Virus record (IMG/VR): IMGVR_UViG_3300025073_000032
Span: 1-64,000 of that record
Source: a virus
DNA: 64,000 nucleotides
Direction: 5' to 3' (one strand)
A program made the translations under genes and the position numbers. Shown here one piece after another: positions 1 to 64,000 of the stretch; within the stretch, counting starts at the first letter, position 1; each line of letters opens with the position of its first letter. The notes below the pieces were generated by a model. That model had not been told where the DNA came from and made no database searches. It worked only from the letters and a program-made list of their open reading frames with translations.

Positions 1-517
1 CAAAAACCTTCAGAGTGTCAGTACTGGTCTTTGTAAAAGAAGCAGCAAACAGCCAGTGGCAGTGAGCCGCAGTAGGAGTTGTGATATTATCAACAACCGC
101 ACCCTCGTTAATACCAGCAGAGTTTGCTTCCGTGGTAGCGTAGGACACTCTCCAAGTAACGATATCAAGACCGGCACCAGTATTGTCAGTATCAGCGTCC
201 CCAGTTTTCGGGTAAGTAGCATCTACAGCTTTACCTGATCCTGCAACGAATGTAGTTACATCAGCGTCAGCTTTTGCAGGAGCTGTAGAGCCTGTACCCA
301 GTCGCATTCCACCAGCAGCAAAATCCTTATTGGGGGTTTGGCCACAAGCTTTTTCTGCATAGTACCTATCACCAGCATCGGTAACGATATTGGCACCAAG
401 AATAGCAGTTTCTGTGCCATCTGCGTGTGTCAGAATGGCAACTACGTTGCACTCTCTCTCAATACCATCGGAGAAGAGCACAGATTTTCCGAAATACTCG
501 TTTACATTGACCTTCAT
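1..517 (-). CDS. Virion structural protein, 3' end beyond window
   Basis: Open frame of at least 172 codons running off the left edge, so the C terminus is missing. It starts at an ATG behind a strong AGGAGGT eight bases upstream. The product begins MKVNVNEYFGKSVLF and is rich in Gly, Ala, Thr and Asp, with a GMRLGTG / APAKADADVTTF stretch like those of phage tail or head-decoration proteins. It follows the fibre and spike genes in the late transcript. The structural role is inferred from position and composition; I recognise no catalytic motif. Confidence 0.75.
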   Translation of the reverse strand, partial: MKVNVNEYFGKSVLFSDGIERECNVVAILTHADGTETAILGANIVTDAGDRYYAEKACGQTPNKDFAAGGMRLGTGSTAPAKADADVTTFVAGSGKAVDATYPKTGDADTDNTGAGLDIVTWRVSYATTEANSAGINEGAVVDNITTPTAAHCHWLFAASFTKTSTDTLKVF

Positions 518-596
518 CTTGGATGACCTCCTTGCGTTTGTCGCTTTTTGTTATGACTGCTACAACTTTCTCTTTGGCTCGTAATTTGTCAATCAT
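459..596 (-). CDS. Possible 45-residue protein
   Basis: Short frame starting behind AGAGAGGT, just after the stop of the 1085-residue protein. It overlaps the start of the next structural gene by 59 bases in another frame. The product is basic (MIDKLRAKEKVVAVITK...). The ribosome binding site is the main support, and the long overlap counts against it. Confidence 0.3.
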   Translation of the reverse strand: MIDKLRAKEKVVAVITKSDKRKEVIQDEGQCKRVFRKICALLRWY

Positions 597-615
597 TCGT
601 ACCTCTCTTCTAATA

Positions 616-3600
616 TCACTCTGGAGGCTGATTATCGTTTTTCACTTTAAACTTCGGTCGAGTCAGCCTGAAACACAGTATGAGCTTAACAAGTGGTACT
701 ACTCTTGTTATAACAAATTTCTTTCCACTTGTGATATTAATATTCACTACATCAAGTATAACCCGAAACATAGCTTTACGATACTTGATTGTTTCTTCTA
801 TATCTTGTATTGCGTTGAGAATCCTGATGTAAATAGCTGACTGTATGGTAATATCTATTAGTCTTACCTGTTCAGCTATAAGTCTTACGTAGTGCCATGC
901 TGTTGATTTACTCTCAGAAACTCTCAATAAGTCTCCAGAGTACCGATTTATAGCCAACTGCTTCTGACTGCTATGTACTAGGTTAAGGTTGTTATTCACC
1001 ACATACAACCAGTTTTTACGTACTACTTCCACCAAATTCTCTGCTTCATCTATTATACGTTTTAGCATCAGTCTTATTTCCCTTGTTTCAGAGAGTGAGA
1101 TAAAGTCACTGATAGACAGTCTAATAGATTTAAGATGACTGATGATATCCAAATGAGTCACTATATCCCTCACCACCCTGGTCATGGAAAGCTGTTTGTA
1201 GGTGTTACCTACTATCTGTAGCACATGATTAATAGCTCTTCTCAAAGCTCTTGAGGTCATCCTATCTTCCACCAGAGACTCAGAATTATTTACTATCCTA
1301 TTCCATGTACCTAACTTTAAGCTTTCCTCTATAAGTGACTGAACATTATCTATTACACGAAGAATAGTGTGTTTAAAATAATTACTCTCGTAAGCTTCAA
1401 CCTGATCGTTTTTAATCCGCTTAAGTGCTCCTCTTCGGTGTGCTGTCTCAATATGATTCATCCAGTAGTTTACAATCTTTAGGATAGTGTGAACAAAATA
1501 ATTTGTTTCTATTAGACTTACAGACCTATTGATAACTTGCTTAATAACCTTTCTGCTAAGCCGTGTTTCAATAAGCTGCAACACTTCGTTAACGTACTGA
1601 AGGATAGTTTTCTTTCTCACTATGCTTTCAAAAGATTCTACTGTTTTATTTATTACACGATTTAGGAATCCACGTTTATATCTGGTTTCGCTTAACAGAG
1701 TAATTTCATTACTGACCCTCTTAAGAGAAAGATGATGCAATGTGTTATCTACGAAATTTAGTGTATTGTCTATTATTCGTGAAATTTTAATGTTTCTTTG
1801 AATAACCTCAACAACTTGCTGTGTACCGTCCTGAAGAATTCTATTCAATCTCATCACTCTATGCCTAGCTTCCAGTATCGACAAAGTATCGTCGCTAAAC
1901 CTACGTAAGAAGAGCTTATGAGGATAAGTTTCCCAAAGCTGCAATACTTCAGTTTTCAATCGACGTAGTACTCTAGGTCTTAACGTAGATTCGACAAGCT
2001 GTTGAGTCTCTGTTTTAAGTCTTGTCAGGTATCTGAATCGTCTACTAACCTCAGCTACACTTTCTATATCAGCTACATTTCTCTTTAAAGCTAAGCTTTT
2101 AAGGATCGATTCTACTAAAGAAGCTACTTCAGATTTGATCCTTACCATAGTTCGGCTACGCAAAGACGACTCTACTAAGCGTAAGCTTTCATCTTTCTGC
2201 CTAATTCTACAGATCAATTTATACTTTGTTTCAATCAGGTTTATTGTATCAGAAACAAGCTTACGCAATTGTCTTACAAAACTATGAGTCTCGACTACGG
2301 ATACAACATCAGCTATTGGTTTAAGAAATCCTAATACTCTTCGTCTTGCCTCAACAAATTGCTCAACTTCTGTTTCTATAAGAGTTATCATTTTCTGTTT
2401 GACTACAGTACTTACAAGCTGAACAGTATCTGATGCAAGTCTAACATATTTTATATTCTGGAACGTTAAATCACTTATAAAGAATGCATCTAATACCGCT
2501 CTTATTCTTCCAGTTATGTAGTTTGTTTCAGCTACTGCTTCTTCATAAGTAATAGGAGTACCGTCATCCTCATTTGTTATACTGTTACCTGTTACTTCCT
2601 CAGTTATATTATGCTGAGGAGCTAACCTGTGAAATATAGCCTGTAAATCTTTAACTACCTTAAGCAAAAATCTCCATCCTACTATAGCTTCAACAAATTG
2701 AACTGTATTAGACACAATCCTAACAAGCTCAGTTTCTAAAGTAGTAGCAGTAGCTGACTGAGCTTGTGTGCCAGCATTAGAAACTATAACATGATTTTGT
2801 CTTAAGGTAGGAGATACAGAAGAAGTAGCGTGTGTGCAGCTTTCAAGCTGCATTAAATGTACCTGTGAGAACGAGCCACTGTCTGTAATGTGAGCATGAG
2901 ATGCATTAGCAGCAAGAATAGATATTATAATAACGTATCCACTAACTGTATTATTTATATCACTTGTATTGGGCGAACCTACTGATCTAGCATCTACTAA
3001 AATGTCATAAGTACCAGTTTCTGTTGGAGTCCAATCCCAGTAAGCAGTAGTACCGTATGCCCTTTGAACAGAATAGCCACCACTATCCTTTTGAATAGAA
3101 AATTGATACTCATAAGGCGCAGTACCACCTGAAGCTGTAGCATCTATTCTTACAGTTGCTCCTACATTGCTTGGAGAAGAAACATTTGGAGTAGTAATAA
3201 GACTAGTAGGTGCTAGCAGTAAAGACAGCACGGAGACTTGCTGAGCATGAAAGCTATGATTTGTGGATAGCACATGCTCTTGTGTAAAAGTACTGTTATC
3301 AGCAAGCTGAGCATGTGCAGCACTTCCAGCTATAATAGAATATGAATCTACGAGATTCCCACCAGACCAATCATCCCATGCACCTGAGAGTCCTCCTAGA
3401 TACAACCCAGGTGCTCCTCCACTGGCTATACTAGAATCAGTAATCGTGTTTGGGTCAGCAACTCCATTGTAATAAACAGTAAGAGTATTGTCGTTTACTT
3501 CAAACTTTATTACATCCCCAGGAGCAGAAGCTTTTGTGATAGCACCTGTTCCAAGGTATGAAAAAGAACCAGTTAACCACCTACAGAAACGAAAGGTGGT

Positions 3601-3873
3601 AGCTGATACCATTACACCATAAGCATTCTTGTTGCCCTGGCATCTTACCAACAAAGCCATATAGGTAGTACTAGCAGCTATAGTAGCCTGACAGTACTGA
3701 TTGGACGCAAAAGTATCAGCATTCCAGTAACAAGCATTGTCATCACCTGTTACTGTGCCTTGTACTCTGTTGCTAGTAAGCTGGCAAGCATTAAACCAGC
3801 CAGCTGTAGACCAGTTACCAGCTATCGGATTTTCATTTACTCTATTAAAACTGTCAGAAGCAGGAAGAGCCAT
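616..3873 (-). CDS. Large tail fibre-like protein with C-terminal repeat array
   Basis: 1085 residues. Residues 1-175 resemble a lectin/LamG-like jelly-roll (opening SFNRVNENPIAGNW, later VYYNGVADP and GLYLGGLSG). Residues 225-315 look like an Ig-like domain (ATASGGTAPYEYQFSI ... TGTYDILVDAR). From about residue 375 to 1065 the chain is a run of ~20-residue degenerate repeats with the pattern [VLI]-E-[ST]-x(6-8)-[LI]-x-R-x(5)-x-L-x-[LVI]. The gene ends only 20 bases before a short frame and follows the spike gene, so a role as a receptor-binding or tail-fibre protein is likely. A host-binding function is inferred from the lectin-like fold and position. The repeat array is unusual because typical fibre repeats are Gly-rich, whereas these are rich in Arg, Glu, Leu and Val. 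Confidence 0.75.
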   Translation of the reverse strand: MALPASDSFNRVNENPIAGNWSTAGWFNACQLTSNRVQGTVTGDDNACYWNADTFASNQYCQATIAASTTYMALLVRCQGNKNAYGVMVSATTFRFCRWLTGSFSYLGTGAITKASAPGDVIKFEVNDNTLTVYYNGVADPNTITDSSIASGGAPGLYLGGLSGAWDDWSGGNLVDSYSIIAGSAAHAQLADNSTFTQEHVLSTNHSFHAQQVSVLSLLLAPTSLITTPNVSSPSNVGATVRIDATASGGTAPYEYQFSIQKDSGGYSVQRAYGTTAYWDWTPTETGTYDILVDARSVGSPNTSDINNTVSGYVIIISILAANASHAHITDSGSFSQVHLMQLESCTHATSSVSPTLRQNHVIVSNAGTQAQSATATTLETELVRIVSNTVQFVEAIVGWRFLLKVVKDLQAIFHRLAPQHNITEEVTGNSITNEDDGTPITYEEAVAETNYITGRIRAVLDAFFISDLTFQNIKYVRLASDTVQLVSTVVKQKMITLIETEVEQFVEARRRVLGFLKPIADVVSVVETHSFVRQLRKLVSDTINLIETKYKLICRIRQKDESLRLVESSLRSRTMVRIKSEVASLVESILKSLALKRNVADIESVAEVSRRFRYLTRLKTETQQLVESTLRPRVLRRLKTEVLQLWETYPHKLFLRRFSDDTLSILEARHRVMRLNRILQDGTQQVVEVIQRNIKISRIIDNTLNFVDNTLHHLSLKRVSNEITLLSETRYKRGFLNRVINKTVESFESIVRKKTILQYVNEVLQLIETRLSRKVIKQVINRSVSLIETNYFVHTILKIVNYWMNHIETAHRRGALKRIKNDQVEAYESNYFKHTILRVIDNVQSLIEESLKLGTWNRIVNNSESLVEDRMTSRALRRAINHVLQIVGNTYKQLSMTRVVRDIVTHLDIISHLKSIRLSISDFISLSETREIRLMLKRIIDEAENLVEVVRKNWLYVVNNNLNLVHSSQKQLAINRYSGDLLRVSESKSTAWHYVRLIAEQVRLIDITIQSAIYIRILNAIQDIEETIKYRKAMFRVILDVVNINITSGKKFVITRVVPLVKLILCFRLTRPKFKVKNDNQPPE
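680..2750 (-). repeat. Array of about 34 degenerate 60-bp coding repeats
   Basis: Within the 1085-residue protein the Val/Leu-Glu-Ser/Thr positions recur every 20-21 residues. The spacing was checked over consecutive units such as VEST, WETY and LEAR. DNA copies have diverged but share fragments such as attatacg and attacacga encoding RVI or RII. The copy number is an estimate from array length. Confidence 0.7.
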
Positions 3874-3889
3874 TGTACGTTACCTCTCC

Positions 3890-5707
3890 TTAGAAAGCAG
3901 TACCACCATCAATTCTGAAACGCTCTCCCCCTGCGTATAGGATGATATTCCTGTTACCACTTCCCGCATCCTCTATTAGAACTGTGCCGTTCATATCAGC
4001 AGAAGCTGCTGGAAGACTTGCTGTGGCTACTACTGGAGTTTTTGTACGCATAATTTCTTTCCAGTAAGTAGTTCCTTTACGAAACAGAATTCCGTCACCT
4101 TTTTCTAGCAGAGTGCTGATACCATTCTTAAGTGCAAAATTGTTAGTACTAGTGCCATGACTTATAGTGAGGGTGCCTGTACCCCCGGTTTTCTCTATAT
4201 ACAAAAGTTGTCCCAACATACCATCAGCTGCTGTAGAAAGAGTATCGTTTGTATTAGAGGCATGCTCTATTACATTTTGATGCTTTGGCCATAAAGTATC
4301 TCCACTTGCAGGACAAGCTGGTACCCAGCCAGCAGGAGAAGTGAATATTACATGATAGTAACCATTAGCATCTGGTTCTATATTATACGTGCCTCCATAA
4401 TTTTCGCCAATCTCAATACCATCACTTGATCCACCTACAGCAATATGGCATTCTCCATTAAACCTATTGCCTTTAATACAACCAGAAGCAAAAACTGCTG
4501 TGTTCTCTATGTTGTAAGAACTTCCCCATATCAAGTTATTTTTTATATTGAAAGCATGACCATAAGAACCTTTTATTCTAATACCACATCCTTTGCCATC
4601 AGTAGCTCCTATGCCGTTGTTTTCAACGTAACAGCTTGTAATGTCAACTATGCCACAACTCTCAAATAGCATACCAGATATCTCAGGTGTGGTAGTTGTT
4701 AAGCCGTTACCTTCAAAGTTACAAGTTTCAAAAGTCCAAACTAATCCAGATTCTACACCTGAAGTATTTTTGACATGTATACCGTGTTTCTGAGACTGTC
4801 CTACTCTTACTTTCTTGAAATGATTAATAGACATAGTGTAAGCACTCTCAATGTAAATGCCTGTGTCCTGGGAGTACATAACATCTATCTCTTCAAAGGT
4901 AAGCCAATTGAACCTATCTGAGCCGTGAATACCATGTTTAAACTCAGATATCTTGAGATGATGGTAGGTGTGCCAATCATTAAAAGTATTGTCATCAGTT
5001 CCTTTAATTCTAATAGCAGAAGATGACGTAAAGCCATCGACATTCTTCATAAAACCGCCACCAAACTCAAAGTACATAACATGGTTATTAGTACCAGCAG
5101 AATCTACTGTTAGTACATCAGCATCAGCATAAGGTCGTAGTGTTGCGCCGTTCAGGTTGATAATAACTTTAGCCAGAAATGCTGATCTGACAGTAAAGTT
5201 ACCACGGTATACTTTAGCTTCAAAGTCAACCACTCCACCATTCGTGGTAACACAAGCTATAGCTGCGTTTATAGCAGCACTATCGTCAGTGCTGTCATCA
5301 GCAACCGCTCCCCACCAAACAGGCTCAGTTCTCCTAAGCCCTATTACAGTACCAGCTCCAGCGAATACCTGATAACTACCTGCTATTAGATGAGACGAAG
5401 GAGCAAACTCACATGTATTGGTACTTGTAACATTGATCCTACCTGTAGGAGTCACCCAAATGTTTTTATTTACTATATAAGCATCGTCAATCTCTTGAGC
5501 ATCAGACACTATCAAGAGCTTGCCATCCAGTGTGGCATCATCAAGTGCTACAGAAAGATCAGTCACCTGTACATAGTCGAACACAAGGTCTTTAGGAGCT
5601 ATTCGTCTGGTAGCAGCACCTTGTATAATAGTCATCATGTTCTCTGTTCTATTAATAGGCAGAGTTGCAGCTTCCCTGGTTAAGACATAATCTTTGTGAC
5701 TAGACAT
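3890..5707 (-). CDS. Tail spike with right-handed beta-helix
   Basis: 605 residues. The N-terminal ~110 residues should form a virion-attachment region. A beta-helix begins at the classic WWGAVADDSTDDSAAINAAI segment typical of pectate-lyase-fold phage spikes. After it come many short turns rich in Asn, Gly and Ile (residues ~150-450). The last ~80 residues, ending FRIDGGTAF, probably form a trimerisation or distal domain. Such spikes bind and often cleave surface polysaccharides; the substrate and active-site acids cannot be assigned from sequence alone. It lies 16 bases upstream of the large fibre-like gene. Confidence 0.85.
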   Translation of the reverse strand: MSSHKDYVLTREAATLPINRTENMMTIIQGAATRRIAPKDLVFDYVQVTDLSVALDDATLDGKLLIVSDAQEIDDAYIVNKNIWVTPTGRINVTSTNTCEFAPSSHLIAGSYQVFAGAGTVIGLRRTEPVWWGAVADDSTDDSAAINAAIACVTTNGGVVDFEAKVYRGNFTVRSAFLAKVIINLNGATLRPYADADVLTVDSAGTNNHVMYFEFGGGFMKNVDGFTSSSAIRIKGTDDNTFNDWHTYHHLKISEFKHGIHGSDRFNWLTFEEIDVMYSQDTGIYIESAYTMSINHFKKVRVGQSQKHGIHVKNTSGVESGLVWTFETCNFEGNGLTTTTPEISGMLFESCGIVDITSCYVENNGIGATDGKGCGIRIKGSYGHAFNIKNNLIWGSSYNIENTAVFASGCIKGNRFNGECHIAVGGSSDGIEIGENYGGTYNIEPDANGYYHVIFTSPAGWVPACPASGDTLWPKHQNVIEHASNTNDTLSTAADGMLGQLLYIEKTGGTGTLTISHGTSTNNFALKNGISTLLEKGDGILFRKGTTYWKEIMRTKTPVVATASLPAASADMNGTVLIEDAGSGNRNIILYAGGERFRIDGGTAF

Positions 5708-5728
5708 AGTTCTCCCCTTGATAGATAA

Positions 5729-5750
5729 AATACCCTACACTACAGGTATT
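5729..5750 (-). terminator. Weak hairpin upstream of spike gene
   Basis: AATACC and GGTATT pair across a 10-base loop and are followed on the minus strand by TTTATC. The stem is only 6 bp and the T-run is poor, so it may only modulate read-through into the spike gene. Confidence 0.3.
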
Positions 5751-6117
5751 ATGTTGGGGCATTTATTTCTACTTTCCAACTGTTGAATGTAGCCGTATTA
5801 CCTGAAGTGACAGCTTGTGAAGTACAGGTAGTTACATACAGAAGGTTCGTAGCATCTACCAGAGCAACATGAGTGGCTGTACCGTTAGCTGTAACAGACA
5901 CACCTGTTTTCTGAGCTATTGTTACTTTCCTGCCAGAAGTGTCACCAGCAGCTTTAGTGAAGTCACCAGAAGTAAGAGTAGCTACTGCGGAAAGCCCGTA
6001 AGTAGTAACAGCTTCTGTTCTGTTGGTAGGCTGAGCACTACAGATAACCTCTCCAGTAGCCAGCGCAATTTTGTCCAGAGCACCATCTATTACAGTAGTA
6101 GAGCACCATTTAGCCAT
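5749..6117 (-). CDS. Small virion structural protein
   Basis: 122 residues starting MAKWCSTTVIDGALD, a form I associate with uncharacterised phage head/tail proteins. It is rich in Thr, Ala and Val, with the pattern of a beta-sandwich. The start is fixed by AGGAGG 10 bases upstream and overlaps the stop of the 37-residue gene before it. Probably a decoration or tail-attachment protein; the function is not known. Confidence 0.7.
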   Translation of the reverse strand: MAKWCSTTVIDGALDKIALATGEVICSAQPTNRTEAVTTYGLSAVATLTSGDFTKAAGDTSGRKVTIAQKTGVSVTANGTATHVALVDATNLLYVTTCTSQAVTSGNTATFNSWKVEINAPT

Positions 6118-6223
6118 TGTTTTGTTCCTCCTGCTCTTTTTGCTTTTCGTTCATGCATTCTTCTATTAGATCGACGAAATTGTCAATGTAGCTGTCATCT
6201 GGTTGAATTACTATATCAGTCAT
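6110..6223 (-). CDS. 37-residue acidic/helical protein
   Basis: Begins four bases after the stop of the preceding gene (GGGGTAAAAAATG). Its stop overlaps the next start (AATGGCTAA). The product, MTDIVIQPDDSYIDNF..., is Glu/Asp/Gln-rich and contains one TCTAATAGA motif read as Leu-Ile-Glu. It fills an otherwise empty gap, and the gene-to-gene overlap suggests translational coupling. Confidence 0.55.
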   Translation of the reverse strand: MTDIVIQPDDSYIDNFVDLIEECMNEKQKEQEEQNNG

Positions 6224-6226
6224 TTT

Positions 6227-6559
6227 TTACCCCAATTCAGTAAGATTAGCCTGTCCACCAGGAGTACTGATGACAGAAATTACGTCACCTACGTTTACAA
6301 CCAGTCTTCGTGTTCCACCAGCAGGTACATACCCGCATACATCGCCATCCACAGTTGCAGCAGTTCCAGCAGCAGTGATCCTGTAGTATGTAGCTGCCGA
6401 TACGTACAGATCAGCTATCTCGTACTGAGTAGCTGTAAATTCAATATGGGTAGCTGCTGCCATCGTCTTCTGCTGATATATCCTTTCCCTGTACAGATGA
6501 GTAGAAAAGTAACCTGTTCGATCCTTCATTTCTGCCGACTTAGTAAGCTTGTGTTCCAT
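6227..6559 (-). CDS. Virion structural protein, small
   Basis: 110 residues. A basic N terminus is followed by an Ala/Thr/Val-rich beta region (YRITAAGTAATVDGDVCGYVPAGG) resembling small phage decoration proteins. The start follows AAGGAG. Role inferred from location among structural genes. Confidence 0.65.
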   Translation of the reverse strand: MEHKLTKSAEMKDRTGYFSTHLYRERIYQQKTMAAATHIEFTATQYEIADLYVSAATYYRITAAGTAATVDGDVCGYVPAGGTRRLVVNVGDVISVISTPGGQANLTELG

Positions 6560-6602
6560 TGTGGTTGTTCTCCTTCATAAATACAGTGGTTGTAGAGATT
6601 CT

Positions 6603-6621
6603 TTCTATGAATTACATAGAA
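6603..6621. promoter_or_regulatory. Perfect inverted repeat after terminator
   Basis: TTCTATG-AATTA-CATAGAA, a 7-bp perfect repeat with a 5-base centre. It lies just downstream, in transcription, of the strong terminator and upstream of the 110-residue structural gene. It could be an operator or an RNA hairpin; nothing distinguishes these from sequence. Confidence 0.35.
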
Positions 6622-6632
6622 GTTTGTAGCAA

Positions 6633-6673
6633 TAAAAAAGCAAGAGGACTTGTATATCACCCTCTTGCTTTTT
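6633..6673 (-). terminator. Rho-independent terminator
   Basis: A 12-bp stem (AAAAGCAAGAGG with CCTCTTGCTTTT), a 13-base loop and a T-rich tail on the minus strand, following the 130-residue structural gene. It separates the capsid operon from the spike and fibre genes. Confidence 0.85.
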
Positions 6674-6706
6674 GTCCTCATGCACTATTCCTTTTGTGTT
6701 ATTAAA

Positions 6707-7099
6707 TTAGTCCACAAGAGTAATGGTTTCAGAAGCAGTGATGCCACCAGCTTCAACGTCAGCTACAGTACCTACAACAGTAGCTGCGATAGGAGCAGCA
6801 CTAGTAAGAGCAGGTGCAGCAGCATAGTTAGTATCAGTAACTCCCTCGTCTGCATTGAGTTTTGTAACAAGAGTGTTGAATGCAGTACGAAGAGCTGCTA
6901 GGTCATCATAGACTTTATCTGTCTCCGTTTTTATTGTTCCAATATCTGTAGCTGCTTTGTTGTGATCGGCTACAAGCAAGTTCACACCAGTTACTGAACC
7001 TATACTTGCATTGCAGTTAGTCACCAGTGTGTTAAAAGCGTTTATCAGAGCGGCAAGCACTCCACCTTTCTCCAATGTGTTTTTTACTCTAAGTGCCAT
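6707..7099 (-). CDS. Putative virion structural protein
   Basis: 130 residues starting at the ATG preceded by GGAGG (MALRVKNTLEKGG). The helical N-terminal half has two similar FNTLVTxxN segments, and the C terminus is Ala/Val/Thr-rich. It lies downstream of the capsid gene and directly before a strong terminator. The function is unknown; a head-decoration or tail-tube-related role is possible. Confidence 0.65.
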   Translation of the reverse strand: MALRVKNTLEKGGVLAALINAFNTLVTNCNASIGSVTGVNLLVADHNKAATDIGTIKTETDKVYDDLAALRTAFNTLVTKLNADEGVTDTNYAAAPALTSAAPIAATVVGTVADVEAGGITASETITLVD

Positions 7100-7123
7100 T
7101 GTGAAATATCCTCCGTACAATCA

Positions 7124-7155
7124 AGAGCCTTACAAGGATTAACTTATAAGGCTCT
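7124..7155 (-). terminator. Long intergenic hairpin, possible attenuator
   Basis: AGAGCCTTACAAG and CTTATAAGGCTCT form a 13-bp stem (one G-T pair) with a 6-base loop. On the minus strand the stem is followed by TGATTG rather than a T-run, so partial termination or an mRNA processing/stability role is as likely as full termination. It sits between the lysine-rich head protein and the next structural gene. Confidence 0.55.
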
Positions 7156-7167
7156 CGTTGTCAGTTG

Positions 7168-7473
7168 TTACGGCTTAGCCGATCTACGTGTAGGTGGCTT
7201 ATCTTTTTCTTTCTCTTTTTCTTCTTTTTCCTTGTCGTTACCTTCAGGCTCTTTTATCGGTTCCTTATCGTTTTCCGGTTCTTTTACCTTTATAGGTTTC
7301 GTTACCTTCGCAGGTTCCTTTACCAGTGTGTATTCATGTGGAAGGTTATGACAGAGAGTTTCGGCGTACTCATTGTCTTCTAGCACACCGAAACCCTCTT
7401 CATCAAATTCCACAATAAACGATCCGATAATCAGTGTTTGCCCTTTTGATTTCTCACGAAAAATTTTTGCCAT
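7168..7473 (-). CDS. Lys/Glu/Pro-rich head-associated protein
   Basis: 101 residues. A folded N-terminal half (MAKIFREKSKGQTLIIGSF) is followed by a disordered tail of alternating Lys, Glu, Pro and Asp ending RRSAKP. The start is the ATG after AGGAGCG. It lies immediately downstream of the capsid gene, where decoration, head-fibre or head-completion proteins often lie. The tail is low complexity, so similarity searches would mislead. Confidence 0.6.
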   Translation of the reverse strand: MAKIFREKSKGQTLIIGSFIVEFDEEGFGVLEDNEYAETLCHNLPHEYTLVKEPAKVTKPIKVKEPENDKEPIKEPEGNDKEKEEKEKEKDKPPTRRSAKP

Positions 7474-7488
7474 TGTCAATCGCTCCTA

Positions 7489-8907
7489 TTAAAAGTCTTT
7501 GACGTTGATAACACGCATCAGTTTTTTTGGTGCGAACAGCTGAGGAACACCGTACATCAGAACCATGAATCGATAGGATGGCTCAATTACTGCAAGGTCC
7601 ATCTTCATGATCGGAGCAAGCTGTTTGAATACCAGGATTTCACTGTCAAACTGACCAGCAAAACAGATTGCTGTATTTGGCATAATATAGCCAGTGTAGC
7701 TGTATGTAGCACCTGTTCCACTATTTGTCTTAAGAGTACAGACAACAGTAGCAACCAGATAGTACACTGCCCCGCCAGCTTCAGTAGCATACACATTGAA
7801 GTAGTCAGGAATAACAGTCTCAGAAGAAGCACTGTTGGTGATTGTCAGTGGGATATGCTTAGCAATGTCACCAGCACCGATAGTAAGATCAGCAGTAGCG
7901 GCAGTAGGAGCAGACTCACCGTAGCGGTTACAAGCGGTTGCTTTGAATTTGATAACTCCGACCTGGGAGGCGCGAAACAGACCATCAGTACCTGTCATTG
8001 CAGACGTAGCGATGGAAGCAGGAGCCGCAGGAGCCTTAGTGGAAGTAGCAGCTGCCGGTGGTTGTTTTTTTGGAGAACGACCAGAGGCAAGCTGTGGTCC
8101 CATGAACAGCGAAGGGCGAACAGCTACACGACCAAAAGAAGTTTTTACAGCACCTACTGTAGTACCAACTTCTACGCCGTTAGGACCAGGAAGAGAGATA
8201 CGCTCTTTAGGAAGCATGCCAACGTCAAGAGTGGAAGCTACACTGTTAGGAACGTAGCAACGATTGATGTAACCAAAACTAGCAGCAATGGTTTCACCCA
8301 TATGAGTAAAGTCAGATTCTTCCAGGTTCCGATTGGAGAGGTCAAGGTCATTGGCTGCATCAATCAGAGTATTCAGACCGTCGAACTCAACACCTTCCGG
8401 AGTGGTACCAGCAGCAGTGTAAACAAGATCGCTGTTACCCCAAAGCAGACCAAATTCAGCATCACGCATAACTTTGAGAATACCGTTCGTGCTCTCTCTG
8501 GCAACTACGTCACCATTGATAGTATGAACAAGCTGTGCAGGGTGAGTGATCTTACGAGTCGTACCAAGGAATTTGACCAGCGATGCTTTACGAGCATAGT
8601 TGGAATCATCTTCTTCCGGTGCAACACCTTCACCAGTGAATCCAGGATTGTCAGAACCAATAGAAGTCTGCTGGCTGTACTCTTCAACCGTACTGTAGGC
8701 CGGGAGTTTTGCAATGTCTTTCCACACAACCATGTGGTCTTCGCGGAAGGTCAGGAGCTTCAGCGTACTTTCAAGCGACTGAACACGCAGAGCCGCACCA
8801 CCAGTCATGCTAGTTGTTTGTTCGTACCCTGTAGTAAGAGCTTTGTTAAGCTCAGCTACGTCTTCCTGAGTACCAATTCCAAATCCTTCAATATCCTTCT
8901 CAAACAT
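7489..8907 (-). CDS. Major capsid protein with Ig/FN3-like insertion
   Basis: 472 residues, in the canonical position after protease and scaffold. Residues 23-46 (ALTTGYEQTTSMTGGAAL...) match a motif in the upstream protease protein and probably form the N-terminal assembly region. Residues ~50-275 read like an HK97-fold capsid protein (SQQTSIGSDNPGFTGEG, GWGNSDL-like core). Residues ~290-405 look like an inserted Ig/FN3-like beta-sandwich (ACNRYGESAPTAATADLTI ... YFNVYATEAGGAVYYLVA) preceded by a Lys-Lys-Gln-Pro-Pro-Ala linker. The chain then returns to the capsid core (DSEILVFKQLAPIMKMDLA). An external Ig-like domain on a capsid protein is known in other phages; here it is inferred from sequence pattern. 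Confidence 0.88.
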   Translation of the reverse strand: MFEKDIEGFGIGTQEDVAELNKALTTGYEQTTSMTGGAALRVQSLESTLKLLTFREDHMVVWKDIAKLPAYSTVEEYSQQTSIGSDNPGFTGEGVAPEEDDSNYARKASLVKFLGTTRKITHPAQLVHTINGDVVARESTNGILKVMRDAEFGLLWGNSDLVYTAAGTTPEGVEFDGLNTLIDAANDLDLSNRNLEESDFTHMGETIAASFGYINRCYVPNSVASTLDVGMLPKERISLPGPNGVEVGTTVGAVKTSFGRVAVRPSLFMGPQLASGRSPKKQPPAAATSTKAPAAPASIATSAMTGTDGLFRASQVGVIKFKATACNRYGESAPTAATADLTIGAGDIAKHIPLTITNSASSETVIPDYFNVYATEAGGAVYYLVATVVCTLKTNSGTGATYSYTGYIMPNTAICFAGQFDSEILVFKQLAPIMKMDLAVIEPSYRFMVLMYGVPQLFAPKKLMRVINVKDF

Positions 8908-8943
8908 GGTTTACGTGCCTCCTTTAGTTAGGCTGTTTGTCTA

Positions 8944-9558
8944 TTATCCTTTGAGCAAATGTTCTTTAAGTTCGGGCCGGAGCTGTCCAGTGGTTTCAAA
9001 CTTTGTAACTTCAGTCTGTGTCACAGGAATGCCACCGACATATTCGCTTTTGAGTACCATATCAACGAGTTTGTCAGTTACCTGAGCTTTAGACAGGCGT
9101 TTTTCACCCTCTTCTTCACCAGATTTGGCAAACTGACGTTCAACAGGTTGAGCTGTGATTGATTTTTTCACGCCGACAGGTTCTTTTTCCAGCTCCTCCT
9201 GACGTTTTGTAATAGTCAAAAGAGCCGCACCCATTTCCTGTAGAGACTTCACAAGAGCTTCATTGAATGTACCTTGAGCAGTTTTTTGTGCTTCCTGTGA
9301 TTTCTGGAGTTTCTCGTTCAAAGAGGCAGTCAGACCATCAAGATGCGTCCCGATAGCATTGACAACTTCAGCAAGGAAAGGAGCCACGTCCATACTTTTC
9401 TCAATCTCGTCCGATTCTTTAGCAACTTCGGCAAAAGACTTCTCTACTACTGGCTTTTCTTCTTTCGGTGTCTCAACAACTGGTTTCAGAAGCTCATCCA
9501 AACTACCGAGAGCTTTTTCAAGCTGGTCCTGAGCAATTACTTTCTCTTCAACTTCCAT
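8944..9558 (-). CDS. Putative capsid scaffold protein
   Basis: 204 residues, highly charged (Glu, Lys, Gln). It has a long predicted coiled-coil (residues ~70-130) and sits between protease and capsid genes, the usual scaffold position. It starts behind AGGAGGATT. There is no enzymatic motif. The C terminus (TTGQLRPELKEHLLKG) could bind capsid subunits. The assignment rests on gene order and composition. Confidence 0.72.
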   Translation of the reverse strand: MEVEEKVIAQDQLEKALGSLDELLKPVVETPKEEKPVVEKSFAEVAKESDEIEKSMDVAPFLAEVVNAIGTHLDGLTASLNEKLQKSQEAQKTAQGTFNEALVKSLQEMGAALLTITKRQEELEKEPVGVKKSITAQPVERQFAKSGEEEGEKRLSKAQVTDKLVDMVLKSEYVGGIPVTQTEVTKFETTGQLRPELKEHLLKG

Positions 9559-9582
9559 TTTGTGAATCCTCCTATCTGTCTT

Positions 9583-10383
9583 TTATTCTGCTTTCTGTTG
9601 TAGATAACCAAGTGTATCGAGCTTTGATAATATTTCTTTTGCTTGATTCTTATCATACCCTCGTTTAGTGATTACGTCTATTGCTTCTTGATAATTAAGC
9701 ATAGACTTCTCAGAATGTTTATTACACTTCTTGCATTTACTGCCTTCTTTTTGGCATTTACATTCACCGTCAATGCTCTGTTTTCTCAATGCAGCACCAC
9801 CTTCCATATCAGTAGATTGCTCATACCCTGTCTCCAAAGCTTTGATGCATTCCTTGTTACAGTGTAAACAAGTTTGAGAGCTTATATTGGAACACATACT
9901 CTTCATCAGTACTTCCATTGTACATTCAGAGTTAACTGGGCAATGTGTGATAGCTACGTTTGTCACATTGCATTTGACTACTCTATTAGAACTTTTCAAA
10001 TCACGTTTGACTTGATTCCCTTCTACAGAGAATCCAAGCTTGCGGTTGGACTTCTGGAGCGCGTTGGCAAGTTCCCATATCTCGTCGGACTTCCGATAGC
10101 CTTTCAGCAAATACCCTTCGACATACCAGCCTTTACCTTCGTGATACTCTACTTTTGTGGGATAGCCAAGAACACCGGCAGTAGTACGATCATGATTATC
10201 ATTGAACCAACCTGACTTTAGGAAGTCAGTAAAATCCAGACCCTTCTGAACAAGAATTTCACCCTGCTTGTCAAGAGCCTCAGTAGAAGCATAGCCACAT
10301 ATTCTACGTGACTGTTCACCCTCTTCTGCCTTTTCAATACAGTCAAATTCAAAGAATAACTGGAAGTCTGATTTGTGTCTCAT
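9583..10383 (-). CDS. Prohead protease with Cys-rich C-terminal extension
   Basis: 266 residues from an ATG overlapping the previous stop (TGATG). Residues 25-145 match the HK97-type prohead protease family: GYASTEALDKQGEILVQKGL, NDNHDRTTAGVLG with the likely catalytic His, GWYVEGYLLKG and LGFSVEG with the likely Ser. The C-terminal third contains about ten Cys residues (CLHCNKEC, CKCQKEGSKCKKCNKH), probably a zinc site. It also holds ALETGYEQSTDMEGGAALRK, which mirrors the N terminus of the capsid protein. This shared segment could be a cleavage or docking site. Protease activity is family knowledge; catalytic residues are my reading. Confidence 0.82.
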   Translation of the reverse strand: MRHKSDFQLFFEFDCIEKAEEGEQSRRICGYASTEALDKQGEILVQKGLDFTDFLKSGWFNDNHDRTTAGVLGYPTKVEYHEGKGWYVEGYLLKGYRKSDEIWELANALQKSNRKLGFSVEGNQVKRDLKSSNRVVKCNVTNVAITHCPVNSECTMEVLMKSMCSNISSQTCLHCNKECIKALETGYEQSTDMEGGAALRKQSIDGECKCQKEGSKCKKCNKHSEKSMLNYQEAIDVITKRGYDKNQAKEILSKLDTLGYLQQKAE

Positions 10384-10685
10384 CACTTACCCTCTTGATT
10401 AAGCCCGAAATGAGTACCTATATTATGTAATAGCTTTCTTAAGCGTTCTTTTATAGTGCTTTCAGAAGCTATTGAGCTTATAGCCATCATATTTAGAGTA
10501 TGAATGTGTCTTATTACATCTTTTTCTAGCTCATTCATATCATCTTCATAGCTACGTTTTCTACTGTCATGTACCTGTTCCAGCTTACCATTTCTTACTC
10601 TTTGGTAGTCTGATTTATCCAATTCAATATCAGAGAACCCTTTACTTATCACGTTATCTGAATAATCATCCAAAGAAACTGACAT
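10383..10685 (-). CDS. Tagged small head protein (100 residues)
   Basis: Contains one copy of the recurrent KSDYQRVRNGKLEQVHD module at residues ~24-41, then a helical segment. The start is preceded by AGAGGGG. Unlike the other tagged proteins it has no recognisable enzyme domain, so it may be the bare module or a regulator of head maturation. Its stop overlaps the protease start. Confidence 0.7.
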   Translation of the reverse strand: MSVSLDDYSDNVISKGFSDIELDKSDYQRVRNGKLEQVHDSRKRSYEDDMNELEKDVIRHIHTLNMMAISSIASESTIKERLRKLLHNIGTHFGLNQEGK

Positions 10686-10721
10686 ACTATTTTACCCCTC
10701 TCTTTACTTTATAATGTATAC

Positions 10722-10853
10722 TCACTGTTTGTCATTTTCTTTTTTCATTGTCTGTGTTTCGATAGTCTCAAGCAACTTATCTCCAACAGCATTTAGCTGC
10801 TTATAATATAACAGAATACTGTTTAATACCTGTTCAGCCTGTTCTTTCATCAT
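10722..10853 (-). CDS. 43-residue helical protein
   Basis: Starts ATG-ATG after AAGGAGAG, three bases beyond the stop of the 349-residue gene. The product MMKEQAEQVLNSILLYY... is one amphipathic helix with a Lys-rich tail. It is the only frame that fills this gap. Function unknown. Confidence 0.6.
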   Translation of the reverse strand: MMKEQAEQVLNSILLYYKQLNAVGDKLLETIETQTMKKENDKQ

Positions 10854-10856
10854 AGC

Positions 10857-11906
10857 TTAACTCTCCTTAGCAATCAGCATTAGTGCCATCTGTTTAATAT
10901 GCTCAGGAACATTCTCCCACGTACCATAAGCTTCAATCAGTTCTTTATACTTCTTCTCAGCAAGCTTCCTCTGATAAGGATTCAACTTGCCAGTATCTTT
11001 TTTTGGTTTAGCTACATTTATCTTGCTCACATCTACATCTTTTGTATCTTTCATTGTGGCTTTAGGATTGACAGTCATCTTTTTCTCAGATCGTTTAGGA
11101 GCAGGAGCTGGTGTACCTTCTAAAGCAACTTTCTGAGGCTCTGTAAGAGTGAGCTTAGGAGGGCGCAAGACAGGAGCATCGGGGGCATGCTGTTGATACG
11201 AGTCGTACAACTCGTCCAGACCACCCCTATTCTCTTTGATCCTATAATCTTTTTCCTCTGGCTGAGGAGCTATCCTACCTTTGCCAAGCTTTTGCCAGAG
11301 TACTCTGAGCGTAATCAGCCCACTTTTAATAGAATATCGCAAAGAAGCTCCTACTTCCTTAACTGTATTTGTCCAGTTCATAGGCACTAGGTCTTGTATT
11401 ACACCTAGTTTTTTAATAGCAGTTTCCTTGCCTGTTTCATCGACCTCTTTAAGCTCCAGGCCCAATTTGTGATACTGATAAGACACATCCTGATAGGTTT
11501 TTGAGATATCACCCATGTCAAGCTTGCCTTTCTCATTTAACATCTGCTTGATACCAGCCATAAACGTAGTCATATTGGTTTCTCTGGCAGTAACCCAATC
11601 AGAAACCTTTGCTAGTTTATTAGCAACCTTCACAGAAGTTTCACCGTTCTTTATCATCTCATTGTATATCTCAGCAGCAAGAGTTTGATTGTACTCCTCA
11701 AGCTGAGACACCATATCCATCATAGTCTTCTGAGTACTAACAGTCTGCATAAGGAATTCAACCGCAGGAGTAGTAGCCTTGAAGCTTTGAATATCTCTAG
11801 GCTTGCACCAATAAGTGCGCTGAAAAGTCTTACCTCCTTGAGTGACAGTCTTCTGCACTGGAATAAGACCTACTCTTCCTGCTTTCTCTATAGTGAACTC
11901 CATCAT
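10857..11906 (-). CDS. Minor head protein with type-B module
   Basis: 349 residues. Near the N terminus (residues ~12-36) is a GLIPVQKTVTQGGKTFQRTY module related to one inside the 1923-residue protein. Residues 45-200 are helical and coiled-coil-like, and the C-terminal ~130 residues are Pro/Lys-rich and probably unstructured, ending in a helical KKYKELIEAYGTW segment. The start ATG overlaps the stop before it (AAATGATGG). It is likely packaged in the head or needed for assembly; no catalytic motif is seen. Confidence 0.65.
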   Translation of the reverse strand: MMEFTIEKAGRVGLIPVQKTVTQGGKTFQRTYWCKPRDIQSFKATTPAVEFLMQTVSTQKTMMDMVSQLEEYNQTLAAEIYNEMIKNGETSVKVANKLAKVSDWVTARETNMTTFMAGIKQMLNEKGKLDMGDISKTYQDVSYQYHKLGLELKEVDETGKETAIKKLGVIQDLVPMNWTNTVKEVGASLRYSIKSGLITLRVLWQKLGKGRIAPQPEEKDYRIKENRGGLDELYDSYQQHAPDAPVLRPPKLTLTEPQKVALEGTPAPAPKRSEKKMTVNPKATMKDTKDVDVSKINVAKPKKDTGKLNPYQRKLAEKKYKELIEAYGTWENVPEHIKQMALMLIAKES

Positions 11907-12889
11907 TTTCCCCTTTTCACTATCAATTCTCGTGGCTTTACACTTATATCATGTACCAATGATGTATGAATATCTTTAGTAGAGTAATCAAAAAAGTTAC
12001 GTTTACTTAACTTTATATGAGCTTCAAGTGTAGATATCATTTCAGTATATATTTCAGATTTCCTACGTGATATATCAATCAGACCTTGCACTGTAATAGG
12101 AGATAATGTTTTTTCTTTGTGAGACAACTCAGCTAGCTCCAAATCCCATATCTGTAGTCTAGTATCGATATCAAGCTCAGGAGGAGATTGTTTTTCTTTT
12201 CTAACTCTTGAATCATGTACATACTCGTACCTATTATTTCGGTACCTCATGTAGTCAGATTTCTCAAACACTGATATGGTATAAGACTTTTTGAGAGGAG
12301 ATGTATGATCGAAATCCAAGTCAAGTGCAAACTTGTAAGGAGAAGCTCCTACAGCCTCTACTTCTGTATACCCACTGACAGCATCTATCGGTACTTCATC
12401 AAATCCACTTCCTGTATGTTCCATGCCTTTGTTTGGCCCAGTGGTATAAATATACTCATTCTTACCTCTATCAACGAAAATGATACTATCTTGATTGAAC
12501 TTAATACCAAGCTTGATTAGATAACTCCTATCAGCTTTTGGAAGAGCCACTATGTAAGATCGCTCTTCACTACCTTCCCATACACCTTTAGCTGAAATGT
12601 ACTCTCTACCATCTTTCTTCAATTGATATTCAAGAGCTTTATCACGTTCAGCTATCTGTGCATCAGTAAGCTGCATGTCTTCTTCACTGTTAGTATTCCT
12701 ACCAGCAGAGATAATTCCGACTGTACCTCTCGTAAAGGCAGTGCGAACGTCTTCTTTAGTAATACGCACCTCTCTACCTGGATTATCTATAGAATGCTTT
12801 ATACGTTTATCATGTACATGCTCAAGCTTTCCGTTCTTCATTCTGGTGTAGTAGGACTTATCTATTGTCAGTACAATTTTCTCAGTCAT
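11903..12889 (-). CDS. Two-tag head protein with DUF3293-like domain
   Basis: Start chosen at MTEKIVL (AAGGAG nine bases upstream; ATGACTGA overlap with portal stop). Residues ~10-30 hold one KSYYTRMKNGKLEHVHDKR module. Residues ~45-190 look like DUF3293: GIISAGRN near the start, a VWEGSEERSYIVALP strand pair, then NQDSIIFVD and YIYTTGPNKG. A second module (KSDYMRYRNNRYEYVHDSR) at ~210-230 leads into a helical C terminus. DUF3293-like domains occur in phage polyvalent proteins and their activity is not established. The tag-domain-tag-domain layout matches the 1923-residue protein. Confidence 0.7.
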   Translation of the reverse strand: MTEKIVLTIDKSYYTRMKNGKLEHVHDKRIKHSIDNPGREVRITKEDVRTAFTRGTVGIISAGRNTNSEEDMQLTDAQIAERDKALEYQLKKDGREYISAKGVWEGSEERSYIVALPKADRSYLIKLGIKFNQDSIIFVDRGKNEYIYTTGPNKGMEHTGSGFDEVPIDAVSGYTEVEAVGASPYKFALDLDFDHTSPLKKSYTISVFEKSDYMRYRNNRYEYVHDSRVRKEKQSPPELDIDTRLQIWDLELAELSHKEKTLSPITVQGLIDISRRKSEIYTEMISTLEAHIKLSKRNFFDYSTKDIHTSLVHDISVKPRELIVKRGK

Positions 12890-14420
12890 CTGAGTTTGTC
12901 TCCTTAACTCCACGTTTCACACTACCACCAGTCTCATTCCCACTGCTATCACTACCGAAGCCACCACCTAAACCACTATTCATCAGCTCTTTCTGCATTT
13001 CTTGAGCTGCTACTTGATTGCGATGTGCTACATACTGAGGGTTAAGAACCATATCACCGCCTTTATCCGGCCCCAACGGTTCCAACCCTGCTTCAGCTCT
13101 TACCTCATCAAGCTGTTTGTAGGCTTCTACCTCTAGCTTACGAATTTCAGCCATCTCTTTTTCTTCTTTTTCATCAAGACCAGTAAAGATGAGCATGTAA
13201 TCCAATGTATAAGGTTCTATTAGATATTCAGTCAACTGACTCGCCAAATAAGTAAGCAGAGGACGCAAGCCTTTGTCTTTACTGTATTTAAGCCTGCTCT
13301 CAGGATTAGCTTCTTGAAGGGAACTACCTGAGCCTGATGATTTAGTCTCAAAATTGATTTCTTCAGGAGAGATTTGGTATACAGCACAAGCGAGTTTTAT
13401 TAGATATTCAACCCACTTAACAAACTCCATATCTCTGTTAGTGGGTTTCAGATTTAACCACTCAGCTTTATCAGCATTGAGTATTGGAGTCTTCCAGGCA
13501 TTAGCTACCCCAGCAGCTTGTGCTTGAAATTGTACCCTAAAAGCTTCCATCATATCAGGTGGAATCGCACCATCTTTGGTTACAAGGTTCAGAATGCCTT
13601 GCACTCCAAGTCCTTGAGAAAAGAACTTTGTATTATAAGTATCAGAATAGAACAAAGCAGTAACAACTGAAATAAGCTGTTCAAGTTCTGAAAACCCATA
13701 ACCATACTGATTAATATCACTCACAGGGTTATTGACACAGAAAGCCAGTTCAGCCCATGTGTACTCATTTACTACCTGTCCTTGCACTACCTGACAGTAA
13801 CCTATGCCCTCGTTCATACTCTCTTCAGAAGCAAGCCGAATAGTAGCAGCATCAACAGCAAATACTTCTGCTGGCTCTTTGGCTCTATTCAGTACTCGCT
13901 CAAAACACATCTGATCGAAAACTAAGCGGTCCCTGGCAATTTTCCTCAGAAAATCAGTGAACTTATCGCGTTTCCTACCAGTACGAAATCTATCTGTGTA
14001 CCCACAATAGGAAATAAAATCTTCAAGCTCACTAGCATATTTCTTTTCTGCTTCGGTCATCTCCTTATTATGCTTGCGTTTATGCACTACTTTAAATCCA
14101 ATGGGTTTATTAGAAGCAAACTCCATAATATCAGACTGTTCAGCGAAAGAACAAATCTGGCTTAAACGAGTGTTTATAATAGCAGCAATGATTGGATTTT
14201 TTCGGGATACTTTTCTCAGAGTGTTGTAAGTAATAGCAGAAGGATTCTCTTTAAACCCCATAGCAGCTTGAGCATTCAGTATATCCAGCAACCATGACTT
14301 CTGATCTGTACGTACATTATCACCAAGTGCTTTTTTAATATAATCATCAGCTTTATTCTCAGCTACTACCTCAATCCTCTTACCGAAAACTTTACTGACA
14401 GTGTAATCCCAAAAATTCAT
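12882..14420 (-). CDS. Portal protein
   Basis: 512 residues. It shows the HK97/SPP1-type portal pattern: an N-terminal helical entry, a DRFRTGRKRDKFTDFLRKIARD segment preceding the wing, and the characteristic NQYGYGFSELEQLISVVTAL ... FFSQGLGVQGIL and AVYQISPEEINF regions. It forms the dodecameric DNA gate at one capsid vertex and docks the terminase. The C terminus is Gly/Ser-rich (GLGGGFGSDSSGN). Its stop overlaps the next start. Family assignment is confident; the subfamily is not assigned. Confidence 0.88.
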   Translation of the reverse strand: MNFWDYTVSKVFGKRIEVVAENKADDYIKKALGDNVRTDQKSWLLDILNAQAAMGFKENPSAITYNTLRKVSRKNPIIAAIINTRLSQICSFAEQSDIMEFASNKPIGFKVVHKRKHNKEMTEAEKKYASELEDFISYCGYTDRFRTGRKRDKFTDFLRKIARDRLVFDQMCFERVLNRAKEPAEVFAVDAATIRLASEESMNEGIGYCQVVQGQVVNEYTWAELAFCVNNPVSDINQYGYGFSELEQLISVVTALFYSDTYNTKFFSQGLGVQGILNLVTKDGAIPPDMMEAFRVQFQAQAAGVANAWKTPILNADKAEWLNLKPTNRDMEFVKWVEYLIKLACAVYQISPEEINFETKSSGSGSSLQEANPESRLKYSKDKGLRPLLTYLASQLTEYLIEPYTLDYMLIFTGLDEKEEKEMAEIRKLEVEAYKQLDEVRAEAGLEPLGPDKGGDMVLNPQYVAHRNQVAAQEMQKELMNSGLGGGFGSDSSGNETGGSVKRGVKETNSDD

Positions 14421-14482
14421 TGTGATCCCTCACATAGTTGTTGTACTTATCTAATGGTACATGTAGTATAGACTTTTGTAAA

Positions 14483-17400
14483 TCAGGACCATATTATATC
14501 CCAGTTATCGGCAAGTATCTTGTACAACATATGAGCTTGCTTTGCTGACAGAGTAAGCTTCTCAGACAAAGAATTAACGTTTATATCCTTTTTACCTACA
14601 TAATGAATAAGACTCTGAATATCTTCTATATCGTAGTCTTCTATGTCTATATCAACCATTTTTGTATTATCATGAATAAGTGTTTCAGCAAGTTCCACAT
14701 GTTTTGCTACTTCATTGATATCATATGCATTCTCTACTAACATTGACTCTATAGCAGATTTACCCCAGTACCCTATAAGAGCGTCTACTAACACTTCTGC
14801 ACCCTCAAAACTAATAGAGTGTTCAAGTCCAGAATCTTCTGTATATCTTAATACTTTCTTTAGTCTATAAGCATCTACACCGCCAGCTCTTTGCACTAAA
14901 TCAAGCATTACTTTAGAATCCTCCTCGTAAGATGATCCCTCGTGAAAAAACATGCTCTTGGCGTTTATAACTTGTAAAGCTATATCAAATGCTGCTTTAA
15001 TAGAGAATTTTGTTTCTTTTTTATTTTCATCTGGCGGAATCCTATCAGCTATTACAACAAATTCTTTTTCTGTATCGTAAAGACTACCTACTTCTTTGTG
15101 CCTCCAGTTTTTACTCCCCCACCAACAGTAAATAGCTGATTTAGGTATATTTTTCTGGATAACAGCTCCTCCATCAAACTCTTCAGCTACATGTCGCTCT
15201 GTAGTCCAACTCTCTAGTGTAGAAGAAGCTGTATAAGCATCACTAACCCCACGATATAGAGTAATAGAGTCATCAGAGCCGTCTACGCCTTGAGGCATGT
15301 CTGCATATTTTGCTGTTAATTTACCCCACACCGCCCAAGTATCTTTTATATCTTCAATTTGCCCTGCTAAAACAGACATTGCAACATCAGTTACCTTGTT
15401 AACTTTTAGTTCTATAATAGAATCAAAAACAATATCTGCACTAGAGTAGCTATCAATCTTAGAAACATCAGTAACATGCCTAAACAAATAAGAATTTTCA
15501 TCCAAGCCTGACTCTGCAATTGATTCAAGCAAAGATGACTTCAAAAAACCTATTTTACTTCTAAACTTAACCATAGCTATATCATAATCAGCTTTAGCTT
15601 GTTTAATTTGAGCTTCAGCCTTTGCTTTTGTATCACTTAAACCTGTAATTTCCTCCTGTGTAGTGTCATACACACTCTTTATATAATCTTTAATAACACT
15701 TTCAAGTTTTGTACCTTGCAGCCACTCAACAGTATCATCGAATTGAACTCTATTACATTGCTGAGTAAAGTATGATGGCCTTTTTGTATTAGTAAACTCA
15801 GAAACATACTGCTGTAGAAGCTGAGCACCTACAGAACGTGAGCTGCTCTTCCAACTTTCTGTAAGTTGTGATATTACAGTACTAGACTTAACTACATCAT
15901 CAGTCACCATAAGGCTACCACTTTTCTGAGACACAGACAACTCAGATATTGACTTGATAACATTGGAAGTTTTTGAGTCATTTAACTCAAGAAAGTAATC
16001 AATTAAATATCTTCGTATACCAGAATAGTTACTGGCATCCCAATAACTCATCGAATACAGAGCATATAAAGCATCTTTGTTATTGTCATATAAATTTGAA
16101 ATTGAAACATCTAGCTGATTCTTGAGTAAGTCTAGCCTAGAGCTTTGTTCTTCAGTGAACTTAACGTTTGTATTTAATATACTTTTAAGCTTACTGACTT
16201 CTTGAGCTTTGCTTTCCAATTGGGAATAAAGTGTTTGTATGTCTCTATAGTTAGTGTAAGATTCGTATGTGTCATTTTTAGCGAAAGGTTCAGTCTCTAT
16301 CACAAAGCTATCACTTACCTTTTTGGCTTTAAACTCCTGAGTAATAAAATTATTAAACTTTGTATAATGCTGAAACACTGATACATCATCCAAAGTCTGT
16401 AAAGATGGAGTTTCTAATACAACCCTCTTGATGCCTTGTCTGTAAAGCCAAGATAAAGCTTCCGCAAACATAGCTTTATTTAATATAATTTCATCTGAGT
16501 CTAATATTCGCATAGGGTTACGTATTTTAGCTTCGTTCTCACCATTTTTAGGCAAAGTTACAGCAAGCAATTTAGAATATTTTTTGTCATAACCAAATGT
16601 AAAGTTTATAACGTTACCATTATCAACTGCTCCCCAAGGTTCAGCAGATACTTCCATCTTTGCTTCTCCAAATGAAGAAACAGTAAAAGTCTCAACTAAC
16701 TGTTGTATTTTGTTCCACAGGTTAATGGTAGGAGCATCTACTTCTTTAGCCTGTTCATGTTTAATAGATTCTTTCTTCACAGACTGAAGTACTGACTTGG
16801 AATCCTTGTTTGGATCGACCCAGTACTTCTGAGGAAAAGTTTTACCCTTTTTATGAACTATCTTCACCATAGGAATCAACGATGGCTTAGGATCGGGAGT
16901 GGATGCAACCGTTCCCATGCTCTTCACCACTCGCAAATTACTTGTAGGCTTATTTGCAGACAAAATCACAAGTCTTCTGGAATCTCCGCAAGCTGTTCTG
17001 GCCCCAAGTCCTCCAGGGTGACATTTGGCCCATAGCACACTTTTACGTAATTTTCCTTTGTCAGAGGGATTTTTAGGCCCACCATCAAGCTTGTGATCGG
17101 ATCGCCAGAGTTTTGCAACTTCTGATCTTGCTTCATCAATTGTTTTTCGTCCTTTGGTGTATTCGTTCCAGACATTGAATATCTCCTTAGATTCATTGCG
17201 CTTTTTGAATTCTTTCGGGAACACTTCTCTAATATATTCCCATACAACTGACTGAAGCTCCCTTGGCAGTAGACCTAAGCGCCCAGCTGCTTTACGGTAA
17301 GCATCAGCTACTACATAGTAAGTGCCTTGTACGCCCTTACCTGTTCCTGGCTTATTGATCCCTCTAGTAACATCAGCTGAACCAAAGTTATGAAGCACTT

Positions 17401-20254
17401 CAGGAGCATAACTTCCCATAGGTGACAAATAGGCAGCAGCTACAGCGTGAGTATCGATGGTTACACTATCAGGATCACTTGGGTCAATAATGTTATTATA
17501 AAAGTTCCGTACTTTATGAGCTTTACTGAGGTTAGGTGATATTGAAGCTCCATCTAGGATGTTCAGAGCTTTGGCAATCGTAGCAGCAGAGGTGAACCAG
17601 GAAGTCTCACCTTTAGTGTCTGTGGTTCTTTCCCCCTCAGGAGTATATACGCTTACTGGAGACTTGCCTTGCGCCTTGTTGTAAGCCAACAGCCAGATAG
17701 CTTTATATTCATTCCCTTCTACTTCTGCAAAGGTTTTACCTTCTATTTCAGACAGTACGCGAGAATCTACATACTGTGCCATTGCCTTATTCCAAGGCTC
17801 ATTCTGTTTGTTATTGTATGTTTCTATTACATGTTGTGCCAGATGCAAGTTCTGGAACCAGTCAAGCTGGGGAGACATTGTAGCAATCACTCCTGCTGCT
17901 TGTTCCTTTGTTATATTATACTTATCTCCCCATTCACCGGCTATCTTGTTAGCTCCTTCGTACCACTTTTTGGTGCTATTGATCTTATCAGGAGGAATTT
18001 GCTTAACCAACCACTCAAGGTTGTCGGTAAGCTGACCAATAAGTCTGGAGATGGTCTTTGCTGGCTGTTCCCCTTTAACTGTCTTAAATCCAGTGTACCC
18101 AGTTACAGATTCAGCATTCTTGGCAACCAGTTTAGGATTTTCTGCCAGGACTGCAACAAAAGTAAGATCACCTTCAAAATCTGCTCTAGGACTAACAGCT
18201 CCACCCTGCTTATGTGATACAGTAACAACTGGCTTTTTTGTCCTTTTATCGTGTACACGCTCAAGCTTGCCTAATCTAATTCTTGTGTAATCAGATTTCC
18301 GTATAGTAAACTTGCCGGTGTTAGGCTCAACCTGTCGTGCTCTGTCATCCCATATTTCTACTATGTCAGGAGTTTTCTTGTTAGTTACTTCAAGCCCATC
18401 AAGCCCGTTTTCTTTAAGCCATAACTCAACAAGAGGAATCTGTTCGTAAGAAGCAGCCCTAGCTGTAAATATCTTGAACTTTTTACCTTCGGCTATTCCT
18501 GCTTTGATTCTATCCAGCATAGGCTTTATAGGCTTACCTATTTGTCTAATATCATCACCATCACTGTATTTAGCCAAAGTCTTATCCAGATCTACTGCGA
18601 TGTAACCTGATTTAGTCAATCTCTCGACTTCTTGAGGATAAAAGGCAGCAATAACACTACCTAGTTGAGGATGATGTACTATGAAACCTTTATATCCTGC
18701 ATCTTTGATCTGTTTCTCATACTTTGTAACAGAGAATACACCATAATCTGTAGACAATGCTTTCAGATTATCAGGATCTTTTGCAAAGTCGTATATCTCA
18801 GTAGGATCAAATTCAGAGCCATACTTATGTGGTCCTAAATCTGCTTCTTTATTATGAAGTTCTCCTACATAAAAGTAAGTACGATCCACCCAGTTCTCTG
18901 GATCAGCTTTCTTACGCTTTACTTCAGCCCCAGCAAAGCCTGAACCATGAGCTGAAGGATCAAGCCTTACAAGATCATTTTTATGACTATAGTGAAATAC
19001 TTCATGCTTCACTCTATTATCATGTACCAGTTCAAGCTTTCCATTCCTTACTCGGTAGTAATTGGCTTTGCGCAAAGAAAATCTGTCAGCTATATACTCT
19101 CTTCTGTCTATTAGAGTACTTATCAGCTTCTCTCTAGTATTGATATCCCACATTGACCCATAAGTGTTCACAATGTGAGCTATATCACCATCGGTAATTT
19201 GAGTCACCTTGGCAGCACTTACTAATAGATCACTAGGTTTTATGCTAGAAAATACACTGGCAGCAGGAGCATTCACAGAAGGATCACGCAACGTATCTAT
19301 TTCGGTCACAGACGAGCCAAACTTGTTACCTTTAGCCTCTCCTCTTGCCCGATATAGCAAAGCTCCACCTACGTCAACTCTAATCGCTTTTCTATCAGAT
19401 GTTGACAGAAGGTTGTCATAACCATCCCCTACTGTGTCCCAATTAGCTAGCCAAGCATCAGTAACAAAACCCTCGTAGGTGCCTTTATGCTCTGGAGTTG
19501 CCAGTGTTCTTTCGATGCCATTCACCCACTTGCTAATTACGCCCAGTTGCCCGTTAGCATTGATGAAGTCGATCTTCGGAACAGCTACTCCTGCAAGCTC
19601 ATACAGCTTTGCAGCTATCACTTCGTTGACCGCTCTATTCTTGTCAGAAGGTACTTTAATATAATACCTCTGACCGGCTTTATCTTCATAAATGCCGCCG
19701 GGATTACTCCCTAATGGGCCACTGACCTTTGTCAGGCTTTGATAGAAGCTCTCTTTCTTGATTCTGGAATCATGAACATACTCAAGCTTTCCATTCCTCA
19801 CTCTATAGTAGTTAGCTTTATTTATCATTTGATGTTCCAAAATATACTTTACAGGATTAGCTTGAACAGTAATCTCTGCTTTTAAATTTTTACCTAACTT
19901 ATTGGCAGCAAACCACCTATGATGACCATCTTCTAAGTATAATTTACCGTCTTGCTTAATAGATACTTCCACAGGCTCATCGAAACTAACTGAGTTTACC
20001 CAGGACATGCCCTCTTTCTTGTACTTATACTCAGGATTTTCTATGTCAGACAAATAAATATTTATATCTGAAGGTTTAAGAGATACTATTTGGCCTGAAG
20101 TTACTCCGAAAGCTAAAGTGTCTAGCTCTTCGATATCCATAGCTATTAATTCATCTTCAGTATAGTGCTTTACTACTTTATTATGTACATGCTCTATTTT
20201 ACCGTTTCGCACTCTTACATAGTCAGACTTACTAATAGTAAACTTCGTAGCCAT
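14483..20254 (-). CDS. 1923-residue polyvalent effector-like head protein
   Basis: A modular protein. Residues 9-26: first KSDYVRVRNGKIEHVHN tag. ~45-140: ParB/sulfiredoxin-like domain (LEDGHHRWFAANKLG). ~143-165: second tag. ~165-385: HipA/kinase-like domain with YIKVPSD Lys, NEVIAAKLY Glu, DAWLANWD...DN and DVGGALLY. ~393-415: third tag. ~415-545: an ART-like polyvalent domain (HYSHKNDLVRLDPSAHGSG). ~548-645: HAD phosphatase/kinase-like domain (VDLDKTLA, FTAR, WDDRA). ~651-672: fourth tag. ~675-1050: helical domain with WYEGANKIAGEWGDKYN and VTIDTHAVAAAYLSP, like uncharacterised polyvalent-protein domains. ~1121-1145: type-B module (GKTFPQKYW). ~1150-1600: helical/coiled-coil. ~1640-1740: ADP-ribosyltransferase-like (YRGV, STLESWT, E-K-E). 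It lies directly upstream of portal. Packaging and injection with DNA are inferred. Confidence 0.8.
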   Translation of the reverse strand: MATKFTISKSDYVRVRNGKIEHVHNKVVKHYTEDELIAMDIEELDTLAFGVTSGQIVSLKPSDINIYLSDIENPEYKYKKEGMSWVNSVSFDEPVEVSIKQDGKLYLEDGHHRWFAANKLGKNLKAEITVQANPVKYILEHQMINKANYYRVRNGKLEYVHDSRIKKESFYQSLTKVSGPLGSNPGGIYEDKAGQRYYIKVPSDKNRAVNEVIAAKLYELAGVAVPKIDFINANGQLGVISKWVNGIERTLATPEHKGTYEGFVTDAWLANWDTVGDGYDNLLSTSDRKAIRVDVGGALLYRARGEAKGNKFGSSVTEIDTLRDPSVNAPAASVFSSIKPSDLLVSAAKVTQITDGDIAHIVNTYGSMWDINTREKLISTLIDRREYIADRFSLRKANYYRVRNGKLELVHDNRVKHEVFHYSHKNDLVRLDPSAHGSGFAGAEVKRKKADPENWVDRTYFYVGELHNKEADLGPHKYGSEFDPTEIYDFAKDPDNLKALSTDYGVFSVTKYEKQIKDAGYKGFIVHHPQLGSVIAAFYPQEVERLTKSGYIAVDLDKTLAKYSDGDDIRQIGKPIKPMLDRIKAGIAEGKKFKIFTARAASYEQIPLVELWLKENGLDGLEVTNKKTPDIVEIWDDRARQVEPNTGKFTIRKSDYTRIRLGKLERVHDKRTKKPVVTVSHKQGGAVSPRADFEGDLTFVAVLAENPKLVAKNAESVTGYTGFKTVKGEQPAKTISRLIGQLTDNLEWLVKQIPPDKINSTKKWYEGANKIAGEWGDKYNITKEQAAGVIATMSPQLDWFQNLHLAQHVIETYNNKQNEPWNKAMAQYVDSRVLSEIEGKTFAEVEGNEYKAIWLLAYNKAQGKSPVSVYTPEGERTTDTKGETSWFTSAATIAKALNILDGASISPNLSKAHKVRNFYNNIIDPSDPDSVTIDTHAVAAAYLSPMGSYAPEVLHNFGSADVTRGINKPGTGKGVQGTYYVVADAYRKAAGRLGLLPRELQSVVWEYIREVFPKEFKKRNESKEIFNVWNEYTKGRKTIDEARSEVAKLWRSDHKLDGGPKNPSDKGKLRKSVLWAKCHPGGLGARTACGDSRRLVILSANKPTSNLRVVKSMGTVASTPDPKPSLIPMVKIVHKKGKTFPQKYWVDPNKDSKSVLQSVKKESIKHEQAKEVDAPTINLWNKIQQLVETFTVSSFGEAKMEVSAEPWGAVDNGNVINFTFGYDKKYSKLLAVTLPKNGENEAKIRNPMRILDSDEIILNKAMFAEALSWLYRQGIKRVVLETPSLQTLDDVSVFQHYTKFNNFITQEFKAKKVSDSFVIETEPFAKNDTYESYTNYRDIQTLYSQLESKAQEVSKLKSILNTNVKFTEEQSSRLDLLKNQLDVSISNLYDNNKDALYALYSMSYWDASNYSGIRRYLIDYFLELNDSKTSNVIKSISELSVSQKSGSLMVTDDVVKSSTVISQLTESWKSSSRSVGAQLLQQYVSEFTNTKRPSYFTQQCNRVQFDDTVEWLQGTKLESVIKDYIKSVYDTTQEEITGLSDTKAKAEAQIKQAKADYDIAMVKFRSKIGFLKSSLLESIAESGLDENSYLFRHVTDVSKIDSYSSADIVFDSIIELKVNKVTDVAMSVLAGQIEDIKDTWAVWGKLTAKYADMPQGVDGSDDSITLYRGVSDAYTASSTLESWTTERHVAEEFDGGAVIQKNIPKSAIYCWWGSKNWRHKEVGSLYDTEKEFVVIADRIPPDENKKETKFSIKAAFDIALQVINAKSMFFHEGSSYEEDSKVMLDLVQRAGGVDAYRLKKVLRYTEDSGLEHSISFEGAEVLVDALIGYWGKSAIESMLVENAYDINEVAKHVELAETLIHDNTKMVDIDIEDYDIEDIQSLIHYVGKKDINVNSLSEKLTLSAKQAHMLYKILADNWDIIWS

Positions 20255-20266
20255 TTATAAATCCTC

Positions 20267-20512
20267 TTAAGGTCTAAGATTCCACCAGTAGTCATCATCA
20301 TCGTAACCAGATTTTACTGCTTGTCTTACTATCTTAGGTTTACCTTTCTCTATTATATGCTTGATATCACAGTGAACACACGAAAAAAGTATGTTTGTTT
20401 CAATGTGTTCTGCTACATACTCAGGAAAAGGCGTAAACTCACCACAATTGCCACATCTAATTCCTATGATAGTATCAGAAGCTTTCTCAAGTATGCTTTC
20501 TTTGTTAGACAT
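20267..20512 (-). CDS. Small zinc-ribbon protein
   Basis: 81 residues from the ATG after AAAGGAAA. It carries two Cys pairs (CGNCGEF ... FSCVHCD), a likely zinc ribbon, and ends DDDDYWWNLRP. It is the first gene after the terminator and lies 12 bases before the giant head protein. Possible regulator or structural zinc protein; function unknown. Confidence 0.7.
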   Translation of the reverse strand: MSNKESILEKASDTIIGIRCGNCGEFTPFPEYVAEHIETNILFSCVHCDIKHIIEKGKPKIVRQAVKSGYDDDDYWWNLRP

Positions 20513-20530
20513 AACATTTCCTTTGATAAT

Positions 20531-20577
20531 AAAAAACCGGCGCATAGAGAGAAAGGACTGAAAAACTCCATGCGCCG
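20531..20577 (-). terminator. Rho-independent terminator
   Basis: CGGCGCAT pairs with ATGCGCCG, extended by GAG/CTC, and is followed on the minus strand by GGTTTTTTATT. A second small hairpin (CTCGC-AGTCACA-GCGAG) lies just upstream at 20584-20600. It ends the short DUF1353 transcript. Confidence 0.88.
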
Positions 20578-20603
20578 TAACTCATACTCGCTGTGACTGC
20601 GAG

Positions 20604-20981
20604 TTATTTAGACTTCCTCTTAACTCTACACTCTTCAAAGGCTTTCCAGCCTCCAATAGCTACGCCCTGATACATTACCCCGGCTAAAGTTGCATCGACT
20701 CCTAGAGACAACATAGCTTCCAGAAATATCAGATCGCAACTTTCTTTGGTTTTCTTTGAGTAGCGGTAGAGATAATCGTGAAGAAATGCAGCTTTGAAAT
20801 ACTTGCCGAACGGAGGGAGATGATCCCACATGAATTGGGGAGTGCTGGCACCATCTGACTCACTTCCAGCTGGAACTTCTATACGTTCTCCTTCATTTGT
20901 AATATAAATAAAAGGTTCTATGAGAACACAATGCCTACCATCACCTGTTCGTACTAGAATATCAAGCTCTTGAAACGGCAC
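20604..20981 (-). CDS. DUF1353-family protein
   Basis: 125 residues starting at GTG behind ATGAGGATTG. The core SESDGASTPQFMWDHLPPFGKY followed by FLHDYLYRYS and DLIFLEAMLSLGV matches the DUF1353 family found in phages and prophages. The conserved His-Asp and Asp residues suggest a metal or hydrolase site; the activity is not known. It sits alone between its own predicted promoter with structured leader and a strong terminator, so it may be expressed independently of the head operon. Confidence 0.8.
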   Translation of the reverse strand: MPFQELDILVRTGDGRHCVLIEPFIYITNEGERIEVPAGSESDGASTPQFMWDHLPPFGKYFKAAFLHDYLYRYSKKTKESCDLIFLEAMLSLGVDATLAGVMYQGVAIGGWKAFEECRVKRKSK

Positions 20982-21003
20982 TGTACAATCCTCATAAGAA
21001 AAG

Positions 21004-21086
21004 ACTGAGGGAAACTTATAATAGGCTTATTGCCTTTTGAATTTAGTGAGACACCATGCTCTCTTCGACGTATAAGCTCCCTCAGT
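21004..21086 (-). ncRNA. Structured 5' leader, three-way-junction candidate
   Basis: On the minus strand ACTGAGGGA-G-CTTATA pairs with TATAAG-TT-TCCCTCAGT, a 15-bp closing stem with one small internal loop. Inside lie two hairpins: GAGA/TCTC (loop GCATGGTG) and AGGC/GCCT (loop AATAA). It fills most of a 139-bp gap, starts a few bases after a predicted transcription start, and ends about 10 bases before the ribosome binding site of the DUF1353 gene. Could be a riboswitch-like leader, an mRNA-stabilising structure or a small RNA. It does not fit a tRNA. Confidence 0.55.
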
Positions 21087-21098
21087 ACTGTTAATATG

Positions 21099-21127
21099 AG
21101 TATAACCCATAGAATGTAGTTTAACAA
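21099..21127 (-). promoter_or_regulatory. Predicted sigma-A-like promoter of DUF1353 gene
   Basis: TTGTTA (21122-21127), a 17-base spacer and TATACT (21099-21104) on the minus strand, overlapping the stop of the phosphoesterase gene. The predicted start is near 21092, just before the structured leader. The -35 is imperfect (4 of 6). Confidence 0.5.
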
Positions 21128-21900
21128 TATTCACGATACAGACGACTAATGCTTATCTCCTCTATGTCAAATCGTCCAGGTTCATAGATATTTACCAGCA
21201 TTACACCCCTCCAGAAAGGATTAGCGCACCCTTCAGTGAACGGTTCATCTTTCTCGAAATAACAACCGCAAGTCAGAACTTGTATAATATTCTCTTCACC
21301 CTGTCTTCTTCCACACAGTCCTTCTTTCCTATGTGTATGAGCAAAGATGATCGACTTGGATGTATTCTCAAATACTCTGAATATGGCCATTTTCCCATCA
21401 ATAGCCTTGCCGGCTTGATTCATAACAGCATGAGTGAAAAGCACATTCTCTATCTCCAAATAGTGCTTGTACTCTATAATATTAAATCCACGTTCAACTA
21501 AACATAGGTCTTCTCTAGGATCAACAAAGCCCTCCATAGCTGGATTATCTTCGATGAACTTAACATACCATGCTTCATGGTTTCCCATCAGGTAGTACTT
21601 TTGTGGATTGTATACAGGTCTATGGTTTTTACGTTGATTTTCTTGAAGTTCTATAAGAGGATGGAGCAACATGTTCATAGCACAGTTGCCAAAAGCGAGG
21701 TCTTTTCGGTAGCGTCTACCTTCAATGGTTACTTTCTTGTTCTTATCCCAGTGAGAAAGAGACTGCATTCCTAAAAAATCACCCATAGTTACAATCCAAT
21801 CTGGCTTTCTTTTTACTATTAGATTGCCTACAGGCATAAATCGGAACAAATCCTGATCCTGATTTATATGACCATCAGGAATGATAAGCCCTGTACTCAT
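21121..21900 (-). CDS. Calcineurin-like metallophosphoesterase
   Basis: 259 residues. The metal-binding motifs are all present: PDGHIN (Asp9, His11), GDF (Asp41), GNHEAW (Asn107, His108), THAV (His157) and FAHTHRKE (His188, His190). This is the standard two-metal phosphoesterase fold. The substrate could be DNA, nucleotides or phosphoproteins. It is encoded in the late operon next to an HD-domain protein, so both may be virion or late enzymes. It differs from the SbcD-like nuclease encoded at 52.9 kb. Confidence 0.85.
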   Translation of the reverse strand: MSTGLIIPDGHINQDQDLFRFMPVGNLIVKRKPDWIVTMGDFLGMQSLSHWDKNKKVTIEGRRYRKDLAFGNCAMNMLLHPLIELQENQRKNHRPVYNPQKYYLMGNHEAWYVKFIEDNPAMEGFVDPREDLCLVERGFNIIEYKHYLEIENVLFTHAVMNQAGKAIDGKMAIFRVFENTSKSIIFAHTHRKEGLCGRRQGEENIIQVLTCGCYFEKDEPFTEGCANPFWRGVMLVNIYEPGRFDIEEISISRLYREYC

Positions 21901-21913
21901 TGGGTTCTATCTC

Positions 21914-23455
21914 CTATTTGACCCTAATCTTCACCAAAGCCTTGTTATTATATTCTCCTAGAGTGTATTCATTCTTGTCATAGTCAGTAATCCCATAGCC
22001 TGATAATAGGCTCCTGAGTTTCTTCTGTCCCATATCAAGGAACTGTGACAGAAATGTATCATACTCATTGTGTTTGACTGTTATCTCAATAACAGCGTCA
22101 TGGGAACTACGCACACTTTGAAGCTCTCCTGCAAGAATACCCATAGTGAACTTAGGTGTCATCTGGTTGATAGATGCTACAGCAGCTTTCAAGTCCCTTT
22201 TTAGGTTCTTGTTATACTCACTAGCATCTATGCGTTTGTATAACTCTTTACGTGCAGACTCAAACCATTCCATATCTTGCTGTTTAGCTGCAAGCCCCAT
22301 ATCTGTAAGCAAATCAGTTGACCCATCGATATACTGAAACAGAGGTGGAATCTTTTCCTTACTGAACATGCTTGTGTTATCTGCAATTTGAGTGGTGAAC
22401 AGAACAGGATCGCCCAGGCTTAAGTCGGTCTTCTGGTGAAGTCTAGTGATGTTGAGTATTCTATTATACTCTTCCTCACTAAATATCTTACCTTCGTTCC
22501 ACTGTGATTTCTGCTCTTTGAGTATCTTCTCAGAAAACTCAGGGTGCTTACTGGAAGCTACCGCACTATTGGGACCAGTTGCTCTCACAATAGGCACTGT
22601 GTAACCTACGTCATGGTTTATTTGCACAAACATCCCCATAAGTTTTTCTTTTGGGGTTACGGTAACACCTTGAGAGTTGAGCACATCAATCATCTTATTT
22701 TGATAGAGTATATTACCGACGATATGCCTGATCCCATGATCGGAATAAACCTGTCTAGTTGATTCCACATCCTGGTAAATAAGCTTCCGTATAGAATCGA
22801 TTCCCATTGCCTGTATGTCGGAAGCATTGGCATGTGATAGATCGGCTACTTTCAAGACCTTCTCTAACTGATTAACATACTGGTGCATGAGGTCTGCTGT
22901 ATCCCCAGCAAGCCAGCCTGTGTACAGAGATAGTTCGGAACGCATGTCATCAGCTATAATAGAAACATGTTCTGTATTGAACTTACCTTTTAGCTCTGAC
23001 AGAGTAGAAGGTTTCCGACTAATGCCCTGGAGGTTCTTTTGCATTTGTCGGTATATATCTTTTCTATTAGCCTGATTCATCAGCTCAGCCTGACTGATTT
23101 GGTCAAGCTTACGTGTATCTTTGCTGTAGTCAATGTTAGGCTCTACACTGATCTGAAGTCTCCTGGTCTGTTGATTAGCCTCTTTGTTCATTCCAGTAGC
23201 TACCCAGCGTTTTACTCTATGACCTTTTTTATCTATTACATCACGTAAAACAAGTCGCTCTTTATGTAAAGCAGACTTCTGTAACGTAACTTTAGGAGGA
23301 TCACTTTTCGCTATTCTCCAATCACCGAAAGATTGATTATGTGAACAAGCCCCAGCAAGTTCAAGGAACTCTAGCTCTTTTCTGTCCTGATCGTTCTCAG
23401 GCTCCAAGAATTTGACTTCCCCTCCGTCTATTGTACTTACAACACGAGTTTTCAT
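21914..23455 (-). CDS. HD-domain phosphohydrolase-like protein
   Basis: 513 residues, first gene after the late promoter. Residues 62-90 hold a basic segment (RDVIDKKGHRVKRWVATG) resembling the type-B modules of neighbouring head proteins. Residues 235-365 contain the ordered HD-superfamily metal ligands: SDHGIRH (His240, His244), NHDVGY (His281-Asp282), KHPEFSE (His304), RLHQKT (His340) and QIADNTS (Asp359). HD proteins hydrolyse phosphate esters of nucleotides or cyclic nucleotides. The C-terminal ~140 residues are of unknown fold. Because it is transcribed with head genes and carries the module-like segment, packaging in the virion is possible. Substrate not inferable. Confidence 0.72.
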   Translation of the reverse strand: MKTRVVSTIDGGEVKFLEPENDQDRKELEFLELAGACSHNQSFGDWRIAKSDPPKVTLQKSALHKERLVLRDVIDKKGHRVKRWVATGMNKEANQQTRRLQISVEPNIDYSKDTRKLDQISQAELMNQANRKDIYRQMQKNLQGISRKPSTLSELKGKFNTEHVSIIADDMRSELSLYTGWLAGDTADLMHQYVNQLEKVLKVADLSHANASDIQAMGIDSIRKLIYQDVESTRQVYSDHGIRHIVGNILYQNKMIDVLNSQGVTVTPKEKLMGMFVQINHDVGYTVPIVRATGPNSAVASSKHPEFSEKILKEQKSQWNEGKIFSEEEYNRILNITRLHQKTDLSLGDPVLFTTQIADNTSMFSKEKIPPLFQYIDGSTDLLTDMGLAAKQQDMEWFESARKELYKRIDASEYNKNLKRDLKAAVASINQMTPKFTMGILAGELQSVRSSHDAVIEITVKHNEYDTFLSQFLDMGQKKLRSLLSGYGITDYDKNEYTLGEYNNKALVKIRVK

Positions 23456-23484
23456 GTGAAAGCTCCTTTCAATGAACTGTTATT

Positions 23485-23513
23485 ATTGTAGCGTTGTTCT
23501 GCATTTAAGTCAA
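23485..23513 (-). promoter_or_regulatory. Predicted late-operon promoter
   Basis: TTGACT (23508-23513), a 17-base spacer and TACAAT (23485-23490) on the minus strand, directly behind the HNH-gene terminator and 30 bases before the HD-protein start. The terminator T-run supplies the TT of the -35. Good spacing and position. Confidence 0.75.
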
Positions 23514-23542
23514 AAAAAGCTCTTGACTATCAGGTCAAGAGC
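23512..23542 (-). terminator. Rho-independent terminator closing the small-gene region
   Basis: Perfect 9-bp stem GCTCTTGAC/GTCAAGAGC, a 6-base loop and seven T on the minus strand. The HNH gene's stop codon lies inside the stem. Confidence 0.92.
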
Positions 23543-23796
23543 CTCTTACGCTTTTCTATTATATCGTGACAGATATCACATAATGTTACTCCATTGTCTG
23601 GATCGTTATACAGTGTCTTACATAAACGAAAGGAGAAGATATGATGCACAGTCTTCCCCGGCTGTCCACAACGTTGACAGGTGTAGTTGTCCCTTTCTCT
23701 GACTATTCTCCTGAACTTCTTTTGCGCATAGGTTTCTGCTTGTCTCCTTCTTATGGCACATGGTTTTGTATACTTGTTAGATTTTGATCGGCTCAT
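23530..23796 (-). CDS. HNH endonuclease
   Basis: 88 residues, basic N terminus. The HNH core is complete: CQRCGQPG zinc pair, VHHIF, NDPDNGVTLCDICHDII with the second Cys pair and the final His. In HK97-like phages an HNH nuclease near the head genes aids terminase cutting; small HNH proteins can also be homing nucleases. The position at the end of the early/middle transcript next to late genes fits the first. Its start overlaps the preceding stop. Confidence 0.85.
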   Translation of the reverse strand: MSRSKSNKYTKPCAIRRRQAETYAQKKFRRIVRERDNYTCQRCGQPGKTVHHIFSFRLCKTLYNDPDNGVTLCDICHDIIEKRKRLLT

Positions 23797-23984
23797 CAGG
23801 CTACTACCTTTTCATCAGGTAGATTTATTCCTCTAAGTCGCATGATTTCACTCAATAGCATTACTGTGAGCCTATCGCATGTCTTATGATATAGCTCAAT
23901 AACCAGATCATTATCAGTGCTCAGTGTCTGCTTGATGAGTTGATAATTTTCTTCTGTCAGTATTGAATCCTCCAGCTTCGGCAT
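23796..23984 (-). CDS. 62-residue helical protein
   Basis: MPKLEDSILTEENYQLIKQ..., acidic and helical, with no recognised family. It overlaps both the HNH gene and, by 71 bases, the upstream frame. The start is preceded by GGAGGATTC. It could be a partner of the HNH protein, but this is only a neighbourhood inference. Confidence 0.6.
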   Translation of the reverse strand: MPKLEDSILTEENYQLIKQTLSTDNDLVIELYHKTCDRLTVMLLSEIMRLRGINLPDEKVVA

Positions 23985-24144
23985 TCTGTTTACCCTCTCT
24001 ATTAGATGTATACTGTTCTTGTGAAGGAAGCATAGGAAACTGCATCTCCTGTACAGGTGGAAACTCCATCATCTTGACTGGAGTTTCCTCTGGCAATCTC
24101 CGTACCGGCAACGTTGCTAATAGAATAACTATGAAGTAGATCAT
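23914..24144 (-). CDS. Small secreted or membrane-anchored protein
   Basis: 76 residues from MIYFIVILLATLP: an N-terminal hydrophobic stretch without a clear lipobox, then a Pro/Met/Glu-rich region. The 3' part overlaps the next gene, an arrangement seen in phage spanins and other small envelope proteins. It has a weak CGGAAG ribosome site. Not enough evidence to name it. Confidence 0.5.
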   Translation of the reverse strand: MIYFIVILLATLPVRRLPEETPVKMMEFPPVQEMQFPMLPSQEQYTSNREGKQNAEAGGFNTDRRKLSTHQADTEH

Positions 24145-24383
24145 AATTCTTCCGTCCATTTCCTTACAGGACATGCTTCTTTGGGAAAATACGTTTTGAC
24201 CGCTACGAAACAACCGCATAAGGAACAGCGCATACGACATAGTTCATGGCAGCTTAGGCAGGTCGCATGCCGCTCATCCCTTTTGTACTTCGGAAGCTTC
24301 TGGCAACCTGACGTGAAAAAATACCACCATGCTTTAGCTGCGGATTTAACCATAGTCCATATTGAAGGAAATGCCCTTTCCAT
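24141..24383 (-). CDS. Cys-rich phage protein
   Basis: 80 residues from the ATG after TGGAGGTC. The motif CLSCHELCRMRCSLCGCF, then KTYFPKEACPVRKW, matches a recurring Cys-rich phage protein of unknown function (likely two zinc or Fe-S sites). It is the first gene after a predicted promoter. Confidence 0.72.
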   Translation of the reverse strand: MERAFPSIWTMVKSAAKAWWYFFTSGCQKLPKYKRDERHATCLSCHELCRMRCSLCGCFVAVKTYFPKEACPVRKWTEEL

Positions 24384-24407
24384 AATGACCTCCATTAGAT
24401 GTTGATC

Positions 24408-24446
24408 TATCTAATATAAGTGTATCACCGTTCGATTCGATTGCAA
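24408..24446 (-). promoter_or_regulatory. Predicted promoter with TATTAGATA element
   Basis: TTGCAA (24441-24446), a 16-base spacer and TACACT (24419-24424), followed by TTATATTAGATA. The stretch GGTGATAYACTTATAWTAGAT is shared with the promoter at 28.0 kb, which strengthens a weak -35. Confidence 0.55.
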
Positions 24447-24583
24447 GCCTCCTGGTACAAAAAAAGATACCGATCATTATAGATGTAAGGTCTTGCATCC
24501 ATCATTTCGTATACCCTCTCCTGAGCATACTTGTAGTCAAAATCCACCATAAACTTTGAACCTGTACAGTCAACCTCTTTCAT
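24425..24583 (-). CDS. 52-residue protein
   Basis: Starts MKEVDCTGSKFMV after AAGGAGC and overlaps the previous stop (ATGA). It is rich in Tyr and Arg (KYAQERVYEMMDARPYIYND). Its 3' end overlaps the -35 of the next promoter. Unknown function. Confidence 0.65.
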   Translation of the reverse strand: MKEVDCTGSKFMVDFDYKYAQERVYEMMDARPYIYNDRYLFLYQEACNRIER

Positions 24584-24732
24584 CTTATGCTCCTTGCTAT
24601 AGCCATCGTTAATTCCCGGCGCAACTCGCACCATGCCCTGAACAACCAGCGTTCCCGCTCTTCAGCATTCAACAGCTCTGGATGCTCTATTAAAAACATC
24701 TCATACTGCTGTTTGATTTCATCGTCATTCAT
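24580..24732 (-). CDS. 50-residue helical protein
   Basis: MNDDEIKQQYEMFLIEHPELL..., charged helix, coupled by overlaps on both sides. No family recognised. Confidence 0.6.
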   Translation of the reverse strand: MNDDEIKQQYEMFLIEHPELLNAEERERWLFRAWCELRRELTMAIARSIR

Positions 24733-25048
24733 CAGCATCTCCGAAAATGTTATATATTATAAACCAAATGTTCTGCTGTTGTATAATCTCAAAGTGTTCC
24801 AGCCCAAGAACATGCAGAATACCTGAAATTTTCCTTGTCATCATATAGTCCAGATATCCTGTACCTATACCAAAACTGTCATGATCCTGAATCCTTATCT
24901 TGCTCCCTGGTGTAACCATTGCATCAGCAATAGCTTTCAGACAACAGGCAGTAGTCCTGCCTGAATTCCGAAATTCAGGATAAGGTCGGCCTGATCGTTG
25001 TTGATAGCCGTCTCGCTCTACATCTGATACCCTTTTGTTTTTTATCAT
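24725..25048 (-). CDS. Unknown protein, 107 residues
   Basis: Basic N terminus (MIKNKRVSDVERDG) and a middle part with AIADAMVTPGSKIRIQDHD, ending acidic (FGDADE). Overlaps neighbours at both ends by a few bases. The spacing of positive charges and the GSKIRIQDH turn suggest a small nucleic-acid-binding fold, which is speculative. Confidence 0.6.
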   Translation of the reverse strand: MIKNKRVSDVERDGYQQRSGRPYPEFRNSGRTTACCLKAIADAMVTPGSKIRIQDHDSFGIGTGYLDYMMTRKISGILHVLGLEHFEIIQQQNIWFIIYNIFGDADE

Positions 25049-25242
25049 CTCAGTACCTTTAATAGATTAGTGTTATAGTGTTCTGTATCGAATTCTGCGG
25101 CAGAACCACATAATGGACAGGTCCATACATGATAAAGCTGTTCAAATGCTTCAGTGTAAGTCAAAGGAATAGACTCGCCTTTGTTACAACCCTTTGAACA
25201 GCGCACTGCGTATATTGATTGTCCTCTGATTCTGAGCATCAT
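25045..25242 (-). CDS. Zinc-ribbon protein, 65 residues
   Basis: Contains a spaced Cys set (VRCSKGCNKGE ... WTCPLCGSAAEF), a likely treble-clef or ribbon zinc site. Follows AGGGGAT before ATG-ATG. Overlaps the next gene. Function unknown. Confidence 0.65.
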   Translation of the reverse strand: MMLRIRGQSIYAVRCSKGCNKGESIPLTYTEAFEQLYHVWTCPLCGSAAEFDTEHYNTNLLKVLR

Positions 25243-25299
25243 TTATCCCCTAGCAACCCCTTATCGGAGGCTTTACTTAAAACAGGTTACGATCCAATT

Positions 25300-25596
25300 T
25301 TAGTTTTCATTCTCTGACCTCTCTCTATGTTGGTAAATTTCATCTAGCGTTTGCATGATTACCTTATGCTTTCTTGCAGCTGTACGTTGTAGCTCATCTT
25401 CCGACATGTCAGGGTAATCGATTCTCAGTGTCTGTTGTAATCCGTCTAAAGCAAACGCACTAACTTTGTCCCGATAATGCTCCATGCCACAAAAAAAGCA
25501 AATCAACGAATCTTCCACTCCATAAGGAAGTAGCATAGTATCTTTTTGACAACGAGGACATTTGCCTTTCAGTGATTCCAGCTCCTGAATATTCAC
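25300..25596 (-). CDS. Zinc-ribbon protein, 98 residues
   Basis: N-terminal CPRCQKDTMLLPYGVEDSLICFFCG zinc ribbon (residues ~14-37), then a helical C-terminal half. It shares the PYGVEDS/PFGVGFQ-type loop with the 124-residue protein at 25849-26223, so the two may be paralogues. Confidence 0.7.
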   Translation of the reverse strand: MNIQELESLKGKCPRCQKDTMLLPYGVEDSLICFFCGMEHYRDKVSAFALDGLQQTLRIDYPDMSEDELQRTAARKHKVIMQTLDEIYQHRERSENEN

Positions 25597-25601
25597 TAGA
25601 A

Positions 25602-25799
25602 TTACACCCCCTTTGCTATTAGACCAGTTTCCCTAGCCAGATAATCCATTCTTTGCAAAAATGTTCGATTCCACTTTTGCACCCAGGTGTCCCGATCTAC
25701 TCCTGCCGCATCGGGGCGAGGACCATGCTGAGCATAAGCATATTGCTCAGCTTCCGGTATAAGCTTGTTACGTGCTGCTTCGTATTGATTCTCTCGCAT
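25602..25799 (-). CDS. Unknown 65-residue protein
   Basis: MRENQYEAARNKLIPEAEQYA..., helical with an aromatic-rich centre (DTWVQKWNRTFLQRMDYLA). Start behind GGGAGGT. No known family. Confidence 0.65.
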   Translation of the reverse strand: MRENQYEAARNKLIPEAEQYAYAQHGPRPDAAGVDRDTWVQKWNRTFLQRMDYLARETGLIAKGV

Positions 25800-25848
25800 G
25801 TTGTTTGTAACCTCCCTGTTCTAGTTACTCCTTTTTCTTATTTAAAGC

Positions 25849-26223
25849 TCAAGAGTTTCCATGTTTTTTATTGTTTGATTGCAACAGAAGTGAAAGCAGA
25901 TTTTGGGTTACAGCTTCCTTTTGCATCTCTTCATATCGGGCAGAAAAAGACTGATCTACTTTCAACTCTTCATCAGACGGTTGTAGGGTAAACGAAATGC
26001 TATCAAGAAGCCATTCCATGGCCTGAAGACTTCCAATCATAACAGCATGTTTGTATAATTTAGCTGTACTATCAATAGCCACAGCCCGATTATTCCTTGC
26101 ACAATTGATGCAAATACGCTGAAAGCCTACACCAAAAGGTGCAATAGCTGTCTCTGCTCCGCACATTTCACAAGTTCCTTCGGTACGATCAATTTCAGCC
26201 TCGGTAAAATTAAGCTTTTCCAT
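25849..26223 (-). CDS. Zinc-ribbon/helical protein, 124 residues
   Basis: Zinc ribbon at residues 17-40 (CEMCGAETAIAPFGVGFQRICINC) followed by an all-helical domain. Same architecture as the gene at 25300-25596. Starts after AAAGGATC. Possible transcription- or host-interaction factor; no direct evidence. Confidence 0.68.
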   Translation of the reverse strand: MEKLNFTEAEIDRTEGTCEMCGAETAIAPFGVGFQRICINCARNNRAVAIDSTAKLYKHAVMIGSLQAMEWLLDSISFTLQPSDEELKVDQSFSARYEEMQKEAVTQNLLSLLLQSNNKKHGNS

Positions 26224-26271
26224 AGATGATCCTTTCCTGGATTCTCATTAATTTTCTACTAGAATGGGAGT

Positions 26272-26412
26272 TTATGCTTGGCTTTGATCTTCTTTGATCC
26301 TCCGAATAAGGCTTGTAATGTGGTCTGACAGGTATTCTCCATCTCTTCCCCTAATATCCCCAGTGACCACCATCAGCTCTTCTAACTCTTTTAATATATC
26401 TTCTCGGCTCAT
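26272..26412 (-). CDS. 46-residue helical protein
   Basis: MSREDILKELEELMVV..., begins right after the previous stop behind AAAGGAGT. It has one internal loop (GDIRGRDGEYLSDH). Unknown. Confidence 0.62.
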   Translation of the reverse strand: MSREDILKELEELMVVTGDIRGRDGEYLSDHITSLIRRIKEDQSQA

Positions 26413-26733
26413 TTACACTACTCCTTTCAAAAGAGTCTCCTGATCGATCACCTGGAACTCCCGACGAGTAGAATACTCTACCATCGTGGACATGTATGGG
26501 GAATACTTCACCAAATTAAGCCATGCATCATCTATTATACGTTGTGTCAGATGCTCCTGCGGCAGATGATCGTACTCTGACCTCATCTTAGCTTGACGTG
26601 CCATCTCTCGCTCCTCCGCTATTGCTTGGCAGATTGGACAATCTGTAGAGCACACCATGAAGGTGTACTCACCTTTCTCTCTTAGCTTCTCAGCTTTGTC
26701 TTTGGATAGGAATCGTACATCTTTGTAAATCAT
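26413..26733 (-). CDS. Unknown protein with CPICQ motif, 106 residues
   Basis: A central CSTDCPICQAIAEEREMA segment could bind a metal with the two flanking Cys. The rest is helical and basic. Ends with a stop directly followed by the next ATG. Overlaps the upstream gene by four bases. Confidence 0.65.
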   Translation of the reverse strand: MIYKDVRFLSKDKAEKLREKGEYTFMVCSTDCPICQAIAEEREMARQAKMRSEYDHLPQEHLTQRIIDDAWLNLVKYSPYMSTMVEYSTRREFQVIDQETLLKGVV

Positions 26734-26999
26734 AGACCCCCCTCACTTTCCGTGGCTATAATCTCAGCCCACACCACTTTACCATCCAGAAGGTCTTCCC
26801 GGCAGATATGAGTGGTTGTAGACCCACAGTAAAAGGGAGTGTCCTGATCCCGCTCCCCTTTGATTACCAAATAGTACAAGGAAATCTCATGCTCATTCTT
26901 GACTTCTTGACCTATGAGCATTTCCTTGTACACCCCATCGGTACCAAAAGCTGCTGACAGTATCGCCAACAGCTTTTCTATTATATCTCTTCTGTTCAT
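26730..26999 (-). CDS. Unknown 89-residue protein
   Basis: MNRRDIIEKLLAILSAAFG..., with alternating strands such as ISLYYLVIKGER and DGKVVWAEIIATE. Possibly a small alpha/beta protein. Contains a TCTATTATA motif near its 5' end. No homology recognised. Confidence 0.6.
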   Translation of the reverse strand: MNRRDIIEKLLAILSAAFGTDGVYKEMLIGQEVKNEHEISLYYLVIKGERDQDTPFYCGSTTTHICREDLLDGKVVWAEIIATESEGGL

Positions 27000-27003
27000 A
27001 GGC

Positions 27004-27387
27004 TCATTTCCCCCTGGCAGATCGTGCTACGGCTAACCGTTTGGATGCTTTCTCTCGTTGCTCATCAGACATTACCTTGGCTTTACGAAACGGATTCTTG
27101 CCCAGCCTGAAAGCCCAAAGAGGACACTGTTTAGCCGTACATAAAGTTACTTCAGAATACATGCCTCCGCAACAGTCCAGACACTTCGCCCTGATCGCTG
27201 GCAAAGGGGATGTGAGGTCAGATTCTACATTCCTAAGCTCTTCCATTGCTTCCTTGCCGCTTATGCGCTGGCGAGGAGCTGGTTTTTCTTTCTTCTGCTT
27301 AGCCACAACAACAGGCTTGCCAGTCTCTTTTGCTTTCTTGGCTGCTCGTTGAATGGCTTTCTCTGTTACTTCCAAGGATTTTTTCAT
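27004..27387 (-). CDS. Basic protein with CxxCC and CPLWAFR motifs
   Basis: 127 residues. A Lys/Ala-rich N terminus (KAIQRAAKKAKETGKP) precedes KCLDCCGGMYSEVTLCTAKQCPLWAFRLGKNP, a four-Cys motif I associate with uncharacterised phage proteins. The basic flanks suggest nucleic-acid binding. Starts behind AAGGAGC. Function unknown. Confidence 0.7.
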   Translation of the reverse strand: MKKSLEVTEKAIQRAAKKAKETGKPVVVAKQKKEKPAPRQRISGKEAMEELRNVESDLTSPLPAIRAKCLDCCGGMYSEVTLCTAKQCPLWAFRLGKNPFRKAKVMSDEQREKASKRLAVARSARGK

Positions 27388-27398
27388 TATTTAGCTCC

Positions 27399-27491
27399 TT
27401 ATCTTTTGAATATTATACAGTCGAAACAGTGACAGCATCGTGTACATTTTTTGCAGCAGAAGCACTCGGATTTCCGTCCACACTCGCACAT
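27399..27491 (-). CDS. Cys-rich 30-residue micropeptide
   Basis: MCECGRKSECFCCKKCTRCC..., ten Cys in thirty residues. It resembles the 31- and 41-residue Cys-rich products at 28.1-28.3 kb. The ribosome site is poor (GAGGCGG), so expression may depend on the upstream gene. The Cys density makes a chance frame unlikely. Confidence 0.5.
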   Translation of the reverse strand: MCECGRKSECFCCKKCTRCCHCFDCIIFKR

Positions 27492-27529
27492 TAGTTAGCC
27501 CACCGCCTCTCCATATTCATTTATTTGGC

Positions 27530-27685
27530 TTACCTGCACCAATGCAACAAAGCACGAACAGCCTCACGTTGTTTCTTTGCTTCTGTACAGACTATACAGT
27601 CTGTATTGTTACAAGTAAACTCTATATTGTATATATTGTTAAGGCTGTATGATTTATTTCTAGCTTTTTGATAGAATCCTATCAT
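27530..27685 (-). CDS. 51-residue protein with CxxxxCxxC
   Basis: MIGFYQKARNKSYSLN..., with CNNTDCIVC near the middle. Strong AAAGGAG before the start. Unknown. Confidence 0.58.
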   Translation of the reverse strand: MIGFYQKARNKSYSLNNIYNIEFTCNNTDCIVCTEAKKQREAVRALLHWCR

Positions 27686-27729
27686 TTTATTTTCTCCTTT
27701 TTACTAATCGGTCAATACTGATCTTACGT

Positions 27730-27879
27730 TCAGGTTGGATCAACAAACATCAGGTCGTCAACATATAGAAATGCTCGTTCTTCCAGCTTCTCTTCTCGAC
27801 CACAATTGAAGCATTTATACCCGTCCAGAACTTCGTTCATATTGTGGTTGCATGCACATACCCGTTTTTTCGCTTTCAT
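27730..27879 (-). CDS. 49-residue zinc protein
   Basis: MKAKKRVCACNHNMNEVL..., with CAC and CFNCG pairs spaced as a small zinc knuckle, followed by an acidic helix. Overlaps the previous stop (GCATGA). Unknown function. Confidence 0.6.
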   Translation of the reverse strand: MKAKKRVCACNHNMNEVLDGYKCFNCGREEKLEERAFLYVDDLMFVDPT

Positions 27880-28016
27880 GCTCGGCCCCTTTCTGTTGAA
27901 TAATACTTCCGGCTCCTTAAGCCATCTTCATAAGTACGGACCACAAAAAACCCATGCTCCGTAAGCTCTATTGACTCCTCGTACCGTTCCTCTTTCTCGT
28001 ATTCGTAGCTTGCCAT
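27876..28016 (-). CDS. 46-residue charged protein
   Basis: MASYEYEKEERYEESIEL..., starts behind GGGGAGGT, the first gene after the 28.0-kb promoter. Short alpha/beta pattern; no family. Confidence 0.62.
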   Translation of the reverse strand: MASYEYEKEERYEESIELTEHGFFVVRTYEDGLRSRKYYSTERGRA

Positions 28017-28027
28017 GATGACCTCCC

Positions 28028-28082
28028 CTTATCTATTATAAGTATATCACCACTGGTACCCATGTCAAGGAGTTATATAATA
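28028..28082 (-). promoter_or_regulatory. Predicted promoter with flanking TATTA-KATAA elements
   Basis: TTGACA (28063-28068), a 16-base spacer and TATACT (28041-28046). Upstream of the -35 lies TATTATATAAC (28072-28082) and downstream of the -10 TAATAGATAAG (28028-28038), 44 bp apart. The next ATG lies about 15 bases beyond. Confidence 0.78.
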
Positions 28083-28088
28083 TATGTT

Positions 28089-28214
28089 TTAGATCAATTC
28101 ACTGTAGCCACACCAGCAAACCCTTCGCCGTCGGCCATCTACAACCTGCCAACCCTCACGCATAAGACAAAAGCATTTGGGACACTTGTGGTGGCACTTA
28201 CAGCTTGCTTTCAC
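28089..28214 (-). CDS. Cys-rich 41-residue protein
   Basis: Start GTG overlaps the preceding stop (GTGA). MKASCKCHHKCPKCFC..., with a second CWC near the end: a compact metal-binding or disulphide-rich peptide. One of three such products in 27.4-28.3 kb. Confidence 0.5.
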   Translation of the reverse strand: MKASCKCHHKCPKCFCLMREGWQVVDGRRRRVCWCGYSELI

Positions 28215-28306
28215 GGTAGTACCCCGCAAGTACAGCATCTCTTGCACAAGCCACACCACCAGCATTTCCGGTCAGTTGCACACCCACAGTTTGGTTTTCC
28301 TCTCAT
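28211..28306 (-). CDS. Cys-rich 31-residue micropeptide
   Basis: MRGKPNCGCATDRKCWWCG..., nine Cys in 31 residues. Behind GGGAGG and overlapping the previous stop (CAATGA). Resembles the 27399-27491 product in spacing (KCxxCxxCxRCCxC). Confidence 0.52.
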   Translation of the reverse strand: MRGKPNCGCATDRKCWWCGLCKRCCTCGVLP

Positions 28307-28509
28307 TGATCGGTCCTCCCTTCCCATACCCCATCGATCACGCCAGGGAAGAACTCACCTTTTGATCCATTAGGCTCCTCTACGTACACTCTCCCGGTGC
28401 TGCTCGGCTTGTGTGGCTCAACGATCCGCAGGAGCTTTACACGCTCTCCTCTGAAGGTTTCGTAGACTTGCCCGATCATCGCAGGTTCACCTTTTATTAG
28501 AAGTCTCAT
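28303..28509 (-). CDS. SH3-like small protein
   Basis: 68 residues: GQVYETFRGERVKLLRIVEP ... GRVYVEEPNGSKGEFFPG, a short beta-barrel pattern as in many small phage proteins. Strong AAAGGAG. Function unknown. Confidence 0.65.
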   Translation of the reverse strand: MRLLIKGEPAMIGQVYETFRGERVKLLRIVEPHKPSSTGRVYVEEPNGSKGEFFPGVIDGVWEGRTDQ

Positions 28510-28511
28510 TG

Positions 28512-28691
28512 TTAAGCTCCTTTCTGGTGACAGTGACCAGCTTCAATCAATTCTGTAGCTATCCTACCATAAGCACCCTGTAGGCCCCAAACTATACCAG
28601 TGTCAATCATCTCCTGAAAGAACTCGACAGTCTCTTCTTCTTCCATCTCACCAGCTTCAAATTCTATTATCTTTCCCACTAGATCGGTCAT
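28512..28691 (-). CDS. DUF7417-like protein, 59 residues
   Basis: MTDLVGKIIEFEAGEMEEEE..., with WGLQGAYGRIATELIEAG, which I recognise as a widespread family of uncharacterised phage proteins. Overlaps the upstream stop (CATGA). The family name is from memory and should be checked. Confidence 0.68.
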   Translation of the reverse strand: MTDLVGKIIEFEAGEMEEEETVEFFQEMIDTGIVWGLQGAYGRIATELIEAGHCHQKGA

Positions 28692-28915
28692 GACTGTTCC
28701 TCCACCGTCTCAAATACCCCGGTGCTACGTTCCGACAGCTTCAAGTGAGGACAAGGTACATCAGGAATAATGAAGCGTTCATACCCTTTATCATCCCGTA
28801 CCCCATATAGTGCATTACGAATATGACGAGCCTCATATACCTTGCCGTCCGTGAAAATAGCTGAGCTGCTTTCGTTCTTACGGCAGATTACCTTGATGTA
28901 CGGTTTTTCATTCAT
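28688..28915 (-). CDS. Unknown 75-residue beta protein
   Basis: MNEKPYIKVICRKNESSSAIFTD..., with repeated strands and a basic/aromatic surface. Overlaps both neighbours. Possibly an OB/SH3-like domain; not certain. Confidence 0.6.
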   Translation of the reverse strand: MNEKPYIKVICRKNESSSAIFTDGKVYEARHIRNALYGVRDDKGYERFIIPDVPCPHLKLSERSTGVFETVEEQS

Positions 28916-29052
28916 TTATCATACCCCGCGATAACTCGGTTAATGTACTCTTCCACGGTTTCAGCTGGCCTTCCCAGGTTTCTAATCTCAGCGACCATGC
29001 CCCTGATCTTCCGTAGCTCCTGCTTGACTATCCATTTATCAGTCCTGGTCAT
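28912..29052 (-). CDS. 46-residue helical protein
   Basis: MTRTDKWIVKQELRKIRG..., behind TAGGAGC and overlapping the next start. No family recognised. Confidence 0.6.
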   Translation of the reverse strand: MTRTDKWIVKQELRKIRGMVAEIRNLGRPAETVEEYINRVIAGYDK

Positions 29053-29210
29053 TAGCAGCTCCTATTGGTGGAATATGGGAAGGTGTCACTGGTTTTACGG
29101 CACCTGGAGCATACATGCAACAGGTCAGCTTCAGGATCGGCTACAACCTCAAATGACCCAACTGTAAACCACTCGTTGCAGCCTATGCACTTGATCCGAT
29201 ACCAAACCAT
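29052..29210 (-). CDS. Zinc-ribbon protein, 52 residues
   Basis: MVWYRIKCIGCNEWFTVGSF ... VCSRCRK: two Cys pairs form a zinc ribbon. Behind GGAGGT, directly downstream of the 29.2-kb promoter. Unknown role. Confidence 0.68.
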   Translation of the reverse strand: MVWYRIKCIGCNEWFTVGSFEVVADPEADLLHVCSRCRKTSDTFPYSTNRSC

Positions 29211-29223
29211 AACTACCTCCGTA

Positions 29224-29267
29224 CTTATATAATATCAAATCTGCAAACCATGTCAAGTTATCTAATA
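29224..29267 (-). promoter_or_regulatory. Predicted promoter with flanking elements
   Basis: TTGACA (29251-29256), a 16-base spacer and TATTAT (29229-29234). TATTAGATAAC abuts the -35 (29257-29267) and TATTATATAAG overlaps the -10. The same upstream 11-mer occurs at the 40.3-kb promoter. Confidence 0.8.
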
Positions 29268-29270
29268 GAA

Positions 29271-29435
29271 TTATTTTCTCTTTCTTTTTTGAGCACTTAT
29301 CAGCTTTTGCAGATGTGGACAGAAGGGACAGTTTAACCTGCCCCCTGCTGCCTTGTGGCATGGCTCTTTACGGCATGCCTCTTGTGCTCTCTGTACTGCC
29401 TCTTCCAGGGTATATTTCTGAGTACTAGAAGCCAT
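29271..29435 (-). CDS. Zinc-binding 54-residue protein
   Basis: MASSTQKYTLEEAVQRAQEA..., with CRKEPCH and CPFCPH, a probable zinc knuckle, and a Lys/Arg tail. Preceded by AAGGTGA. Ends just before the 29.2-kb promoter. Confidence 0.6.
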   Translation of the reverse strand: MASSTQKYTLEEAVQRAQEACRKEPCHKAAGGRLNCPFCPHLQKLISAQKRKRK

Positions 29436-29520
29436 AGTTCACCTTTAGGTAGATCATCAATATATCCATAGCTGCAAGAGCCAAAATCAGCTTCAGAGCT
29501 TTTTTGTCATTGGGAAGCAT
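29425..29520 (-). CDS. Single-span membrane peptide, 31 residues
   Basis: MLPNDKKALKLILALAAMDI..., one hydrophobic helix with a basic N terminus, behind a strong GAGGAGG. Overlaps the next gene. Could be a small inner-membrane regulator; unknown. Confidence 0.6.
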   Translation of the reverse strand: MLPNDKKALKLILALAAMDILMIYLKVNYGF

Positions 29521-29558
29521 ACTATCCTCCTCACCTATGTATACTACCATTTATTACG

Positions 29559-29590
29559 AAAAAAGCCCCTATTTTTTATAATAGAAGCTT
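29559..29590 (-). terminator. Rho-independent terminator
   Basis: AAGCCCCTATT and AATAGAAGCTT form an 11-bp stem with two G-T pairs on the minus strand, followed by TTTTTT. The stem includes a TATAATAGA motif. Confidence 0.8.
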
Positions 29591-29622
29591 TTTTTCTTGC
29601 TTACCTCTTTAATTACAGCTAG

Positions 29623-29841
29623 TTACTCTTTTGCTTTAAACCCATCAGAAGTGAACAAAATCAGCTGAAACTCCTCGGACAGAAGGAAATCCACTCGTTG
29701 CACAAGACAAGACGGCTCTCTTCTATTGTTGTCATCCACATACATCAGCCTACCATTCTCAACAGCATACCTGACTCCTTTATGCATAAACATCCTTGCT
29801 CGTCCTTCTTGCACAGCTCTAATCGCTTCTGATAAGATCAT
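29623..29841 (-). CDS. Unknown 72-residue protein
   Basis: MILSEAIRAVQEGRARMFMHKG..., two-part alpha/beta protein with no recognised motif. Bounded by terminators on both sides, so probably a single-gene unit. Confidence 0.65.
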   Translation of the reverse strand: MILSEAIRAVQEGRARMFMHKGVRYAVENGRLMYVDDNNRREPSCLVQRVDFLLSEEFQLILFTSDGFKAKE

Positions 29842-29863
29842 ATAATATCCTTTCGGTTGTTGT

Positions 29864-29895
29864 AAAAAAAGCCTCCCCGCTCCATTACGGAGGCT
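29864..29895 (-). terminator. Rho-independent terminator
   Basis: AGCCTCC/GGAGGCT 7-bp stem with a 12-base loop and seven T on the minus strand. The ~100-base gap between genes 29841 and 29948 holds this and a weaker upstream hairpin (GACTT/AAGTC). Confidence 0.85.
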
Positions 29896-29947
29896 GCAAG
29901 GGACTTTATACCCAAGTCAGCGCCACACACCAGGGAGGCAAACTGTA

Positions 29948-30235
29948 TTAATCTCCTATCGGCCAAACCCAGTAACCTAGATCATCTACATTAAAACCTA
30001 GCTTTCTGAGTATTCTTCCTGAGTAACTGCTTTGCTCTATCTCAAACTCTGATACTTCCAGCACTAAAGCGCCATCTCGTACACCTGAAACAAATACTCT
30101 TGTAGCAAGACCATCTCTCAAATGCTTTGCCAGTACCTGCAAACCTGTAATAAAAGCATTCATGTTGTTTACTGAGTCTATTTTACGACTCAAGTATTCA
30201 AACTGTTGCTCATTATCTAATGCATGTATTCTCAC
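29948..30235 (-). CDS. Unknown 95-residue protein
   Basis: Helical N-terminal half (NEQQFEYLSRKIDSVNNMN) then strands (TRVFVSGVRDGALVLEVSEF). Ends LGYWVWPIGD. No family recognised. Confidence 0.65.
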   Translation of the reverse strand: MRIHALDNEQQFEYLSRKIDSVNNMNAFITGLQVLAKHLRDGLATRVFVSGVRDGALVLEVSEFEIEQSSYSGRILRKLGFNVDDLGYWVWPIGD

Positions 30236-30501
30236 AGGTCATCCTCCTTATGCTGAAATATTTTCAAATGACGCATACATTCACAAATATGATCGCTTAT
30301 GTCATGATTCCGCAAAGCTTCAATCAGTTTAGCTTTGTATATAGCCGAACAGGTGTAATCCACAACTACATTATCTTCCTCAAGTCCTTTTTGTAATACA
30401 TAAGCTATCTGAAGTGCATCTCTCACCGGAAGTACCATCACGACAGCGGTACCTAGTTCGATCTTCTCAGCGTCTTCTTCGCTTAGCTTAACGTATTTCA
30501 T
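30232..30501 (-). CDS. Unknown 89-residue protein
   Basis: Charged alpha/beta protein (MKYVKLSEEDAEKIELG...), C terminus with HDISDHICECMRHLK (possible metal site). Overlaps the next start by four bases. Confidence 0.65.
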   Translation of the reverse strand: MKYVKLSEEDAEKIELGTAVVMVLPVRDALQIAYVLQKGLEEDNVVVDYTCSAIYKAKLIEALRNHDISDHICECMRHLKIFQHKEDDL

Positions 30502-30527
30502 GATCTTACTCCCTAAATACTTTGAAT

Positions 30528-30896
30528 TTACTTCTCTCCTCTCTGGTTACTCCCAAATAACCTATAATATAACCCCCTACACATATTTTTTATTGCCATC
30601 TTTATCATGCCCCAGTTGGTCAGGTATATCGGCTTTGGATGTGGTTGTTCGAACGCTTCTCCATAAGCCTGATAATCAGCAAAGGCTGCAAACTCTTCAC
30701 ACTCATTATGATTCTCTATACACCAGAGCCATACCTCGTTGGGACAGAAGAGGCATGGCTGAAGCTCCCCAGGTACGGATAAGTGAATCCTCCTCATCGA
30801 ATCCAGCGATTCATGCATCTCCTTGGTCAAAGGCTCCTGCATTGTGCATGCAGCTATCCAGCATGAACTCTTCAGCATTCCCTGTTCTTCTTCCAT
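30528..30896 (-). CDS. 122-residue protein with CLFC motif
   Basis: Start set at MEEEQGMLK, behind GGAGGCATTG. Contains PCLFCPNEVWLWCIENHNECEEF, a Cys/His cluster that may bind zinc, then an aromatic-basic C terminus. Function unknown. Confidence 0.65.
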   Translation of the reverse strand: MEEEQGMLKSSCWIAACTMQEPLTKEMHESLDSMRRIHLSVPGELQPCLFCPNEVWLWCIENHNECEEFAAFADYQAYGEAFEQPHPKPIYLTNWGMIKMAIKNMCRGLYYRLFGSNQRGEK

Positions 30897-31045
30897 CAAT
30901 GCCTCCAATGATGTATTAGATACCTAAAACCACTTCCCAGGTGATTCGGCAAGTGGTCCTTAGTCTTCTCATCAAAATAAGCTTGTAACAGTGTGTCAGC
31001 CCAAAGCAGGATCATCACCACCAAAAACAGTACTAGCACTCTCAT
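30896..31045 (-). CDS. 49-residue membrane protein
   Basis: MRVLVLFLVVMILLWADTLL..., one transmembrane segment then a His/Arg-rich cytoplasmic or periplasmic tail. Behind GGGAGAAGAA. Overlaps the next start. Unknown. Confidence 0.58.
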   Translation of the reverse strand: MRVLVLFLVVMILLWADTLLQAYFDEKTKDHLPNHLGSGFRYLIHHWRH

Positions 31046-31068
31046 CTTTTCTTCTCCCTATGCTACGT

Positions 31069-31353
31069 TCACTCCTCATTATTATATTTCTGATCTATGT
31101 AACGCTTAGCATCTTCAACACTTGCATGCCAAATTACTTCCTTTTCAGACTCCAACAGATTATGTGCATCTCCTCCTTTGGTGCTTATCAACAGTCGATA
31201 GCATTCAGGTGTATAATATTCATGCACCAAACAACCCGAACCGTTGAATACTCTGATACTATCAGCCACTATGTATAGAAACGTACCTGTTTTCTTGGTT
31301 ACGATACTGCCTACAGGTACATTCTTCAAAAGCATCAATATTTTTACTGTCAT
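31069..31353 (-). CDS. Unknown 94-residue protein
   Basis: Opens MTVKILMLLKNVPVGSIVTK, a small beta domain (SH3-like), followed by a HEYYTPECYRLL segment and a charged C terminus. Overlaps the previous stop. No family known. Confidence 0.62.
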   Translation of the reverse strand: MTVKILMLLKNVPVGSIVTKKTGTFLYIVADSIRVFNGSGCLVHEYYTPECYRLLISTKGGDAHNLLESEKEVIWHASVEDAKRYIDQKYNNEE

Positions 31354-31643
31354 TTTCGCCTCTTCTTTCCCTTGTTCCGCTTATCATACTGCTCTTGCAT
31401 GAACTCACGGTACTTGTGTTTGCTCTCTTCTTTTGTTTGTCTAATATCATCATAAGTAGCGCCAATGCTGCACTGAGTAAGTGTCAGGCCGGACTGTATA
31501 ATATATAACTGAGCATATTGCATATCATCTACTACAACACATTCATCATATAGTATAGCATTAGTAACTGTCCCTAACTCAGTCCTGTTACCTTCAGCAT
31601 CGATCATGTATACCTTAACTGACCCAGGAAGTGCAGATACCAT
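31350..31643 (-). CDS. Unknown 97-residue protein
   Basis: Begins MVSALPGSVKVYMIDAEG, beta-rich, with a basic C-terminal helix (KHKYREFMQEQYDKRNKGKKRRK). The tail could bind nucleic acid. Confidence 0.6.
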   Translation of the reverse strand: MVSALPGSVKVYMIDAEGNRTELGTVTNAILYDECVVVDDMQYAQLYIIQSGLTLTQCSIGATYDDIRQTKEESKHKYREFMQEQYDKRNKGKKRRK

Positions 31644-31885
31644 TATCTTGTCACCTTCTGATACAGATGACCGTCACCGTCTGGAGCATTGCATGACTTA
31701 CTCATGCCCTCTTCTGGAGTGCGTTGACAAAAGACACATCTCCACTCAATCTGTTTTACCTCTCTTTGAGGCTTTACTGTCATAATCTTCAATCCTTTTG
31801 GTGCTCCTATCTGCTTTTTAGCGGCTGAGTCAAACACAAAGGTAGGCACAATCATCAGACAGACTAGTATGATAATATATTTCAT
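31643..31885 (-). CDS. Small exported or membrane-anchored Cys protein
   Basis: 80 residues with an N-terminal signal-like segment (MKYIIILVCLMIVPTFVF) and a CVFCQRTPEEGMSKSC motif near the C terminus. Start/stop overlaps link it to neighbours. Probably sits at the membrane; role unknown. Confidence 0.6.
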   Translation of the reverse strand: MKYIIILVCLMIVPTFVFDSAAKKQIGAPKGLKIMTVKPQREVKQIEWRCVFCQRTPEEGMSKSCNAPDGDGHLYQKVTR

Positions 31886-32193
31886 GGCTGTTCTCCTTTA
31901 TCTTGATGATGCAGCCACTGGTGAATATCTTCCAGCTTTGCTTTGCCATACTCAAGTAATGCATACTGATAAATGTCTTTGTTCATACACATCAGATTGA
32001 CAGCAACATCGACATGAGCAAGCTCTTTCATCAGTAGTTCTCTATTAGTAATCTCAGGATTCTTTGGATGATAACTCTCGTATCCATGCCTAATGATCTT
32101 TTGAATGATTTGTCCTGCTTCACAAAGCTCTTCAGCCAGTAAAGCAAGCCGTTCAAGCTCAGCATCTGTTAAGTTATTAGAAAACTCGCTCAT
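31882..32193 (-). CDS. MazG-like all-helical protein
   Basis: 103 residues: LTDAELERLALLAEELCEAGQ ... KELAHVDVAVNLM. The E-E-L-x-E (residues ~17-21) and E-L-x-H-V-D-V pattern resembles the metal-binding helices of MazG/all-alpha NTP pyrophosphohydrolases. The match is partial: I see E-L-A-H-V-D rather than EEL-GD. A nucleotide-pool role is plausible. Confidence 0.6.
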   Translation of the reverse strand: MSEFSNNLTDAELERLALLAEELCEAGQIIQKIIRHGYESYHPKNPEITNRELLMKELAHVDVAVNLMCMNKDIYQYALLEYGKAKLEDIHQWLHHQDKGEQP

Positions 32194-32435
32194 TCACCTT
32201 TCTCCCGTTTACTAGTTACAGACTTTAGTCGAAATACCCACTTTGGGGTGTTGTTTACGCCGTACTCTTCCCCTTCGTGATGAATACACCCTTGATTTGA
32301 ACAATACCACCACCAATCACTTTCAGGGTGAAGCTTTCCCATCTGATCGTTGCAGCAAGCATCAACTACAGGCCAGCCACACGCACTACAATAAATGTCA
32401 CTAATACTCGCTGAATTTAGTTGTTTAGCGATCAT
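32190..32435 (-). CDS. Zinc protein, 81 residues
   Basis: Start at MIAKQLNSAS behind AAAGGAGA. Two CxxC sites (YCSACGWP, WYCSNQGCIHHEGEE) give a treble-clef-type zinc domain. Ends KREKGE, like the upstream gene's tail. Function unknown. Confidence 0.66.
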   Translation of the reverse strand: MIAKQLNSASISDIYCSACGWPVVDACCNDQMGKLHPESDWWWYCSNQGCIHHEGEEYGVNNTPKWVFRLKSVTSKREKGE

Positions 32436-32626
32436 TCTCCTTTCTCTCTTTCTCCTACGCAATAAGGGCATTGGCTCCTATGCCGCCCAATGCTCTTCCC
32501 TTTTGGTGCTCCTACCTTGACCTCACCGTAGTTTTGGCCTTTAGGTTTATCTCCATGTCGATCACAGCGCACAACATACCAGCGTTTACGTGCGCCCCCG
32601 CCTTTTCCAGATGCTGTAGTTCCCAT
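32432..32626 (-). CDS. Basic zinc protein, 64 residues
   Basis: MGTTASGKGGGARKRWYVV..., with VRCDRHGDK and CPYCVGE, a Cys/His zinc site, and a strongly basic N terminus. Nucleic-acid binding likely. Overlaps the next start. Confidence 0.62.
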   Translation of the reverse strand: MGTTASGKGGGARKRWYVVRCDRHGDKPKGQNYGEVKVGAPKGKSIGRHRSQCPYCVGEREKGE

Positions 32627-32662
32627 GATTTTTACTCCTTTCCCTTCTGTATACTCCTAAAA

Positions 32663-33061
32663 TTATCCTTTCTTGTGCTTCTCTCTCAAAGAGAGTAACC
32701 ACACTGTTACTTCATGTGATTTTTCACTATTAGAATGTTTATCAGGATGACAGAGCATTATTAAATCCTTGAACTTTGCCATAAACTCATCCTCAAAAGA
32801 AGATGTTCTATTAGATGTTCTGGAGGAATTGTTAAATGACTGCCTGAAGAATTCCTCAAAAGGCCCAAAACCCTCAAACCCTCCAAAACCCCCAAAATCT
32901 CTGCTCCTACCCCCATAAGCTTCTCTAAACTTCTCTCGCTTCTCTTGCTTAGCTTTATCTTTTTCTGGCTTGATATAGCCAAAGTAGCAAGGAGCACAGT
33001 ATTCAGAGTAATCATTTTTAGGTGCAAATGGCTCTTTACATCTCTTACAATTTTTCAGCAT
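32663..33061 (-). CDS. J-domain-like protein with zinc ribbon
   Basis: 132 residues. N-terminal CKRCKEPFAPKNDYSEYCAPC zinc ribbon (residues 5-25), a Gly/Phe-rich segment (GGRSRDFGGFGGFEGFGPF) and a C-terminal helix-HPD-helix (KFKDLIMLCHPDKHSNS...). The HPD motif and flanking helices are those that stimulate Hsp70 (DnaK). The helix I region is missing, as in short phage J-like proteins. It may recruit host DnaK to phage assembly or another process. Confidence 0.75.
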   Translation of the reverse strand: MLKNCKRCKEPFAPKNDYSEYCAPCYFGYIKPEKDKAKQEKREKFREAYGGRSRDFGGFGGFEGFGPFEEFFRQSFNNSSRTSNRTSSFEDEFMAKFKDLIMLCHPDKHSNSEKSHEVTVWLLSLREKHKKG

Positions 33062-33336
33062 GACTTCGCCCTTTGCATTACTTCAGCAATACGATTCATC
33101 AAATGCTCAATTGATGATCCTAGCTCCTCAAAAGGTACCCAAAAAGCAATCCCGTTACGACTTACCCAATGGTAAGTACGCCTTATATAATGTACATCTT
33201 CGGGTGACACTTCAACCCCTACTTCAGGTAATGGCTTAACAAGCTCGTTATACTCATAAAAGCAGTTAGAGCACTCAAGAAAATGACCTTCCATTGCACC
33301 CCATACGCATAAGCCTCTATAGGTTCTATTAAACAT
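33055..33336 (-). CDS. Unknown 93-residue protein
   Basis: MFNRTYRGLCVWGAMEGHFL..., with CSNCFYEY. C-terminal helices RIAEVMQRAKSC. Lies just upstream of the J-domain protein and overlaps its start, so a functional link is possible but unproven. Confidence 0.6.
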   Translation of the reverse strand: MFNRTYRGLCVWGAMEGHFLECSNCFYEYNELVKPLPEVGVEVSPEDVHYIRRTYHWVSRNGIAFWVPFEELGSSIEHLMNRIAEVMQRAKSC

Positions 33337-33341
33337 GTCAA

Positions 33342-33554
33342 TTATCCTTCCGTAGTGGCAATATGATCCTCTGGATGTAGTTTTGTTCCATTACATACAG
33401 GACAGAATTCTCCTGTGTCCTCATCGAATATATACTGCATCAACTCTTTTGCTTCCTCTTCGGTACAACCCTCCGTGTAATCGGCAATTCTGACATTACG
33501 GTATGTCTCAAACGTTCCATCACCGTTACAATATCTACACGGCTCTCTCAGCAT
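33342..33554 (-). CDS. DnaJ-type zinc protein, 70 residues
   Basis: N-terminal CRYCNGDGTF matches the CxxCxGxG unit of DnaJ central domains, and FCPVCNGTKL is a second half-site. The pair may form one zinc centre. It is encoded near the J-domain-like gene (one gene away), suggesting a split DnaJ-like function. Overlaps the next gene by seven bases. Confidence 0.7.
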   Translation of the reverse strand: MLREPCRYCNGDGTFETYRNVRIADYTEGCTEEEAKELMQYIFDEDTGEFCPVCNGTKLHPEDHIATTEG

Positions 33555-33769
33555 ATTTTTACTCCATACTCGGCTAAACTCTCTTCTGGCAAAGTATTGG
33601 CAGCTTTCCAGGTTTCTCTAACAGTATTATCAAAGGTGTAATAGACAATCTCATGCTTGAAACAAGCGAAAGCTGCTTCCTCTCTAGTGATTGGACAAAC
33701 AGGTGAAAGCTCCCTGAATAAGCATCCACAAGGCATCAACCCTGTTGTCTCCAGTCTAGTTCTTCTCAT
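33548..33769 (-). CDS. Unknown 73-residue protein
   Basis: Contains MPCGCLFRELSPVCPIT, a Cys-rich segment, and CFKHEIVYY. Probably binds a metal. No family recognised. Confidence 0.6.
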   Translation of the reverse strand: MRRTRLETTGLMPCGCLFRELSPVCPITREEAAFACFKHEIVYYTFDNTVRETWKAANTLPEESLAEYGVKIC

Positions 33770-33975
33770 CGTAAGAACTCCTCTACCTCTATAACCTCTA
33801 TTACTACTCCCGCAGGGCGAACTGTATTCGCAACTTCGATGATTACATTCAAAGATATCCTTGGGTACCTATTGACAAACACTCGTATATGTCCTGGTTT
33901 TAGCTCAAAAACTCTACTTTTCCTGGTGTACCATGATATTGTATCTTTTAAACATTCAAGTGTTGCCATATACAT
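33766..33975 (-). CDS. Unknown 69-residue protein
   Basis: Beta-alpha pattern (MYMATLECLKDTISWYTRKS...; IRVFVNRYPRISLNVIIEVA). Overlaps the downstream start by four bases. Nothing diagnostic. Confidence 0.6.
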   Translation of the reverse strand: MYMATLECLKDTISWYTRKSRVFELKPGHIRVFVNRYPRISLNVIIEVANTVRPAGVVIEVIEVEEFLR

Positions 33976-33997
33976 GATCGCATCCTCCCCTCCCTGG

Positions 33998-34438
33998 TTA
34001 CTCCTCCCAATCGGTTATTCTTGCAATTTTGGCCTGAAAATCCTTGATTGCCCCCTCAGCCTCGGCTATTCGCATCTTTAGCTGTTGTATAATATACGTT
34101 TTTGCTTCTGCGTAAGTTGCAGGGTAGGCCCGATATGGTTCATGCCTGTACTCCCTGGTCCCATCCTCAAAAAACACGTAATTATTTGTGAACTTAGTCA
34201 CCTTTCTCTGCTCTATACTAGCCACAGGATAAACTTGTGCTCTATACACAGTCATAAGCTTACTTTCAGGTATGCTTTGAGTGTATATTACACAATATGA
34301 ACCAGGACCATGCTCGTCATCCATCTTGGTGATAAGCTTGCTTAAATCAAAGCCAGCGTCCATCAACCTGTCATCTACCTGATCCGGGTTAAGCAATCGC
34401 AACTCTGCTATAGTTAGTTTTAACTCTCTGTGGCTCAT
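33998..34438 (-). CDS. Unknown 146-residue protein
   Basis: Helical N terminus (MSHRELKLTIAELRLLNPDQ), a beta middle (SYCVIYTQSIPESKLMTVYR) and a C-terminal coiled coil. Largest frame in this stretch. Unknown function. Confidence 0.68.
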   Translation of the reverse strand: MSHRELKLTIAELRLLNPDQVDDRLMDAGFDLSKLITKMDDEHGPGSYCVIYTQSIPESKLMTVYRAQVYPVASIEQRKVTKFTNNYVFFEDGTREYRHEPYRAYPATYAEAKTYIIQQLKMRIAEAEGAIKDFQAKIARITDWEE

Positions 34439-34764
34439 GCATAATTCTCATCAAAATTACAACGTGCAACCCACTGTTTACCGCATTTAGCACACTCTAG
34501 CACATCGTTGTCACCATCACAGACTATACAACGAGCATTGTTGGTACAACTATGTTCTTCAATCTCATCCAATAGATCGAAGTAATACAGAGAGTATGCA
34601 CCGTGTATACGCTTTCCGGTCCTGGCAAGCTCTACAAGTTGTGTAGGTGTCATCCATCTTTGCTCATCTATCTGCTCAGACTCTGATTTCTTTGGTTTCT
34701 TACCAAATATTTCGTTGTACCGATCTTCACTCATACTATAATAGAACCTTAGTTTATCATCCAT
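34435..34764 (-). CDS. Zinc protein, 109 residues
   Basis: C-terminal CTNNARCIVCDGDNDVLECAKCGKQW is a double zinc knuckle. The N-terminal half is helical. Start overlaps the stop before it. Function unknown. Confidence 0.65.
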   Translation of the reverse strand: MDDKLRFYYSMSEDRYNEIFGKKPKKSESEQIDEQRWMTPTQLVELARTGKRIHGAYSLYYFDLLDEIEEHSCTNNARCIVCDGDNDVLECAKCGKQWVARCNFDENYA

Positions 34765-34984
34765 TGTTTTTCTCCTCGTCAGGTCTGTATATCTCTAAAC
34801 TAATAGTGTCAGTCATCACCATACTTCTATTATCAGGAAACAGCTCTTTAGTCTCTTTCTTTATCTCGGCACATATGCGTTCAAAAATCTCAGGACGTAC
34901 TGCTTTCTCAAGCCGCCATATAAGCACATCTCCAGGTTTGACAATGAGCACCGATAATTCAGTTCTTATAATATCAAATTCCAT
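34757..34984 (-). CDS. Unknown 75-residue protein
   Basis: MEFDIIRTELSVLIVKPGDV..., with strands then helix (RPEIFERICAEIKKETKELFP). Overlaps both neighbours, consistent with translational coupling. Confidence 0.62.
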   Translation of the reverse strand: MEFDIIRTELSVLIVKPGDVLIWRLEKAVRPEIFERICAEIKKETKELFPDNRSMVMTDTISLEIYRPDEEKNNG

Positions 34985-35175
34985 TAGTCCTCCACCAAGT
35001 CTTCTGTGAGAATATTCAGCTCATGCGTCATTTCGTAAAGTTCGTTATCAAAATCATCTCGGTTCAACTTCTCACGGATAGCGTCTGATAGCTCTTTTAC
35101 CCGATCAATGTTCATTTTCCTTACTACATCTGCTTGTTGCTTACGAAAAGCTTCTTTGGATGTGATTTTCATCAT
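34984..35175 (-). CDS. 63-residue helical protein
   Basis: Start at ATG-ATG behind AAGGAGAAT; product MMKITSKEAFRKQQADVV... is a charged helical hairpin. The 80 bases upstream hold a small GCTATAT/ATATAGC hairpin but no convincing promoter. Unknown. Confidence 0.62.
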   Translation of the reverse strand: MMKITSKEAFRKQQADVVRKMNIDRVKELSDAIREKLNRDDFDNELYEMTHELNILTEDLVED

Positions 35176-35258
35176 ATTCTCCTTTGTTTTAATAGCTACA
35201 CAAGCTATATCACCGACATAATATAGCCTCCTCTCTTTCAATTACTCCCGTTTATAAG

Positions 35259-35277
35259 AAAAAACCCCTTTCGGGGC
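35259..35277 (-). terminator. Rho-independent terminator
   Basis: CCCC-GAAA-GGGG followed by TTTTTTC on the minus strand, beginning inside the stop codon of the AT-hook gene. A compact, strong terminator splitting the small-gene region. Confidence 0.9.
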
Positions 35278-35748
35278 TTAATCAAATTCAATAGGTAGAG
35301 TCAAACCTTGTAATAGAACATTTAGCTCTCTCGCTTGCTCCTCGGTCTTCTCTGTAGCTCGGTTGTTTATCACTACCTGAGAATACAAGCTCTCCACTAG
35401 AAGCCTGACCCTGGCTATCCTGGCTTTCTCCACCACAGAAGACAAGCTCTTGGAAAACTCATCAGCAGATGGAATGAGCAACAAAGCTTGCTCTTCTGGA
35501 GGTGGCTGTACTTGTGCTACCTTCTTCGGCCTACCACGTTTCTTTGCTGGCTTATCAACTGTTATATTATTCAAAATCTTTGCTCCTTTCTTTGATCTGA
35601 CAGAGATGCATTTCGCAAAGTCATTGGCAAAGCCACAGTAGCTAGAGTCGCATATGTCATTACGTGTATGTGGTTTACTGTGATTGCACTCCTTGTTGCC
35701 ACACTTGTCAGCTTTATTACATATCTGAATCTGATCCACTTTTACCAT
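35278..35748 (-). CDS. AT-hook protein with Cys-rich N terminus
   Basis: 156 residues. N-terminal CNKADKCGNKECNHSKPHTRND then CGFANDFAKC (Cys/His zinc cluster, shared with the 36478-36624 gene). Residues ~68-76 read KKRGRPKK, a classic AT-hook that inserts into the minor groove of A/T-rich DNA. The rest is helical. A DNA-binding regulator or architectural protein; target unknown. Confidence 0.72.
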   Translation of the reverse strand: MVKVDQIQICNKADKCGNKECNHSKPHTRNDICDSSYCGFANDFAKCISVRSKKGAKILNNITVDKPAKKRGRPKKVAQVQPPPEEQALLLIPSADEFSKSLSSVVEKARIARVRLLVESLYSQVVINNRATEKTEEQARELNVLLQGLTLPIEFD

Positions 35749-35749
35749 G

Positions 35750-36082
35750 TTATCTCTCCTTTCTTACTTGCAGTCTGAAGATAAGCTTCTGTATTGCAAG
35801 TTTGGCCTTGAATGCATCCTCCAGGTTATTAATGCTTACAGAGTGAATATCCTCATCCCAGTTACTATCTCTGTATAATACAATACCATCAGTCGCTTCT
35901 TCAATCCTAAGCAACTTACTCTGTTCCCTCTCTATAAACAGATTCCAAAGCTGTTCATAGTTCAACCCGCCATCCATAGCAGTATACTCAGTTGATGCAT
36001 GTAGCACAGCTACAACATAAGCAAAATTACGCTTTCGACTTTCTTCCTTAAGTACTTCCTGTTCTATAATAGTATCTATCAT
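35750..36082 (-). CDS. Unknown 110-residue protein
   Basis: Helical, with an acidic middle (LRIEEATDGIVLYRDSNWDED). Contains a TATAATAG core near its start. Its neighbour is the AT-hook gene. No family. Confidence 0.62.
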   Translation of the reverse strand: MIDTIIEQEVLKEESRKRNFAYVVAVLHASTEYTAMDGGLNYEQLWNLFIEREQSKLLRIEEATDGIVLYRDSNWDEDIHSVSINNLEDAFKAKLAIQKLIFRLQVRKER

Positions 36083-36094
36083 ACTACTCCCCTA

Positions 36095-36295
36095 TTACTC
36101 TACAAATGCAGCTATACGTGCTCCAAGAATTTCTGAGTATTGCCACATAATGTCATTCTGCACTTTGAGCCGTTCCTGCTCAGCCAAATCAAGCTCTGCA
36201 AAGATAGGACTTAGCCCGATGAGTTCGCTCAGTGCTTGAGCTTTCCTATCAAGCTCGGCTTTTTCTTCTACTACTCTTAATTGATAATCTTGCAT
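36095..36295 (-). CDS. 66-residue coiled-coil protein
   Basis: MQDYQLRVVEEKAELDRKAQ..., one long amphipathic helix pair, resembling phage capsid-chaperone or membrane-adaptor helices only loosely. Unknown. Confidence 0.6.
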   Translation of the reverse strand: MQDYQLRVVEEKAELDRKAQALSELIGLSPIFAELDLAEQERLKVQNDIMWQYSEILGARIAAFVE

Positions 36296-36298
36296 ATC

Positions 36299-36448
36299 TT
36301 AATCCTCCATAACCTTATGATCGGTCAAGCTCTCCATCTCCATGTGTAGCTGTAAGTGGCTACATTCAGAGCTTTTAAAAGCAGCACAGTGTATACGATC
36401 ACAAAGCCAATCCCACCTCTCTCCATACTCTTTCATAGTTTCTGTCAT
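36299..36448 (-). CDS. 49-residue Cys/His protein
   Basis: MTETMKEYGERWDWLCDRIH..., with CDRIHCAA and CSHLQLH, a possible zinc centre. Behind AAAGGAGT. Unknown. Confidence 0.58.
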   Translation of the reverse strand: MTETMKEYGERWDWLCDRIHCAAFKSSECSHLQLHMEMESLTDHKVMED

Positions 36449-36477
36449 AATTTACTCCTTTTCTTGTCTATTATTAC

Positions 36478-36624
36478 TCAGCCCTCTAAAACCTCCTCAA
36501 TAGGTTTACAAGTAGGACATGGGTACGAGAAATCGATCCGACACATATCATGCTGGCTATGCTCCTTAGCATGACCGCAATCTTTAAACTCACACTCTTT
36601 ATAGTGTGGACAAATGACTTGCAT
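36478..36624 (-). CDS. 48-residue zinc-cluster protein
   Basis: MQVICPHYKECEFKDCGHAK..., ending PCPTCKPIEEVLEG. The C-x5-C-x4-C-x-H arrangement matches the N terminus of the AT-hook protein (CNKADKCGNKECNH), so the two share a zinc module. Start behind GAGGAGA. Strongly overlaps the upstream frame. Confidence 0.62.
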   Translation of the reverse strand: MQVICPHYKECEFKDCGHAKEHSQHDMCRIDFSYPCPTCKPIEEVLEG

Positions 36625-36791
36625 TGCTCCATCTCCTCTTCGTAACACCCTTTGCAGATGTACCCTTCGTCGTATTCGTGCGTGCAACATCCCCAACCTA
36701 CCACTCTGTAGTCTGCATCGTTACCGCAGTACATTACCTCGCAAACGTAATTGTCTTTTTCATCCTGATCCAGCTCTTTTACTATTTCCAT
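36486..36791 (-). CDS. 101-residue protein, 3' end overlaps a gene
   Basis: MEIVKELDQDEKDNYVCEVM..., with CGWGCC-like and CKGCYEEEMEQC sites (zinc). The last ~46 codons overlap the 48-residue gene in another frame, and this part (KIAVMLRSIASMICVGSISR) has a different, less Cys-rich look. The true protein may end earlier through frameshift, or the overlap may be real. Confidence 0.5.
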   Translation of the reverse strand: MEIVKELDQDEKDNYVCEVMYCGNDADYRVVGWGCCTHEYDEGYICKGCYEEEMEQCKSFVHTIKSVSLKIAVMLRSIASMICVGSISRTHVLLVNLLRRF

Positions 36792-36826
36792 ATTTCAGGT
36801 TACTCCTTTTTTTAGCTTGTGTTGTT

Positions 36827-37015
36827 CTAATAGAGATAATAGGTCAATAGCCATATGATTGACACTATCCACAGCAGAAACCTTACCGGATTAATGCTGA
36901 GCTGCTTACTCGGTAAAAACTTTCGTGCCATGTTGTGTTTCACAATCATACAGAAGCTTATAATAGACAGTACAGAGTACACCCAAGATACCAGTGTAAA
37001 GAAGTATGCAATCAT
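36827..37015 (-). CDS. 62-residue membrane protein
   Basis: Two hydrophobic segments (FFTLVSWVYSVLSIISF; VRFLLWIVSIIWLL) separated by a basic loop. Start at MIAYFF behind GTGAGGTG. Possible small membrane effector; no further support. Confidence 0.62.
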   Translation of the reverse strand: MIAYFFTLVSWVYSVLSIISFCMIVKHNMARKFLPSKQLSINPVRFLLWIVSIIWLLTYYLY

Positions 37016-37016
37016 G

Positions 37017-37415
37017 TTACACCTCACAGAAGATTTCTTCTGACTTTGCGATCCCGGCGAACAAGTATACATTATACAACCAGACAAGCTCGTCAATGCG
37101 CTCTCTACAAGCCTCTACATCCCCGTACCTGTCCATGCGAAAGCCACAGCCTTTTGGTAGATAAAAGTCACTGTAATAGTGCAAGAACATCTCAGCAGGA
37201 CACTGCTTGCATCTCGTACCTACACTACACAAAGGACAATCCTCTACATCGATATTGTTCTCGTCATCGTACTCAGGGTATTTATTATACTCATACAACT
37301 CTATCAGCTCTCTAATAGCCTCCAAGTATTCCCTGGTACGGTAAAACCCAGGTCGAGCTGACGTGGAATCTTCCAGCAGTTCGCTAATATTAATCTTCAT
37401 CAAACTTGTGTTCAT
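37017..37415 (-). CDS. 132-residue Cys-containing protein
   Basis: Start set at MNTSLMKI (AAAGGAAAG). It holds DCPLCSVGTRCKQCPAEM, a four-Cys zinc motif, within helical flanks (REYLEAIRELIELYEY; CRERIDELVWLY). Function unknown. Overlaps the upstream gene by 26 bases. Confidence 0.65.
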   Translation of the reverse strand: MNTSLMKINISELLEDSTSARPGFYRTREYLEAIRELIELYEYNKYPEYDDENNIDVEDCPLCSVGTRCKQCPAEMFLHYYSDFYLPKGCGFRMDRYGDVEACRERIDELVWLYNVYLFAGIAKSEEIFCEV

Positions 37416-37587
37416 GGTTCTTTCCTTTCGCTATGAAGCGTTCACAGGGGCAGTGACAGCTGTCTGTTTTACATCGTCCTTTGCCCAGCACTCCTAGAGT
37501 ATAGCCATGCTCATCTCTCCTATGACCACATGCACACTCACTATCAGGATCACCCAGTACAGCTCTATTCCATCCTTGTTCGCTCAT
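37390..37587 (-). CDS. 65-residue Cys/His protein
   Basis: Contains CACGHRRDEH and CKTDSCHCPCERF, the type of motif found in small uncharacterised phage zinc proteins. Acidic tail. No function inferred. Confidence 0.65.
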   Translation of the reverse strand: MSEQGWNRAVLGDPDSECACGHRRDEHGYTLGVLGKGRCKTDSCHCPCERFIAKGKNHEHKFDED

Positions 37588-37592
37588 AGATT

Positions 37593-37817
37593 TTATTGCC
37601 TCTCTGATTGTTGTTTTACCAGCTGAGCAATGATATTAAAGATATTACCATAGCTACCCTTTATCTCCACAAAGTCGTAGTTTATCTGAGTATCTTCCCG
37701 TATGTTGTTATAGTCCCGGATAAATTCTCTCAGGTCATTCTCTGTATCCAGTGTAATCTCCAGTTTAATCGGCTGAAACTGCGGCTTAGGTGATGTTACT
37801 TTGACTTTCGGTGTCAT
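37593..37817 (-). CDS. Tandem paralogue 1 (74 residues)
   Basis: KVTSPKPQFQPIKLEITLDT then helix and YDFVEIKGSYGNIFNIIAQLVKQ. Same beta-hairpin/helix pattern as the next two genes (37824-38039, and 38043-38561 C-terminal half). Recent local duplication; function unknown. Confidence 0.68.
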   Translation of the reverse strand: MTPKVKVTSPKPQFQPIKLEITLDTENDLREFIRDYNNIREDTQINYDFVEIKGSYGNIFNIIAQLVKQQSERQ

Positions 37818-37823
37818 TGTCTA

Positions 37824-38039
37824 TTACTCCTCTTCTTTGGGATATTTGACAGCCTGTGCTATTACATTAAATGGATTAGTGTAATTAGGCCCTGATTCAA
37901 GCTCACAATGCTGCATTGCACCCCCTCCTAATTGATCGAAGCACTTCCAGAAGAAGGCCAAAGCAGCCTCACTCTCTATTGCAAACTCTACTTTGATCGA
38001 CCTAAAATCATTCTTCCTTGTAGCTTTCACTCTAATCAT
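37824..38039 (-). CDS. Tandem paralogue 2 (71 residues)
   Basis: IRVKATRKNDFRSIKVEFAI ... NPFNVIAQAVKYPKEEE. Matches the downstream and upstream copies over its full length. Three linked copies suggest selection for dose or divergence. Confidence 0.68.
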   Translation of the reverse strand: MIRVKATRKNDFRSIKVEFAIESEAALAFFWKCFDQLGGGAMQHCELESGPNYTNPFNVIAQAVKYPKEEE

Positions 38040-38042
38040 CGC

Positions 38043-38561
38043 TTATTCCTCTTCTTTGGGAAATTTAACTGCATACATGATTCTATTACATACAGCAGAG
38101 AGATTACTGTCTTTCTCAGAGATACACTCATAGCTCACACCTCCAGCACTCTCCATATCTTCTATTAGGTCTTTCAGCTCTTCCTCGCTCTCTATCATGA
38201 TTTCCAGCTTGATCGGTTTGAACCCTTTCACTACTGTACCTTTTACTTTCACGGTTGTTCTCCTTTCATTTTGTTGTCTATTAGCAGGTATATCAGGATG
38301 CATTCCCCAAGGTATTAGTGCCCTCAACGATATTGCATTATATGGTATTGCAAGAGAAACTTCTCCTTCTCTGTATAGCTCTCTACTCATAGTCTTTGTA
38401 TTATCATATACACCATCCAGCAACCTTACGATATCAAACTCAGCATAGATGTAGTCAGAAGGAGCACACTTCAAATTCCCATCAAGCTTGACGTACCACT
38501 CACCTTTTCTCGGTAGTCTATGCTCCCCGATAAGCTCAAACTGTTTCGTATTCATACTCAT
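38043..38561 (-). CDS. Fusion of unknown domain and tandem paralogue 3
   Basis: 172 residues (start at MSMNTKQ behind GGAGG). Residues 1-100 form an unrelated domain. Residues ~106-172 (KVKGTVVKGFKPIKLEIMIE ... AVKFPKEEE) are the third paralogue. A GTG with AAAGGAG upstream lies exactly at the domain join (about 38252), so the paralogue may also be made alone, or a stop between two genes has been lost. Confidence 0.62.
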   Translation of the reverse strand: MSMNTKQFELIGEHRLPRKGEWYVKLDGNLKCAPSDYIYAEFDIVRLLDGVYDNTKTMSRELYREGEVSLAIPYNAISLRALIPWGMHPDIPANRQQNERRTTVKVKGTVVKGFKPIKLEIMIESEEELKDLIEDMESAGGVSYECISEKDSNLSAVCNRIMYAVKFPKEEE

Positions 38562-38775
38562 AACCATCCTCCGCTCTTATTCCTTCCCAGTGTAACTCAT
38601 TCTTACAATAGGGACAGATAGCTGAGCCATAGTGCAACCGGACACGCAAACAAGCTGGACACGCAAAGATAGGCACTTTACTAATATAAAGCACCACAAC
38701 CTTTTCGTTTGTCTTTGCATAGGTATACTTCGACTCGTCTACATACTTAAGCTTCTTCCGTAACACGATCTTCAT
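38536..38775 (-). CDS. 79-residue zinc protein
   Basis: Start uncertain: ATG at 38775, or a GTG behind AAAGGATG two codons later. CPACLRVRLHYGSAICPYCKNE is a zinc ribbon. Overlaps the next gene by 26 bases. Unknown. Confidence 0.6.
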   Translation of the reverse strand: MKIVLRKKLKYVDESKYTYAKTNEKVVVLYISKVPIFACPACLRVRLHYGSAICPYCKNELHWEGIRAEDGYEYEYETV

Positions 38776-38881
38776 CCTTTCTATCCAATTTACCTGCAAC
38801 CCATACTATCGGTAGCAGATAGAGGAACGCCATTCCACCTACCAGCATTCCCCAACTGAATTGTATAATAGCTTCGATCAC
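38747..38881 (-). CDS. 44-residue membrane protein
   Basis: GTG start; MIEAIIQFSWGMLVGGMAFL..., one transmembrane helix then a charged tail. Behind GGGGGT. Unknown. Confidence 0.58.
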   Translation of the reverse strand: MIEAIIQFSWGMLVGGMAFLYLLPIVWVAGKLDRKDEDRVTEEA

Positions 38882-38928
38882 ACTATACCCCCTTTCCTAT
38901 ACTCCCGTTACTTGAGTATTATTGTCTA

Positions 38929-39099
38929 TTAGTCATCTTCGTGGTCTACAGGCACATACCCAAGAGCGTCTGAAATGGCTTTCCGTATAGCATCACACTT
39001 GTTAGGAAAGTACTTAGGATGCAGATGAATATGTACTTGTCTTGCCTCTTCCTCGGTCAGTGTAAGAATCACCTTGAAATCTCTCTCTGAAGTCGCCAT
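38929..39099 (-). CDS. 56-residue protein, ribbon-helix-helix-like
   Basis: MATSERDFKVILTLTEEEAR..., then IHLHPKYFPNKCDAIRKAIS. The strand, then two helices separated by a Pro/Asn turn, resemble a ribbon-helix-helix DNA-binding repressor. Ends with tandem stops TAA-TAG. Could regulate the local promoters; only the fold pattern supports this. Confidence 0.58.
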   Translation of the reverse strand: MATSERDFKVILTLTEEEARQVHIHLHPKYFPNKCDAIRKAISDALGYVPVDHEDD

Positions 39100-39100
39100 C

Positions 39101-39400
39101 TCAACCTCTCCTTATCATCCAATCTATTAGCTCCCTCCCTGAAGCAAAAAACAACAGCTCGTTGCCAACCTGCTCAGTGTATGATCGGTGCATGAAGTCA
39201 TACAAGGATTCCCCTGGATTTGCTATATACAGCTCGGATTCCTGATATGGCTCCCAAAAGACGTATACACCCTTACGCACACCCAGGACACCGAAATGTC
39301 GCTCCTCATCATTGTTTACAACGACAAGATCATGCTCGTTAATCTCGTCAGCTGCTACTATTTCTTCTTCACTTGGGAATCGTATTAGTTTCATCCTCAT
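39101..39400 (-). CDS. Unknown 99-residue protein
   Basis: SH3-like beta segments (HDLVVVNNDEERHFGVLGVR) and a helical C terminus (GRELIDWMIRRG). No family recognised. Confidence 0.62.
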   Translation of the reverse strand: MRMKLIRFPSEEEIVAADEINEHDLVVVNNDEERHFGVLGVRKGVYVFWEPYQESELYIANPGESLYDFMHRSYTEQVGNELLFFASGRELIDWMIRRG

Positions 39401-39412
39401 TCTCCTTTTTTG

Positions 39413-39748
39413 TTAGTCAACCCACACCCTTGCTCGGTGTTCATGTAATACATCTTTGTATCTCTTGCCTTTAAACTTGTAATTTACCAAAGGTAGCTTG
39501 ATATCCATCAGCTTCACTTCAGGTAGAGGCACCATTGTATTATCAAAATTTGTGCCATCAAGCTTTGAGTATGACACTCCCCATTGATACTCAGTCACCA
39601 ATACCACTTCATACTCATCAGATAGATCATCTACAGCGTAGTTTGCCAAGTTATATACATCACCTGATAAGCTTATCCAGATGTATGCACCTTCTACACT
39701 GTTCACAACCTCGCCTGTCTCTTTATTTCTCAAGGCTAACCGTCTCAT
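39413..39748 (-). CDS. Unknown 111-residue protein
   Basis: Start at MRRLALRNKETG behind AGGAGG. Beta-rich (YIWISLSGDVYNLANY). Its stop lies just upstream of another gene's start. Overlaps the previous gene by four bases. Confidence 0.65.
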   Translation of the reverse strand: MRRLALRNKETGEVVNSVEGAYIWISLSGDVYNLANYAVDDLSDEYEVVLVTEYQWGVSYSKLDGTNFDNTMVPLPEVKLMDIKLPLVNYKFKGKRYKDVLHEHRARVWVD

Positions 39749-40080
39749 ACTTCCTCCTCTTTTAATAAAGCTTTCCAGCGTCGAATGCGCTCCTGTGCTT
39801 TCTCTGCGAGGCCAGGGTATATGTCTGGATACTGCCGTACATGTCCACTGAACGATGGACAATCTCGCCCCTCGTACTTCATCCACAAGCAAGAGCCACA
39901 CCCCGCATCCCTACTCTCTAGCCCAGCCATCCTACACAAGATGCAGTGATCCACTGCATAATGTGCTTCTTCCGCTGTACACAGTCGATCACGGTCCTTG
40001 TCATACCAACGATCTAATAGATCAAGTGCATCTTCCCAGTTGTCTATGTCATATGGCGATTTGTAATTATACTCTTTCAT
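39745..40080 (-). CDS. 111-residue Cys protein
   Basis: Contains HCILCRMAGLESRDAGCGSC, a possible zinc site, then WMKYEGRDCPSF. C terminus is a basic helix. Unknown. Confidence 0.63.
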   Translation of the reverse strand: MKEYNYKSPYDIDNWEDALDLLDRWYDKDRDRLCTAEEAHYAVDHCILCRMAGLESRDAGCGSCLWMKYEGRDCPSFSGHVRQYPDIYPGLAEKAQERIRRWKALLKEEEV

Positions 40081-40089
40081 GTACTCTCC

Positions 40090-40212
40090 TTATCCGGCTA
40101 ATGCTATAGCCAGCTTGTATGCTAAGGATATTAAACATACTATGCTTGCTATCAGCAGACTCACGAAGAACGCGATCCAGGCTGCATCTTTGAACTTCAC
40201 TGATCCTTTCAT
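40090..40212 (-). CDS. 40-residue membrane peptide
   Basis: MKGSVKFKDAAWIAFFVSLL..., a Lys-rich start and one long hydrophobic helix. First product of the 40.3-kb promoter. Unknown. Confidence 0.62.
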   Translation of the reverse strand: MKGSVKFKDAAWIAFFVSLLIASIVCLISLAYKLAIALAG

Positions 40213-40240
40213 CCTGGTATACCCCCTCTCCTTGCCTAAA

Positions 40241-40297
40241 CTTATCTAATATAGATATTATACCAGATAAGCTAGGCAAGTCAAGTTATCTAATAGC
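40241..40297 (-). promoter_or_regulatory. Predicted promoter with duplicated TATTAGATAA
   Basis: TTGACT (40279-40284), a 16-base spacer and TATAAT (40257-40262). An exact TATTAGATAAC (40285-40295) abuts the -35, and TATTAGATAAG (40241-40251) follows the -10, 44 bp apart. The upstream copy overlaps the stop of the preceding gene. Confidence 0.85.
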
Positions 40298-41438
40298 TTT
40301 TTTCTTTCCTTCGGCTCGGACAATCAGGCTCGTCACAATCATGCACCTTACCAGTACAGTACTTATGGCCTGACTGCGTTTGACAGAGATAAGAGTAACA
40401 CGACAAAGGACGCTCACACCCACCTGAATTGGAGGCACACGGAGGATCAACTTGTCTAATAGGCATTGCACTCTTAATTGCTTCCCTGATCGTAGTTCCC
40501 TGGCCTACTTTGCGCCATACACGATCATTCACATTCCCGCTCTCCTTAGTTACAACCCATACGCCGTCAGACTCCTCATCAGGGTATTCAAAGCTGAGCA
40601 TGTAATGTTTCTCCTCCAACCAGTTGAGCAACAGAGTGTCCTCGTTGGCATCGGGACAAAGAAGATCACTTTTTGCACCCATTTGGACATGCTCTGTCTC
40701 TGGATTGGTCATTCCCTTATGCACTGATTCACTCAAACCTGTGAACTCTCCAGGCTCACATTCTGCATGCTTCACAGGTGACTCACTGATCCAGGCTCTT
40801 TCTACTTCCTGCATCACTTTTATTGCTTTAAAGCCTACAGGTGGTACCTCTCTTACTCCCTTGTGGAGCTTACCGAAATCCTCTTCCAACTTCTGTATCT
40901 GTTCATCTGTTGGTTCACTCCAGGCCACATTGATGCCGTTCAGAGTCTGCTGATTCGGTTCTCTGTTTTCTTCTTTTCTACCTGTTGGCGATATCTGCTC
41001 AAACAACTTCAACCTGTATATCTCTGCATCCAGGCTATCATCGTTCATCGTATCGAATGTAGCTTTCAAGGCATTAGCTGCAACCCATGATTTCTCTATC
41101 TCTTCCAATACCTCTTTTGCTTTTAGTCCCTTTTCAGGTGTACTCATTCTATCCCTAAAATCCATGATTGCATCATTCAGGTCATGCACCGGAACTGTTC
41201 TCCCTCCGATCACAACCTCTTTTTCTTTTTCCCTTGCGTTGATTACTTTCTCGGTACAATCCTCTCTTGCTGATCTGTACTGTCTAGCAGAGACTGCATC
41301 CATTCTCTCGTTTATCCTCTGCTCGAATCGAATGATGTTCATCTCCATAGTGTTGATCTGTTGTCTCGTTTTCAAGAGCTGATCTTCCAGGACATGCATT
41401 TGCCTCTCCAGTATTGCCAGTCTATGCCTTGTCCACAT
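40290..41438 (-). CDS. Coiled-coil protein with Cys-rich end
   Basis: 382 residues. N-terminal heptad repeats (LAILERQMHVLEDQLLKTRQ) suggest a coiled coil to about residue 60. The middle is helical with two similar IEKSWVAANALK/VERAWISESPVK units. C-terminal ~60 residues are Cys-rich (CASNSGGCERPLSCYSYLCQ, then CTGKVHDCDEPDC), as in small phage zinc or disulphide proteins. The overall look is a membrane-adaptor or scaffold-like protein; no function assigned. Confidence 0.65.
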   Translation of the reverse strand: MWTRHRLAILERQMHVLEDQLLKTRQQINTMEMNIIRFEQRINERMDAVSARQYRSAREDCTEKVINAREKEKEVVIGGRTVPVHDLNDAIMDFRDRMSTPEKGLKAKEVLEEIEKSWVAANALKATFDTMNDDSLDAEIYRLKLFEQISPTGRKEENREPNQQTLNGINVAWSEPTDEQIQKLEEDFGKLHKGVREVPPVGFKAIKVMQEVERAWISESPVKHAECEPGEFTGLSESVHKGMTNPETEHVQMGAKSDLLCPDANEDTLLLNWLEEKHYMLSFEYPDEESDGVWVVTKESGNVNDRVWRKVGQGTTIREAIKSAMPIRQVDPPCASNSGGCERPLSCYSYLCQTQSGHKYCTGKVHDCDEPDCPSRRKEKSY

Positions 41439-41914
41439 TATTCTGTCTCCTTCTTTTCGAGAACTACCTTTTCTTCTTTTTCTTCCTTTCTCAGCTCCAT
41501 TCCCAGGTGATTCAGGACTGCATTTATGGCTTGATTGATCGGTACCCGACCACCGAATGGATTTACAAAGAAACCAAATGTTTTTACGTAAACAGGCACT
41601 GTAGTTGCCCGATGTAGCTCAGCTTCCAACCTCTCTATTTCCTTACGCAGACTTGCAATTGCCTCATTTTGATTGTCTATTTTATCGCTAAGCTCACATT
41701 GATAAAAAGACATAGAATCATATCTCCTATCGTGATTACCGTCATGATACTTCAGTTGATTTACATCCCTTTTCAATATTTTGTACGTTCTGAATGGATG
41801 CCACATTTTCTTTTCTCCTATTGCTAGTTGTATTACAGCTATTGTGATTAGTACTGATGCATATATCAGCAGTACCGCTACTAATGCTATTAACCCTTCA
41901 GACTCAAACATCAT
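41438..41914 (-). CDS. Membrane/coiled-coil protein, 158 residues
   Basis: N-terminal transmembrane helix (LIALVAVLLIYASVLITIAV), then basic and coiled-coil regions (SDKIDNQNEAIASLRKEIER). Overlaps a downstream gene at both ends. Unknown. Confidence 0.65.
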   Translation of the reverse strand: MMFESEGLIALVAVLLIYASVLITIAVIQLAIGEKKMWHPFRTYKILKRDVNQLKYHDGNHDRRYDSMSFYQCELSDKIDNQNEAIASLRKEIERLEAELHRATTVPVYVKTFGFFVNPFGGRVPINQAINAVLNHLGMELRKEEKEEKVVLEKKETE

Positions 41915-42044
41915 TTTCCTCTTGTTTTTCTTGTTTTTCTTCTTTTCTCATTTCCCAGCGCACTGATATATAAGCTAGACTTATCCAAAAGACAAGTACA
42001 CTTACAGATACCAACATAGCTTTTAATATCTCTATTAACATCAT
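41904..42044 (-). CDS. 46-residue membrane protein
   Basis: MMLIEILKAMLVSVSVLVFW..., a TM helix followed by a Glu/Lys-rich tail. Starts in GAGGAG-TAA-ATG-ATG right after the previous stop. Unknown. Confidence 0.58.
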   Translation of the reverse strand: MMLIEILKAMLVSVSVLVFWISLAYISVRWEMRKEEKQEKQEENDV

Positions 42045-42227
42045 TTACTCCTCTTCTTCGCAAGTATTACAGCGCCATGCTATTTCTTCTTTGTGATTCA
42101 GAAATGTTACGCCTTTGGTGAATAATTTGATCTTTTTGCAGTTATGACAGCATGGGAAGAGCATGTCGGCAAGTACCACCAACAGGGCCATTAGGAGCAT
42201 CAGGTTTACCATCAATTCAGCATTCAT
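42045..42227 (-). CDS. 60-residue membrane/zinc protein
   Basis: TM helix (MVNLMLLMALLVVLADMLF) then CCHNCKKIKLF and WRCNTCEEE, a zinc knuckle at the membrane. Unknown. Confidence 0.62.
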   Translation of the reverse strand: MNAELMVNLMLLMALLVVLADMLFPCCHNCKKIKLFTKGVTFLNHKEEIAWRCNTCEEEE

Positions 42228-42264
42228 TCTAATAGTCCTTTCCTGTGTATTAGTGCTTTGTGAA

Positions 42265-42468
42265 CTAATGCGTCTTGTCTAATAGAACAACTAGCTCAGA
42301 TACAGCTTTAGCCAGTGCCTTTTCTCTCTCACCAACACAGTTGACCTGATACTGCTCTATGTGCTGTTCTTGCGTATATGCACAAGGTCGATGCTGTTCC
42401 CACCATGCGATAGCACACATGACTACAGGACCGAACCCAAACACTACCGCCCACTTCTCTTCTGTCAT
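42265..42468 (-). CDS. 67-residue membrane protein
   Basis: MTEEKWAVVFGFGPVVMCAI..., one TM segment, then a soluble domain with VNCVGEREKALAKAV. Unknown. Confidence 0.6.
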   Translation of the reverse strand: MTEEKWAVVFGFGPVVMCAIAWWEQHRPCAYTQEQHIEQYQVNCVGEREKALAKAVSELVVLLDKTH

Positions 42469-42506
42469 TTTCTTGTCCTCATCTAATATGCAATTTGTGA
42501 AATTAC

Positions 42507-42887
42507 TTATTCAGTTTCACGAGTCTTGATCCACTCTTTATCAGTATCGATTACCACCACTTTCTTATGTGGCAGTTTACGCACCGCTACGCTACTTCCT
42601 GTCAAGTAATCGTACATTGCCTCCAGAGTGTATGGTCCTTGCATGTATGCTTTGTTAGGATTACCATCCAACCCAGTCAGTATGAATCTCTTGCCAGCTT
42701 CCCTTGAGTCCCACTGAGCTTCAGATACAACAACTTCCACCTGTCCTATCAAAAACACAGCTCCTGCTTTAATATCTGTCATTTTTACTTCGTAATACTC
42801 TTCCAGGTACCGATTAGCCTCTTCTATTGCCTTTCTTGCTGCATCGATTGCCTGTTTTGCCTCTTTGTCAGATTTGAACGCCATCAC
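42507..42887 (-). CDS. 126-residue protein
   Basis: Charged helical start (DKEAKQAIDAARKAIEEANR) and beta core (AVFLIGQVEVVVSEAQWDSR). No recognised family. Overlaps the next gene. Confidence 0.62.
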   Translation of the reverse strand: MMAFKSDKEAKQAIDAARKAIEEANRYLEEYYEVKMTDIKAGAVFLIGQVEVVVSEAQWDSREAGKRFILTGLDGNPNKAYMQGPYTLEAMYDYLTGSSVAVRKLPHKKVVVIDTDKEWIKTRETE

Positions 42888-43111
42888 TTTCCTCCTTCTG
42901 AGTATCGTACTTCGATCTTGTCAAGCACCATCCAGATAAAATATGCAGCTCCTATGACAAAGAATGCCAGCTCAAGCAGCAATCCACCTACAGCAGAGCT
43001 AAATAGTATTAGACATGTCAATCCAGCTCCGAACATCAAGGTAGCCATGCCTGTTCCTGTCAAGCACAACACCCTGACACATACTAATAGATACTTTAAC
43101 CATTTGTTCAT
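42884..43111 (-). CDS. 75-residue membrane protein
   Basis: Two to three hydrophobic segments (YLLVCVRVLCLTGTGMATLM; LLLELAFFVIGAAYFIWMV). A small integral membrane protein, unknown role. Confidence 0.65.
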   Translation of the reverse strand: MNKWLKYLLVCVRVLCLTGTGMATLMFGAGLTCLILFSSAVGGLLLELAFFVIGAAYFIWMVLDKIEVRYSEGGK

Positions 43112-43114
43112 GCT

Positions 43115-43246
43115 TTATCTCCTTTCTAATATCTGTTTCAAAGACTTATCGATGCTCTCCAGCACACACATCTTCTCTTTATGATGTTCTTTAACCTTTC
43201 TCCAGATAAGCCACCAAAGCACAGCTCCTATGATAAGTTCAAACAT
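43115..43246 (-). CDS. 43-residue membrane peptide
   Basis: MFELIIGAVLWWLIWRKVKE..., one TM helix, then a basic helix. Ribosome site weak and distant. Unknown. Confidence 0.5.
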   Translation of the reverse strand: MFELIIGAVLWWLIWRKVKEHHKEKMCVLESIDKSLKQILERR

Positions 43247-43269
43247 GACTTTACTCGCTTTCTCCTCTC

Positions 43270-43623
43270 CTACTCTCCAAAATTAGCCTTTTGGAATTCT
43301 ATTACATACTCCAGAGCATCCTTGCACTGTTCAGGAAAGAACTCTGCTGATCTTTTAAGATCTTTCTTCATCAAGTCCAAAGTATGACCTGTGACATTGC
43401 CTAAGATGGATTCTAACAGGCTATACTCACTTAGATGGTACTCTTTAAGCACATAACCTATTGCCTCATATGCCTCTATTGCCTCATCTTGCAACTCAGC
43501 ATACCCTCGGTGCTTCAGAAGTGAATCCCAGGCACCAGCTTTGTCTATTGTAATATTGCTACAGATAGAGTTGAGCTTATCAACCACCGCGAAGACCACC
43601 CCTTGACTTATAAACACCGGCAT
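43270..43623 (-). CDS. Unknown 117-residue protein
   Basis: Start at MPVFISQGVVFAV behind GGAAGGAG. Helical, with KLNSICSNITIDKAGAWDSL. No motif recognised. Confidence 0.62.
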   Translation of the reverse strand: MPVFISQGVVFAVVDKLNSICSNITIDKAGAWDSLLKHRGYAELQDEAIEAYEAIGYVLKEYHLSEYSLLESILGNVTGHTLDLMKKDLKRSAEFFPEQCKDALEYVIEFQKANFGE

Positions 43624-43850
43624 CTTGCACTCCTTCCCGAACACTTAACCTCTATCACGCCTCCACAGATATAAGGTATTGCCTCCCACTCTGGTTTTAC
43701 ATCGGCTACTCCAAAAAGTGAGCAATTCTTACACTGAATAGCAGAGAATTCCACTCCATTAGTGCTGCCTCTCCCAGCATGGTAGCAATCATGACCATTT
43801 TCCCTGGCTTTCTTTTCCATCGCCCTTTCCAATGCTCTAATAGCTTTCAT
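43608..43850 (-). CDS. 80-residue Cys protein
   Basis: Start at MKAIRALERAME behind AAAGGAGAA. Holds CKNCSLFGVAD and YICGGVIEVKCSGR, zinc-binding pattern. Unknown. Confidence 0.65.
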   Translation of the reverse strand: MKAIRALERAMEKKARENGHDCYHAGRGSTNGVEFSAIQCKNCSLFGVADVKPEWEAIPYICGGVIEVKCSGRSARCRCL

Positions 43851-43863
43851 ACCTTCTCCTTTA

Positions 43864-44091
43864 TTAGAACCTAAAGCTAATCCTCTTTCTATCGTTCTTT
43901 GGGAATAGTACAATCTCCAGCACCTGATCGATTTCGTCAAAGGCTTTACAAAATGCTCCATTGATCTTGACTGATCCCTTGTCAAGCCACCTGCGTAGCT
44001 CAGAGTTACTGGCTTTGGTCTTGGGTTTCTCGGTTGACCAAAAACCATAACATGCTTCATTAAGTTCCTTAAGCACATCGATAGCGGTCAT
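43864..44091 (-). CDS. S4-like phage protein, 75 residues
   Basis: KASNSELRRWLDKGSVKING resembles the S4 RNA-binding loop (S-x-S-E-L-R-R-W). The rest is a short beta segment FDEIDQVLEIVLFPK. This pattern recurs in many phages. May bind RNA; function unknown. Confidence 0.68.
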   Translation of the reverse strand: MTAIDVLKELNEACYGFWSTEKPKTKASNSELRRWLDKGSVKINGAFCKAFDEIDQVLEIVLFPKNDRKRISFRF

Positions 44092-44204
44092 TTACTCTCC
44101 CCGAAAGACACATGATATTTGCAATCTGTATTAGGGCAATCAAGCCCTTCAGCACATGATACAAACCTGTCTTTCTCACCTTTAATGTAGTTTGTACATT
44201 TCAT
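44088..44204 (-). CDS. 38-residue zinc peptide
   Basis: MKCTNYIKGEKDRFVSCAEG..., ending CPNTDCKYHVSFG: the third copy of the C-x5-C-x4-C-x-H-like zinc cluster. Unknown. Confidence 0.58.
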   Translation of the reverse strand: MKCTNYIKGEKDRFVSCAEGLDCPNTDCKYHVSFGESK

Positions 44205-44341
44205 TAGTCACCATCCTCTAACAACTCTTCACTACCACGCTTGCGCTTAAGGTCAAAATTCATGTACCTCAATCGAATTAATGCTGCTGCCTCCTGTAAC
44301 AGCCTCTGCCTCTTCTCGTATAGTTTTGCTGCACGTACCAT
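44204..44341 (-). CDS. 45-residue basic helix protein
   Basis: MVRAAKLYEKRQRLLQEAAA..., with LIRLRYMNFDLKRKRG. Behind GGAGGT. A tandem relative of the downstream 32-residue gene. Basic helix could bind nucleic acid. Confidence 0.6.
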   Translation of the reverse strand: MVRAAKLYEKRQRLLQEAAALIRLRYMNFDLKRKRGSEELLEDGD

Positions 44342-44353
44342 GCTAAACCTCCG

Positions 44354-44452
44354 TTACCCTTTAAATCTTCTGATCCGGTATACAGCAAACCGCAGACGGA
44401 TTATCGCTGTCGCTTCACGTAACCTTTTCTGCACCTTATTGAGTCTTCGCAT
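44354..44452 (-). CDS. 32-residue basic helix protein
   Basis: MRRLNKVQKRLREATAIIRL..., similar to the last 25 residues of the neighbouring 45-residue protein (RLREATAIIRLRF vs RLLQEAAALIRLRY). A duplication. Behind GGAGGTG. Confidence 0.55.
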   Translation of the reverse strand: MRRLNKVQKRLREATAIIRLRFAVYRIRRFKG

Positions 44453-44547
44453 GTACACCTCCAAAGTAAGAGTTTTACAGCTATCGTGGCTAAGCCTAAT
44501 GTGGCTATTACGAGTGTAATTAGAGCGATTAACAGGTCCAACATCAT
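44401..44547 (-). CDS. 48-residue membrane protein
   Basis: MMLDLLIALITLVIATLGLA..., one TM helix, then Cys/Arg-rich tail. First gene after the 44.6-kb promoter, behind AAAGGAGC. Overlaps the next gene by 52 bases. Unknown. Confidence 0.58.
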   Translation of the reverse strand: MMLDLLIALITLVIATLGLATIAVKLLLWRCTCEDSIRCRKGYVKRQR

Positions 44548-44563
44548 GTGCTCCTTTCCCTTT

Positions 44564-44610
44564 ATTCTATTATACAACTCCATGCGTAAAAGTAAAGGGA
44601 ATATCTAATA
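44564..44610 (-). promoter_or_regulatory. Predicted promoter with upstream TATTAGATA
   Basis: TTTACT (44591-44596), a 16-base spacer and TATAAT (44569-44574). TATTAGATA lies at 44602-44610, just upstream of the -35, inside the hairpin below. Downstream of the -10 comes AGAATAAAGG. Confidence 0.72.
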
Positions 44611-44630
44611 TAAAAATAAATATTCCCTTT
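44594..44630 (-). terminator. Intergenic hairpin
   Basis: AAAGGGAATAT and ATATTCCCTTT form an 11-bp stem around a 15-base loop containing TATTAGA. The tail is ACTTTT, not a strong T-run, so termination may be partial. It overlaps the next promoter's -35, so terminator and promoter share sequence. Confidence 0.6.
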
Positions 44631-44646
44631 GCTCTTTTCATGAAAC

Positions 44647-44874
44647 CTATTTAGAGCCTTGTCGCTTTTGCTGCATCCTACGATTTTGTTCCCTCTCCCG
44701 GCTACAGGTATGCTTATCATACTTTGAGGTTGGATTGTCTTTGAAATGAACAGAGAAATTCTTCTTCAGCTCCCTATTTATCTCTGCTCTACTCATCCCT
44801 TTTTCTTCACATTCCCTGATATGCTCCTTGATCCTTTTATCTTTATTGCTCTGACCTTCCGATATTACCTTCAT
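44647..44874 (-). CDS. 75-residue basic protein
   Basis: Start at ATG behind AAGGAGC. Contains RAEINRELKKNFSVHFKD and a Lys/Arg/Gln-rich C terminus (CSREREQNRRMQQKRQGSK). Nucleic-acid binding suspected. Unknown. Confidence 0.6.
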   Translation of the reverse strand: MKVISEGQSNKDKRIKEHIRECEEKGMSRAEINRELKKNFSVHFKDNPTSKYDKHTCSREREQNRRMQQKRQGSK

Positions 44875-45019
44875 CACTTATTGCTCCTTGCTCCGATACA
44901 ATTACTTTGTAGACTAGATCACCATGATAATCCCTGAAGTGTACCTCATTTGCCGGTATGCTTTCGTCTACAACCAAACGTATGCACCCGACTTTACCGA
45001 TCACCTTGCCTTTTAGCAT
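44843..45019 (-). CDS. 58-residue beta protein
   Basis: Start at MLKGKVIGKVGCIR behind GAGGACC, overlapping the 3' end of the previous gene. Small beta-barrel pattern (RLVVDESIPANEVHFRDYHG). Unknown. Confidence 0.58.
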   Translation of the reverse strand: MLKGKVIGKVGCIRLVVDESIPANEVHFRDYHGDLVYKVIVSEQGAISDEGNIGRSEQ

Positions 45020-45221
45020 CTTGCGGTCCTCGTTGCATAATATACCGAATAATAGTTCTACTCCTTGCCACAGAAGCAGCACATCTTCCACATATCTCTG
45101 AGTCATGCATGAAGTAATCCAGACCTATTCCCTTATGTTCTCTTAAGCATAAATCAGCATCCTTCAAAACCTGTAACAGCTCCTCCCTGGTATAATTCAA
45201 ATCATCGGTTCCCCTAATCAT
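44994..45221 (-). CDS. 75-residue protein
   Basis: Start at MIRGTDDLNYT behind GAAAGGGGA. Helical, with a CGRCAAS pair. Follows the terminase gene by 28 bases. Unknown. Confidence 0.62.
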   Translation of the reverse strand: MIRGTDDLNYTREELLQVLKDADLCLREHKGIGLDYFMHDSEICGRCAASVARSRTIIRYIMQRGPQDAKRQGDR

Positions 45222-45249
45222 GTTTACTCCCCTTTCATCGCTAAGGTTA

Positions 45250-46701
45250 TCACGCAAATGAGAAAGCAAACCTAGCCGTTGAAATGGCTATGTTTATTGC
45301 CATAACTACAGCGTCTACCATATCGTCATGCACTCCTTCAGGGAACATACAGAACTCTTCTATTATGTCTGTTATATCCATGTTTTCAGGCCAAAACACC
45401 TTGCCATTCTCAAACATACCTAGAACAGAATGTGCTCTGATTACCTTGTCAGAATGTACCTTGACAGGTTTAGCTGGTACCTCCGTATTCTCTTGCAGAA
45501 ACTGAGTCATAGCCTCTTGATAAGCTACACTCTCCACTCCCATTGCTACGAACTTGTGCTTGTTGTATTCAGCCTTGAAAGCCTCAAACTGCTTAGGTGC
45601 TGATATCTTATCCCTCCACAAATCTATAATATATACATTCTTTTGTGTATCAATAGCCAATATGACCATTACAAAATAGTCAGCTGAATCCTTTTTGCTA
45701 ATAGCTAAGTCACTACCGCCAAAAATCATACATCGCTCAGGCAAAGCGATGTACCTACCAGTGAAATACTGCTTTTTGAAGATACGCTCTCTAGCAAGCT
45801 CACTATTGTTCTGATACTGCATCTCAAAAATAATAGAGTCTTGCCGTCTGGTTTGTAACAGCTCAGATACAGAACAGCCTTTCTTTGCTGGCCACAGTGC
45901 TATTAGATTCTCAGGATGAGCGTAATCGACTGGCTTCAGCTTACCATCTTCTGTGTATTCATCACCTCCCACGTTCTTAAGTGCTCTGTCTCTAACCCAA
46001 CATCCAGACAGAAAACCCTCGTTCTCAGAGTCAACTTGACCTTTAAGGGATGCCGTTATTGCTCGTTTACGAGTAGCTCTCCCATACAGATCATCATCAT
46101 TGTAACGAGTACCGATAAAATGTATCTCATCATCAGCAGTAGGCATAAGAACAGTCCAAAGCCAGTTCCACATTTTATCCCTGGACTCTTTCTTAAGAGC
46201 GTTCTCAAAATCCACTAAGTCATCGACCATGATTAGATCGAAGTGACCGGATACAATTGAACCATAAACACCTACAGTGCTCACAGTTGGCTCTTTAAGA
46301 CCTACTTTTGTACGTTTAGCTACAACAATACTACCTGTGTTCCACTGCTTGCCTACAAAATCCCCATATAGAGTACGCAAAAGATCATTCTTCTCGAAAT
46401 GATCCTTAATAGCTCCTAGAAACTTCTCAGCAGCAGTAGCAGCGTTTGACACTATCAGAATACGTATATTTGGATTCTGGATGATCCTCCAGATGAGATA
46501 GGCAATGGTAAGTATGGTTGACTTACCATGCCCCCTTGGTGCCAACACCAACGAACGTGGCCTTGACAATTGAAACTTTGCCCACCGAACATGAAACTCA
46601 TGTAATTCATATCCCAATACTACAACTACAAACAGGAAGAAATTATTGAGCAACTGCTTAGCAGTATATTTGACTTTGACCTTTTCGGCTGTCTCTGACA
46701 T
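45250..46701 (-). CDS. terL: Terminase large subunit
   Basis: 483 residues. ATPase: PRGHGKST Walker A (55-62), DLIMVDDL Walker B (155-162). Nuclease: GGSDLAIS (Asp330), GVES (Glu389) and HDDMVDAV (Asp458/459, 462), an RNase H-fold two-metal site. It cuts and pumps DNA into the prohead through the portal. The gene lies ~31 kb from the portal gene, behind the small-gene region rather than with the head genes, an unusual order. Activity is family knowledge. Confidence 0.92.
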   Translation of the reverse strand: MSETAEKVKVKYTAKQLLNNFFLFVVVVLGYELHEFHVRWAKFQLSRPRSLVLAPRGHGKSTILTIAYLIWRIIQNPNIRILIVSNAATAAEKFLGAIKDHFEKNDLLRTLYGDFVGKQWNTGSIVVAKRTKVGLKEPTVSTVGVYGSIVSGHFDLIMVDDLVDFENALKKESRDKMWNWLWTVLMPTADDEIHFIGTRYNDDDLYGRATRKRAITASLKGQVDSENEGFLSGCWVRDRALKNVGGDEYTEDGKLKPVDYAHPENLIALWPAKKGCSVSELLQTRRQDSIIFEMQYQNNSELARERIFKKQYFTGRYIALPERCMIFGGSDLAISKKDSADYFVMVILAIDTQKNVYIIDLWRDKISAPKQFEAFKAEYNKHKFVAMGVESVAYQEAMTQFLQENTEVPAKPVKVHSDKVIRAHSVLGMFENGKVFWPENMDITDIIEEFCMFPEGVHDDMVDAVVMAINIAISTARFAFSFA

Positions 46702-46706
46702 TTAAT

Positions 46707-46904
46707 TCAACTGGCAAACGGAGTTTGTTCAATCTCTAATTCCATAGCATCTAACCTACACCTCTCTACTGGTCTGCTAGTAAAGGTGCCATCCTCACAT
46801 ACAAGAATAAAATATGGAACTTTTTCTATTACTACTGTAGCAAATATTCTTCCTTTGCGTGACTCTTTTCTATCAAAAAACACAACCGTAGGTTGTTTAA
46901 GCAT
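46707..46904 (-). CDS. Unknown 65-residue protein
   Basis: Beta-rich (TVVFFDRKESRKGRIFATVV) small protein between terminase genes. Gap to terL five bases. Unknown. Confidence 0.62.
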   Translation of the reverse strand: MLKQPTVVFFDRKESRKGRIFATVVIEKVPYFILVCEDGTFTSRPVERCRLDAMELEIEQTPFAS

Positions 46905-46921
46905 CGGACTGAACCGTCCTC

Positions 46922-47182
46922 TCAGTATCTACCCCTGCTCAATTTAGCGGCTAATACCGCTTCAGGAGTTATTCCTCCTAATGCTGCAACACATTCCACA
47001 AACTCAGCATGCAACTGTGGAACAGTAAAAACAGGATGACCTACTTTGGTGTATCTCTGCAATACCACAAGATCACTAATAGTCATCCTACGCAATTTGT
47101 ACTTCCATACTTCTATTTCTTCTTCATCCAGTGGTTCTACTTGATACTGCGAGGTGCCACCCCATCGAACATCGTATACCAT
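46922..47182 (-). CDS. Unknown 86-residue protein
   Basis: Acidic and helical (DEEEIEVWKYKLRRMTISDL). Weak ribosome site, spacing uncertain. Unknown; may assist packaging because of position. Confidence 0.58.
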   Translation of the reverse strand: MVYDVRWGGTSQYQVEPLDEEEIEVWKYKLRRMTISDLVVLQRYTKVGHPVFTVPQLHAEFVECVAALGGITPEAVLAAKLSRGRY

Positions 47183-47185
47183 TAG

Positions 47186-47449
47186 TTATTTCACCTTCTC
47201 CCTTGACAAAGAATTGACAGCTCTTCTTGCCAATGCTTTGTCCTGTTCTGTTGCGTCCACACTCAGCAGATACTCAAGAGCTTCCTTTAGAGAGTCACGT
47301 TCTCTCTTCAGGAGCTTAATTACCTCTACTGGATCACCTAGTCTAGTTTCAAGTCCAGCTGCATCCAACATGTTTACAACAACTCTATTAGAATTCCTGT
47401 TAATACGCTGCAATTCGTCAATCTTAAGCTGACACGCTGTACAAGTCAT
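47186..47449 (-). CDS. 87-residue coiled-coil protein
   Basis: N-terminal CTAC pair then a long helix (KIDELQRINRNSNRVVVNML) and KLLKRERDSLKEALEYLLSV. Coiled coil. Unknown. Downstream gap 47450-47520 holds a bulged 8-bp hairpin without T-run. Confidence 0.6.
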   Translation of the reverse strand: MTCTACQLKIDELQRINRNSNRVVVNMLDAAGLETRLGDPVEVIKLLKRERDSLKEALEYLLSVDATEQDKALARRAVNSLSREKVK

Positions 47450-47520
47450 ATTTTTGTTACCCCTTTTAAGATACTCCTGTAAGGCGTACTATTCTTACAC
47501 AGGGTATTACAATAACTACT

Positions 47521-47838
47521 TTATTGTACCAATTCAAGATTACTGGTTATTACAGTAACCAATTGCAGATGAATTTCATTCCCTGCCTCGGAAGTTTCCA
47601 TTCTGACAGCATATTCCAACTTATCCTTCTTGAATATCTGAAGCTCATCTTTGACACTTATAATATAAATGTCGTTAGCTTTCATCTGGTCATCTACAGT
47701 AGATGCGTCAGTAAAATCAATACCTAAAAAAGCAAGACACTTTGTAGCCTCTTCCTGCAACATCTCACCTACAGTAGCCTGTATACGCTTCTCAAAATCT
47801 TCTTCATCCTTCGTTATTGATCGGTACTTTGTCTCCAT
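47521..47838 (-). CDS. Unknown 105-residue protein
   Basis: Helical N terminus, then beta (QMKANDIYIISVKDELQIFK). Overlaps the terminase small-subunit 3' end by 35 bases in another frame. Unknown. Confidence 0.6.
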   Translation of the reverse strand: METKYRSITKDEEDFEKRIQATVGEMLQEEATKCLAFLGIDFTDASTVDDQMKANDIYIISVKDELQIFKKDKLEYAVRMETSEAGNEIHLQLVTVITSNLELVQ

Positions 47839-48616
47839 CTCCAGGCTCCTTTATCTCTTTGTAATCAGCATCTGTAATCTCTATAGTGCTAAGCATCACC
47901 AAGCTTCTAGCCAGAACAGGATCAAGCTCAAGCACTACAGCTAACTCCTCAGTATCCCCACCTCCTCCACTACCTTTGATATTCTCAGTGGATTGCCCCA
48001 AGATCAACCTAGTTGCTTTTATAATACTAATCTTAGCGTTAACAAGATTATTAATATCCTGAGAACGCATCGGTAATATCTTACCATCTGACCCAGGCTC
48101 TGCTGCTCTAGTCAAATTATGTCTAATAGCAATATTCAGCTTCTCTAAGTCCTCCAAATCTGACTTATGTATCCTTGCCAGAAACTGAGCTAAGTGAGAA
48201 GCTATAGCCGGTCCTACTATCTCTTGTGCCACTCCTACCAGCTCATCATCAGAAGCTTCTTCCTCGGATACATCCCCATCTGTACGTATCTTGTCTATTA
48301 TGTCTTGTTTGAACTGCTCCTGAAAAGCAGATAGTTCCTCTTCCCACTTCTGTTCATGCCTCCAATTAATAACACTTCGCCTGGAAGCTCCTACAGCCTT
48401 GCCTATAGCCTCATCAGAGATATTACCGCCTTTAGACAAATACAAAGCCTTGGCTTTCATCTGCTTCTCAACAGCAAATCGCTTGCAGCTTGCTCCAGGT
48501 GCAAAAGGAGTAAGGTTTTCCTTGCCTCCCTTCTTCTTACGTGCCGTAATCTTCTCTTCAGGCTTAACCAAATTCTTTGCCTTGCGCTCTATATTAGCAG
48601 GATCGTTTTTGGCCAT
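47804..48616 (-). CDS. Terminase small subunit-like protein
   Basis: 270 residues. A basic start (KARKKKGGKENLTP) leads to a helix-turn-helix (KALYLSKGGNISDEAIGKAV, then GASRRSVINWRHEQKWEEEL) typical of terminase small subunits, which recognise packaging sites. The C-terminal helices would form the oligomer. Position five genes before terL agrees. The label is from HTH pattern and gene order. Confidence 0.75.
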   Translation of the reverse strand: MAKNDPANIERKAKNLVKPEEKITARKKKGGKENLTPFAPGASCKRFAVEKQMKAKALYLSKGGNISDEAIGKAVGASRRSVINWRHEQKWEEELSAFQEQFKQDIIDKIRTDGDVSEEEASDDELVGVAQEIVGPAIASHLAQFLARIHKSDLEDLEKLNIAIRHNLTRAAEPGSDGKILPMRSQDINNLVNAKISIIKATRLILGQSTENIKGSGGGGDTEELAVVLELDPVLARSLVMLSTIEITDADYKEIKEPGDGDKVPINNEG

Positions 48617-48977
48617 TTCGTTTGGCTCTCCTCTCCTCCTGCTTCAACATCTCCAACATGCAACCTTGTGCATTGAATATAATAGCACAAAGCAATTCTA
48701 TTTTAGTTACATGCTCTCCAGAATCTCTATCTACTACTACAGCTCCTCTATGTGCTCTCCACAGATCTATAGTGTGCCGTATCAAAGACTTTACATACTC
48801 AGCGATAGGCATACCCTTTTGCCAGTTATCTGAGTCTCGTAACTGACCATCAGCTTGTCTGCGATGCTCATGCATGTATGCACCATACTCATGCAGCACA
48901 GCTGGTGACAGAAACCCCTCGTAATCAAACTTGTTTATGTTACTGTTGCGTGTTGCTCCTGTCTTGAACTGTCTCAT
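48594..48977 (-). CDS. Putative nucleotide pyrophosphohydrolase-like, DUF5664-type
   Basis: 127 residues, all helical. FDYEGFLSPAVLHEYGAYMH, then RDSDNWQKGMPI, LIRHTIDLW and ELLCAIIFNAQG. The arrangement resembles MazG-like or DUF5664 dATP/dGTP-hydrolase-like phage proteins (NWQKG, RHxxD, ExxLxA). Metal ligands are not certain. It may adjust the nucleotide pool. Overlaps the terminase small-subunit start by 23 bases. Confidence 0.62.
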   Translation of the reverse strand: MRQFKTGATRNSNINKFDYEGFLSPAVLHEYGAYMHEHRRQADGQLRDSDNWQKGMPIAEYVKSLIRHTIDLWRAHRGAVVVDRDSGEHVTKIELLCAIIFNAQGCMLEMLKQEERRAKRNGQKRSC

Positions 48978-49513
48978 ACCGGGAACCCTTTCATGTTTCG
49001 ATATACGTCCTTCCAGTCATATGCTGCCAGGAACTCATTGTAATCAACTATCAACACGCTTCGCTTACTATCAAAGTACAGTACTGCCTTTATCTTCTGA
49101 GGTAGTACCAGAAAAGCTAACACACTATCCAGTATCAACAGTGTGTTCTGTCTGCTTCCCTTTGCTATCAACATAGGTCTTACTTTGGCTTTGTGTGCCT
49201 CGGTATGTACCTGCTCCCACCATGCCCACAATGGATTCTTTTCGTTATGAAAAGCTTTTGTGATAGATACTTCCTGGTAGTTTTTACACTCAACACAGAA
49301 GACAGATAGAAACTCCTTTACTCTCGGTGACTCTTTAGCTATGCCTAGATCACCAAACCCACACGTTGACTTACCTGTAGATGCTCTCCCCCCTGATAAA
49401 GCTGTGCGCCACAGCAAATCCTTATCAGCCCCTGCACTGATCCACAAGGAAAGCTCTTTAGCTATTTGCCTCTCAAAAGCACTTCCTTTGGCCTTTCCAG
49501 CCCCTTTTTGCAT
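48974..49513 (-). CDS. PD-(D/E)XK nuclease, Hjc-like
   Basis: 179 residues. GSAFERQIAKELSLWISAG (Glu14 region), GDLGIAK (Asp) and FCVECKNY (E-C-K) form the PD-(D/E)XK core seen in Hjc Holliday junction resolvases. The start lies at MQKGAGKAKG, basic. It could resolve branched recombination intermediates before packaging. Family recognition is by motif; substrate is inferred. Confidence 0.75.
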   Translation of the reverse strand: MQKGAGKAKGSAFERQIAKELSLWISAGADKDLLWRTALSGGRASTGKSTCGFGDLGIAKESPRVKEFLSVFCVECKNYQEVSITKAFHNEKNPLWAWWEQVHTEAHKAKVRPMLIAKGSRQNTLLILDSVLAFLVLPQKIKAVLYFDSKRSVLIVDYNEFLAAYDWKDVYRNMKGFPV

Positions 49514-49875
49514 TAAATTGTCTCCTTGAATATGTTAATTATAATATACTCTTCAATCTGCTTTTCCAAAATCATCTGTTTGACTCTCTCCTTAGCTTCA
49601 AGGTAATGTCTATTATAAGCCTCTTCAAGCACTCGCATATCAGCTGTTACTTGGCCGGAAATCATCTCATCAATGTCATCATCCCAGGCTGTATAGCAAA
49701 ATACCCCCGGTTTATCTATTTTCCATGTCACTATACCATGTTTACGCCTCCGTTCCTTTGGGATAAAAGCATTTATGGGAATAACAGTAGACTCCTTTCC
49801 AAGAAACAAAAGTATTTCTCTGAATCTTGCAATCAAGCCTGTATTAGACTTATTCTTAGCGTAATTATAACTCAT
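49513..49875 (-). CDS. Unknown 120-residue protein
   Basis: KNKSNTGLIARFREILLFLG then PKERRRKHGIVTWKIDKPG and acidic helix. Overlaps both neighbours. Unknown. Confidence 0.62.
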   Translation of the reverse strand: MSYNYAKNKSNTGLIARFREILLFLGKESTVIPINAFIPKERRRKHGIVTWKIDKPGVFCYTAWDDDIDEMISGQVTADMRVLEEAYNRHYLEAKERVKQMILEKQIEEYIIINIFKETI

Positions 49876-50086
49876 TCGGTACTACCTCCGTAAAAGGTTC
49901 ATACTCAACCCACCAGCGAGGATGAAACTCTTTCATAAACTTAACAAATTTTTTATACTCTTCCGCTGGTAACGGTCTACATTGTGGATCTTTATACGGC
50001 ATCCAGGTACAAGGAAGATATAGTACATATAGAAACTCCTCCTTAGGAGGAACTTCTATTATCTTCGCTTTACGTATAGGTGTCAT
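49865..50086 (-). CDS. Unknown 73-residue protein
   Basis: Aromatic-rich (FHPRWWVEYEPFTE) beta/alpha protein. Overlaps the next gene by 11 bases. Unknown. Confidence 0.6.
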   Translation of the reverse strand: MTPIRKAKIIEVPPKEEFLYVLYLPCTWMPYKDPQCRPLPAEEYKKFVKFMKEFHPRWWVEYEPFTEVVPNEL

Positions 50087-50370
50087 TTAGTTTTAGGTTC
50101 CCACTTGTGAGCTTCCCCTTTATGTATTGTACGAAGCTCACCATCTACAATAACTAGGATAAAACTACCTGTTTTGTAATACTCTGCTTCCTCACAATTA
50201 TGATTAAGCAAAGTCACAACAATATACTTCTTCTTAAGAACCACAGGCTCTGCACTAGCATAAAGCTCAGTAAGTTTCTCTATTACTTTATCAACACCAT
50301 ACTTGGCTCCTGTTCTTTCCTTAAACCTGAGTATCGCATGTGCGCTGATACCTTTAAGCTCAGGATTCAT
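50083..50370 (-). CDS. Unknown 95-residue protein
   Basis: Start at MNPELKGISA behind GGGGTAG. The motif HAILRFKERTG and later YIVVTLLN/FILVIVDGELRT suggests a small nuclease- or toxin-like alpha/beta fold, unproven. Overlaps the next gene by four bases. Confidence 0.62.
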   Translation of the reverse strand: MNPELKGISAHAILRFKERTGAKYGVDKVIEKLTELYASAEPVVLKKKYIVVTLLNHNCEEAEYYKTGSFILVIVDGELRTIHKGEAHKWEPKTK

Positions 50371-50372
50371 AA

Positions 50373-50552
50373 CTACCCCATAATATTGCCACAATACATA
50401 CACTCAGTAACTGTGGTATCCACCCAGGCACCGCAAAGTCTGCACCGCTTAGGATTAGCTTTTTTCTTCTCAAAAACTCCAGCCTCTGGTTTCGGAGGCT
50501 CCTCTTCCAGCTCTACAGTCCTAATTACTTTTTTATGCCTTTTGGTTCCCAT
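50373..50552 (-). CDS. 59-residue zinc-ribbon protein
   Basis: Start at MGTKRHKKVIR behind GAGGA. CRLCGAWVDTTVTECMYCG is a zinc ribbon; the rest is basic/Pro-rich. Unknown. Confidence 0.66.
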   Translation of the reverse strand: MGTKRHKKVIRTVELEEEPPKPEAGVFEKKKANPKRCRLCGAWVDTTVTECMYCGNIMG

Positions 50553-50709
50553 TGAGATTCCTCGGATATATATCCATATTAAGTACAGGGTAAGTTCTAG
50601 CTCCACATCTATAACAGATGGCTAGGCTCAAATCATCCATTATACGAAGGTATCCCCTTTTACATCGTGGGCATAAGGTACCCCTTTTAACTTCAAAGTA
50701 ATAAGCCAT
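50533..50709 (-). CDS. 58-residue zinc-ribbon protein
   Basis: MAYYFEVKRGTLCPRCKRGY ... ICYRCGARTYPV: zinc ribbon, with overlaps of ~20 bases both sides. Start behind AGGAGT. Unknown, perhaps linked to the nuclease above it. Confidence 0.64.
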   Translation of the reverse strand: MAYYFEVKRGTLCPRCKRGYLRIMDDLSLAICYRCGARTYPVLNMDIYPRNLNGNQKA

Positions 50710-52306
50710 TCAGTTTACTCCTACCAGATCGTTTCTCTATCCAGTACACTGTATTGAACAAAGCAGAAGACTTCAATTCATCGTTGTGTGACACAACAAA
50801 AACAGTCATCTCTTTGGCTTGATCTTGCAATACCCCAAATACCGCTTCTATATTCTCAGGCTCCAATGCATCACAAGCTTCATCCAAAATAGAGAGGTTA
50901 ATAGCAGATCTAAGTCTTTCTCTTGCCAGCTGCTGAATAGCAAACATAAATGACAAGTTAATTATTCTTCGCTCTCCATTGGAACTATCTTTATATGAGT
51001 TACCTCCTTCTGAATTATACACTCTAATAGAGAACTTATCTCTCACATCACCAGATTTGAGAGTTTTATTAGGTAACAATTTAACCGATATTACACCTTC
51101 TGATATTTTATTACAGTAATACTCAAGATGTTTATTCAGTGAAGGTATAATAGCATCGAACAGAGAAGCTTTAATACCTTTAGGCCCAAATCCATCAGCA
51201 AAGAATTCAGCTACTTCAGCTTTGTCCTGATACTCCGCAAGCAATGATCTAGTTTCTACCAAAAGAATCTCAGCTTCCACCTTCTTCTGTCTTGCTCGTT
51301 CAATCATCTTATCATAGGAATTAGTACTTTCCGACAGCTCAACAATTCTCTCCCCTATTTCCTGCTGCTCCCTTTGGTTATAGTCCAAAGTACGTGCTCT
51401 AACTGCTATCGCTTTACGCAGATCTTGAAGTTCCTCTAGTAAATCATCCGTCTCTTCTTGGTAAACGAAAGGTAAACTGCTGCCACAGTATTCACACACG
51501 TCCTCGGCTTTTTCTGACTGTAATTTATCTAGTCTACTACGCAATTCGTCTATTTGATTCCTGTCCCTCTCCTGCTCCTTGTTTGCTTGCTTCTCCTTTA
51601 TTAGACATTCCTTGAAACTTGCTTTCTCCTGATCGATACTCTGCTGTCGCTTACACTCAAAATCTTTGCAGTCTTCCATGTAAACCTGCATGTCATCGTT
51701 AAGCTCAGCTATCCGTGACTCAGTAAGCTCAATCTCCCTATTATACTGCATAATCTTTTGGGAGAACTCACTTATATCCTTCTTAACTACTTTGAGAGCT
51801 TCAGCGTACACTGTAGAATCAATAAAAGCTTCTATTAGATTCTTCTGTTCAGTGTCATCAAGAGTAACAAACGTTTTGCTTATCCCTTGTGCAAACACTA
51901 CAGAATGAGAGAACAACTTAGCATCCATACCCAACAAGCTATTAATATGCTCTTGGGTACTGTCAGTATCCCAACCACCCAAGTCAACACCATCAGGCAT
52001 CTGCTTGAAGTACAGATTATTTTTATGCTCTCCATGCTTTCTGTAGCGTTCTACTACTATCTCACCATATGTTTCCTCTATTACAAGCTTAACGCTACAA
52101 TCCTTACCGGCAAAGGTACTAACTACATCATCACCCTTCTGACCCTTCAAAGTCACACCAAACAGACACCAAGTAAGAGCATCCCATATAGATGACTTAC
52201 CGGCACCTACTTTGCCTAACAACAAAACAAGACCACCGGAATTTAAATTAAACTCCAAGTGGTCCCATCTTTGAAAGTTATTCAATTCAAGAGTTTTGAG
52301 TATCAT
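50693..52306 (-). CDS. SbcC/gp46-like recombination ATPase
   Basis: 537 residues. Walker A GKVGAGKSS (31-39), zinc hook CEYC (271-274) between two coiled coils, ABC signature SNGERRIINLSF, Walker B LSILDEACDAL and H-loop VVSHNDEL. It pairs with the SbcD-like nuclease two genes upstream in transcription (three genes apart at 52.9 kb). Short like T4 gp46. The complex resects double-strand breaks for recombination-dependent replication. Confidence 0.9.
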   Translation of the reverse strand: MILKTLELNNFQRWDHLEFNLNSGGLVLLLGKVGAGKSSIWDALTWCLFGVTLKGQKGDDVVSTFAGKDCSVKLVIEETYGEIVVERYRKHGEHKNNLYFKQMPDGVDLGGWDTDSTQEHINSLLGMDAKLFSHSVVFAQGISKTFVTLDDTEQKNLIEAFIDSTVYAEALKVVKKDISEFSQKIMQYNREIELTESRIAELNDDMQVYMEDCKDFECKRQQSIDQEKASFKECLIKEKQANKEQERDRNQIDELRSRLDKLQSEKAEDVCEYCGSSLPFVYQEETDDLLEELQDLRKAIAVRARTLDYNQREQQEIGERIVELSESTNSYDKMIERARQKKVEAEILLVETRSLLAEYQDKAEVAEFFADGFGPKGIKASLFDAIIPSLNKHLEYYCNKISEGVISVKLLPNKTLKSGDVRDKFSIRVYNSEGGNSYKDSSNGERRIINLSFMFAIQQLARERLRSAINLSILDEACDALEPENIEAVFGVLQDQAKEMTVFVVSHNDELKSSALFNTVYWIEKRSGRSKLNGLLL

Positions 52307-52307
52307 A

Positions 52308-52637
52308 TTAGATGTGATATGTCATAGAGACACCAACAAATGTCTTGGCTTGCTCTTTCAAGAAAGCATTGATCTTTGTCAAACGCAACCCACAGTCGTT
52401 AATAAAGGCAATCTTGCTTGAAAAGAACTCCTCTTCATACATGCTGCCTACTCGCATCACTTCAAAATTGGTAGGAGTTATAAGCTCCTGACCATCATCT
52501 GACAGAAAAACAGCTCTACCTTTCTTGTCTGCTGTGTACATCGTAGGAAGTTGCTGTGCTCTCAAGGCTTTTATACTATCAACCCTGACATAGTTCTCCC
52601 CATTCTTAACTACATTGGTTGTTTTAATGTGAATCAT
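52308..52637 (-). CDS. Unknown 109-residue protein
   Basis: Beta-rich (NVVKNGENYVRVDSIKALRA) with no motif. Sits between the SbcD- and SbcC-like genes, so a cofactor of that complex is possible. Confidence 0.62.
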   Translation of the reverse strand: MIHIKTTNVVKNGENYVRVDSIKALRAQQLPTMYTADKKGRAVFLSDDGQELITPTNFEVMRVGSMYEEEFFSSKIAFINDCGLRLTKINAFLKEQAKTFVGVSMTYHI

Positions 52638-52643
52638 GACTTA

Positions 52644-52868
52644 TTATCCTTTCTGTCCACCTCGCGGTTTACGCTCCCGGCTATTTTTGTGAGTTTGTCG
52701 TTTGTTCATCGGAACTGTACTCAGTGTGGCATTACAACAGTTTGAGCGCACCCCTGATTTATAGTAGTGCTTCACTTCCATCTCTTTGGCTCTGCCACAC
52801 TCATTGCAGATCACTTTGATGCTGCCATGCTGATTCAACAACTGCTTGCTATTAGTCCCTTCAGCCAT
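52644..52868 (-). CDS. 74-residue zinc protein
   Basis: VICNECGRAKEMEVKHYYKS then CCNATLSTV; basic Gly/Lys-rich C terminus (SRERKPRGGQKG). Probable zinc/nucleic-acid protein. Unknown. Confidence 0.65.
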   Translation of the reverse strand: MAEGTNSKQLLNQHGSIKVICNECGRAKEMEVKHYYKSGVRSNCCNATLSTVPMNKRQTHKNSRERKPRGGQKG

Positions 52869-52903
52869 CTGTATTCACCTCCTCTCCTTTCTGTATACCC
52901 CTT

Positions 52904-53941
52904 TTAATCGACTATATTTGCCTTGAGCCTATCAAATACTGAGGTAGCATACTTTAAGTATCGCTCAGGCTCTGCAATATTCTTATACCCCAAATAAGCA
53001 TCCACCACCTCAATAGGCTTCTGAGCCTGTTCTACAGCTCTTAGCCGTGGTGCAAACTCCACATCTTTCACAACACGTTCTATTAGAACGTTGTCTAAAT
53101 CCTCTGGAAAATCCAGCTCAGAGTTAAGCTTAAGCTTATAAAAATACTCAGGCACATAATCCTTCAAAAACCTAACTAAGCCCTTCTTATTTGGTATTAC
53201 ATACTCTACAAACCAAGGAAACTCCGTAGGCACAAAAGTAGCCTTATATTTATCAGAATTGAATGTAATATCCCAAAAGCCCTTATCCTGTCCAACATCT
53301 GCAAAAGAATGATGTAGCAGACTACCGACATAAAATACATTATTAGCCAGCAACTGAGGCTTGTGATAATGACCCATAGCTACAAACTGGAAAGCCTCTG
53401 GCTGTATCTCTTCCAGGGTTATCTCATAACCAGAAGACGAGGTGTAACCTTTGACAAGCTCAGCCCCAGCCACAGGAATATGAGCAAAAACTTGCTTTAC
53501 CTTTCTGACTCTACACTCTTGAAACCACTCGACAACCTCTGCTCTGTAGTCACTATAAGGCATATACGCGATAGAATCCATAATAGTAAAATCTTCTATT
53601 GCATCTGCATACTCTTCAACACCTCTAACAGATGTAATAGAACCTGACTTGTTAGCTTGATCATGATTACCAGCAACAATAATAACATCAAGACCTACAT
53701 TCTTCATGGTCTTTATAGAGTCACGCACTATATTATTTACTTCTACTGACAGTATTCCCCTAGAGTGAAATAGATCACCTACTATAATTACATACTTAAT
53801 CTGATTAGTAACAGCATAGTCTCTTGCTTGTCCTAGACAAGAGACTATGTGCCTCACTCTATTGGTACCGAACTCTGTATCTGGATGGGAAAACTGAGAG
53901 TGCTTATGTGCATGTACATCAGCCAGAACTACTACTCTCAC
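52904..53941 (-). CDS. SbcD/gp47-like nuclease
   Basis: 345 residues with the Mre11-type motifs: ADVHAHKH (Asp8, His10), VGDLFHSRG (Asp56), AGNHDQAN (Asn92, His93), FAHIPVAG and MGHYHKPQ. The catalytic subunit of the break-processing complex with the SbcC-like protein. C-terminal region is helical for SbcC binding. Start ATG preceded by a strong GAGAGTAG-like site. Confidence 0.9.
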   Translation of the reverse strand: MRVVVLADVHAHKHSQFSHPDTEFGTNRVRHIVSCLGQARDYAVTNQIKYVIIVGDLFHSRGILSVEVNNIVRDSIKTMKNVGLDVIIVAGNHDQANKSGSITSVRGVEEYADAIEDFTIMDSIAYMPYSDYRAEVVEWFQECRVRKVKQVFAHIPVAGAELVKGYTSSSGYEITLEEIQPEAFQFVAMGHYHKPQLLANNVFYVGSLLHHSFADVGQDKGFWDITFNSDKYKATFVPTEFPWFVEYVIPNKKGLVRFLKDYVPEYFYKLKLNSELDFPEDLDNVLIERVVKDVEFAPRLRAVEQAQKPIEVVDAYLGYKNIAEPERYLKYATSVFDRLKANIVD

Positions 53942-54282
53942 GCTTTAGCCTTTCTAATCGGAAGTTTAGGTGCTACCGGGAGTTTCTTCTTTGGATTGTG
54001 TTTGGCTCTATCTTTGAACCATTCACCGTTAGGTTCTATTGCGTAGTCAGGATTATGTTCTTTTATTAAAGGCTTAACTACAGTAAACTCAACTTTCTTA
54101 CCTTCATACTTCAGTACTACCACGGCACCCTTACGTTTTGAGCTATTACGAAACATCTGTGCCCTGTTCTCCACCTCTTCTACAGTGCCATCCATTATGC
54201 CTACCATTTCTCCATCCTCATAAATACGCGCATTGCTTACTTTGCGTGTACGATCTTCGGACTTCACAGAAGATTTAGCCAT
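53938..54282 (-). CDS. Unknown basic protein, 114 residues
   Basis: Beta N-terminal half (RIYEDGEMVGIMDG, VVVLKYEGKKVEFT) and Lys/Pro-rich end (PKKKLPVAPKLPIRKAKA). Nucleic-acid binding suspected. Overlaps the SbcD start. Confidence 0.62.
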   Translation of the reverse strand: MAKSSVKSEDRTRKVSNARIYEDGEMVGIMDGTVEEVENRAQMFRNSSKRKGAVVVLKYEGKKVEFTVVKPLIKEHNPDYAIEPNGEWFKDRAKHNPKKKLPVAPKLPIRKAKA

Positions 54283-54296
54283 GATAGATTCCCCTT

Positions 54297-54554
54297 TCAG
54301 TTGTCCTCTTCATAGAGGATTTCGTATGAATTATCCTCGGTGTTTACTGCTCTCTGATATATCGGAACTTTCCTCAGTGCCAACTGGAAGCACTCCAGGG
54401 TTTTACAGCCCTTCACACATTTTGGTATCTCATTAGTTTTACAAATTAAGCAAGGACTCTTAAGCGTTCTATTAAATAATCTCCTATGCTTAGCTACATC
54501 CTGCTGAATCTTCTCCTCAGAATCGATAACAGGTGCTTTGGCTTTTCTTCGCAT
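54297..54554 (-). CDS. 85-residue Cys protein
   Basis: Contains PCLICKTNEIPKCVKGCKTLEC, a four-to-five Cys zinc motif, with acidic C terminus. Unknown. Confidence 0.65.
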   Translation of the reverse strand: MRRKAKAPVIDSEEKIQQDVAKHRRLFNRTLKSPCLICKTNEIPKCVKGCKTLECFQLALRKVPIYQRAVNTEDNSYEILYEEDN

Positions 54555-54556
54555 GA

Positions 54557-55456
54557 CTACCTCAAATTCCTGAACGGCAGCATAAAAGCATGTAAGTTCT
54601 TCATATAACTAAAGAACTCGTATTTCATGAATGTGGCTTTCAATTCCTTCTCATCGAACCTTCCCTCATATTTTATATTATATAACTCTTCGTTGATAAA
54701 TTCAACTGAATAACGCAAATCCATCAACAAAAAATTACGAGCTACGATCTTAGTGCTACTGGCAAGTGCTTGCATTAACTTGCCTTTTTGTCCCTTAGCA
54801 ACATTAATAATCTCTCTAGCTGAACCATGTTCTAATATAAGAGGTAGAACCCTACCTTCTTTAAAACCTGGAACCCCAGGTATTTCATCAGACTCATCGC
54901 CCATTAGCACCCTGGCTTGCAAATACATATCAGGCGTAGGTACTCCAGTTAGCTCCTTAAAATTATCCAGGGTGTAGTACTTCAGAGCCATAGGACGATA
55001 AACATGCACCTTCTTAGACACCAGTTGCAGGAAATCCTTGTCCTCAGACAGTATGACTACATCATCATCGATCTGCTTTGCTAATAGAGCAATTATATCA
55101 TCAGCCTCTATATTAGACCCTTTGTATTGATGGACTCCTGTAGCCATGATAATAGAGAACAAAGCTTTAACTTGATGATTGAACTGAGCATACTCCTCTT
55201 GCTCGGCAGGAGTATGCTCTTTCACCTTCTCTGCACGTTTCTTTTTGTAATCAGGGAAAATTATACGACGAGCCATAGGACGATCATCCCACGTCAAATG
55301 AACTTCTGAGGCTTTGAACTTTTCTATATTACTTCGTAAAGATCGAAGCATCCCAAAGATAGTAGAGACATGCTCCCCTTTTGAAGTTGTCAACAGAGGA
55401 GTGCCTTTCCATATTCGTTTGGCAAGGTTATTGCCATCAACTATTAGAGTTGCCAC
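54557..55456 (-). CDS. 5'-3' exonuclease/FEN-like
   Basis: 299 residues. VDGNNLAKR, LTWDDRPMARRIIFPDYKKKRA, then SNIEADDIIALLA with acidic metal ligands, VILSEDKDFLQLVS and GDESDEIPGVPGFKEGRV (H3TH and last acids). Structure-specific 5' nuclease that removes RNA primers or flaps. No polymerase attached, so it complements the separate polymerase at 59.2 kb. Confidence 0.88.
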   Translation of the reverse strand: MATLIVDGNNLAKRIWKGTPLLTTSKGEHVSTIFGMLRSLRSNIEKFKASEVHLTWDDRPMARRIIFPDYKKKRAEKVKEHTPAEQEEYAQFNHQVKALFSIIMATGVHQYKGSNIEADDIIALLAKQIDDDVVILSEDKDFLQLVSKKVHVYRPMALKYYTLDNFKELTGVPTPDMYLQARVLMGDESDEIPGVPGFKEGRVLPLILEHGSAREIINVAKGQKGKLMQALASSTKIVARNFLLMDLRYSVEFINEELYNIKYEGRFDEKELKATFMKYEFFSYMKNLHAFMLPFRNLR

Positions 55457-55770
55457 GGATCAATCCCTAGCACTCTCAAAGCCGCTATGCTATAGTCTCC
55501 AGGCAGCTGAACTGGCACCTTAGAATTAGAATGATCCTTTTGTGTCATTCTATTATATAATCTACGTTGCTGCAAAGAACCATACCACCTCAAAAACTTT
55601 GTCTTAAGAGTAGCGTCCCAGTTCTTTGCAATATACTGCATTACATAATGATCTTGAGTCATATTTTCAAACGGATCAAATAACCCTTGCCCCTCAAGAT
55701 ACTTACCTTGTGACAGTTCTGTTCTCAGAACCTCTCTGGCTATTGCATCTATCACAGCTCGTCTATTCAT
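55444..55770 (-). CDS. Unknown 108-residue protein
   Basis: All-helical, basic/aromatic (KNWDATLKTKFLRWYGSLQQ). Overlaps the nuclease start by 13 bases. Possible recombination accessory; no motif. Confidence 0.62.
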   Translation of the reverse strand: MNRRAVIDAIAREVLRTELSQGKYLEGQGLFDPFENMTQDHYVMQYIAKNWDATLKTKFLRWYGSLQQRRLYNRMTQKDHSNSKVPVQLPGDYSIAALRVLGIDPWQL

Positions 55771-55773
55771 ACA

Positions 55774-56895
55774 TCACCTCAGATTAGTATATTGCCCTAG
55801 CTTCTCAGGGTTTTCCCTAAAATACTGCTCCAACTCCTTGCGACGAAAGTTTGCCCCCTCATACAGATACCAACCACTGGTTGTCTCGCCCTCTTTGTTG
55901 CACCCAGGCTTGATAATCCCTTCCCCTCGCAGCAGATCAAAACAACCGCTAGTGTAGTCTAACCCACGATCAAAGTACAGATCAAAGGTAGTCTCTTGGA
56001 AAGGCTTGACTATCTTGTTCTTTTTGGCTTGAGCTTTGCCTCGTACTCCTATAATCGGATCATCTTTCTTAGGCTTAGGAGCACCACCTTTTTTGCCTTT
56101 GGCTTTAGCTTCTTCCTCTGGCTTCGTTTCTTCTTCCTCATCACCAGTACTGGCTGCTCTAAGCATCTCTATTATAGAAAGCCTAAGCCTGATAGAAGCC
56201 CAAAAGCCTAGAGCATCCCCTCCAGTTGTATACTCATCTGAGCCGAACATCACCCCTATCTTATGCTTAAGCTGATTGACAACTACAAAAGCCACATTGT
56301 ATTTACCTATTAGACTTGTCATCTTCCTGGCACCTACAGTAATGGCTGTAGCTTTCTCTGTTCTGTATCCACCGATATCGTCAACATCAGTGTTCTTCTC
56401 TTCCTTAGATGGAACCTGAGCAATACTATCACCAACATAGACAACATAGGCAGTAGGATCAGCCTTGAAAATATTAGACAAAGTAAACTCAGCTTTGTCC
56501 CAATAATCTTCTACAGTTTCTGAACGTGTATACAGAAGACGGTCATTATCGACCCCAGCAATCTCGCCAAAGAACCTGTCATAAGCATTCTCCATATCAT
56601 CCAAAGCTGCTATGCCACCATGCATCTGGCAATTAGCCAACAGAGCATCCACTAGAAAGCTTTTACCTACTGAATTAGCTCCATAAATCTCTATCAACCT
56701 GCCAGATGGAGCACCTCCTCCCGTTATCTTGTCCAGCCCCCAATGTCCAAAACTTGTATGACTCTTTATAATAGCAAGATCATTACTGTTATTAAGTCTT
56801 GCCATAGAGTCTTTACCAAACTTACCTTGTACGGCCTTAACTGTACTGTCCAGCACTGCATCCAACGGATTTACGGCTTTACTCTGTCTCTTCAT
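55774..56895 (-). CDS. RecA/UvsX-like recombinase
   Basis: 373 residues. Walker A GANSVGKS (72-79), the following core LDDMENAYDRFFGEIAGVD, Walker B VVYVGDSIAQVP and the loop region VVVNQLKHKIGVMFGSDEYTTGGDALGFW. A Lys/Glu/Gly/Pro-rich insertion (~residues 245-285: EEEAKAKGKKGGAPKPKK) is unusual and probably an external linker. Strand-exchange protein for recombination-dependent replication with the SSB. Confidence 0.88.
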   Translation of the reverse strand: MKRQSKAVNPLDAVLDSTVKAVQGKFGKDSMARLNNSNDLAIIKSHTSFGHWGLDKITGGGAPSGRLIEIYGANSVGKSFLVDALLANCQMHGGIAALDDMENAYDRFFGEIAGVDNDRLLYTRSETVEDYWDKAEFTLSNIFKADPTAYVVYVGDSIAQVPSKEEKNTDVDDIGGYRTEKATAITVGARKMTSLIGKYNVAFVVVNQLKHKIGVMFGSDEYTTGGDALGFWASIRLRLSIIEMLRAASTGDEEEETKPEEEAKAKGKKGGAPKPKKDDPIIGVRGKAQAKKNKIVKPFQETTFDLYFDRGLDYTSGCFDLLRGEGIIKPGCNKEGETTSGWYLYEGANFRRKELEQYFRENPEKLGQYTNLR

Positions 56896-57101
56896 TCTTG
56901 CTCCTTATAATGATCTGGCTCGTCACACTTGAAATCGAACTCACTGCCAGAAAGACAGTTGCCATCTGAATCTACCAGGATAGGACCACACCCCTCGCAC
57001 AGCACAGCCCACCCCATTCCAGGTTTAAGCTTCTCAGCTGTCTTAAAATCCCCTTCAGGAAAATCGTACAGCTTAGCACACTGATTACAGAACTCAGCCA
57101 T
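56892..57101 (-). CDS. 69-residue zinc protein
   Basis: FCNQCAKLYDFPEGDFKTAE ... LCEGCGPILVD: two Cys pairs; the acid-rich tail is FDFKCDEPDHYKEQE. Unknown. Overlaps the recA-like gene by four bases. Confidence 0.65.
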   Translation of the reverse strand: MAEFCNQCAKLYDFPEGDFKTAEKLKPGMGWAVLCEGCGPILVDSDGNCLSGSEFDFKCDEPDHYKEQE

Positions 57102-57366
57102 CTATCTTCTCCTTTCTAGTATAATATATAGCTAAAGCTGTCCATGTAGCATTACCGGCCAACAAGAACACTCCACCTACGAATGACCAGTACTGCCCCA
57201 GCGTAGGATAGTAGTAAAGGTTCCATACCCCCCACATAGAGAAAAAAGCCTGTACACTCCAGTGTACACCTCTTACTTGCTTGTCTTTTAATAGTTTCCT
57301 TACATTGAACCAGTACACAGCTCCGCCTACCAATTCAAACAATCCATTTATAGTATCGACGTTCAC
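57094..57366 (-). CDS. Small membrane protein, PQ-loop-like
   Basis: 90 residues from a GTG behind GGGGGT. Three hydrophobic segments (LFELVGGAVYWFNV; GVHWSVQAFFSMWGVWNLYY; YWSFVGGVFLLAGNATWTAL). The layout resembles half of a PQ-loop/SemiSWEET transporter. Substrate unknown; a recombination link is unlikely. Confidence 0.65.
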   Translation of the reverse strand: MNVDTINGLFELVGGAVYWFNVRKLLKDKQVRGVHWSVQAFFSMWGVWNLYYYPTLGQYWSFVGGVFLLAGNATWTALAIYYTRKEKIDG

Positions 57367-57379
57367 TTTACCCCCAAAC

Positions 57380-57414
57380 AAAAGGCACTAAGATGTTTAG
57401 TCCTAGTGCCTTTT
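57380..57414 (-). terminator. Rho-independent terminator
   Basis: AAAAGGCACTA/TAGTGCCTTTT, 11-bp stem with 13-base loop, followed on the minus strand by GTTTGGGGG. A TCTATTATA motif lies immediately upstream. It closes the H1-like gene transcript and precedes the membrane protein. Confidence 0.82.
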
Positions 57415-57437
57415 ATGGCATCTATTATACCTTGCTA

Positions 57438-57617
57438 TTACTCTTCAGCGTGACGTGTTGCAGCTACTTTCTCTCTGACTACTTGTGCAAGTCGTTTGAC
57501 TTCCTGCATGTTTTTACGGAGACGAGTACCCGCTACATTGTTACCTCTGGTAAAAAACTTCTCGGCATCCTTTTTCGTTTCAACCAACAGCTTCTCAAGT
57601 GCGACAAATTCATCCAT
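57438..57617 (-). CDS. Hc1-type histone H1-like protein
   Basis: 59 residues: MDEFVALEKLLVETKKDAEK, then GNNVAGTRLRKNMQEVKRLA. The GNxxAGTRxRKxxQExKxLA core matches the bacterial histone H1-like Hc1 family that compacts DNA. It starts directly after the SSB gene's region and ends in TAA-TAG. The family hit is recognised by motif. Together with the 63-kb protein, the phage has two H1-like proteins. Confidence 0.82.
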   Translation of the reverse strand: MDEFVALEKLLVETKKDAEKFFTRGNNVAGTRLRKNMQEVKRLAQVVREKVAATRHAEE

Positions 57618-57638
57618 GCTAAACTCTCTCCTTTTTTA

Positions 57639-58679
57639 TTATTTCTTTTTCTTTCCTGCATCTTTGCTTTTGAAGCGTTCCAAAGCAGCTTGCATCTCTT
57701 TTTCCAACTCCTCCTCAGAATCTCCACCTTCGGCATTTTTTGCCTCAGTTTCCGTTTCGGTTTCCTCCTCCAGGTCATCGCCATATTTCTCAACAAGAGC
57801 CAGAATACCCTCTTCAGTACCGTCTTCCTCAAGCCATGATGCATACAGCTTCTTGACCTTAGGAACATCCAAGGGCAACCTTTCAATGTACAGTGCATAC
57901 TTCTCTTCTGGATCTATTTTTGGCTTACGAACTAGTTTCTTCTGCTCTGGCTCTTCTTCTTTCTCTTTTTTCGCATCTTTCTTTAGAGTAGATTTTTTGG
58001 CTGTCTTTTCTTCCTCTCCCTTCCGTTCTTTGAGGATATCTTCTTTGCTCTCACCATCCAACAACCGCTCTTGCTCCTTTGCTGTAAACACCTCAGAATA
58101 AGCTAAAGCATTCAAATCTGACAGCTTAACATCTTCCAGTTTGATTCCAAGCTTTGACGGGTTTTTACGAGCTTCAACAGAGTACTCTGTATCCAACTTC
58201 TCACCAGTCTTTGTCACTATGAAGTCGTAGTTAAAACCTTTCTCTGCGTCAAACAAATCATCCTGATAATCAATGTGACTGAAGTACTTCAGGATTCCTT
58301 CCAGTACCTGAGGACCGTACTGCGCTACTTTGACTTTGTTGTCATTGTCCCTGTCTATTACATTGGAATAGAAACGAGTCTTTGCTCTAAGTTTACCTGC
58401 AAGATCTTTGTCTGCTTTATTCTTGGTGCCATACAGACCTTCCACCATGTCACAGAAGAAACACTCACTGCCATCGTAAGCCTTGTTACAGACAACAGCA
58501 ATAGTATCTTTACCTACCTTAAAGTAGTGAAGATCAACCTCCACATACCAGTCAAGCTCCTCGTCACACAGTATACGAATGTTGTTAGGCCCATCCTGCC
58601 ACTGTAGAAAATCACCGCCTCCATTTTTCTTCTTAAGTTCTGCTAGTTTTTTCTTTGCGTCTTCTACTGAGAATGCCAT
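57639..58679 (-). CDS. gp32-like ssDNA-binding protein
   Basis: 346 residues. A gp32/SSB-like core (LQWQDGPNNIRILCDEELDW, with CFFCDMVEGLYG zinc-type Cys pair and KLRAKTRFYSNVID). A long acid tail at the C terminus (EEETETETEAKNAEGGDSEE) recruits replication partners, as in gp32. Lys/Glu-rich middle (residues ~225-275). Located among polymerase, recombinase and mediator genes. Confidence 0.82.
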   Translation of the reverse strand: MAFSVEDAKKKLAELKKKNGGGDFLQWQDGPNNIRILCDEELDWYVEVDLHYFKVGKDTIAVVCNKAYDGSECFFCDMVEGLYGTKNKADKDLAGKLRAKTRFYSNVIDRDNDNKVKVAQYGPQVLEGILKYFSHIDYQDDLFDAEKGFNYDFIVTKTGEKLDTEYSVEARKNPSKLGIKLEDVKLSDLNALAYSEVFTAKEQERLLDGESKEDILKERKGEEEKTAKKSTLKKDAKKEKEEEPEQKKLVRKPKIDPEEKYALYIERLPLDVPKVKKLYASWLEEDGTEEGILALVEKYGDDLEEETETETEAKNAEGGDSEEELEKEMQAALERFKSKDAGKKKK

Positions 58680-58682
58680 GTG

Positions 58683-59183
58683 TTAATCTCCTTTAAGCTT
58701 TTTGATTTTGTCTGCGACTTTCTGCTTGTTTATCTTCAGATCAGCATCAAACTCAGCCCTCATATTGGAAGCGATGCTTATCAGCATATCCTTACGCTGT
58801 TCAAAGGCTTGCTTTGCTATTAGCATAAGTCCTTCGTTCTTTTTAGCATTCAAATAAGCTTCCATCTTGGCTTTATGACTAGTGAGCATCTTCATGACTG
58901 ATTCAACTCCTGCTTCAGTCATCCTGCCATATTTGTCAGTATCCCAATCTTTGCGGATCAAAGGATCAAGCCTTGCTACTTCCAGCTCAAGCTCATTCTT
59001 TGCTATTAGAGTTGCGTTCTTTGCCATCTCGCTAAGCACTGCATACCATGCGAACTGAGAAGGTTGATTGGCCAATTCCTCGTTTATTTCAGCTTTGTTT
59101 ATTTCCAGGTCTTCATTTAAATCGCATTGGTAGCTCCGATCTAGTTTAATAGTAAACTTGAGAATTGCATCAATTTTTGACAT
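58683..59183 (-). CDS. Possible recombination mediator (UvsY-like)
   Basis: 166 residues, all-helical: ELANQPSQFAWYAVLSEMAK then coiled-coil KNEGLMLIAKQAFEQRKDML. Position between SSB and polymerase, along with this helical hairpin pattern, resembles the UvsY-like family of phages with UvsX. No catalytic residue. Label based on pattern and neighbourhood. A tiny 18-codon frame with a good AAAGGAG overlaps its start (not annotated). Confidence 0.55.
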   Translation of the reverse strand: MSKIDAILKFTIKLDRSYQCDLNEDLEINKAEINEELANQPSQFAWYAVLSEMAKNATLIAKNELELEVARLDPLIRKDWDTDKYGRMTEAGVESVMKMLTSHKAKMEAYLNAKKNEGLMLIAKQAFEQRKDMLISIASNMRAEFDADLKINKQKVADKIKKLKGD

Positions 59184-59240
59184 GTTGTTTCCTTTTCTCC
59201 TTAAGGATGAACTTCATACCGTTCATATTGGTATACTCCT

Positions 59241-60599
59241 TTATATGGAAAAATCTTTCAGATCAGCCCAACTTTTGTCACTAAGCTTCAAATCAGCTGC
59301 CAGAGGTACTCCCAAGTCCCAGTATATCAATGGGTTTTGAGGATTAGACATAACAGAAGTAGCCATCTCTGCTATTATATTAACTTCAGACTTATGAACA
59401 CAGAACATAATGGAGTCATGAACTGTAGCAATAATTTTTGACTTAAGCTTGTACTTATTTATTAAATCAATGAGGTTTATAATAGCACAAATTGTATACT
59501 GTCCTGCTGTACCTTGAATGGGCATATTCAAAGCTTGTCGTAATGCCTCATACTTTGTAAACTTCTGTGAAGAAGTTACGCCCAACAACCTTCGATAATT
59601 ACCGAACATAGTACTCACATACTTGTGTTCTGTAACAAAATCCTCTACATAATCCAAGAATACCTTAACCCCTGGCATGCTATTAAAATAGTTCTTCTTA
59701 AAGTTCTTAGCCTCCTTCTCAGTCACGCCTAAAGCCTCAGCCAAAGCCTTATCACCTTCACCGTAGATGATTCCAAAGTTAATTGTCTTTGCTGCTTTTC
59801 TCCACTTGCTGTCCTTGTCTACAATGATCCCCGGCTCAGCTATGTCAGCCATCTTCTGACCAGTAGCTAAGTGAATATCCTGACCATTCCTAAAAATTTC
59901 TAACATTACTTCGTCTTGACAATAAGCCGCCAAGATGCGAAGCTCCATTTGAGAATAGTCTGCCTCCATTAACAGATAGTCACTGTCAAATGGTACATAC
60001 ATATTCTTAATGTTAAGCATAGGATCAAAATCAAACCCTATGTCAGCAGCTTTTATGTTCTTTGGAATTTGCTGTAGATTAGGATCAAAGCAAACAAGAC
60101 GACCTGTAACTGTTATCGGAAGATAAGTACTATGTATTCTCCCATCTAAACAGATATGCCCATGCACAGGTTTAATAAACATCTTGTACAGTGTGGCATA
60201 CTTCTTATGCTGATTGATAAGAGATACTATCTCATGTACATCCTTAAGCTTTGCAATAGTTTTCTTGCCAGTGCTATATCTCTTACCACTATCTGTCAGC
60301 TCCAACCCTTCTGTTGACAACCCCATCTCAGTAAAGAACAGTTCATGTATCTGATCCCCTGAATTAAGATTAAACTTCTTCTCAAGCTTTTTCTCTACTG
60401 ACAGTACTTCAGGATAACCACGAACTGCATCTTCCAACTGCGCTAGTTTCTTCTCGTAACCCTTCTCCATCATAGACAGAGTAGCTATATCAATCTGAAA
60501 CCCTGACTTTTCTATACCTTGTATGGCATAGATAGCCGGAATAAACAGATGGTCATGCACCTCCTGAAAGCTATTCCTTGAAGGGAAAACATCACTCAT
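59241..60599 (-). CDS. DNA polymerase A, polymerase domain only
   Basis: 452 residues. All three palm/finger motifs are present: motif A MEADYSQMELRILA (Asp214), motif B RKAAKTINFGIIYG (Lys271, Tyr279), motif C TVHDSIMF (His394-Asp395). The thumb is at residues ~30-140. No exonuclease domain; that is encoded by the 61566-62750 gene, so the family A polymerase is split across two proteins. It overlaps the nucleotidase stop by four bases, suggesting coordinated translation. Confidence 0.92.
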   Translation of the reverse strand: MSDVFPSRNSFQEVHDHLFIPAIYAIQGIEKSGFQIDIATLSMMEKGYEKKLAQLEDAVRGYPEVLSVEKKLEKKFNLNSGDQIHELFFTEMGLSTEGLELTDSGKRYSTGKKTIAKLKDVHEIVSLINQHKKYATLYKMFIKPVHGHICLDGRIHSTYLPITVTGRLVCFDPNLQQIPKNIKAADIGFDFDPMLNIKNMYVPFDSDYLLMEADYSQMELRILAAYCQDEVMLEIFRNGQDIHLATGQKMADIAEPGIIVDKDSKWRKAAKTINFGIIYGEGDKALAEALGVTEKEAKNFKKNYFNSMPGVKVFLDYVEDFVTEHKYVSTMFGNYRRLLGVTSSQKFTKYEALRQALNMPIQGTAGQYTICAIINLIDLINKYKLKSKIIATVHDSIMFCVHKSEVNIIAEMATSVMSNPQNPLIYWDLGVPLAADLKLSDKSWADLKDFSI

Positions 60600-61132
60600 A
60601 ACTGTACCTGAATCAACACCTCAAACCAGGAATGTACACGAACAAGACTAGGCTCCTGTACCTGTCTATTCCAAGGACGATCCATAAGAATTCTCTTCCC
60701 TGGAAAATTAATAAGATTCTTGGGATAGTCATCTATCAGCACATCACCACGTACCATATGTTTTTGACCTGTACAGATGACTCTATCTCGTCCTACAAAC
60801 GGAACATGTTTATCTATCCATTCAAGCTTCTCAAAATAAGCAAAGCGTGAATCTGTAGGAGATTTTGTAACAAAATAAATATCATGCTTATCCAGATATA
60901 GTTGCATGAGTGCATCAACAGACTCTAAGTAAGGCTCACAATTAAGAAACAAACCTTCTACCTTGAGATAGTCGAATATCTTATTACCACACTCTGGCTT
61001 GACACACTTTGACCAATTGAAATCATTTATATCTTCTACAGTAAGACAGTCATTATAGTCTCTGTTATACATCTCAAGCCACGGCTTTTCCAACTGAGCC
61101 ACTACACCATCCATGTCACATAGAATAACCAT
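60596..61132 (-). CDS. 5'(3')-deoxyribonucleotidase-like HAD protein
   Basis: 178 residues. ILCDMDGVVAQLE gives the DxD nucleophile, VTKSPTDSRF the Thr/Lys region and DVLIDDYPKNL the acidic pair. These are the signature parts of NT5C-like HAD phosphatases that dephosphorylate (d)NMPs. It is inserted between exonuclease and polymerase genes. Could bias the nucleotide pool. Confidence 0.85.
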   Translation of the reverse strand: MVILCDMDGVVAQLEKPWLEMYNRDYNDCLTVEDINDFNWSKCVKPECGNKIFDYLKVEGLFLNCEPYLESVDALMQLYLDKHDIYFVTKSPTDSRFAYFEKLEWIDKHVPFVGRDRVICTGQKHMVRGDVLIDDYPKNLINFPGKRILMDRPWNRQVQEPSLVRVHSWFEVLIQVQL

Positions 61133-61569
61133 CAGTTACATCCTTTCCTACAATGATTTTTACGAAAGGTTTCTGTACAATAACAGCGAGACTTCTCTCT
61201 GAGCCTCTGCAACTCTGCTAGCACCTCCTCCCTTGTATTAAACAACTGTACATCTTTATGCCATAGCAGTATATTCTCTCTCCGTCCCAGCACCAAGATC
61301 GGTATGCCTAAGCCTAAAGCTACTCCAGCCTCAACAAACTTGCCGCCAGCATAATACTCATCATCACTTATAAGCACCATAGCATCTGCTTTCTTAACCT
61401 CTTCCGTGTCTCTTACAGCTATAGCCTCTCGCTCCTCTTCAGTGTAGTCAGCTGTACGCTTGAATACCTTGTACACCCAGGTAGAAACAATGTCAAAACC
61501 ATTGTTGTCAAGAGTACTTGCCATCATCTGAGCTTTGTCTTGCTTGCATGCTGCAACATATATCTTCAT
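61132..61569 (-). CDS. Nucleoside 2-deoxyribosyltransferase-like protein
   Basis: 145 residues. Core RDTEEVKKADAMVLISDDEY, GGKFVEAGVALGLGIPILVLG is a clear NDT/Rossmann pattern with conserved acid residues. NDTs exchange bases on deoxyribonucleosides. The C-terminal tail is Cys/Arg-rich (CYCTETFRKNHCRKGCN), probably a metal site and not typical of NDTs. Overlaps both neighbours; the group exo-NDT-nucleotidase-pol appears to be one operon. Confidence 0.8.
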   Translation of the reverse strand: MKIYVAACKQDKAQMMASTLDNNGFDIVSTWVYKVFKRTADYTEEEREAIAVRDTEEVKKADAMVLISDDEYYAGGKFVEAGVALGLGIPILVLGRRENILLWHKDVQLFNTREEVLAELQRLREKSRCYCTETFRKNHCRKGCN

Positions 61570-62750
61570 ACTGTTTCCTCTCTATTAGATAATAGTGGAC
61601 TAATTTTATGATCGATCCTGATAGATGCATCTGTATCTGCCGCAGCATACGGTATAAGCACCTTCCACGGTATATTCCGATACGAACCGCCACGCTCAGG
61701 ATCACAGTCCTTGTGCTGTGCTTTGTACCTTTCCAACCCTTCCCAGTAACTACCCATTTCTGGACAAAACTGCCACACTAAATAGTCAAGAGCATGAGTA
61801 CCTGACAATTCATTTAATAAATAAGACTTCATCATGATATCAGAAACTATGTTATTCAACCTGATTCCTTCGGCTATCTCAAACCACATCAAATCGAACT
61901 TTGCATTCTGTAGTATCTTTCTAATATCAGACTCACATATAAGCTTCATCACTGTTTTAGCGTACTCCAGCATCTTCCCTGTAAATACCATCTCTTTGTT
62001 ATAAATAGGGATGACGTATGACTCATACTCCTTGAAAGAAAACTGACAACAAACAATCTGAGCACCTTCCTTGAACGGATTAAGGCAAGAATCCTCTGTA
62101 TCGACTGCTACCTCTTCCTGATCGGAGGCATAGTCTAATAGATCATCCAACTTCTTTTTAGTGTCACAGAAGACGTAGTTGACTGGCTGTTCTTCAGTAG
62201 GCATGGTACCTGTAAACTCTTTATAGAGCGTCTCCAGGTCTTTCAGAAAGGGATTCAGATAAGTGTCATCCTTTACGACCACTTCAGGGTTCAATGTAGG
62301 AACTACTGGAATACCCTCATAATCAAAGATTCGACCTCGCTTAGAGGTTATGCCTGTCTCCCCTAATACAGCCTTGAGAGCCACACCACCTAATAAAAGA
62401 ATGATCTTTGGTTTGTATACTTCTATCTCTGCTAATAGATAAGGTTTGCAGGTTTTGACTTCTTTATCGGTAGGCTCTCGGTTGAGAGTTTTGTTCCACT
62501 TCCTTTGTGTTGGCCTACATTTCACGACATAAGTATAAGCTATTTTATTAGCACTAAATCCATTACCCACCAAAGCCAGCCGCAACAGTTCTCCAGCCTC
62601 TCCAACCAGGACACCCCCACACTTATCATCAGATTCATGTGGGCAATCCCCAATCACCAACACATCTGGATTTGGCCTACCTTCTATTCTGATTCTTGGG
62701 GTTTCGCACTGAGTATGAAGAGAACAACTTTCTTCAAATTCACATTGCAT
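61566..62750 (-). CDS. UDG-like domain fused to 3'-5' exonuclease (PolA N-terminal half)
   Basis: 394 residues. Residues 1-180: family-4/5 UDG-like fold with four Cys (9, 15, 78, 101) for a probable Fe-S cluster; but the usual GEAPG reads GDCPH and the HP motif reads LNPEV (no His), so base excision activity may be lost. Residues ~190-385: DEDDy exonuclease with VDTED (Asp217, Glu219), NAKFD (Asp286) and YAAAD (Tyr368, Asp372). It proofreads for the polymerase. In SPO1-like phages similar domains are fused in one protein. Start behind AAGGACT. Confidence 0.85.
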   Translation of the reverse strand: MQCEFEESCSLHTQCETPRIRIEGRPNPDVLVIGDCPHESDDKCGGVLVGEAGELLRLALVGNGFSANKIAYTYVVKCRPTQRKWNKTLNREPTDKEVKTCKPYLLAEIEVYKPKIILLLGGVALKAVLGETGITSKRGRIFDYEGIPVVPTLNPEVVVKDDTYLNPFLKDLETLYKEFTGTMPTEEQPVNYVFCDTKKKLDDLLDYASDQEEVAVDTEDSCLNPFKEGAQIVCCQFSFKEYESYVIPIYNKEMVFTGKMLEYAKTVMKLICESDIRKILQNAKFDLMWFEIAEGIRLNNIVSDIMMKSYLLNELSGTHALDYLVWQFCPEMGSYWEGLERYKAQHKDCDPERGGSYRNIPWKVLIPYAAADTDASIRIDHKISPLLSNREETV

Positions 62751-62934
62751 ATTTCACAGTCCTTAGAGACGAGACGAGGGTAAACATGCCTTAGCATGCC
62801 TACCCCCTTATCGTTACTTATTTGCTACTACAATTTGCTGATCTTTTTCTAAATTTGACCTCTTTGTTTCACAGCAGCGATCCATCATAGATATCTCTCT
62901 TCATCTGGACTCTCCCTTTTATTAGAAGTTTTTT
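62751..62934 (-). other. Short intergenic region with tiny frames
   Basis: Between the structured RNA candidate and the UDG-exonuclease gene. It holds an 11-codon frame (behind GGGAGAG), a 24-codon frame MMDRCCETKRSNLEKDQQIV... and a 37-codon frame (behind GGGGGT) that overlaps the UDG gene. None is convincing enough to be called a gene; they may be leader peptides. No clear promoter seen. Confidence 0.4.
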
Positions 62935-63015
62935 GGGTTAATGGCCATTCCGGTTAAACCTACGGCTAGGTGTTACTGCCGATCTGTGTGGCAGATAGCT
63001 TTCCGGCACTAACCC
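62935..63015 (-). ncRNA. Structured RNA candidate, three-way junction
   Basis: On the minus strand GGGTTAGTG (CACTAACCC on the plus strand at 63007-63015) pairs with CATTAACCC (62935-62943), nine pairs with one G-T. An inner CCGG/CCGG stem follows with a 6-base bulge on one side. Two hairpins branch from the loop: CTGCC/GGCAG (62976-62994; an alternative ATCTG/CAGAT exists) and ACCTA/TAGGT (62958-62971). It begins seven bases after the H1-like gene's stop, and no T-run follows. It could be a 3' stabiliser, a leader for the replication genes or a small RNA. The tRNA landmarks are absent. Confidence 0.5.
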
Positions 63016-63022
63016 AAACTAA

Positions 63023-63964
63023 TTACTTAGCTTTCGGCATCTCCAAGCTTATGATTCCAGCATTGCTGGTCACAACCTTAATCCCCCGGCTTGCAGAGTA
63101 TTTTTTAACCCCTGTTGCATCTGGTGTGCTCTGAAGATGTGACAGAAAGACCTTAAAGGTACCGTAGTTATTCAGCTCATGGCACTTGAATTCTTTGGAT
63201 GTGAGCTTGATAATCTGATCCACGGTATGCGTTCCTTCTTTCAACAGCTCAAAGTACCTTGCAGTCTTGCTACCGGCACGAAATCCAAATTCATCGGTAG
63301 TGGTTTTACGTGTCGATTTTTTCGGTGTTTCTGCTGCTGTATTCGCTTTCTGAGCCGGTTTCGCTTTCTTGCCCTTATCTTTCCCTTTACCCTTCTCCTT
63401 CGGAGCTTCCTGAACCTTTTTTGAAGCTTCTTTTTTAGGCACAGGTTTTTTCCCCTCTGCTTTTTTAGACTCCTCTTTCTTCACTATTTTACCCGCCTCT
63501 TTTTTGGCCGGTTTAGCTGGAGCTTTTTTAGCAGGTTTTGCAGGAGCTTTGGCTGATTTGCCTTTGCCTTTGGCCGGAACTTTGGCCGACACTTCTGGCT
63601 CAGGATCTTCCCGCTCGGTAACAACTTCAGGTTCTACCCCTGTCTCAGGTGCCAATTCTTCCCGCTCGGTAATAACCACAGGATCACCTTCCACTGGCTC
63701 ATTCTTCATGATCCCTTCCAGGTAAGCATCACCTACAGGCTCTTCTGGCTTAGGCTCATCTTTTTTCTTGCCATCTTTCTTCGTAGCTTTTTCTTTCTTA
63801 GGAACTACTTTCTTCTCATCCTTCGGTGTAGGTTCACCTTTTGCTTCTTTCCATTCGTTGCAAGCTACAGAATTAGGACAAATAATACATTCTTGTTCTG
63901 CCGGATCAAACATTAGGCCAAAACAATCTTCCTTGTCATCATACATCGCTTTAAAATCAGCCAT
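63023..63964 (-). CDS. Histone H1-like Lys/Ala/Pro-rich protein
   Basis: 313 residues. Residues 10-40 carry CFGLMFDPAEQECIICPNSVAC, a four-Cys metal-binding motif. Residues ~40-215 are low-complexity Lys, Pro, Ala, Glu with KxAKAPAKPAKKAPAKPAKK-like repeats resembling the H1 C-terminal tail. The C-terminal ~90 residues (FGFRAGSKTARYFELLKEGT ... TVDQIIKLTSKEF) form a compact winged-helix-like domain, as in Kassa-type phage H1-like proteins only loosely. DNA condensing or replication-related role is likely. Start preceded by AGGAGAAGTAC. Confidence 0.72.
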   Translation of the reverse strand: MADFKAMYDDKEDCFGLMFDPAEQECIICPNSVACNEWKEAKGEPTPKDEKKVVPKKEKATKKDGKKKDEPKPEEPVGDAYLEGIMKNEPVEGDPVVITEREELAPETGVEPEVVTEREDPEPEVSAKVPAKGKGKSAKAPAKPAKKAPAKPAKKEAGKIVKKEESKKAEGKKPVPKKEASKKVQEAPKEKGKGKDKGKKAKPAQKANTAAETPKKSTRKTTTDEFGFRAGSKTARYFELLKEGTHTVDQIIKLTSKEFKCHELNNYGTFKVFLSHLQSTPDATGVKKYSASRGIKVVTSNAGIISLEMPKAK

Positions 63965-64000
63965 TGTACTTCTCCTTTTCTAATATTGTACTTCACCTTT

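What the first reader, a model, noticed from the sequence alone, without database searches (positions are those of the whole stretch)
21004..21086. Compact three-way-junction RNA in the leader of the DUF1353 gene
A 15-bp closing stem and two internal hairpins fill nearly all of an intergenic gap, beginning a few bases after a predicted transcription start and ending next to the ribosome binding site. Short independent gene units with such a leader are unusual within a phage late cluster; ligand sensing, RNA stability or timing control are possible.
Basis: partly seen in the sequence, partly recalled or inferred. Interest (0 to 1): 0.65.

Follow-up and report, generated by a model that had tools for sequence, protein, structure and literature searches.

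The report
Ultra-conserved phage RNA before a phospholipase-like gene
A virus of bacteria carries an 83-letter folded RNA just before a gene of a phospholipase family, and this stretch has stayed almost unchanged while the rest of the virus drifted by about 28 percent, so it very probably does something specific, although what it does is not yet shown.

Summary
On the minus strand, 21086→21004 folds with a 16-bp closing helix (one bulge) around two short hairpins (z about -4.2). It lies between a sigma-70-like promoter and the RBS of DUF1353. The fold alone is not exceptional: 57 of 8,548 windows of this genome fold at least as well. Conservation is exceptional. One other phage (IMGVR 3300025117_000042, about 72% nt identity) carries it at the same place with 81/83 identities. 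It contains the longest exact match between the two 103-kb genomes (67 nt) and is the most conserved of about 60,000 aligned 83-nt windows, while its immediate flanks are only 54-56% identical. Both substitutions lie in the outer helix and keep pairing as G·U on the minus strand only. There are no double compensatory changes, so the inner three-way junction is plausible but unproven. Rfam and wide viral, phage, plasmid and bacterial-genome searches found no other member. Best reading: a sequence-specific regulatory leader RNA of a phospholipase-A2-family gene, or a short RNA ended at the U-run behind the helix (attenuator/sRNA). Ligand sensing is untested. A weak lead, antisense to the capsid-gene RBS in both phages, is not significant (11/200 shuffles).

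The parts
21099..21127 (-). Promoter-like TTGTTA-17-TATACT; the -35 overlaps the phosphoesterase stop codon
   Evidence: 9/12 consensus; same hexamers and spacing at the orthologous place in the related phage, spacer diverged; identical run TATACTCA p=0.07
21071..21086 (-). 5' arm of closing helix P1 (ACUGAGGGAGCUUAUA)
   Evidence: Fold; pair probabilities mostly above 0.8; one G-to-A difference in the relative keeps the pair
21021..21070 (-). Invariant inner domain: J1/2 CGUCGAA, hairpin P2 GAGA-GCAUGGUG-UCUC, J2/3 ACUAAAUUCAAA, hairpin P3 AGGC-AAUAA-GCCU, J3/1
   Evidence: No difference in the related phage; part of the 67-nt exact match 21010-21076, longest between the genomes
21004..21020 (-). 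3' arm of P1 (UAUAAG-U-UUCCCUCAGU)
   Evidence: Fold; C-to-U difference in the relative keeps a G-U pair
20994..21003 (-). U-rich stretch directly after P1 (CUUUUCUUAU; UUUUUGUUUG in the relative): possible attenuator/terminator tail
   Evidence: d'Aubenton-Carafa-type score -21 in the window, +10 in the relative
20604..20981 (-). DUF1353 gene (GTG start; ATG in the relative), phospholipase-A2-like family
   Evidence: Pfam PF07087 9e-23; H68-D69 and D83 match the spacing of the TtaP H70/D71/D85 residues (PMC11525133; sequence)
20538..20577 (-). Terminator after DUF1353 with fully conserved loop UUUUUCAGUCCUUUCU
   Evidence: 12-bp stem plus U-tail; stem sequence differs, loop identical in the relative
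21121..21900 (-). Upstream metallophosphoesterase gene
   Evidence: phrog_221 6e-23; 82% identical orthologue before the same gap

Best explanation
The element is a functional structured RNA on the minus strand, transcribed from its own sigma-70-like promoter (inferred) and from upstream readthrough. It acts mainly in cis as the 5' leader of a DUF1353 gene that probably encodes a phospholipase A2 (inferred from family). The nascent RNA closes into a 16-bp helix (strongly predicted) that holds an invariant inner domain of about 50 nt. The helix ends at a U-rich tract 22-24 nt before the start codon. The most likely mechanism (inferred) is that the invariant domain is read by a specific partner, such as a protein, RNA polymerase or another RNA, and this decides whether transcription stops at the U-tract or runs on into DUF1353, so that a membrane-damaging enzyme is made at the right time. 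Shown here: the conservation and the closing helix (the latter by prediction and by two pair-keeping differences). Not shown: the transcript ends, termination and the partner.
For: Longest exact match between the two genomes, 67 nt, next 42; highest-identity of about 60,000 aligned 83-nt windows, 97.6% against mean 71.4%, sd 8.0. The conserved block stops at the helix ends; flanks are 20/36 and 13/24 identical. Both phages fold alike, z -4.2 and -4.2, and the opposite strand folds less well in the relative. Both substitutions give G-U on the minus strand, which would be A-C on the plus strand. Same promoter hexamers and spacing in both. No ORF with a common start spans it. More distant phages with a related capsid gene show neither DUF1353 nor the RNA, although most of those records are fragments.
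Against: Only two sequences, with no double compensatory change. The inner domain alone is not significantly structured (z -1.1). The promoter is at chance level by consensus. The terminator score is negative in the window. Identity of helix strands as well as loops fits sequence-specific recognition better than a typical riboswitch aptamer, whose helices usually drift.
Confidence: 0.5

Rival explanations
1. A stand-alone trans-acting small RNA of about 95 nt: it starts just before the helix, ends in the U-run, and base-pairs with phage or host RNA or titrates a protein. DUF1353 is only the next gene.
For: Own promoter-like site, 5' and 3' ends closed by a helix, U-tail behind it; loops fully invariant. 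The P2 segment GCAUGGUGUCUC can pair with the SD and AUG of the major capsid gene in both phages, the best of 105 orthologue pairs.
Against: Capsid pairing is not significant: 11 of 200 shuffled probes do as well, for one of three probes tried. Tail is weak in the window (score -21). P1 ends only 22-24 nt before the DUF1353 start codon.
Confidence: 0.25
2. A 3' UTR element or terminator of the phosphoesterase operon that ends or protects the upstream mRNA.
For: It begins 34-36 nt after the conserved phosphoesterase stop codon in both phages; long stem plus U-run. A second structured RNA with U-tail follows directly on a gene at 29939-29871.
Against: A plain terminator does not need an invariant inner domain of about 50 nt; another terminator here varies in its stem; score negative in the window.
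Confidence: 0.12
3. A DNA-level site (dyad for a DNA-binding protein, recombinase or replication) or an inserted inverted-repeat element.
For: Inverted terminal repeats and near identity in otherwise diverged genomes.
Against: Single copy in each genome, same locus, no target duplication seen; both substitutions make mismatches in a DNA dyad but G-U pairs in minus-strand RNA.
Confidence: 0.08
4. Overlapping protein-coding sequence, or recent recombination between the two phages, explains the identity.
For: One frame is open across the block in both phages (read from the sequences).
Against: No common start codon, no synonymous changes at all, upstream stop in the relative; the identical block ends at the helix boundaries.
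Confidence: 0.05

Closest known systems
HK022 putL/putR antitermination RNA
   Same: About 70-nt structured RNA; putL lies just downstream of a phage promoter; acts in cis from the nascent transcript (PMC9378689)
   Different: put has two adjacent stem-loops, not a long closing helix around two hairpins; it precedes long early operons; binding to RNA polymerase is not shown here
Lambda 6S RNA (pR' leader ended before the late genes)
   Same: Short leader transcript that ends before the gene unless antiterminated (my own knowledge); listed among Hfq-dependent phage sRNAs (PMC12197685)
   Different: No Q-like factor or site identified here; different sequence and much shorter
phi29 packaging RNA (pRNA, Rfam RF00044)
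   Same: End-closing helix plus two hairpins forming a three-way junction (own knowledge)
   Different: No Rfam match; the two hairpin loops are not complementary to each other; no sign of a packaging role
Three-way-junction riboswitches such as the purine aptamer
   Same: Closing helix, two hairpins, invariant junction, in front of a gene (own knowledge)
   Different: No Rfam match to E=10 on this strand; no recognisable core; gene is not a metabolic gene of a known riboswitch regulon
Type III toxin-antitoxin loci (ToxIN)
   Same: Promoter, short structured RNA, terminator-like tail, then a gene for a potentially harmful protein (own knowledge)
   Different: No tandem RNA repeats; DUF1353 is not a ToxN-like RNase

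Membership tests
Any Rfam 15 family | Covariance-model match at the gathering score | tested here: not met
   No match in the window; best at relaxed threshold is a snoRNA, E=5.1 on the other strand
Structured conserved RNA (general) | Stable fold, same in relatives | tested here: met
   z -4.16 and -4.19 in the two phages
Structured conserved RNA (general) | Compensatory double substitutions | tested here: inconclusive
   0 double changes, 2 one-sided changes that keep the pair, 22 of 24 pairs invariant
Riboswitch | Specific ligand binding that changes expression | not testable with these tools
   Needs in-line probing and reporter assays
Intrinsic terminator / attenuator | Stable hairpin directly followed by a U-tract | tested here: inconclusive
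   Score +10 in the relative, -21 in the window
Trans-acting base-pairing sRNA | Conserved complementarity to a target beyond chance | tested here: inconclusive
   Capsid-gene RBS pairing in both phages, but 11/200 shuffles as good for one of three probes; host targets could not be tested
HK022 put RNA | Two adjacent stem-loops of about 70 nt | tested here: not met
   Predicted fold is one closing helix around two hairpins against the published put fold
Type III TA antitoxin RNA | Tandem repeats upstream of an endoRNase gene | tested here: not met
   No direct repeats; downstream gene is DUF1353
Inverted-repeat mobile element | Several copies or target-site duplication | tested here: not met
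   One copy per genome; flanks show no duplication

The most novel reading that the evidence does not exclude
A new phage RNA class whose invariant inner domain of about 50 nt binds a specific partner (protein, small molecule or the capsid mRNA) and couples a phospholipase-family gene, and possibly capsid production, to a stage of infection.
Probability: 0.2. Interest if true: 0.75.

Novelty: new variant of a known kind. Interest (0 to 1): 0.5.

Why it matters
A non-coding stretch that is the single best-conserved sequence between two 103-kb phages is unusual. It marks an unclassified RNA with a specific partner to be found. DUF1353 was recently shown in one case to be a phospholipase A2, so a dedicated regulatory leader on a phage member would connect RNA control with membrane damage, perhaps lysis timing, in a directly testable way.

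Tried and rejected
Homologue hunts found nothing beyond the one relative. Four degenerate-pattern scans of viral contigs gave only that phage plus hits that lack the structure. The bacterial-genome scan gave two chance hits. BLAST of phages, plasmids and E. coli found nothing credible. The covariance model found nothing in 31 other records. SD sequestration by CUCAUA/UAUGAG was rejected because it is present only in the window and CUCAUA would lie largely before the predicted start. A coding explanation, a DNA dyad and a mobile element were rejected. Antisense pairing to the capsid gene was kept only as a weak lead. A first promoter-run p-value of 0.00025 ignored gaps and was corrected to 0.07.

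Full report
What is there. All genes around the site lie on the minus strand: a metallophosphoesterase (21900→21121), a 139-nt gap, then DUF1353 (20981→20604, GTG start). Read on the minus strand, 21086→21004 folds into a 16-bp closing helix with one bulged U, enclosing a 4-bp hairpin P2 and a 4-bp hairpin P3. MFE is -28.1 kcal/mol, z -4.16, none of 200 shuffles as good. The closing helix and P3 are well determined; P2 has a pair probability of about 0.55 and a competing hairpin. The inner domain taken alone is not significantly structured (z -1.1). Stability alone would not single the element out: 57 of 8,548 windows of this strand fold at least as well.

Conservation. The window belongs to a 102.8-kb virus record. 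One other virus, IMGVR_UViG_3300025117_000042 (103.5 kb), has the same gene order; its phosphoesterase and DUF1353 are 82-83% identical. The two genomes are 71.7% identical over 63.6 kb of aligned columns. The element is 81/83 identical. It holds the longest exact match of the two genomes, 67 nt (the next is 42 nt), with about 4e-6 such runs expected at the average identity if sites were independent. It is the most conserved of about 60,000 overlapping 83-nt windows (97.6%; mean 71.4%, sd 8.0; next best 94.0% inside the terminase gene). The two next-longest exact matches read as coding. The sequence on either side of the helix drops to 20/36 and 13/24 identity, so the conserved block ends where the helix ends. 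No protein frame with a common start spans it.

Which strand, RNA or DNA. The two differences between the phages are at column 10 (G-U in the window, A-U in the relative) and column 78 (G-C in the window, G-U in the relative). Both keep the minus-strand RNA helix; on the plus strand or in a DNA dyad each G-U would be a mismatch. The relative's plus strand folds less well (z -2.8 against -4.2). This favours minus-strand RNA but rests on two differences. There is no double compensatory change, so covariation neither proves nor disproves the inner three-way junction.

Transcription signals. TTGTTA-17-TATACT precedes the helix, with a predicted start about 6 nt before it, and the same hexamers with the same spacing sit at the same place in the relative. 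Such matches are expected by chance, and the conserved run TATACTCA has p=0.07, so the promoter is likely but not established. Other sigma-70-like promoters are shared by the two phages (28068, 23513). Behind the helix is a U-rich tract. A standard terminator score is positive in the relative and negative in the window. DUF1353 is followed by a terminator whose stem differs but whose loop UUUUUCAGUCCUUUCU is identical in both phages. DUF1353 therefore looks like a one-gene unit.

The gene. DUF1353 family member TtaP is a phospholipase A2 with catalytic residues H70, D71 and D85 (PMC11525133). The window protein has H68-D69 and D83, the same spacing (my count). A membrane-damaging product would make a dedicated leader sensible; this is inference.

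How far it reaches. Rfam has no match. Pattern scans of viral contigs and bacterial genomes, BLAST of phages, plasmids and E. coli, and a covariance model on 33 records found only the two phages. Several records with a 43-46% identical capsid protein show neither DUF1353 nor the phosphoesterase, though most are fragments. The host is unknown; the capsid protein is closest to that of SPO1-like phages at about 40% identity.

What it does. Identity of loops and helix strands alike suggests sequence-specific reading of the whole inner domain. I favour a cis leader that controls expression of DUF1353 at the U-tract or at the adjacent RBS (0.5), over a trans-acting sRNA (0.25), a 3' element of the upstream operon (0.12), a DNA site (0.08) and coding or recombination (0.05). 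In a target search the segment GCAUGGUGUCUC pairs with the SD and start codon of the major capsid gene in both phages, the best of 105 orthologue pairs, but 11 of 200 shuffled probes do as well for one of three probes tried. It is a lead only.

Comparison. It works most like promoter-proximal phage leader RNAs: HK022 put (PMC9378689) and the lambda 6S leader (PMC12197685). It belongs to no tested family. It is best filed as an unclassified RNA family of a known broad kind.

Noticed in passing
window 29939-29871 (-); L031:5124-5191 (+): A second structured RNA with U-tail directly after a 95-aa gene, present in both phages, with 8 base pairs that change on both sides and stay paired. Weakly resembles the cobalamin riboswitch core (10.1 bits, far below the 31.5 cut-off).
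   Followed up: partly
window 20577-20538 (-): Terminator after DUF1353 whose 16-nt loop UUUUUCAGUCCUUUCU is identical in the related phage although the stem differs; the loop contains UCCUUUCU, like the 3' tail of Bacilli 16S rRNA (own recollection, not tested).
   Followed up: partly
window 8940-8890 (-): The leader of the major capsid gene (AAAGGAGGCACGTAAACCATG) is well conserved between the two phages next to diverged sequence, with one insertion in the spacer only.
   Followed up: no
window 14483-20254 (-): A 1923-aa protein with repeated R-[VI]-R-x-G-K-[LI]-x-x-V-H-[DN] motifs, also in the relative; possibly a modular virion protein with repeated targeting or cleavage signals.
   Followed up: partly
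window 7420-7338, 7192-7110, 40288-40206 (-): Very stable long hairpins (MFE -32 to -39 kcal/mol per 83 nt), more stable than the element studied.
   Followed up: no
window 1 and the far end of the 102.8-kb record: Both ends of the record align to nearly adjacent positions in the relative, so the genome is probably complete or nearly so and circularly permuted.
   Followed up: no
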